This document shows positions 1 to 22,249 of a stretch of DNA of 22,249 bases, piece by piece; position 1 is the stretch's first letter; the number at the start of each line of letters is the position of its first letter. The stretch is from IMG/VR virus record IMGVR_UViG_3300013114_000366, positions 1 through 22,249 of that record, one strand, 5' to 3'. The position numbers were made by a program, and so were the translations under genes. Origin of the DNA: a virus. The notes below the pieces were generated by a model. The model did not search any database, was not told the DNA's origin, and saw only the letters and a program-made list of their open reading frames with translations.

Positions 1-1
1 G

Positions 2-253
2 ATAGCTGAATACGGCTGCGTTGTTTGCCGCAAATATTTTAAGGTCCATTCCCCCGCTGAAGTTCATCACATCGATGGAAAAACCAAGCCTGGAGCGCAT
101 TTGGAAACAATTCCTTTGTGCTACAGACATCATAGAGAAGGAGTCGATAATGACCAACTCACATCCCGACACCCATACAAGCGAAGATTTGAAGAGCGAT
201 ATGGGACAGAGGTTTCCTTATGGAAATTCTGCAAAGACGAACTTGAGACCTGA
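2..253 (+). CDS. Ref-like HNH nuclease, 3' part only
   Basis: Reading frame open from the left edge to a TGA at 251-253; the start codon lies outside the window. The 83 visible residues contain a CVVC zinc-type pair, a VHHIDG histidine pair, then PLCYRHH and a C-terminal KRRFEERYGTE segment. This order matches the C-terminal zinc/HNH domain of Ref proteins (phage P1 Ref, a RecA-dependent nuclease) and related phage HNH proteins. It is therefore probably a recombination-associated endonuclease; the family assignment is inference from motif order. The next gene starts inside it at 150, in another frame, so the two are probably translated in a coupled way. A general HNH protein from a NinG-like group is the main alternative. 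Confidence 0.72.
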   Translation: MAEYGCVVCRKYFKVHSPAEVHHIDGKTKPGAHLETIPLCYRHHREGVDNDQLTSRHPYKRRFEERYGTEVSLWKFCKDELET

Positions 254-482
254 CCCTACGCCAGAGGAATGGGACCAGATAGCTCATCCTAAACATTACG
301 CACAAACAGCGGTTGAAAGCTGGGACTATCAGAAAGATTTCCTAACCAGGGAGGAATGGCACGGCAAGTGCAAAGGCACAATCGTTGAGTACCTCACGCG
401 AGAAAAATGGAAAGGCGGTAAACAGGACGTGCTGAAGGCAAAGGCATGGCTGGATAAATTTTGCGAAACGTATGAAGACTAA
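150..482 (+). CDS. DUF3310 family protein (SaV/T7 gp1.7-like)
   Basis: 110 residues. I start it at ATG 150 because GAAGGAG at 137-143 lies six bases upstream; the same frame is open further 5' from 21, but that part is covered by the Ref-like gene in another frame. The C-terminal half has the DUF3310 pattern: HPKHY near residue 46, VESWDY, then KGTIVEYLTR, KGGKQDVLKAKAWLDKF. In T7 the related gp1.7 is a nucleotide kinase; the role here is unknown, and nucleotide metabolism is only an extrapolation. The first 35 residues are polar and look disordered. The gene overlaps its upstream neighbour by about 100 bases and the next gene by 11. Confidence 0.72.
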   Translation: MTNSHPDTHTSEDLKSDMGQRFPYGNSAKTNLRPDPTPEEWDQIAHPKHYAQTAVESWDYQKDFLTREEWHGKCKGTIVEYLTREKWKGGKQDVLKAKAWLDKFCETYED

Positions 483-705
483 ATTTTATCTTGCGGGTTG
501 GGGTTACGCGAATAACGCAGAAGATTTTGTAAAGAGTTCTCGCAGCGGTGGACGCGGTTTTGCCCATGTTCATGGCGAGTCCTCTGGAGATGGCTGGATG
601 CCCCAACAGCAAGGCAGCATCAAAAAAGGATCTAGTTTTTGGGCAAATGACGCATACGCAGCGGGTTCCTCGCAAATATTTAAACAAGGGTACGGCAATG
701 ACTGA
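472..705 (+). CDS. Hypothetical protein, 77 aa
   Basis: No family recognised. Starts at ATG 472 inside the end of the DUF3310 gene and stops at 705, eight bases inside the next gene (ATGACTGA overlap). This exact tiling is the main reason to call it real. The protein is rich in Gly, Ser, Asn and aromatic residues (for example FYLAGWGYANNAEDF, GGRGFAHVHGES) with no membrane segment and no cysteines. The composition suggests a small, possibly flexible soluble protein. An alternative is that the true gene here is an extended form of the following nuclease, whose frame is open from 548, but the 698 start of that gene leaves this interval to be filled by the present frame. Confidence 0.55.
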   Translation: MKTKFYLAGWGYANNAEDFVKSSRSGGRGFAHVHGESSGDGWMPQQQGSIKKGSSFWANDAYAAGSSQIFKQGYGND

Positions 706-1105
706 TTCGCGACGAAAAGGAGCGGCATTTGAACGAGATTGTTGCGCTTTATTGAGGGTTGAATTTCCCGACAGGATCGGAATTAAAAGGAATCTCGATC
801 AATATCAAACAGCTGGTTTAGCTGACATCAACCTTGACCCATTTGTGATTGAGTGCAAGCGATATCAAAAAGGCAATTGGCATCATCCAGACTGGTGGTC
901 CCAAGTTTCAAAAGCTGCTTCAGAAACCAGCTTTATGAGAGATGGCGAGGAGATAGAAGCTATCCCAATTTTGTTCTATCGCTTTGATCGCCAACCCATG
1001 CGAATCGTTTTGCCGATGAAATTATTCGGCTACCCTGGGGAAGAAACAGCCACAGTTACAGCTACCATGGGCGTTCAGGTGATGAGGTTCTTCTGTGAAA
1101 CCTAG
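698..1105 (+). CDS. PD-(D/E)XK nuclease, Holliday-junction-resolvase-like
   Basis: 135 residues from ATG 698; AAGG at 686-689 is a modest ribosome site. Motifs in order: KGAAFERD (E12 in helix 1), LADINL (D43), VIECKR (E52, K54) and DWWSQ (Q69). This is the D-ExK-Q layout of PD-(D/E)XK nucleases such as Hjc-type resolvases and the many small phage endonucleases of this fold. Expected activity is metal-dependent DNA cleavage, perhaps on branched DNA during replication or recombination; substrate choice cannot be read from sequence. The frame is open upstream to 548, but that part overlaps the 77-aa gene and lacks family features. It overlaps the next gene by 11 bases. Confidence 0.75.
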   Translation: MTDSRRKGAAFERDCCALLRVEFPDRIGIKRNLDQYQTAGLADINLDPFVIECKRYQKGNWHHPDWWSQVSKAASETSFMRDGEEIEAIPILFYRFDRQPMRIVLPMKLFGYPGEETATVTATMGVQVMRFFCET

Positions 1106-1376
1106 AGAGTTTCGGCAGATCGTAAAAAATGCGGCGGGAAAAGCAGATTACCCCTCATGCATTGCTTATCTGGATGAGAAGCTACCAGCAGAAATGATGG
1201 ACCTAGCCCGTCACACGCTTCCTTATTACCTACCACGGGTAATCGTGGAATTGCCCGACAAAGCAGCAAGAAGAAAAGCTATCGAAAGCATCCCAGATGT
1301 TGCTGATCCTGAACATACCAAGGAATTTGTAAAGATGGGTGTACAAAAACTATGGAAAGCTAATGTTCAAAGATGA
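1095..1376 (+). CDS. Hypothetical protein, 93 aa
   Basis: GTG start at 1095, with GAGG at 1084-1087 seven bases upstream; it overlaps the preceding nuclease stop and the following nuclease start. Predicted mostly helical (REFRQIVKNAAGK, PAEMMDLARHTLPYYLP, DKAARRKAIESIP), basic, soluble. I do not recognise a family. Its position between two PD-(D/E)XK genes suggests a role in the same DNA-metabolism cassette, which is inference from context only. One copy of a GGCGGGAAAA repeat found four times in the window lies inside it at 1133-1154. Confidence 0.68.
   Translation: MKPREFRQIVKNAAGKADYPSCIAYLDEKLPAEMMDLARHTLPYYLPRVIVELPDKAARRKAIESIPDVADPEHTKEFVKMGVQKLWKANVQR
1133..1154 (+). repeat. GGCGGGAAAA repeat, copy A
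   Basis: GGCGGGAAAAGCAGATTACC followed by CC, inside the 93-aa gene. Same orientation as three other copies in the window. Confidence 0.4.
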
Positions 1377-1773
1377 TTTACATCGAGGTCAGATGGTGGA
1401 GCAGGAATTCTTAGATAGACTGCTGCCAGCTTTCCGCGATGCCTACCGGATCTTCGGCAAGGATAGCAGAGCCGACATTGTTGTTCCTGAGCTGAACATA
1501 CTGATCGAGGTCAAGTATGACCCTGCTAGTTCAGATACTGGCAACATCGTCATCGAGTACTACCATAATAAACCTTCCGCTCTCACCGTCACAGCTGCTG
1601 ATTATTGGCTTATCAGCACGGGAGATGAAGAGCTATGGGTTACACCTAAAGGGCTGTATGAGCTGATAATCGAACTGGGACTGGACCCCGTCAGAATTCA
1701 TGGTCCAGGGGATACTCATGCCAAGTGGGTATTCCTGATTCCCATTTCGCATATTCGGAGGGTTTCTGCGTGA
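1363..1773 (+). CDS. PD-(D/E)XK nuclease-like protein, second copy of the fold
   Basis: 136 residues from ATG 1363; an in-frame GTG at 1339 would add eight residues. GGAAAG at 1354-1359 lies just before the ATG, so I prefer 1363. Motifs: SRADIVV (D38), ILIEVKYD (E49, K51), then GNIVIEYY, KPSALTVTAADYW, the continuation seen in phage PD-(D/E)XK proteins. It is not a duplicate of the 698-1105 nuclease: spacing and flanking residues differ. Likely soluble metal-dependent nuclease or a nuclease-derived accessory protein; target unknown. The TGA stop overlaps the GTG start of the following zinc-ribbon gene. Confidence 0.7.
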   Translation: MFKDDLHRGQMVEQEFLDRLLPAFRDAYRIFGKDSRADIVVPELNILIEVKYDPASSDTGNIVIEYYHNKPSALTVTAADYWLISTGDEELWVTPKGLYELIIELGLDPVRIHGPGDTHAKWVFLIPISHIRRVSA

Positions 1774-1874
1774 TCTGCCCTTTTTGCAGTCATGAACACG
1801 ATAACGAGGGCGATAAATACGGTTGCCCAAATTGCCTGGGTGATCCTGATTGGGAGGAGCCGAATGAGATGTGA
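1770..1874 (+). CDS. Tiny zinc-ribbon protein, 34 aa
   Basis: GTG start at 1770 overlapping the previous stop (GTGA); the stop is TGA 1872-1874. CGGAGGG at 1756-1762 provides a strong ribosome site at good spacing. The peptide starts MICPFCSHEH, then has CPNC at residues 19-22: two CxxC knuckles, the classic four-cysteine zinc ribbon, followed by an acidic tail. It may bind nucleic acid or act as an accessory to the nucleases upstream. It overlaps the next gene by 11 bases. At 34 residues it would be missed by most length cut-offs. Confidence 0.62.
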   Translation: MICPFCSHEHDNEGDKYGCPNCLGDPDWEEPNEM

Positions 1875-2097
1875 CACTAGAGTCACCTACTATATTCCCC
1901 GTGGATATGATTACGCTGAAACAAGCGTGAGCTGCGGAGGAACGGACTGGTACGGTGAGCAGAGATTCTGCGATAACTGCTTGGCAAAGGGAGCCGCTCA
2001 AAGCGCAGCCGATATTGCCGACAATGATTGGTTAAAAAGTGCTGGGATGCCTCCTCCCAATCTGGTGGAGGTGGCGGGAGTTGAACCAAACACCTAA
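1864..2097 (+). CDS. Hypothetical cysteine-containing protein, 77 aa
   Basis: Start ATG 1864, with GGAGGAG at 1853-1859 just upstream and an 11-base overlap with the zinc-ribbon gene. The frame is open further upstream to 1792, but that part overlaps the zinc ribbon. It has Cys residues in MRCDTR, SCGGTDW and RFCDNC, so a zinc site is plausible. Family not recognised. The last dozen codons (LVEVAGVEPNT) are written by a tmRNA-like attachment core at 2063-2087, so its C-terminus would change on site-specific recombination. Confidence 0.6.
   Translation: MRCDTRVTYYIPRGYDYAETSVSCGGTDWYGEQRFCDNCLAKGAAQSAADIADNDWLKSAGMPPPNLVEVAGVEPNT
2063..2087 (-). other. Putative attachment-site core matching the 3' end of a tmRNA gene (ssrA)
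   Basis: Read on the minus strand, these 25 bases contain the T-loop and 3' T-stem TTCAACTCCCGCC followed by a 3' acceptor strand ending CTCCACCA. From memory this differs at one base from the 3' end of Escherichia coli ssrA. The 5' half of the T stem is absent: upstream on that strand is TTTGG instead of the GCGGG needed for pairing. No acceptor 5' strand follows, so this is not a working RNA gene. A 3'-terminal tRNA/tmRNA fragment of this size is the usual attP core of temperate phages and islands that use ssrA. No integrase is nearby. Confidence 0.7.
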
Positions 2098-2137
2098 ACT
2101 ATTAATATATATGGATTTAATGTATTAAATTTCGGCT

Positions 2138-2157
2138 AATGTACCGATAAATGTACC
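2138..2157 (+). repeat. Direct repeat AATGTACC x2 beside the attachment core
   Basis: AATGTACC occurs at 2138-2145 and again at 2150-2157, twelve bases apart. It lies in an AT-rich stretch about 50 bases from the putative core. Tandem short repeats at this distance are typical of integrase arm sites or of sites for an excision factor; they could equally be operators for the 2182 gene. The function is inference from position. Confidence 0.4.
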
Positions 2158-2181
2158 ATTCTAACGCTAGGAGAAATAAAA

Positions 2182-2514
2182 ATGGCAGTTATAGTTGATA
2201 ACCATTATGGAGTGGGCAGGAGATGCAGGAGATGGGAGGAAGAGATGAAGATGAGGGGGGATTTTCTACCGTCTCAGCATTATAAGGCGAATGAGATACT
2301 CGATTTTAAACTCGACATGGATAACGAGGATACCATCTATCGTCATCGTGCGTCTTTTAATACACGTCTTCAAAAAATAGATATTGTTGGCACTGATCTC
2401 CACCGAATTATCAGAGGTTGCGTTGAAGACTATTTTTTCAGGAGAATACTGGCTAAATATATCGTTCAGCTAGATCACAAAGAGGGGGGGTTGAGTCCAC
2501 CCCCTCTGACTTAG
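2182..2514 (+). CDS. Hypothetical protein, 110 aa
   Basis: ATG 2182 has an excellent ribosome site (AGGAG 2169-2173, eight bases upstream). No family recognised. The N-terminal 30 residues are basic and rich in Arg, Trp and Glu (GRRCRRWEEEMKMRG); the remainder is mixed helix/strand with RIIRGCVEDYFFRRILAKYIV near the end. It stands alone between the attachment core and the end of the leftward operon and is convergent with the latter. Its position next to an att core makes an excision or regulatory role possible, but nothing in the sequence shows that. The last codons overlap a GC-rich hairpin at 2481-2507. Confidence 0.55.
   Translation: MAVIVDNHYGVGRRCRRWEEEMKMRGDFLPSQHYKANEILDFKLDMDNEDTIYRHRASFNTRLQKIDIVGTDLHRIIRGCVEDYFFRRILAKYIVQLDHKEGGLSPPPLT
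2481..2507. terminator. GC-rich hairpin between convergent genes
   Basis: AGAGGGGG at 2481-2488 pairs perfectly with CCCCCTCT at 2500-2507, and GG/CC inside can extend the stem. It sits at the end of the + strand 2182 gene, 50 bases from the end of the leftward operon, the right place for a bidirectional terminator. There is no U-run on either side, so factor-independent termination is doubtful. Confidence 0.35.
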
Positions 2515-2557
2515 CCTTCAACAGCGTGGGGCACTACCTTACCTTTGTCCTCTTGAT

Positions 2558-2770
2558 TTATTGGTTATGCCAGGCATGGAAATTGAAAAAACGGATGATT
2601 CCAGATCGGGTGGGGGTCACTGTGCAGTCTATTTCCTCAAAATCCAGATCATCAAAAGAAGGACCAAAATTCTTTGTTATCTCCGCTTTTTCTTTTTTAC
2701 GTTTTGCTTTGCTGGAAAACGCCATGACCGCATTCTCATCTCCTCCATATCGTAAAATGTATATCTTCAT
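2558..2770 (-). CDS. Hypothetical protein, 70 aa (last gene of leftward operon)
   Basis: Start ATG at 2770, overlapping the upstream stop as ATGA and preceded by GGAGGAGAC. The frame is open further upstream to 2890, but that part lies over the preceding gene. The N-terminus MKIYILRYGG looks like a beta strand; the middle is highly basic (SSKAKRKKEKAE) and is followed by an acidic patch (FDDLDFEEIDCT). No known family. It is the distal gene of a chain of six ATGA-type overlaps, so it depends on the operon promoter far upstream. Confidence 0.6.
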   Translation of the reverse strand: MKIYILRYGGDENAVMAFSSKAKRKKEKAEITKNFGPSFDDLDFEEIDCTVTPTRSGIIRFFNFHAWHNQ

Positions 2771-2985
2771 GTCTCCTCCGTGTCTGCCCAACAGCGCCCA
2801 ATCTTCGTCCTTGATCCTGAGAAGGTTCCAACGTGCCGCCCTGTAGCCTTTTCGACATACAACGAAACAATAGAACTCCGATCTCCGCATCCTTCCACAT
2901 AAAAGGACTGTTTACCAAAACGATTCTCAAGATATTTAACAAAGTCGGCTTCGCGCATATCTGGTGTCACTCTGTTTAATTTCAT
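2767..2985 (-). CDS. Hypothetical protein, 72 aa
   Basis: Start ATG at 2985, overlapping the previous TGA as ATGA, with GGAGG five bases further up. Residues MREADFVKYLENRFGKQSFYVEGCGDRSSIVSLYVEK (given here as a description of residues 10-46) have a helix-then-strands pattern with a GCGDRSS turn. An in-frame start 24 bases upstream is less likely given the overlap and ribosome site. I do not recognise the family. Both neighbours are coupled to it by four-base overlaps. Confidence 0.6.
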   Translation of the reverse strand: MKLNRVTPDMREADFVKYLENRFGKQSFYVEGCGDRSSIVSLYVEKATGRHVGTFSGSRTKIGRCWADTEET

Positions 2986-3419
2986 AATGCCTCCTCCGTG
3001 TATTCCCAAAGATTGATCTCATCATGTGGGCTGCCATCACGAAATTCGGTGACATTCAGATCGAAAACATTGCGCTGCTTTTGCAGCCTCAACGCCTCGC
3101 CTATCGTCCAGTCGAAGTCAGGGTCAAAGATGTATTCGACCATGTGATCCTCTGGCGTTCTTCGTTCTGATTCCGGCACGGTATAGTAGGCGATTTGAAA
3201 CGCTTCATGCGCATACCATTCAATGATTTCAGTATGCCCGCTGAGAGAATCAAACTTGCTGATTTCCATATATTGGGAACCGCTATCCCCAACACCGTTT
3301 GGATTTTCCATCTCCAGATACTTTGCAACGCTGCCATAGTCACGTTCAATCCAATCAACGTTAATCTTGCTTGGTTTGTGCGCTTCCACGAACGCGATTG
3401 CTGCTTCTTCTATATTCAT
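2982..3419 (-). CDS. Hypothetical acidic protein, 145 aa
   Basis: I place the start at ATG 3419 (MNIEEAAIAFVEAHKP), which overlaps the TGA of the upstream HTH gene as ATGA. The frame is open to 3518 but the extra part lies over the HTH gene. The protein is acidic, soluble, with alternating helices and strands (for example HTEIIEWYAHEAFQIAYYTVP, residues about 62-82) and ends INLWEYTEEAL. No domain recognised. Its stop overlaps the next start by ATGA as well, so it is translated as part of a tight block. Confidence 0.65.
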   Translation of the reverse strand: MNIEEAAIAFVEAHKPSKINVDWIERDYGSVAKYLEMENPNGVGDSGSQYMEISKFDSLSGHTEIIEWYAHEAFQIAYYTVPESERRTPEDHMVEYIFDPDFDWTIGEALRLQKQRNVFDLNVTEFRDGSPHDEINLWEYTEEAL

Positions 3420-3628
3420 CCTTGTCTCTCCCTTTCCTTCTCTAGTTTTATTTTCAAAAGCTCCATCGCCATATCGCTCATTTTCCGGTGACCGACTGTG
3501 CCTGGTGTCTTGCGCCAAGCCTTCACAGTCTCATCGCTAACACCAATGATTTGGGCTATCTGGTACTTGTTCAGCTGCCTCTCTTCCATCAGCTGGATGA
3601 GCTGCTCATTGTTTGTTGTCACGTTCAA
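3416..3628 (-). CDS. Small helix-turn-helix regulator, about 70 aa
   Basis: Residues 20-38 (NKYQIAQIIGVSDETVKAW) form a clear helix-turn-helix of the Cro/CII or transposon-repressor type: Q/I at the first helix, Gly at the turn, SDETVKAW as recognition helix. The rest is helical and basic at the end (KIKLEKERERQG). The start is TTG 3628 with GGAG at 3636-3633 four bases upstream; GTG at 3622 is a possible alternative with longer spacing. It probably represses or activates a phage promoter. A candidate palindromic operator lies at 7849-7863 in the operon's own control region, but that pairing is inference. Confidence 0.68.
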   Translation of the reverse strand: MNVTTNNEQLIQLMEERQLNKYQIAQIIGVSDETVKAWRKTPGTVGHRKMSDMAMELLKIKLEKERERQG

Positions 3629-3914
3629 ATATCTCCAGTTGATTGTCTATTTGCTGGTTAACTTTGCGTTCCCAGCTGTATTTTGAGGGACCATGCCCCC
3701 GCATAATCTCATCATTATGTATTTTGCTCAAGCGCTTGGCTTCCTTGAACCATTCCCACAAATCCTCCGCAGCCCAGCTGTCATCCAGCAATCCTGCCAG
3801 TGTTTGGAGCATGTAATCCCAGTCCGCAAACCGGAAAAGCAGCTGGCAATCGTCAGCAAATTTGCTGCTGAGTACCCGCCTAATTTTCCGCATCTCTCGT
3901 TCATGATTTGTCAT
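3606..3914 (-). CDS. Hypothetical protein, 102 aa
   Basis: ATG 3914 has GGAG seven bases upstream and lies 14 bases inside the end of the preceding gene. Predicted all-helical with many aromatic residues (FADWDYMLQTLAGLLDDSWAA, then EDLWEWFKEAKRL), then a basic tail. No cysteines or membrane segment. Not recognised. It overlaps the HTH gene start by about 20 bases, consistent with coupled expression. Confidence 0.6.
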   Translation of the reverse strand: MTNHEREMRKIRRVLSSKFADDCQLLFRFADWDYMLQTLAGLLDDSWAAEDLWEWFKEAKRLSKIHNDEIMRGHGPSKYSWERKVNQQIDNQLEIFERDNKQ

Positions 3915-4131
3915 GAAAGTTCTCCGTTAAAAATTGTTTGATTGTTAGCTCTGAGTTTTCGATCAGGTTCAACAGCTCATTCCACTCAGTCAGCGTCCAG
4001 CATTCCTTGTCTCCAGCCACTGCATCTGCCACTGCCTCGCAGAGCTGATTGTTTTTCGACAGGGAATACTTGATCTTTTTGTGATCGTGAGCCGCCAGAT
4101 CGAAGCCCTGTTCAGGCTTGCCGATGATCAA
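3901..4131 (-). CDS. Hypothetical protein, 76 aa
   Basis: ATG 4131 overlaps the upstream stop as ATGA, and GGAG lies about eight bases upstream. Mostly helical (NQLCEAVADAVAGDKECW, TLTEWNELLNLIENSELTIKQFL). The TLTEWNELLNLIEN segment resembles one face of a small helical bundle, but no family is recognised. Part of the same tightly packed block of small leftward genes. Confidence 0.6.
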   Translation of the reverse strand: MIIGKPEQGFDLAAHDHKKIKYSLSKNNQLCEAVADAVAGDKECWTLTEWNELLNLIENSELTIKQFLTENFHDKS

Positions 4132-4328
4132 GACCGCTCCTCGATCAGCTGATCCAGCAGCTTGCCCATGCGCAGGATTTCATCCTCCACGAACTGGGCA
4201 ACTCCCTGTTTGGCGCTGGCTTCAACCGCCCCTGGCTGCATGAACCTGACCAGCAGCTGGGCTTGCGTAGACCAGTTATGCCCAATGTCCATTTTCCGTG
4301 GTGTCGCTTCTTTGTTTGTCAATTCCAT
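4128..4328 (-). CDS. Hypothetical helical protein, 66 aa
   Basis: Start ATG 4328, preceded by the recurrent AACCAAGGAAC leader. The predicted protein is largely helical: ATPRKMDIGHNWSTQAQLL then VEASAKQGVAQFVEDEIL and a final RMGKLLDQLIEERS helix. Its stop overlaps the next ATG by four bases. It is the first gene of a run of seven overlapping genes with no further leaders, so this leader may set translation for the whole block. Family unknown. Confidence 0.6.
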   Translation of the reverse strand: MELTNKEATPRKMDIGHNWSTQAQLLVRFMQPGAVEASAKQGVAQFVEDEILRMGKLLDQLIEERS

Positions 4329-4420
4329 AACACAGTTCCTTGGTTAATTTTTGGTTTGGCGGGAAAAACAGAATCCACCCCACAGTCTCCCCTGATTAGG
4401 AAAGACTGTATGGTGACCAC
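4319..4420 (-). CDS. Candidate small ORF, 33 aa
   Basis: GTG at 4420 lies three bases after the stop of the upstream gene, and the frame ends at TGA 4319, overlapping the next gene by ten bases. It would fill the otherwise empty 95-base gap. Its middle reads GVDSVFPAKPKI, close to RVESVFPANSKI in the methyltransferase N-terminus (residues 79-89), because both carry the same repeat. There is only a G-run, not a clear ribosome site. It may instead be a non-coding spacer that shares a repeat. Confidence 0.28.
   Translation of the reverse strand: MVTIQSFLIRGDCGVDSVFPAKPKINQGTVLWN
4329..4348 (-). promoter_or_regulatory. Recurrent translation leader, copy 1
   Basis: Reads TTAACCAAGGAACTGTGTT before ATG 4328; contains the ribosome-binding AAGGAA. 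It opens the block of seven overlapping genes. Confidence 0.5.
4358..4380 (+). repeat. GGCGGGAAAA repeat, copy B
   Basis: GGCGGGAAAAACAGAATCCA followed by CCC. Intergenic or in the 33-aa candidate ORF. It differs from the copy at 7550 by one base over 23, and a shared upstream T-T/A-T-T-G context extends the match. Confidence 0.55.
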
Positions 4421-4423
4421 TGA

Positions 4424-4678
4424 TCACAACCCCCAGTCACTAATTGATTTGGCGAGTGGGATGTCCCAGCCGAACATCGAGCAGCCTTCAGCTGCGGTGA
4501 TGTCTGCCGGAGTGTTGCCGTAGACCGAATTGGCTGCCGCTAACTTGGCATCAATCGCATCATCAGATTCAGCGTCAAGCATCATGGTTGCAGGGAAGAA
4601 ACCTAACTTGCCTTGAACAAGGCAAATGGGCTTCCCAGTCGTTTGGTGTCGCAGAAAAAATCGTCGTTCGATTTTCAT
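4424..4678 (-). CDS. Hypothetical protein, 84 aa
   Basis: Start ATG 4678 with GGGAGG seven bases upstream in an AACCAGGGAGGTT variant of the leader. The frame is open to 4783, but the upstream part overlaps the 41-aa gene. Sequence MKIERRFFLRHQTTGKPICLVQGK suggests a beta-rich N-terminus, followed by a helical, Ala/Asp-rich middle (LDAESDDAIDAKLAAAN) and EGCSMFGWDIPLAKSI. Not recognised. A 14-codon frame ending at ATGA on this start (4675-4719) could be a leader peptide but has no good ribosome site. Confidence 0.58.
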   Translation of the reverse strand: MKIERRFFLRHQTTGKPICLVQGKLGFFPATMMLDAESDDAIDAKLAAANSVYGNTPADITAAEGCSMFGWDIPLAKSISDWGL

Positions 4679-4698
4679 GGTTGAACCTCCCTGGTTCG
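4679..4698 (-). promoter_or_regulatory. Recurrent translation leader, divergent copy
   Basis: Reads AACCAGGGAGGTTCAACC before ATG 4678; the same AACCA start and purine core, with GGGAGG as ribosome site. Less similar than the other copies. Confidence 0.35.
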
Positions 4699-4770
4699 TT
4701 TGTTGATGTGATCTGCCATCATCAGGCAAGAGGAAATCACCCTCCTGCGACACCCCGTAGGGCGTTTCGG

Positions 4771-4896
4771 CTACTCGCAGCAATTTGCTGGGTGATGCTT
4801 GTCACTACGATAGTCGTGACCGCATGTGCAAAAATTGCGTAAGTCTGAATCGTCGTAATCCTCATAATCTATAAAGTCATCCCAATCTGGTTCCAT
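4771..4896 (-). CDS. Small Asp/Cys/His-rich protein, 41 aa
   Basis: Start ATG 4896 with AAGGAG six bases upstream, inside a copy of the AACCAAGGA leader; TAG at 4771-4773. The first 18 residues are strongly acidic (MEPDWDDFIDYEDYDDSD); the second half has FCTCGHDY, KHH and NCC, giving four cysteines and several histidines that could bind one zinc ion. No family known. An acidic head with a metal-binding tail could mimic DNA or act as a small inhibitor, but that is speculation. It is too short for usual length cut-offs. Confidence 0.55.
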   Translation of the reverse strand: MEPDWDDFIDYEDYDDSDLRNFCTCGHDYRSDKHHPANCCE

Positions 4897-4914
4897 CTGT
4901 CTCTCCTTGGTTAA
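4897..4914 (-). promoter_or_regulatory. Recurrent translation leader, copy 2
   Basis: Reads TTAACCAAGGAGAGACAG before ATG 4896, with AAGGAG as the ribosome site of the 41-aa gene. Confidence 0.45.
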
Positions 4915-4930
4915 GTGCGGATTGCACATC

Positions 4931-4955
4931 AATGACCGCTCAAAGAACGGTCATT
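4931..4955. terminator. Perfect inverted repeat in the leftward operon
   Basis: AATGACCG (4931-4938) and CGGTCATT (4948-4955) form an 8-bp stem with a 9-base loop, between the stop of the 64-aa gene and the leader of the 41-aa gene. No U-run follows on the minus strand, so it could be an attenuator, an RNA-processing hairpin or a protein-binding site rather than a full terminator. Confidence 0.35.
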
Positions 4956-4968
4956 AGTTTGCAGTCAG

Positions 4969-5163
4969 CTATCTGTCTCGCTGAACGAATGCCTCATAGT
5001 GATTGATCGCAATTTCAAGGTATCCCTTCCAATGTGCCATGACTCGACCGCTGCTAGAGTCAGCGCTAATGGAATGATCTCCCGTAGGCGAACCCGTGAA
5101 ATGAACACGATCACCACGCAGCGTTGCTAACAATTCCACCCCATTTCCCAGCTCGTACCTCAT
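4969..5163 (-). CDS. Hypothetical protein, 64 aa
   Basis: ATG 5163 overlaps the stop of the ArdC-like gene as ATGA and has GGAGG upstream within that gene's last codons. The protein looks beta-rich at first (MRYELGNGVELLATLRGDRVHFTG), then a helix near the end (LEIAINHYEAFVQ). No recognised family. Direct translational coupling to the ArdC-like gene suggests a linked function, which cannot be specified. Confidence 0.6.
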   Translation of the reverse strand: MRYELGNGVELLATLRGDRVHFTGSPTGDHSISADSSSGRVMAHWKGYLEIAINHYEAFVQRDR

Positions 5164-6020
5164 GCCGCCACCTCCTCTGCTGCTTGGAATGAGGCGATCA
5201 GGTCAACGGCTTTTTGTGCCGCTGCCGCAGCGGTGAAGATCAAGCGCTTGTCATTCTCCAACGCCCGTAACCAACTCTGCATATACTGGATGTGGTCTGC
5301 GCGAGGCTGGACGCTGATCCCTAAGTGTGCACACTGCATCGCTGCCCCGATTTCTGCGACCAGCTCCTCAGCTGCATATTTGGCATCACCGAACTTGGCG
5401 TGATTGATCCGGTCCAGGCGTTTCTTGCAACCTGTCCAGTGGGTTAGCTCATGGAAAGCGGTGCTGTAATAGCATTCAGTTGCCGTGCTGGTTTCGGTAG
5501 CCTTAAATGACTCAGGGCAGGGCATGCTGATGGTGTCGGTTGAAGGCGTATAAGAAGCCTTTCCGGCGCTGTTGAATGTAACGGTGGCTCCAGTAGCCTT
5601 GATCCAGGCTTCAGCAGCAGCGTGGATCTCAACGTCACTGGTGGCTTCCTTTACTTCGGGCGCTTCCCATCCGTCAACCTGATCGGCTGCAAAAACGGTG
5701 CTGTATCGGAGGAGCGGAAAACTGCTTTTTTCGCCCTGCTTGTTTTCTTTTTCCAGCATCTTGAAGAAAACAATCCGGACCCCTTTAGCGCCTTTGCGTA
5801 CTTGTGCGCCCTTGCTCTGCCACTGCTTATAGCTGGCAAAGTAGGTCTGCCCAGTCATTGCGAGAATCAGGGTGTTGATGCCCCTGTACTCATTGCCCGT
5901 CGAGGCATTCGTTGGCATGCCGCCAGCTAATGAGCCGAACGGTTTAAGCCAGTTGCCAGCGTCTTCCTGGATAGCTTCCGCGATCTGATCAGTGACTTGT
6001 TGATAGATGTCTATTTTCAT
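5160..6020 (-). CDS. ArdC-like antirestriction protein: ssDNA-binding domain plus zincin metallopeptidase
   Basis: 286 residues. N-terminal domain (about 1-115) fits ArdC_N (DUF1738): DIYQQVTDQIAEAI, NWLKPF, NEYRGINTLILA, YKQWQSKGAQVRKGAKG. C-terminal domain (about 125-286) is a zincin-like peptidase with HELTH at 190-194 as the HExxH metal site and AAEELVAEIGAA (217-227) supplying the third ligand. Known ArdC proteins bind single-stranded DNA and protect entering DNA from restriction; the peptidase target is unknown here. It lies in the same leftward operon as the cytosine methyltransferase, which supports an anti-restriction role. The start at 6020 is preceded by the AACCAAGGAAGGTAAAAC leader. 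The length is typical for the family. Confidence 0.9.
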   Translation of the reverse strand: MKIDIYQQVTDQIAEAIQEDAGNWLKPFGSLAGGMPTNASTGNEYRGINTLILAMTGQTYFASYKQWQSKGAQVRKGAKGVRIVFFKMLEKENKQGEKSSFPLLRYSTVFAADQVDGWEAPEVKEATSDVEIHAAAEAWIKATGATVTFNSAGKASYTPSTDTISMPCPESFKATETSTATECYYSTAFHELTHWTGCKKRLDRINHAKFGDAKYAAEELVAEIGAAMQCAHLGISVQPRADHIQYMQSWLRALENDKRLIFTAAAAAQKAVDLIASFQAAEEVAA

Positions 6021-6038
6021 GTTTTACCTTCCTTGGTT
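6021..6038 (-). promoter_or_regulatory. Recurrent translation leader, copy 3 (ArdC-like gene)
   Basis: Reads AACCAAGGAAGGTAAAAC before ATG 6020; identical over 18 bases to the copy in front of the 122-aa gene. Confidence 0.55.
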
Positions 6039-6093
6039 GGTTTAGTGTGGTTCCACATAGCCCACTCAACGAATGAGCTATAGGGATTGCCTC

Positions 6094-6462
6094 TTACTCT
6101 CCCGATCCCTGATAAGCTGCATCGAGGAATAGCTCCCTGAAACCGATTGCTGCGACCACAAAATAGCGATTGTCTTCGTCTTGCAGAACATCCCCCATTG
6201 ACAACGAAGCGATGAAGGGCTCGTGCTTAGTGATCAGCTCAGGCTTGCCCCAATGATTCATGAGGGCGTAAGCCTCCTCTAAGTCATCGGTAGCCACGTC
6301 GGCAACGTGGGTGAAGTCCTCGAACCAGTCCTCAGCCTTAAAATCACTGAAGAACTTGTGACGGTGAGCCTCTATTTTTTCGTTGGTTCCGTCGCCAAAA
6401 TCCCCACTGTTCAACGGGTCGTAATCTGCGTCGGTTAAGTACCACTGATAAACTTTCAACAT
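6094..6462 (-). CDS. Conserved-looking phage protein of unknown function, 122 aa
   Basis: Starts at ATG 6462 with the same 18-base leader as the ArdC-like gene (AACCAAGGAAGG, then TAAAAC). The protein begins MLKVYQWYLTDADYD, is acidic, includes THVADVATDDLEEAYALMNHW in the middle and ends with SLSMGDVLQDEDNRYFVVAAIGF. The closing SxGDVxxDxxxxxFxVxxxGF pattern is one I associate with phage or plasmid hypothetical proteins near DNA-protection genes, but I cannot name a function. It sits between methyltransferase and ArdC-like genes. Confidence 0.68.
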   Translation of the reverse strand: MLKVYQWYLTDADYDPLNSGDFGDGTNEKIEAHRHKFFSDFKAEDWFEDFTHVADVATDDLEEAYALMNHWGKPELITKHEPFIASLSMGDVLQDEDNRYFVVAAIGFRELFLDAAYQGSGE

Positions 6463-6481
6463 GTTTTACCTTCCTTGGTTA
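6463..6481 (-). promoter_or_regulatory. Recurrent translation leader, copy 4 (122-aa gene)
   Basis: Reads TAACCAAGGAAGGTAAAAC before ATG 6462. Its first TAA is the stop codon of the methyltransferase, so gene end and leader are fused. Confidence 0.55.
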
Positions 6482-7804
6482 GCTGGCTTGTGCCAGATTG
6501 GTGAATAGCGCAAGCGCCAGGTTGTAGGGTTGCCGGAAATCTACCGACTGACCCAGAATCTCGTGCGCCGTAGTCTTGACCTGTCCCTCGATAAGGCGTT
6601 CAGGAATCCCTTTGATCCGCGCATGCTCTACTGGGCTGAACAGTCGCTCTTGCCCCTTCTCGTTGACAATGAACGGTTCAGTGCTGCGCTTTTTTGAATA
6701 GAATCGCCCGATGGTCCCGCAGCGGTCCTCAGTGCCAACTAGCAGCTGGCGCTTGAATCCTTTGCCAGCGGCTTTGTCCCGCGCTGCTTTAACATGAAGG
6801 TGCTTATTGCTTGACCATTTTTCGACGGTCTGGTTTGGATCGAGAATCTCAGAAATGCACTTTCGAGCCTTCTTTAAGACAGGCAGTTGTAGCTGCTTAG
6901 GGGCGAGTCCTTCGCTCACTGCAACCATCCAATACCTTTCGCGGTTTTCAAGCGTCCCAGTGTGGGCTTGGTTCAAACATTGCTCGAAGATCCGGTATCC
7001 CGTTCTTCGCAATTCAGCGGTCAGCAGCTGGTATATGGGAGAACCCATTGCCTCCGTCACGTTCTCACTGATCAGGACGGCTGGGTTGGCTGACTTGATG
7101 GCATTCATCACGCCGAATAGGGCGGTCCCTGAGTGCTCTTCGCTGGTCATCTTGTGCTTGCTCTTTCCAGCTTTTGAGAATCCAGCACACGGCATGGAGA
7201 AGGACAGAATGTCAACGTCCGTAAACAGCCTTGGATGGATTTCTTCAACACTCCCGATTAAGAACTGGGTCTGGTCGTCGATGGCAAGGCAATTTTGCCC
7301 AGCTGATTCTATATATTTAGATTCCATCTCAGCGACCCAAGCGACTCTTGACCTGAGTCCAGCCTTCTCACCCGCCATGGCGATCGCCTCAGTAGAGATG
7401 CCGCCGCCCGTGAACATGGATGCTTCCAATAGGCGACCAGCTGCTTTTCGCTGTCGAAATTTCTGCTCCCGCATGATCTGACTGACTGACTCATGATGCT
7501 GCTGAATCATTATGATGCCGTCAGACAGGACCACTTGAATTTTAGAATTGGCGGGAAAAACAGATTCCACCCTCCGCCCCAGCAAGTCGATTATTGGGCG
7601 ATCTTGCCCATTACGCTTGGCAGCGCTGACCTTGCGATCACCGTGCTTATCTAGCGTAAGGGTGATGCAGTGATTGTCTGGCTGAAAGTCAGCTATATAG
7701 AGTGCATCGGATACGAACCCGCACTGCTGTAACTTCTGACCTTCAAGCCAAAGCCGAACACCCCTTGGTGTTTTCTTCGTCGCGGTATAGCTTGTTTGTC
7801 TCAT
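6479..7804 (-). CDS. DNA (cytosine-5) methyltransferase with N-terminal extension
   Basis: 441 residues. Catalytic motifs in order: motif I MFTGGGIS (130-137, a variant of F-x-G-x-G), motif IV SMPCAGFS with catalytic C206, motif VI SENV (246-249), motif VIII NRERYW (287-292), motif IX region FSPVEHARIKGIP (389-401) and motif X GQSVD (418-422). It should transfer methyl from S-adenosylmethionine to cytosine C5, masking phage DNA from host restriction. No cognate endonuclease is adjacent, so it looks like an orphan phage enzyme. The region between VIII and IX is short, so target specificity is unclear. Residues 10-105 form a separate N-terminal domain beginning RGVRLWLEGQKLQQCGF, which resembles SymE/AbrB-type beta-barrel domains. 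It is the first gene of the leftward operon. Confidence 0.9.
   Translation of the reverse strand: MRQTSYTATKKTPRGVRLWLEGQKLQQCGFVSDALYIADFQPDNHCITLTLDKHGDRKVSAAKRNGQDRPIIDLLGRRVESVFPANSKIQVVLSDGIIMIQQHHESVSQIMREQKFRQRKAAGRLLEASMFTGGGISTEAIAMAGEKAGLRSRVAWVAEMESKYIESAGQNCLAIDDQTQFLIGSVEEIHPRLFTDVDILSFSMPCAGFSKAGKSKHKMTSEEHSGTALFGVMNAIKSANPAVLISENVTEAMGSPIYQLLTAELRRTGYRIFEQCLNQAHTGTLENRERYWMVAVSEGLAPKQLQLPVLKKARKCISEILDPNQTVEKWSSNKHLHVKAARDKAAGKGFKRQLLVGTEDRCGTIGRFYSKKRSTEPFIVNEKGQERLFSPVEHARIKGIPERLIEGQVKTTAHEILGQSVDFRQPYNLALALFTNLAQAS
7550..7572 (+). repeat. GGCGGGAAAA repeat, copy C
   Basis: GGCGGGAAAAACAGATTCCA followed by CCC, inside the methyltransferase gene (encodes VESVFPA on the minus strand). 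Confidence 0.55.
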
Positions 7805-7823
7805 GCTTAACCTTCCTTGGTTA
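7805..7823 (-). promoter_or_regulatory. Recurrent translation leader, copy 5 (methyltransferase)
   Basis: Reads TAACCAAGGAAGGTTAAGC before ATG 7804; shares AACCAAGGAAGGT with copies 3 and 4. Confidence 0.55.
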
Positions 7824-7848
7824 GTTGCTTGCCTGCCTTGTTTGCGAC

Positions 7849-7863
7849 AGGGACAATGTCCCT
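7849..7863. promoter_or_regulatory. Palindromic operator candidate AGGGAC-AAT-GTCCCT
   Basis: Perfect 6-bp inverted repeat with a 3-base centre in the gap between the divergent operons. It touches the candidate leftward -10 box at 7862-7867 and covers its expected start point, which is where a repressor would act. The HTH protein encoded at 3416-3628 is one possible ligand. The pairing is inference. Confidence 0.5.
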
Positions 7864-7890
7864 TTTACAGCGTTAGATGATAAAAAGCAA
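7862..7890 (-). promoter_or_regulatory. Candidate promoter of the leftward operon
   Basis: On the minus strand TTGCTT (7890-7885), a 17-base spacer, and TAAAAG (7867-7862). A moderate sigma-70 match. It would start transcription within the palindrome and read through the methyltransferase leader. Confidence 0.4.
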
Positions 7891-7897
7891 GGTTTCG

Positions 7898-7906
7898 TGC
7901 TAAAAT
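7898..7906 (+). promoter_or_regulatory. Candidate extended -10 promoter of the rightward operon
   Basis: TGCTAAAAT is a good extended -10 element 18 bases before ATG 7924. No convincing -35 box is present, as is usual for the extended type. The predicted leader RNA would be only about 11 bases with a weak ribosome site. Confidence 0.4.
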
Positions 7907-7923
7907 AATTTGCAAGCACTTTA

Positions 7924-8202
7924 ATGAATTTGACGATGGACCTTGAACAGAGATTGGATCGGATAGAGCAAAGGCTAGATGCGCTAGTCACCCAACTGAC
8001 TGATATGGGGCGGTTCGACGAGCGGCTGATATCTGCCTTTAACAAAATAAAGCGGCACGAACAAAGGCTCGACCAGCTGGAGGATGAACAGCGCGAACAT
8101 GGCGAGGAGCTGGCGAAGGTCAACTCGTCGTCCTTGGTCTATGAACGTGCTGGCTGGATTCTGTTTGCGGCTGGCGTCAGCGCTTGGGTGAAATTTTTAT
8201 GA
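7924..8202 (+). CDS. Coiled-coil protein with C-terminal membrane anchor, 92 aa
   Basis: Residues 5-65 are a highly charged heptad-rich coiled coil (LEQRLDRIEQRLDALVTQL; RHEQRLDQLEDEQREHGEEL). Residues 74-92 (RAGWILFAAGVSAWVKFL) form one membrane segment at the very C-terminus. This plan resembles phage XhlA-type membrane proteins and other small lysis-cassette or membrane proteins. It could help lysis, exclusion or membrane attachment; the function is not shown. ATG 7936 is an alternative start. Its TGA overlaps the terS start as ATGA. Confidence 0.68.
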   Translation: MNLTMDLEQRLDRIEQRLDALVTQLTDMGRFDERLISAFNKIKRHEQRLDQLEDEQREHGEELAKVNSSSLVYERAGWILFAAGVSAWVKFL

Positions 8203-8654
8203 GGCGGGAAAAAACGAAACAACCCTCAGTGCCTTCTACTGTTACAGAGAGTAGAGCATTAACAGAGAGACAAAGGCGGTTCGTTCTAGAGTACATGGCA
8301 TCCGGTAACGGAGCTGACGCAGCCAGAAGAGCAGGTTATAGCCAACGCTGCGCTAAAGAGCAAGCCGCGGAGAACCTCACGAAAACTAACATCAAAGATG
8401 AGATAGACAGGAGAACGGCGGAAATGAGCAAAGAAACGGTTGATAGAAGGTCTCTTTGGATTGATGAGCTGGAACTGTTAGCCAAAGGATCAGACAAGGA
8501 TAGCGACAGGCTCAGAGCTATTGAAGCACTGTTTAAGGCTGAAGGCTGGTTAGCTCCAGAAAAGCAGGAGGTAACCCAGTTCAGCAGTACATTCTTAGCT
8601 GATCTGGACCTAGAGCAGGAAGAAAAGCCTAACGAAATCAACGAGTTGCATTAA
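8199..8654 (+). CDS. terS: Terminase small subunit
   Basis: 151 residues from ATG 8199, which overlaps the upstream stop as ATGA; a GTG further upstream in frame (8184) is less likely. Residues 21-70 carry the Terminase_2 pattern: LTERQRRFVLEYMASGNG, ADAARRAGYS, then QAAENLTKTNIKDEIDRR, a helix-turn-helix that binds the packaging site. The central segment (DSDRLRAIEALFKAEGWLAPE) is the usual oligomerisation region. The protein recognises phage DNA and delivers it to the large terminase. terL is not adjacent: a 160-base gap and three small genes separate them. Confidence 0.85.
   Translation: MRREKTKQPSVPSTVTESRALTERQRRFVLEYMASGNGADAARRAGYSQRCAKEQAAENLTKTNIKDEIDRRTAEMSKETVDRRSLWIDELELLAKGSDKDSDRLRAIEALFKAEGWLAPEKQEVTQFSSTFLADLDLEQEEKPNEINELH
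8203..8225 (+). repeat. GGCGGGAAAA repeat, copy D (degenerate)
   Basis: GGCGGGAAAAAACGAAACAA followed by CCC, at the first codons of the small terminase gene. Conserved at both ends, divergent in the middle. Confidence 0.35.
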
Positions 8655-8814
8655 AGGAAGATGTTATCACTGAGGAAACCGCCCAGCGAATCCGCCTGTC
8701 GCATCGCGCCGCATGACAAAGGAAGGGAGGGGATAGGGCGTTTCCCAGGGGGGGCGGTTCCTTCATGGTTCCATTAGTCCTCCCTTACTAACCAAAACCC
8801 AAAATGGAGAAATC
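8655..8814 (+). other. GC-rich non-coding gap after terS, candidate packaging site
   Basis: No convincing gene. AACCGCCC at 8677-8684 and GGGCGGTT at 8752-8759 are perfect inverted repeats. Four G-runs between 8725 and 8754 (GGG, GGGG, GGG, then seven G) form a possible G-quadruplex. A 38-codon frame (8661-8777) exists, but its ribosome site abuts the ATG. In the -1 frame relative to terS, the bases right after its stop read DVITEETAQRIRLSHRAA, which looks coding and may be a decayed or frameshifted tail. The position beside terS fits a cos or pac site. Confidence 0.4.
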
Positions 8815-9030
8815 ATGACACCGTTTTTAATGAATCAAGAGACCGCAGCGGCATATGTAGATTTGCCTGTTGCTGCGTTTATAAATTATTACCAGGAGTA
8901 TCTTGATGTAGTTGTGATGAATGATTCGGATATGTACCGAAAGGACGATATTGAATTTGTAACCAATTTTTTTTTCAGACAGCACCGACAGACCCCAGCT
9001 GATGAATTGGGTCTTCATATAGTGGATTGA
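8815..9030 (+). CDS. Small HTH/excisionase-like protein, 71 aa
   Basis: ATG 8815 has GGAG six bases upstream. The pattern NQETAAAYVDLPVAAFINYYQEYLD, with a later DMYRKDDIEFVTNFF segment (residues 6-30 and 40-54), looks like the winged-helix fold of HTH_17/excisionase-like proteins: an AA-x-Y-hydrophobic first helix, then YRKDDIxxF. It may bind DNA. A run of nine T at 8967-8975 lies in the gene. Followed within two bases by the DUF5675 gene. Moderate confidence in the gene, low in the fold. Confidence 0.6.
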   Translation: MTPFLMNQETAAAYVDLPVAAFINYYQEYLDVVVMNDSDMYRKDDIEFVTNFFFRQHRQTPADELGLHIVD

Positions 9031-9031
9031 T

Positions 9032-9430
9032 ATGGACATAAAACTAGAGAGATTTTGTTATCACCCTAGAGGCACTCTCGGCTCCATAGAGCTTGCTGGA
9101 GAGCGTTTCTATACAATTGAGAAGCCGTGGAGGGATAACCATAAAAACGTCTCCTGCATCCCTGAGGGCGCTTATATGACGAATTATATAACGTCTCCGA
9201 AGTTTGGTCCGTCTTGGCACATAGAAAACGTCCCTGGCAGGACGCATATTTTGATACATCCTGCTAATTTTGCAGACGATATTCAGGGGTGTATCGGGCT
9301 TGGTATGGACCTGATGGGGGATAGGGTTGGGGTTGCGGAGAGCAGGAAAGCGGTAGATATGTTTGAACTGATGACAAAGGGTGCAGAATGGCGGCTAGTA
9401 GTCGTGAATGCAGCATTTGCGGGACTGTAA
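9032..9430 (+). CDS. DUF5675 family protein, L,D-transpeptidase-like
   Basis: 132 residues. GTLGSIEL (14-21), FYTIEKPW, CIPEGAY and ILIHPANFADDIQGCIGLG (74-91) follow the DUF5675 pattern. The H76 and GC87 pair resembles the His/Cys catalytic site of L,D-transpeptidases (YkuD-like H...GC), so peptidoglycan modification or cleavage is a reasonable inference and a role in lysis or cell-wall entry is possible. It sits between the terminase genes, an unusual place for a lysis gene. The HNH gene begins inside its last 43 bases. Confidence 0.75.
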   Translation: MDIKLERFCYHPRGTLGSIELAGERFYTIEKPWRDNHKNVSCIPEGAYMTNYITSPKFGPSWHIENVPGRTHILIHPANFADDIQGCIGLGMDLMGDRVGVAESRKAVDMFELMTKGAEWRLVVVNAAFAGL

Positions 9431-9834
9431 AACCACGGGAGCAGTTCTCTGCTGGCAAGCGGCAATGCAACTCTTGTCGGAGCGACAAAAACGAAGAACG
9501 CAAGTTTGGAGATTTGCGATCTTATCTGAGGGCGAAACTGCACCAGGGGAAATATAACAGAAAAGATAAAGGACCAAGTGACATAGACATAGATTACCTG
9601 ATGGAGTTGCATGAGCGACAGTCTGGATGTTGTGCATTGACCGGACTTCCAATGATGCACTCAGCAACGTTTAGCGATTTAAGTGTGAGTATTGACCGGA
9701 TTCAGAGCCTAAAAGGTTATGAAAAAGGCAATGTGCAGCTGGTTTGCGCTAGGGCAAACATAATGAAAAGTGATCTAGAGCAGGATAAATACATTTGGTG
9801 GTGCAGAACAGTGGCAAATAATGACGGAAATTAA
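9388..9834 (+). CDS. HNH endonuclease with N-terminal zinc ribbon
   Basis: 148 residues. N-terminal zinc knuckles: C8-x2-C11 and C27-x2-C30, as in phage zinc-ribbon HNH proteins. HNH core: GCCALTGLPM (80-89), then SIDRI (101-105), KGYEKGNVQLVCARANIMK (109-127), which carries D103, N115 and N124. HNH proteins beside large terminase genes are often needed for the packaging cut in cos phages; others are homing endonucleases. The start at 9388 has AAGG upstream and overlaps the previous gene; the end overlaps terL by 14 bases. Confidence 0.85.
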   Translation: MAASSRECSICGTVKPREQFSAGKRQCNSCRSDKNEERKFGDLRSYLRAKLHQGKYNRKDKGPSDIDIDYLMELHERQSGCCALTGLPMMHSATFSDLSVSIDRIQSLKGYEKGNVQLVCARANIMKSDLEQDKYIWWCRTVANNDGN

Positions 9835-11404
9835 TGATGTTGCGAGGAAATTGAAGGCAGATTTCCCTGTTTACGCGAAAAATATACTGAAAATAGTCAC
9901 AAAAGAGGGTGAAATTAGCCCATTTGTCATGAATTCTGGGCAAAAATGGCTTCATGAGAGGCTAAATAATCAGCTTGATGAGCAAGGAAATATCCGCGCT
10001 TTGATCCTAAAAGCACGTCAAGTGGGTATATCTACCTATGTAGAGGGGCGTTTTTTCTGGAAAATCACCCAAAATCGCAATGCAAATGCGTTTGTTCTGT
10101 CGCATCTGGCGGAATCCACTAACTCAATATTCAACATGGTCCGGTTTTTCTACGATAATGTGCCGCATCCTGCCTTTAAACCAGATTTAGCCAGTCAATC
10201 AGCTAATGCGTTAGTGTTTGATGGCATTAATTCCCGATACAGGGTGGGAACTGCACGGTCCACGCAGACGGGCAGGGGGCAGACTAATCGATTTGTGCAT
10301 GGTTCTGAAGTGGCGTTTTACCCCCAGGGTAGCGATATTGTGGCGGGATTGCTGCAAACGGTAGGGGGTAAAGATTCAGAAGTCATTTTAGAAAGTACGG
10401 CAAATGGTGCGGGTGGTTGGTTCTACGATCAGGTGATGAAGAGCTTGCGGGGGGAGACGGAGTGGATTACTTGTTTTATCCCGTGGTTTTGGATGAAGGA
10501 ATACCAGAGAAAACCATCGCCGTATTTTGAGCGCACCCCAGAAGAAGATGCACTGGCTAAGACCTATAACCTCACTGATGCGCAATTATGCTTCCGTAGA
10601 GCGAAGTTAGATGAGCTAGGCAGTAATGACCTGTTTCGCCAAGAATACCCCTCTACGCCCCTAGAGAGCTTCCTGACCAGTGGTCGATGTTTCGTAGAAG
10701 ATCAAGCATTAACCATGTGTGAGAACGACTGCTATTCCCCCGATTTTATTGGCGAATTCCGAAACGGAGAAATGTTTGCGCGGCAGAGTGGTCCATTTCG
10801 GCAGTGGGTTGCGCCAAATAAGGAAGAGAGCTACACGGTTGGCGTTGATGTTGCGGAGGGTTTGAGCTACGGAGACTACTCTTGCGCTCAGGTTCTAGAC
10901 TCATCTGGGTATCAGGTGGCTTGCTGGCACGGGCATATCGATCCGTTTGAGTATGCCGAATTACTCAAAGAGATAGCGTTAAGGTATAACAACGCCTACG
11001 TTATCGTTGAGAGAAACAACCACGGGTTGACCACGCTAAGACGATTGCAGGATCTGGGATACAGCAACCTGTATATAGAAAGTAGTGTCGATGGCGCTTA
11101 TGGTGACCGGATGACCAAGCGGGGTGGTTTTTTAACGACAACAAAAACCAAGCCGCTCATTATTGATAATCTGGCAGCATTACTCCGACAAAGAGAGAGC
11201 GGCATAGCGGATATGGAGCTGGTGAACGAATTACGCACCTATGTGATTGATGACAAAGGGAGTTACAATTCGCAGTCAGGATGTTATGATGACAGGGTGA
11301 TGGCTTATGCCATTGCAACGCATGGACTCGCTTCAATGCCTAGACCAAGGCATTTAACAATATCGAACCGATTTAAAACTTTAGATCCGGTAGTAGGTTA
11401 TTAA
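9821..11404 (+). CDS. terL: Terminase large subunit
   Basis: 527 residues, typical length. ATPase domain: Walker A-like KARQVGIST (64-72), a RFVHGSEVAFYP segment (157-168) in the Walker B position, and the C-motif ESTANG (191-196). Nuclease domain: VGVDVAEG (340-347, with D343), VIVERNNHG (394-402, with E397) and YDDRVMAYA (489-497, with D490/D491), the three-acid RNase H-like site. It powers DNA translocation into the prohead and cuts concatemers. It ends TAATG with the portal gene, so the two are coupled. Confidence 0.93.
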   Translation: MTEINDVARKLKADFPVYAKNILKIVTKEGEISPFVMNSGQKWLHERLNNQLDEQGNIRALILKARQVGISTYVEGRFFWKITQNRNANAFVLSHLAESTNSIFNMVRFFYDNVPHPAFKPDLASQSANALVFDGINSRYRVGTARSTQTGRGQTNRFVHGSEVAFYPQGSDIVAGLLQTVGGKDSEVILESTANGAGGWFYDQVMKSLRGETEWITCFIPWFWMKEYQRKPSPYFERTPEEDALAKTYNLTDAQLCFRRAKLDELGSNDLFRQEYPSTPLESFLTSGRCFVEDQALTMCENDCYSPDFIGEFRNGEMFARQSGPFRQWVAPNKEESYTVGVDVAEGLSYGDYSCAQVLDSSGYQVACWHGHIDPFEYAELLKEIALRYNNAYVIVERNNHGLTTLRRLQDLGYSNLYIESSVDGAYGDRMTKRGGFLTTTKTKPLIIDNLAALLRQRESGIADMELVNELRTYVIDDKGSYNSQSGCYDDRVMAYAIATHGLASMPRPRHLTISNRFKTLDPVVGY

Positions 11405-13389
11405 TGAGCGAAGTTCTAGCGATAGAAGAAGAGTATAGTGACGAAGACCTTGATGGTCTTCAGCCAACGGAACTCCAGTCCTTGGGGTCTCGCCTGTCTG
11501 CGACTTTTACGGAATACAAAGACGCTCGAAAAGAAACTGAAAACGAGTGGCTTAAAGATTTGCGCCAGTATAATGGTCAGTATGAGCCAGAGGTTCTAGC
11601 TCGATTAGAGGCAGCTGGTGCGAGATCGAAAATCTTTGTTGGCTTAACACGTACTAAAGTTATGGCGGCATATTCAAGAATAATCGACCTATTATTCCAG
11701 CATGGCGATTTATTTTTCGCGGTAACCCCTACCCCTATTCCCCAAATCGATCCCATGAAGATGATGCAGATGCGCCAGATGGCGATCCAACAAGTGACCG
11801 CTGCGTCAGGCATGGACCCAAATCTCAACCCTGATCTTATCCAGGCTAGAATGGAAGAGATAGAAGAAGAGCTAGATAAGGTCGAAAAAGAGATAGCCGA
11901 AAAAGCGGCTAAAGCCATGACGATTGAGATTCAGGATCAGCTGGCGGAAACAAATTCTGAGCAGAAGCTAAAAGAGAGCATGTTGGAAGCGTGTATTTTT
12001 GGCTCTGGTGCTATAAAAGCAGGAACAGTCCGAATAGATCAAAAGCAGTCGTATTCAAAGGTTTTAGATCCCCAAACGGGACAATCTGGGTTTGCGCTTT
12101 CTGTCATCGAGGCTCCTATGCCTGAGGTCGAATCCGTTTCGATTTTTGATCTATACCCCGATCCTTATTGCACTAACTTGCAGGACTGTGACGGTTTATT
12201 TAGGCGGCACATTCTGACTCGTAGGCAATTGCGCGAGCTAGCTGATCTGCCTGGATTTGATGGCGAAATGGTCCGTTATCTCTTAAAGATACATCGAAAA
12301 GGAAACCACACAGAAGAACCTCATGAGACTACCCGTAGGCGTATAGCAGGGATCAACGACAACAATTCGAGTTCTCGTTATGAAGTATACGAATACTGGG
12401 GGAATATTGACGGTTATGAACTACAAGATCACGGCATCGAGTTGCCAGAAGGCAGCGATCCTGCCGACGATTATAGCGCTTGTGTATGGTTATCTGACGG
12501 CAAAGTTTTAAAAGTAATGATGAATCCGGTGGGCGGTTATAAGTTGCCTTACCATATCTTCCCTTATGAGAAAGCGCCCCATCAATTTTGGGGTACAGGC
12601 GTACCTCGAATGATGCGCGACTCTCAAGGCACAATGAATGCTGCCACTAGAATCTGGTTAGATAACCTGGCACTGAGTTCCGGTCCTATGGTTGAGGTGA
12701 ACACCGATTTGCTTGCAGCTGGCGAAGATCCTACAGACATTCATCCCTGGCGAGTTTTTTTGCGAGAGGGTGGGGATGGTTCGATGCCAGCGGTCAGATG
12801 GTATCAACCCGTAGCTAATGCCAACGGACTAAACCAGATTGTTGAGATTTTCCGCAGATTTGCGGACGAAACTACCAGCTTGCCCAGTTATACCCACGGT
12901 GAGCAGGGTAAAGGTTTAAACAAGACGGCGACAGGAATGTCAATGTTAATGGGGGCAGCGAATGTTGCCCTTAAAAGTACGATCAAGAATATCGATGATT
13001 TTCTGATCGAGCCTATGATCAAGGCGTTATTTCATTGGAATATGGAATACAGCGCCAACGAGAAGGCGAAAGGCGATCTCAGGATCGTAGCGAGGGGTAG
13101 CACTGCCCTCATTCAAAAAGAAGTGCAATCCCAGCGACTCCTGCAATTCTTGTCGCTTGTGAACACTCCCATGGATATGGCTTTAGTGGATCGAACTAAG
13201 TTGCTGCGTGATATTGCGCAGAGCTTGGATATTGATCCAGATGAAATTATTAAATCTGATGAGAGGTTACAGGCTGAACAAGCAATCCAAAATCAAATGC
13301 TCGCTGGAGCAAGCGAGGGCAGTCCTGGCGTTGAGAACTCAGGGGGAATGGTCCCTCCTGTCTCTGCTCCTGGAGTCCCGATTAGCTGA
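11404..13389 (+). CDS. Portal protein
   Basis: 661 residues. Position directly after terL, the size, and the sequence all fit a podovirus-type portal. N-terminal acidic region, then KIFVGLTRTKVMAAYSRIIDLLF (about residues 77-99), a coiled-coil region (MMQMRQMAIQQ to EEELDKVEKEIAEKAAK, residues about 120-175), the core SVSIFDLYPDPYC, and EVYEYWGNIDG. The dodecameric ring sits at one head vertex and holds the packaging motor. The start ATG overlaps the terL stop. The C-terminus contains Gly/Pro-rich disordered residues and overlaps the following small gene by about 59 bases. Confidence 0.85.
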   Translation: MSEVLAIEEEYSDEDLDGLQPTELQSLGSRLSATFTEYKDARKETENEWLKDLRQYNGQYEPEVLARLEAAGARSKIFVGLTRTKVMAAYSRIIDLLFQHGDLFFAVTPTPIPQIDPMKMMQMRQMAIQQVTAASGMDPNLNPDLIQARMEEIEEELDKVEKEIAEKAAKAMTIEIQDQLAETNSEQKLKESMLEACIFGSGAIKAGTVRIDQKQSYSKVLDPQTGQSGFALSVIEAPMPEVESVSIFDLYPDPYCTNLQDCDGLFRRHILTRRQLRELADLPGFDGEMVRYLLKIHRKGNHTEEPHETTRRRIAGINDNNSSSRYEVYEYWGNIDGYELQDHGIELPEGSDPADDYSACVWLSDGKVLKVMMNPVGGYKLPYHIFPYEKAPHQFWGTGVPRMMRDSQGTMNAATRIWLDNLALSSGPMVEVNTDLLAAGEDPTDIHPWRVFLREGGDGSMPAVRWYQPVANANGLNQIVEIFRRFADETTSLPSYTHGEQGKGLNKTATGMSMLMGAANVALKSTIKNIDDFLIEPMIKALFHWNMEYSANEKAKGDLRIVARGSTALIQKEVQSQRLLQFLSLVNTPMDMALVDRTKLLRDIAQSLDIDPDEIIKSDERLQAEQAIQNQMLAGASEGSPGVENSGGMVPPVSAPGVPIS

Positions 13390-13543
13390 TGCTCAAGAGC
13401 GTTTAGAACAGTCAGACGAAAAGAATTTTAAGTTTGAGCAAGGGAGGCTTCTTGAGCTTCGCTTTTTGCTTGATCTTGAAGAAACGGCAAAAACCGTTTT
13501 AGACAAAGCGCGGACCCAAAAACGGATATCCGCAATTGAATAA
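13331..13543 (+). CDS. Small helical protein overlapping the portal end
   Basis: Predicted helical pattern EWSLLSLLLESRLADAQERL, then KFEQGRLLELRFLLDLEE, similar to a small protein often found after podovirus portals (W-x2-L...ESxL...QGRxxxLRxLL). The frame is open from 13208 but lies inside the portal until 13389. No good ATG start: I use TTG 13331 with GAGG eleven bases upstream; GTG 13208 and ATGs at 13241 and 13256 are alternatives. The 70-residue product may be an assembly or scaffold-like helper. Start uncertain, gene itself probable. Confidence 0.55.
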   Translation: MRTQGEWSLLSLLLESRLADAQERLEQSDEKNFKFEQGRLLELRFLLDLEETAKTVLDKARTQKRISAIE

Positions 13544-13579
13544 CGAACATCTCGATAGAGACTCGTAGGAAAAATTAGC

Positions 13580-14506
13580 ATGGCTAAAAAAAATGACCCA
13601 GAGCGTTTAGAAGCAGAAGTCCAAGAGTTGATGGACCAATACGCTGCCCAGGAAGAAACCCCAGAGACCGCGCAGTCTCAAGAGGATATTTCGGAAGAGG
13701 AGCAGACAGTATCGGAACAAGATACCCCCGATCCAACGGATACGGTTGAAGCTCAGACGGAAGAGGAACCCGTGAAAGAGGAATCAAGAGGCGATGACTC
13801 CGAAGCGAGGGCAGCTTTAGCAAAAGCTGAAAGAGCGATGAAAGGCGCACAGGCAAAAATGACCAAGGCAACGACAGAAGCTGCTGATCTGAGACGGCAA
13901 AATGCTGAATTGATCAAAAGCATTACGGAGCTAAAGAGTCAACTTGTAGAAAAGGAGCGAGACGATGGCAAGCTGGACCAAATTAGAGAAGATTATCCGG
14001 ATTTGGCTGGACCGCTGTTGGACGAGCTTCAACGGACACAAGCAGAGGTACAAAAGGCTAAAGAAGCTTTGGCTGGACAAGAGCAGCAACGCATGGCGGA
14101 AATTCAAGAACAGTCTGCACAGGCTCATTTTGAACGCATCCAAATGGCTCACCCAGACGTGGAAGAAATTACTTCGACTGCTGACTGGAGTGAGTGGTTA
14201 GACGTTCAAGATGCCCAAACGCAAGCTTGGATCGAGAGTGGAAGCAGCAATGACGTTAATACTGTTCTTAGTCGGTTTAAAGAAGACTTAGGACTTCAAC
14301 CTCAAATAAAGCCTCAAGAGACTGTTTTGCAGAAAGCAAAGAAGGTCGCAGAACCTAAATTGCCGAAAGCTAGAAAACAGAACCCTAACCGCGAATCAAG
14401 AACCTGGAGCGTGGAAGAGATTTCTCGGATGTCGAATAGTGATTTTATGAAGCATCAAGGGGAGATTTTAGAAGCGATGAAAGGAGGACAGATTCGCCAA
14501 CATTAA
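13580..14506 (+). CDS. Scaffold-like capsid assembly protein
   Basis: 308 residues: acidic Glu/Gln/Thr-rich N-terminus (about 10-75), a long coiled coil (about 75-190, for example AALAKAERAMKGAQAKM, DLRRQNAELIKSITELKSQL), and a basic C-terminus (KKVAEPKLPKARKQNPNRES, then SRMSNSDFMKHQGEIL). Position immediately before the major capsid gene and the long, soluble, helical make-up are typical of phage scaffolds that bind the coat through a short basic C-terminal helix. AGGA nine bases before ATG 13580. No enzymatic motif is seen. Confidence 0.72.
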   Translation: MAKKNDPERLEAEVQELMDQYAAQEETPETAQSQEDISEEEQTVSEQDTPDPTDTVEAQTEEEPVKEESRGDDSEARAALAKAERAMKGAQAKMTKATTEAADLRRQNAELIKSITELKSQLVEKERDDGKLDQIREDYPDLAGPLLDELQRTQAEVQKAKEALAGQEQQRMAEIQEQSAQAHFERIQMAHPDVEEITSTADWSEWLDVQDAQTQAWIESGSSNDVNTVLSRFKEDLGLQPQIKPQETVLQKAKKVAEPKLPKARKQNPNRESRTWSVEEISRMSNSDFMKHQGEILEAMKGGQIRQH

Positions 14507-14528
14507 CTCTTGAATGAGGAAATTTTAG

Positions 14529-15374
14529 ATGGCTTTTTCACAATTTTCTACGGGTGCTTCTTCTGAAGTTAACTTTATTCCCGAAATTTTTAGCAAGCTC
14601 TTGCAAGCTAAATTTTACAATGCGTCAGTCCTTCCAGCGATCAGTAATACTGATTATGAGGGAGAGATCAGCGCAGCGGGAGATAAGGTGACAGTCAGAA
14701 CTGTACCTGCTGTAACAATCAGCGACTACGCTGGCTCATTAACTTATCATGAATTGGCAACGTCCAAGATCGAGCTTTTGATTGATAAGGCAAAGAGCTA
14801 TTCGTTTAAAGTTGACGATGTGCTGAAGGCGCAATCTGATATCGACATGATAAAAGAAGCGACTACAGACGCAGCTGAAGCTATGCGAATTGCTGTTGAG
14901 ACAGATGTCTTAGCAAACGTATACGCTGGTGGCACATCCGGTGCTGGCACAGATACGACGATCACCACGTCAAACATTTTGTCAGAGATTCTGACAATGA
15001 GTAAGACGCTGGATGAGCGTAACATTCCAGAGGACGGACGATTTATCGTTATGTCTCCGGAATTCATATCTTTGCTCAAGCAGACCGAATTGAGACAGGC
15101 TTACTTAACGGGCGATGCGACATCACCCTTGAGGAATGGGCAAGTAGGAACGATTGACCGCTTTACGGTTTATCAGTCCAACATGCTTCCTGTTGTATCC
15201 GGTCATACCCAGGTTATTGCTGGACACCCGAAAGGTATTACCTTTGCGAGTCAGTTCACCAATGCTGAGACTTTACGCCTTGAAAACTCATTTGGGGACG
15301 CGGTTCGCGGACTCAAAGTGTACGGCAGTAAAGTAATCACTCCTGAGTGTATTGTTGCTGGTAGCTGGACTTAA
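14529..15374 (+). CDS. Major capsid protein
   Basis: 281 residues, following the scaffold-like gene and followed by a strong terminator. Sequence includes FIPEIFSKLLQAKFYNASVLPAISNTDYEGEI (given as residues 16-47), DKVTVRTVPAVTISDYAG, VDDVLKAQSDIDMIKEATTDAAEAMRIAVETDVLANVY, and a late region VYGSKVITPECIVAGSWT. The order and content fit an HK97-fold coat protein of the P22-like or marine podovirus type, though the fold itself is inference. GAGGAAA lies eight bases before ATG 14529. It will be the most abundant virion protein. Confidence 0.82.
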   Translation: MAFSQFSTGASSEVNFIPEIFSKLLQAKFYNASVLPAISNTDYEGEISAAGDKVTVRTVPAVTISDYAGSLTYHELATSKIELLIDKAKSYSFKVDDVLKAQSDIDMIKEATTDAAEAMRIAVETDVLANVYAGGTSGAGTDTTITTSNILSEILTMSKTLDERNIPEDGRFIVMSPEFISLLKQTELRQAYLTGDATSPLRNGQVGTIDRFTVYQSNMLPVVSGHTQVIAGHPKGITFASQFTNAETLRLENSFGDAVRGLKVYGSKVITPECIVAGSWT

Positions 15375-15380
15375 ACGATT

Positions 15381-15409
15381 AGGGGGGAGGGAAACCTCTC
15401 CCCTTATTT
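15381..15409 (+). terminator. Intrinsic terminator after the capsid gene
   Basis: 10-bp stem (AGGGGGGAGG with CCTCTCCCCT, one G-U pair) with a GAAA tetraloop, then TTATTT. The stable loop and U-rich tail support factor-independent termination on the + strand. It may be partial, so that the downstream tail genes get less transcript than the capsid. Confidence 0.85.
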
Positions 15410-15421
15410 AAGGAGTTGATC

Positions 15422-15697
15422 ATGAGCGAAACGAAGACTAAGAAAGACGATTTATACAGTGAAGCCTTAGAGGAGTTCGGCACTAAGCTGGACCGAAGAC
15501 TGACGCTTCAACAGCTTGAGGATCAGCTTTCAAGGCTGAAGACAGCCAAGAATTCACCAATTAACCAACAACCGAAGCTGAGACCTAAGATTGTGCTGAA
15601 CATGGTAACGGGGCATAAGTTCCCTTATCACAGCGCATTTAAGGGCAACGCAGACTTACAGGTTGTTGAGTGGGAGGAAGATGATGGCAACGAGTAA
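15422..15697 (+). CDS. Hypothetical virion-module protein, 91 aa
   Basis: ATG 15422 has AAGGAG six bases upstream; a TTG 15416 two codons earlier is not needed. Helical, charged N-terminus (MSETKTKKDDLYSEALEEFG, then TLQQLEDQLSRLK), and a C-terminal part with PKIVLNMVTGHKFPYHSAF followed by DLQVVEWEED. The TGHxFPYxxxFxxNxDLxVxxW pattern is common in small proteins after podovirus capsids; function unknown. Overlaps the next gene by 14 bases. Confidence 0.62.
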   Translation: MSETKTKKDDLYSEALEEFGTKLDRRLTLQQLEDQLSRLKTAKNSPINQQPKLRPKIVLNMVTGHKFPYHSAFKGNADLQVVEWEEDDGNE

Positions 15698-16361
15698 AGT
15701 CGTTGATATTTTGGACCGTGCTAGCATTATCCTCCAGGATAATACCAATGTGCGATTCCCAAACGCAGAGCTATTAAAGTTTTTTAATGACGCTCAAAAA
15801 GAAGTAGTTCTTCATAGACCTGACGCTAAGATGGTTAACGAAAGCTTCTCTTGCGCCTCTGGCAGCAAGCAAACCTTGCCATCAGCTGCTTTGCGGCTAA
15901 TTGAGGTGGTGCGTAATGTCGGTGGTAGAGCAGTAACCCAGGTTGACAGGAAAATCCTAGATGAAACGCTTCCGAATTGGCATGAAGCAACTGCCGGAAC
16001 GAATAAGATTGAGCATTACGTCTATGAATCAGCTGATCCAAAGAATTTTTATATCTACCCAAAAGGTGTTAGTGGAACTCATTCATTGGAAATAGTGTAT
16101 AGCTCAAGCCCATCTGAACTATCTGTATCTGATTTTGGGACAGATACCCAGACAATTAGTCTGGATGATGTCTATGCAAACTGCATCTTGGATTATATTT
16201 TGTATCGGGCATACCAGAAAGACAGCGAGTATGCTGGTAACGCTCAACGAGCTATGATGCATTACAGTAGCTTTACTAATGCCCTGGGAGTTAAAACTCA
16301 AGCAGATGGAGCTACCACTCCAATTGCAAATACCCCTGACATGAATGCTGGTCGTGTTTAG
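15684..16361 (+). CDS. Head-tail adaptor, DUF6682-like
   Basis: 225 residues from ATG 15684 with GGAGG six bases upstream; the ATG at 15681 is the same frame. VVDILDRASIILQDNTNVRFPNAELLKFFNDAQKEVVLHRPDAK (residues about 6-49) is the DUF6682 signature (DxxxxRFPxxELLxFxNDAQxEVVxxRPD), followed by ALRLIEVVRNVGG and YESADPKNFYIYP. Related podovirus proteins bind the portal and form the upper tail. Stop TAG overlaps the next GTG start. Confidence 0.72.
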   Translation: MATSKVVDILDRASIILQDNTNVRFPNAELLKFFNDAQKEVVLHRPDAKMVNESFSCASGSKQTLPSAALRLIEVVRNVGGRAVTQVDRKILDETLPNWHEATAGTNKIEHYVYESADPKNFYIYPKGVSGTHSLEIVYSSSPSELSVSDFGTDTQTISLDDVYANCILDYILYRAYQKDSEYAGNAQRAMMHYSSFTNALGVKTQADGATTPIANTPDMNAGRV

Positions 16362-16984
16362 TGAAATTCTCGGACTTCAGCCCATACATTAGACCGGAGG
16401 TGCAGGGTTGTCCGGACTTCATTATTGAACGTGCGGTTCGAGACGCTGCAATCGAGTTTTGCCGCCGGACTGACGTGTATGTAACTGAGCCTGAGTTTAT
16501 AACCATTACGCCTGGTGTAAACGAATACAGTGTTTCTTTGCCAACCAGCACAGAGCTAAATCATATATTGGATATTTTTAATGATACTCAAGCTCTAACG
16601 CCTGTGGGCTATTCTGATCTATTGAGAAGGCTTGGTGACGAGACTACAACAGGAACGCCAAGGTACTATTCCCAGAGAGATAACACAGACTTCTATGTGG
16701 CTCCAATACCAGGCGCGGCAGATAGTTTTCGAGTGGTATATTCGGTCAAACCTACTTCTACCAGCACGTCAATCCCTGACACGGTTGGAAAAGAACACAG
16801 AGAGACGATTAGTCATGGCGCTCTGTATCGACTGCAAATGATGTCAGGGCAACCATTCTCTAATGGAAATGCTGCTGGAATGAACAAAGCACTCTTTGAA
16901 AAAGAGGTGGGGAGAGCAATCAGGTCAGTGAAATATGGTTTTTCCGGTGGCACTTTGACAGCAACCCCACGGGAGTTTATTTAA
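16361..16984 (+). CDS. Second adaptor-like tail protein, 207 aa
   Basis: GTG start 16361 shares a base with the preceding stop. MKFSDFSPYIRPEVQGCPDFIIERAVRDAAIEFCRRTDVYV followed by strands (EPEFITITPGVNEYSVSLP) and a TPRYYSQRDNTDFYVAPIPG motif is the layout of phage tail-adaptor proteins that lie after the portal-binding adaptor. It probably forms part of the head-tail connector. The stop TAA overlaps the next ATG by one base, showing tight coupling. Confidence 0.62.
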   Translation: MKFSDFSPYIRPEVQGCPDFIIERAVRDAAIEFCRRTDVYVTEPEFITITPGVNEYSVSLPTSTELNHILDIFNDTQALTPVGYSDLLRRLGDETTTGTPRYYSQRDNTDFYVAPIPGAADSFRVVYSVKPTSTSTSIPDTVGKEHRETISHGALYRLQMMSGQPFSNGNAAGMNKALFEKEVGRAIRSVKYGFSGGTLTATPREFI

Positions 16985-17358
16985 TGGCATATCTTACGAC
17001 GATTGATCTGGTTCAGGGAGACCAACTCCCAGAGATTGAGATCACACTTAAAGACTCAAACACGGCAGCTGATGGAGCCGTGCTTGACGCAGAAGACGCA
17101 TCAACTTTCGCTCCACTGGATCTGACTGGCGGTTCGGTCAGAATGAGGCTCAGAAAGGTTGGGGGAACCACGTTAATCAGCACGTTGGTGGGAACGATAA
17201 CTTCCAGCATATTGGGAACGGTTACCTTTGTGTTTGATTCTGACACGTTGGCTTCAACGGGGATACTCGAAGGAGAGGTCGAGTTCACCGACAACTCTAA
17301 CCGCACACAAACTGTAGTGGATCTGATTAAGTTCAAAGTACGATCCCAATTTGGGTAA
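16984..17358 (+). CDS. Beta-sandwich virion protein, 124 aa
   Basis: DLVQGDQLPEIEITLKDSN, then DLTGGSVRMRLRKVGGTTLIS, VTFVFDSDTLASTGILEGEVEFTDN and IKFKVRSQF. The long alternating strands and DLTGxSVRMRLR motif resemble the N-terminal domain of BppU/tail-fibre accessory proteins. Probably an adsorption-apparatus or fibre-attachment component. ATG 16984 overlaps the previous stop by one base. Confidence 0.62.
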   Translation: MAYLTTIDLVQGDQLPEIEITLKDSNTAADGAVLDAEDASTFAPLDLTGGSVRMRLRKVGGTTLISTLVGTITSSILGTVTFVFDSDTLASTGILEGEVEFTDNSNRTQTVVDLIKFKVRSQFG

Positions 17359-17364
17359 TACCTA

Positions 17365-18555
17365 ATGGCGATTTATGCCTCAGTATCCCATCGAAAGCTC
17401 CATGTTCAGGCGGCAACCCGAAGTCTAACGCTTACAGTTGAGAGTCAGGAATTCTTTGCGCAAATTAAAGAGACTTCTCTTTATGTTTCTCCCGAATGGA
17501 GAAGTCTGGCAGCGGGGATTAATTATCAACAGCTAAACGCACAGGTTCAATGGAAGAACCTCTTTCTGTTTGATGTTCATGTTAATCCAGAAAAAACTCT
17601 TTACTTGCTGTCTGACAGTTTTGGTTTTGTGGACTCTGCTGCAATTACGCCAAGACCGTTTTATACAGATTCGTTTCAGTTCTCTGATAGCTCGTATTTG
17701 AGCGTTTCAAAGTCAAGATCAGACGAGTTTTCTTTCTTTGATTCTGCGGTCTCAAGCGTTGTTGTAGCGAAATCAGATGCTCTCTCTATGTCTGAGTCCT
17801 CGTACTTCTCTACTTCTATAGCAAAAAGCGAAACTTTATCAATTTCTGATAGCGTGGCAACGCTGGTTGATTATGGAAAATTGATATCGGACAGCACCAC
17901 GTTGTCTGACTCAGCTGCCATGACTGTTGCTTCGGTTGCGTCAGAAACTGTGAGCTTGTCCGACTCTGCCTATTCCAGGGTTGATCTTGGTCGCAGTGAT
18001 TCATTTAGCTTTGTAGAGGATGTGGATTTTTCATCTGTTAAAGCTGTAAATGACACGACAGATACTCTAGGTGGCAGCAGGGTTGACTTAGAGGAAGTGA
18101 TAAGCTTCGTCCGATCCCCGTATAACTTTAATTATACCTGGGATGGAACTTCTTTAGATGTGAGCGGATCTCTTCCAGGAGACGTTTCCATCACAGATTC
18201 TCTGAGCGGGACTGTCTCTAAAGCGTTAACAGACGCTTTTACTCTCGATGACTTCGCCCAAATAGACAAAGATGTTTTTGGAGTTAAATCAAATATTTAT
18301 AGTTTGGCAGATAGTCAAGCAATTGCTTTGTCAAAAGTCCTCGCAGACTCTATAATAACAATGGATTCCCCCGCTCTTCATACGTCAAGAGTGGACACGG
18401 ATAGCTTTACGTTTGATGACGTAATCGTGCTGTCTCCAAGGAAGGTAGTAAACGACAGCTTTAGTGTTACCGAAGTGCTTTTAAGTGAACTGACCGTTGC
18501 GTCAGGGCGCTTAAACTCATCTGAACTTGGGTTGACGCTATTAAATGCCGACTAA
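17365..18555 (+). CDS. Virion protein with tandem 18-residue Ser/Asp repeats
   Basis: 396 residues. N-terminal 75 residues are strands (LHVQAATRSLTLTVESQEF). Then D/E anchors recur at residues 84, 102, 120, 138, 156, 176, 194, 212 and 230, steps of 18 with one step of 20; a second block anchors at 290, 310, 328, 346 and 364. Each repeat reads about (S/T)D-S-F-x-F-x-D-S. An insert at 231-275 separates the blocks. The regular period suggests a solenoid or a stack of short beta segments, as in phage fibre or needle shafts. Serine and aspartate dominate. The final 20 residues differ. Its place just before conserved tail-fibre genes supports an extracellular or tail role. Confidence 0.72.
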   Translation: MAIYASVSHRKLHVQAATRSLTLTVESQEFFAQIKETSLYVSPEWRSLAAGINYQQLNAQVQWKNLFLFDVHVNPEKTLYLLSDSFGFVDSAAITPRPFYTDSFQFSDSSYLSVSKSRSDEFSFFDSAVSSVVVAKSDALSMSESSYFSTSIAKSETLSISDSVATLVDYGKLISDSTTLSDSAAMTVASVASETVSLSDSAYSRVDLGRSDSFSFVEDVDFSSVKAVNDTTDTLGGSRVDLEEVISFVRSPYNFNYTWDGTSLDVSGSLPGDVSITDSLSGTVSKALTDAFTLDDFAQIDKDVFGVKSNIYSLADSQAIALSKVLADSIITMDSPALHTSRVDTDSFTFDDVIVLSPRKVVNDSFSVTEVLLSELTVASGRLNSSELGLTLLNAD

Positions 18556-18570
18556 CTTGGAGACAATTAT

Positions 18571-19017
18571 ATGATCCACGATGATCTAAAACTAAAGGGT
18601 CGATTAAATCTGGTTTTGCGTGGTCCGGACGGAGACGTAAAGCAGGAAGAAGAGATCGACAACCTCGTAGTAACAACAGGCAAAAATTTTGTTGCTTCTC
18701 GAATGGCTGGCACGTCTTCTAGCGTGATGAGCCACATGGCAATAGGTACTTCTAGCACAGCCGCAGCCGCAGGAAATACTGCCTTAGGGACGGAATCTGC
18801 TAGAGTGTCGCTAACATCAACAACAGTCAGTGGAAATGACGTTGTTTACGTTGGCAACTTTGCCGCTGGGACTCCCTCAACTGCTACCGCAGTAACAGAG
18901 GCTGGGCTACTGAACGCGAGTTCTGGGGGGGCGTTGTTAGCGAGAACTACCTTCTCAGTCATAAATAAAGGGACAGCAGACGCTCTTACGATCACCTGGA
19001 CGGTATCGGCTAGCTAG
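18571..19017 (+). CDS. Conserved phage structural protein, 148 aa
   Basis: LKLKGRLNLVLRGPDGDVKQ, then IDNLVVTTGKNFVASRMAG, MSHMAIGTSSTAAAAGNTALGTE, and TFSVINKGTADALTITWTV. This is a widespread phage virion protein pattern that precedes tail-fibre genes; strand-rich, likely part of the tail or fibre base. GGAG eight bases upstream of ATG 18571. Function beyond structure not known. Confidence 0.78.
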   Translation: MIHDDLKLKGRLNLVLRGPDGDVKQEEEIDNLVVTTGKNFVASRMAGTSSSVMSHMAIGTSSTAAAAGNTALGTESARVSLTSTTVSGNDVVYVGNFAAGTPSTATAVTEAGLLNASSGGALLARTTFSVINKGTADALTITWTVSAS

Positions 19018-19025
19018 GAGCAAAG

Positions 19026-22000
19026 ATGGGAATTAAATTCTCTAACCTAGCCAGCACAACGCTGTCTAGCGGGATATCGTCTTCTGCAACTTCAATAAGC
19101 GTAACTAGCGCAAGCGAGTTTCCAGCCATTGGCGCTGGAGACTATTTTTATGCGTCTATTGGTTTTGGCGATGGTTCTGAAATCGTCAAGGTTACCAGTG
19201 TAAGCGGAAGCACATTCACAGTTACCCGTGGTCAAGACGGATCGACTGCTGCTGCCTGGGCATCTGGAGATACAATATCTCTGCGTGTTGTGGCAGCTGC
19301 TCTAACAGATTTGAGCGCTGAGTCTTTGTCGATAGACGGCGGCACGGTATCAGGTGACGTAGTTATATCTGGGTCAACTACCGACTCATCAGCACACTCT
19401 TTAGACATTACCGACAGCTCTGGAAACTCAAATTTTAAAGTCCGGAATGACAGGAGACAATTCTTTCAGGGCGTTTACGCACACTTCCAAGGGTCATCAG
19501 GGCTTTACGTCACGAATGCAGCCACCTTCAGAGGGGGTATAAGAAACGACACATCAGGGCAGCCATTGATCGTGATGGACTCCATGAAGGTTAATGATGA
19601 TCTTAATGTCGTTTCTGGATACGAGTTAAATGGTACAGAGATTATCGATTCAAGTAGAAATCTAACAAACATTGGGGCTATCTCTAGCGGACCTCTTGCA
19701 GCAACAAATAACAGCAACGCGACATCAACAATCAGTATCACAAACACCACAGTCGGAACAGCTGCAAGAGCTAATCTGAGAATGATAGCCAGTTCGGCTC
19801 AACTCGACTTGTTCGCCACAAGTTCAGGATATACAGGAGTGTCTGGATGGGGCGATGCGGGGATCATCAGTTCCAGCAGTTCAGCAAGTAACGGCATAAA
19901 AATTAACGCCCAGGATGGAGGTGTTGATTTACAGATTGGCACAACAACTCAAGCGAGATTGACTGAAGGCGGCAATTTTGTTGTTGGCGGAACTCACCGC
20001 ACAGCAGCAACACTGGAAGTAGTAGCGGAAAATACCGCTGGTTCTCCAGCAATGACCGCTGGAATCAAGCTCAAAGGGTATGAAGCTAGAGGTATGGGAA
20101 TTCATTATTTCAATACTTCATATTCTGGGAAGGAGTGGTTCTCTGGAGTTAAGTACGGGGGAAGCTTTAATGAGTGGATTGTTGGTTATGACGCTTCAAC
20201 AGGTAAATCCGAATACAACGATCCTAGCCATAATGAAGCGATTTTGGCAGTTAATGGACCGCTGGAAAAGGTAACCGTAAACGGCATCTTGGCAACTGGG
20301 CGAATAGACGCTGAAGTGCTTAACAATAACGATGTCATGAGACTAGCTGTTGGCAGCAATGCGGATTTTAAATTTTCTGCTGATAGCACAAGCGGGTATG
20401 AGACCAGTATACATATGGATAATACAGGTCTGGATATCGGTCATAACTCCGCCTCTAGAAGCCTAAACCTTAAAACAAGTAGCACGGATCGGATCACCAT
20501 CAGCGGTAATGGTGCTGTTTCTTTTAACGGCAACAGCCTTTCTTCTCTTGGCACTGTAACGTCAACGGGTACGATTTTTGGAAACAGCTTTGATGGAGGT
20601 TCTAGCGGAACATTTAAGACTGGCTCATATAGTGCTTCAGGTATGGAGGCATATCTTGGGAGAAATGTATTAAGTTTTAAGAGAGATGGTACTTCGTATA
20701 TCGATCAACTAGGTACAGGTAGCATTTCTATCAGGCTTGGCTCTACCAATGTTGCCGGATTAACAATATCCACAAGCGGGGTCAATGTCGCGCAAGGCGT
20801 ACTGAATATGGGCGGGACAACCGTCATAACCTCTGCTCGTAACCTGACAAATATCGGCACTATCTCAAGCGGAGCAATCACGGCTTCTGGTCATATCGCC
20901 CAGCCAAATAATTATGAAATCAGGGGAACGGATACTGGTGGCGCAGCACGAACATTATTGCGGGTTAACAATAGCAACAAATATCAGATAGGTTGGTCTG
21001 GTGCTGGTGACGTAGAAATAGTGGGCGGCAGTAGTTATACGCCTAGAATCACGATTGACACGTCCGGTGATGTAAAGGTTTCAACCGATCTTTTGGTTCT
21101 TGGTGAGGCAGATTTTGATGGCGGGATTGTTGTTCGTAGCCAGACTAACGCCATAGGTTACACTCAATTAGGCAACGTGCATAATGAATCCTCCAACGAT
21201 TATGTAAGAGGAAATTTATTATTTCAAAGAGATCAGGATCAGATCACCTGGGACGAACCCAATAACCAGTGGGTTCATGCAGGAGGAAGCTCTACGGACT
21301 GGTCCATGCTTCTGCACGATTCTAGTTTTCTTAATATTTTTTCTGGTCCTCAAATTTCCAATTCTACGGCTTATAGTCACGCTGGATTTAAGAATAGCTT
21401 CCTTAGATTATCGATAAACCATTCCAGCGGCAGGTTTGATTTTCAAGACAATGTTCTGGCTGGAGTGGGGTCTTTAACTGGCAGCGGTCAGCAGCTAATT
21501 CTTAATGCGGGAGAGAGCGAAAGCAAAGTAACCGGACAAACCAATGAGTGGGTTTATGTGAACGCAGAAAGTGGGTTGTCGGTCAACACCCCAGATTCTT
21601 CTCACAGTAACTGGGAGTCAGGATATAGCGTTAATACTACGCTAATTAAAGGTGATGGAATTACCATCTCTGGTAATAGCGTAGCGACAGAGGCTTATGT
21701 TAATACCCAGGTAAGCAATTTAGTAGCTTCCGCCCCTGGCAGTTTGGACACGCTGAACGAGCTTGCAGCCGCTCTGGGCGATGACGCTAACTTCAGCACC
21801 ACAGTTACCAACAGTATAGCTACTAAACTGCCATTAGCGGGAGGAACATTAACAGGCGCTCTGGTCGGCACGTCAGGAGAATTTACTAGTTTAGATATAA
21901 ATGGTAATGCTGACTTCTCGAATTATATAAATTTTTCCACGAATAATAACGGTCTAATACGGTTTGGTTCTAGAAAAGCATTTGGATCGACTTCTTCTTG

Positions 22001-22249
22001 GCTTTATATCGATCCTTCCTCTGAATTTTCGTCTGGGGTTTACATCAACAACAGCGTTAAAGTTGACGGTGGTTTGATTGGCTCATACAACGAAGCCTTG
22101 CAGCTGCGAACAGGCAACGATACGGCTCTAACCCTAAATTACACAAACCAAGACGCTACTTTCGCAGGAAATATCTCAGGCGGAACAGTTACAACCACGG
22201 GGGTAACATCCTCCGGAGATATTAATGTTAATTCTAATCGAATTAATAT
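19026..22249 (+). CDS. Large tail-fibre protein, 3' end beyond the window
   Basis: ATG 19026 follows TAGGAG by about six bases; the frame is open to the right edge, giving at least 1074 codons. N-terminus (about 1-100): IKFSNLASTTLSSGISSSATSI, EIVKVTSVSGSTFTVTRGQDGS, and LRVVAAALTDL, a typical fibre attachment domain. The rest is a long Gly/Ser/Thr-rich beta shaft with short repeats such as NLTNIGAISSG (near 19660) and NLTNIGTISSG (near 20840). Near 21739 the classic fibre segment SLDTLNELAAALGDD occurs, followed by LPLAGGTLTGAL (near 21829). It probably recognises the host surface. The receptor-binding tip, and any intramolecular chaperone, lie outside the window. Confidence 0.85.
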   Translation, partial: MGIKFSNLASTTLSSGISSSATSISVTSASEFPAIGAGDYFYASIGFGDGSEIVKVTSVSGSTFTVTRGQDGSTAAAWASGDTISLRVVAAALTDLSAESLSIDGGTVSGDVVISGSTTDSSAHSLDITDSSGNSNFKVRNDRRQFFQGVYAHFQGSSGLYVTNAATFRGGIRNDTSGQPLIVMDSMKVNDDLNVVSGYELNGTEIIDSSRNLTNIGAISSGPLAATNNSNATSTISITNTTVGTAARANLRMIASSAQLDLFATSSGYTGVSGWGDAGIISSSSSASNGIKINAQDGGVDLQIGTTTQARLTEGGNFVVGGTHRTAATLEVVAENTAGSPAMTAGIKLKGYEARGMGIHYFNTSYSGKEWFSGVKYGGSFNEWIVGYDASTGKSEYNDPSHNEAILAVNGPLEKVTVNGILATGRIDAEVLNNNDVMRLAVGSNADFKFSADSTSGYETSIHMDNTGLDIGHNSASRSLNLKTSSTDRITISGNGAVSFNGNSLSSLGTVTSTGTIFGNSFDGGSSGTFKTGSYSASGMEAYLGRNVLSFKRDGTSYIDQLGTGSISIRLGSTNVAGLTISTSGVNVAQGVLNMGGTTVITSARNLTNIGTISSGAITASGHIAQPNNYEIRGTDTGGAARTLLRVNNSNKYQIGWSGAGDVEIVGGSSYTPRITIDTSGDVKVSTDLLVLGEADFDGGIVVRSQTNAIGYTQLGNVHNESSNDYVRGNLLFQRDQDQITWDEPNNQWVHAGGSSTDWSMLLHDSSFLNIFSGPQISNSTAYSHAGFKNSFLRLSINHSSGRFDFQDNVLAGVGSLTGSGQQLILNAGESESKVTGQTNEWVYVNAESGLSVNTPDSSHSNWESGYSVNTTLIKGDGITISGNSVATEAYVNTQVSNLVASAPGSLDTLNELAAALGDDANFSTTVTNSIATKLPLAGGTLTGALVGTSGEFTSLDINGNADFSNYINFSTNNNGLIRFGSRKAFGSTSSWLYIDPSSEFSSGVYINNSVKVDGGLIGSYNEALQLRTGNDTALTLNYTNQDATFAGNISGGTVTTTGVTSSGDINVNSNRIN

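Follow-up and report, generated by a model that had tools for sequence, protein, structure and literature searches.

Attachment sites normally travel with their integrases. Why, then, should the 3′ end of a tmRNA gene (ssrA) lie among the genes of a phage, with no integrase in sight? This question was raised by an earlier note on the DNA analyzed here (the window), which is an entire 22,249-bp linear IMG/VR entry and probably a fragment of a phage genome. The note offered two answers: the site could be an attP whose integrase is encoded elsewhere, or an att junction where two elements are stacked within a single ssrA gene, such that the left 2 kb would belong to a different element. We lean toward a third answer, an orphan half attP.

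An ssrA 3′-end core at the end of a phage gene

Two overlapping features define the site:

2063–2087, minus strand: ssrA 3′-end core, an exact 25-mer that is restricted elsewhere to ssrA ends or att junctions
1864–2097, plus strand: cysteine-rich ORF of 77 amino acids, whose last ~12 codons span the core and extend into the start of the P′ arm described below

The 25-mer TGGTGGAGGTGGCGGGAGTTGAACC occupies positions 2063–2087, and its minus strand reads GGTTCAACTCCCGCCACCTCCACCA, the 3′ end of ssrA including CCA. Specifically, it corresponds to the last 25 nucleotides of the tmRNA gene: the CCA, the 3′ strand of the acceptor stem, the 3′ half of the T stem and the T loop. It differs by one base from the ssrA of E. 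coli (L340). Shuffling of the window predicts 0 copies by chance, and the record holds a single copy; the second copy for which the earlier note suggested a search is absent.

Elsewhere, the 25-mer marks ssrA almost without exception. It is present in 32 IMG/VR stretches including the window, and the other 31 copies lie at an ssrA end or at an att junction at ssrA, many of them with an ARAGORN tmRNA call; the exception is L016, in which the contig stops one base past the core. Among 398 Pseudomonadota genomes, 16 carry the sequence, at 17 places that are mostly intact tmRNA genes. ARAGORN calls a tmRNA at most of these places, and the remainder read on as ssrA or att junctions. Both collections uphold the assignment to a proteobacterial ssrA 3′ end, and the single difference from E. 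coli holds as well. The core was also correctly described as a fragment with a broken T stem located at the end of a phage gene: the 5′ half of the stem is reduced to GG (GCGGG in ssrA), neither ARAGORN nor Rfam detects a tRNA or tmRNA gene in the window, and the core overlaps the final codons of ORF 1864–2097.

In the functional attP of a tDNA-integrating phage, a fragment exactly reproduces the 3′ end of the host tRNA or tmRNA gene (PMC4383910), and the window core shows such an identity. Judging from where the identity ends, the core would use the T-loop sublocation as defined in that work.

Both flanks of the core belong to one temperate phage family

The genes surrounding the core bear directly on whether two elements meet here. 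The relevant features are:

2–253, plus strand: RecA-dependent nuclease (Ref-like) of the left module, assigned by PF16786 and synteny
1369–1773, plus strand: p1369, conserved in the phage family and located left of the insert (phrog_13596; 192 IMG/VR relatives)
1774–2165 (right edge approximate), no strand: additional block; relatives have p1369 directly next to p2182 or p3416
2182–2514, plus strand: p2182, a gene of the phage family located right of the insert, with 42–43% homologs at the same place in L266 and L216
9821–11404, plus strand: large terminase (TerL), the family marker, with relatives in IMG/VR

TerL has 157 relatives, the best 80 of which are 75–80% identical, and TerL, portal and MCP all have many marine IMG/VR relatives at ~70–80% identity; isolates are distant. 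The genes on the left (RecA-dependent nuclease, PDDEXK nuclease, p1095 and p1369) and those on the right (p2182, p3416, ArdC, p7924, TerS, TerL, portal and MCP) form one continuous order in many relatives (at least 8). Both flanks of the core belong to one temperate phage family. Because this order is conserved, the left 2 kb are not a different element, as the earlier note had suspected, and its observation of phage genes on both sides stands.

The synteny also weighs heavily against the stacking of two elements in a single ssrA gene. The site does have an att-hybrid form, with foreign DNA on the left and a P′ arm on the right, and stacking of this kind exists in E. coli, where ssrA prophages (L341–L343) lie beside another island. 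However, the flanks do not come from different elements, and p1369 and p2182 are direct neighbors in L266. We consider a stacked junction very improbable.

What distinguishes the window is the DNA between these neighbors. In 33 relatives, the gap from p1369 to the convergent p3416 ranges from −31 to 548 bp. p2182 directly follows p1369 in L266, in L216 its homolog comes immediately after the preceding gene, and the protein start MAV[IK]V is common to the window and these relatives. Since p1369 abuts the next genes in relatives, the core-bearing block of ~390 bp is extra in the window. It contains a small Cys-rich ORF (1769–1873), ORF 1864–2097, the core and a 70-bp AT-rich tail. No such block is seen in any relative compared, and the protein encoded at 1864–2097 has no homologs in IMG/VR or among phages.

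An insert that lacks relatives, in a contig assembled from a metagenome, might be suspected to be an assembly chimera joining phage DNA to DNA of an ssrA island. We find this quite improbable, given that native phage genes lie on both sides in native order, gene starts and stops overlap right up to the core, and the fragment is only ~100 bp long.

The block also carries a 15-nt inverted repeat (14/15 matches) at 1845–1859 and 2051–2065, with 191 nt between its halves. The left half coincides with the Shine-Dalgarno region of ORF 1864, and the complementary half immediately precedes the core; the repeat could hide the ribosome site, or it could be due to chance. Further to the right, a type II hammerhead ribozyme (4707–4772, minus strand; 39.6 bits) scores above the Rfam gathering score. 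A second one is present in a comparable region of L128 (4590–4659; 44.7 bits), and none is found in five other relatives. An ArdC-like anti-restriction protein (5160–6020, minus strand) is encoded beside a DNA methyltransferase (6479–7804, minus strand) that has few relatives within the phage family.

The right side of the core resembles the P′ arm of an attP

To the right of the T-loop sequence, the window has the layout of one arm of a phage attachment site:

2070–2094, no strand: putative crossover unit, inverted core-type sites around a 7-bp overlap
2088–2157, plus strand: P′ arm of attP, from alignment with the P′ arm of vB_AbaSI_1 (L484) and the layout of L411
2138–2145, plus strand: arm-type site 1, AATGTACC, paired as in L411
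2150–2157, plus strand: arm-type site 2, AATGTACC

The core-type sites are GGTGGCGGG at 2070–2078 and CCAAACACC at 2086–2094, which form an imperfect inverted pair: the reverse complement of the latter, GGTGTTTGG, is alike to the former at 6/9 positions. Between them lies the 7-bp AGTTGAA (2079–2085), the ssrA T loop. We infer from this arrangement that 2070–2094 is the crossover unit, with AGTTGAA as its overlap. The P′ arm then proceeds in order through a phage-side half-site, an AT-rich stretch, TTTCGGC and tandem arm-type sites. The phage-side half-site matches those of vB_AbaSI_1 and the E. coli ssrA prophages at 14–15 of 20 bases (P 0.0008–0.003 by shuffling), and alignment of the whole arm with that of vB_AbaSI_1 gives P ~0.005, also by shuffling. 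The two arm-type sites, AATGTACC-N4-AATGTACC, stand 12 bp apart at 2138–2157; a pair of 8-mers like this has a local chance of ~0.01. Thus, a phage-side half-site and a P′ arm with arm-type repeats are present with moderate statistical support, where the arm-site match consists of two 8-mers.

The closest comparison is with the attP of the Acinetobacter phage vB_AbaSI_1 (PP359530.1). The ssrA cores of both have the same orientation, the phage-side half-sites are similar (AAAAATCCTAAA vs AAACACCTAAA), and each site has an AT-rich P′ arm with TTTCGGC and tandem arm repeats that is followed by a phage gene. Their arm sequences differ, being GTATAAC in vB_AbaSI_1 and AATGTACC in the window. More importantly, vB_AbaSI_1 encodes its integrase (Arm-DNA-bind_3) 173 bp to the left of the core and has intergenic DNA with GTATAAC repeats directly to the left, whereas a coding gene abuts the window core. 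The E. coli ssrA prophages likewise follow the core with (C)AAACACC.AAA, but they are chromosomal and carry an Arm-DNA-bind_2 integrase within ~150 bp of it. The IMG/VR contig L411 has AATGTACCN4AATGTACC pairs with the same 12-bp spacing beside a reversed ssrA-like fragment; unlike the window, it belongs to an unrelated phage with several arm pairs and its own Arm-DNA-bind_2 integrase.

The AATGTACC pair was considered as a general marker and rejected. Most of its IMG/VR matches are coding repeats with a 4-codon period, and the 12-bp spacing alone proves nothing because only a minority of the pairs adjoin integrases. The combination of the core with TGTACC was absent from 48 genomes of the ssrA-bearing class. 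Junction flanks in L003, L005 and L007 resemble the window P′ arm weakly or not at all, and four Pseudomonadota with the same ssrA end (L346, L357, L359 and L360) have other ssrA junctions without TGTACC arms alongside.

The plus-strand transcript of the phage operon would be perfectly complementary to the last 25 nt of tmRNA, and as an antisense RNA it could block trans-translation. Nevertheless, the adjoining P′ arm accounts for the core without any RNA role, the fold is unremarkable (z −0.47 on the minus strand), and the sequence is not conserved in relatives. We regard an antisense function as extremely improbable.

The left side of the core lacks a P arm

A complete tDNA attP spans ~250 bp overall and has a P arm on the opposite side of the core. 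In the window, the left edge of the core directly adjoins coding sequence, and no AATGTACC-like site with up to one mismatch is found at 1400–2062, ~650 bp to the left. Because there is no arm-like site on the left and the core meets coding sequence there, the window site is a core plus a P′ arm, which is half an attP. The cognate integrase is as a rule adjacent on the element, and no tyrosine integrase (PF00589) is found in the 22,249-bp record; the claim that no integrase is in sight thus extends to the whole record.

The phage family has its own integration system

If the window phage is temperate, then where is its integrase? Searches with tblastn place an integrase 7.5–9.3 kb to the left of p1369 in 32/32 informative loci, meaning those that carry p1369 and extend at least 7.9 kb to its left, and Pfam also detects the family integrases. 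All eight of those tested lack an Arm-DNA-binding domain. Of the 32 integrase loci, 20 adjoin a tRNA 3′ end that starts in the anticodon arm, as for tRNA-Gly(GCC) and tRNA-Thr(CGT), and three further loci have an anticodon arm alone. Many of these cores are bordered by IHF-like sites on both sides. The window phage should carry the family integrase and attP ~8 kb to the left, beyond the end of the contig.

Beside the integrases of L206, L324 and L326, two IHF-like sites enclose only the anticodon arm of tRNA-Thr(CGT), TTGCTTCGTAAGCAA in one or the other orientation, which may represent a minimal anticodon-loop attP. In L229, a distant relative on a Nitrospinaceae MAG contig with no integrase seen in the 11.8 kb covered, the 3′-end fragment GCGGGTTCAAGTCCCGCCACCTCCACCA (183–217, plus strand) has a p7924-like gene on one side and, on the other, an XRE regulator beside TerS; perhaps it is a second detached tDNA or ssrA fragment.

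The window site and the family attP have in common that each is a tDNA-fragment attP in the same phage family. They differ in the target gene (tRNA-Gly, -Thr, -Ala and -Pro of the anticodon-loop type in relatives), in the crossover sublocation, and in the adjacent non-Arm integrase and flanking IHF-like sites of the relatives. The window core is thus no tRNA anticodon-arm core with IHF-like sites and an adjoining non-Arm integrase, and no IHF-like site was found near it. The tRNA targets of two relatives were present in 0 of 32 genomes that share the ssrA end. A search for hosts via prophages in GTDB genomes returned nothing but short, misbinned-looking MAG contigs.

These data allow the main rival to an orphan half-site to be weighed, namely that the site is a working but detached attP, by which the phage integrates into host ssrA with an integrase encoded kilobases away off the left contig end. 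Part of this proposal, as first made in the earlier note, has gained ground: phages of this family are temperate, and their integrase gene would fall off the left end of the contig. In addition, the core is intact, the P′ arm layout matches that of real ssrA phages, and some Pseudomonadota have exactly the ssrA end of the window. The remainder is weakened. The left arm is absent, relatives have their attP beside their own integrase in the form of a tRNA anticodon loop flanked by IHF-like sites, the arm repeats fit another integrase class than the Arm-less one of the family, and in vB_AbaSI_1 the integrase is 173 bp from the core. We therefore consider a working attP unlikely, though a serious contender. 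The ~7 kb to the left that would hold the integrase region, beyond the contig, might contain a swapped integrase of the matching class.

Proposed origin as an orphan half attP

We propose instead, with modest confidence, that the window site is a scar: an orphan half attP that remains from an integration module foreign to the phage and specific for ssrA. A scar is most likely because only the core and the right arm remain. Both would derive from the attP of a tyrosine integrase that targets ssrA and has an Arm DNA-binding domain, and the half-site would have become lodged between the native p1369 and p2182 genes of a temperate marine phage that uses another integrase type. The original integrase would bind inverted core-type sites on both sides of the 7 bp forming the ssrA T loop, grip the tandem AATGTACC arm sites, and cross over within those 7 bp, such that insertion would restore the 3′ end of host ssrA.

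The half-site could have been acquired by either of two routes. An element of the ssrA type may have inserted at the end of gene 1864–2097 and later been deleted. Alternatively, the phage may have gained the fragment by recombining with a prophage or island integrated in ssrA. We infer the inactivity of the window site, its crossover position and its route of acquisition. Against a relic stands the undecayed core, which matches at 25/25 positions and could mean that the site is in use; an intact core would be either recent or still useful.

A use of this kind is conceivable if the phage keeps the half-site as a separate second attP for ssrA, on which an integrase supplied by a co-resident satellite or ssrA element acts in trans. 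We judge this improbable. If true, the half attP would provide the phage or a satellite with an alternative docking place besides the tRNA attP of the phage.

Implications for integrating elements

Attachment sites made of tDNA fragments and integrases with Arm domains are already well known. A phage that relies on another integration system and yet harbors an undecayed orphan half-site in its early operon would be an uncommon variant on this theme. The window also carries a caution: a fragment of ssrA or of a tRNA gene in a viral contig is not always the attP of the virus that carries it. The analysis further yields a mapped family of uncultured marine temperate phages, in which the integrase has a conserved place and many tRNAs serve as targets. 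Under the orphan half-site reading, an undecayed, one-armed ssrA core without an integrase would show directly that integrating elements undergo exchange or nesting.
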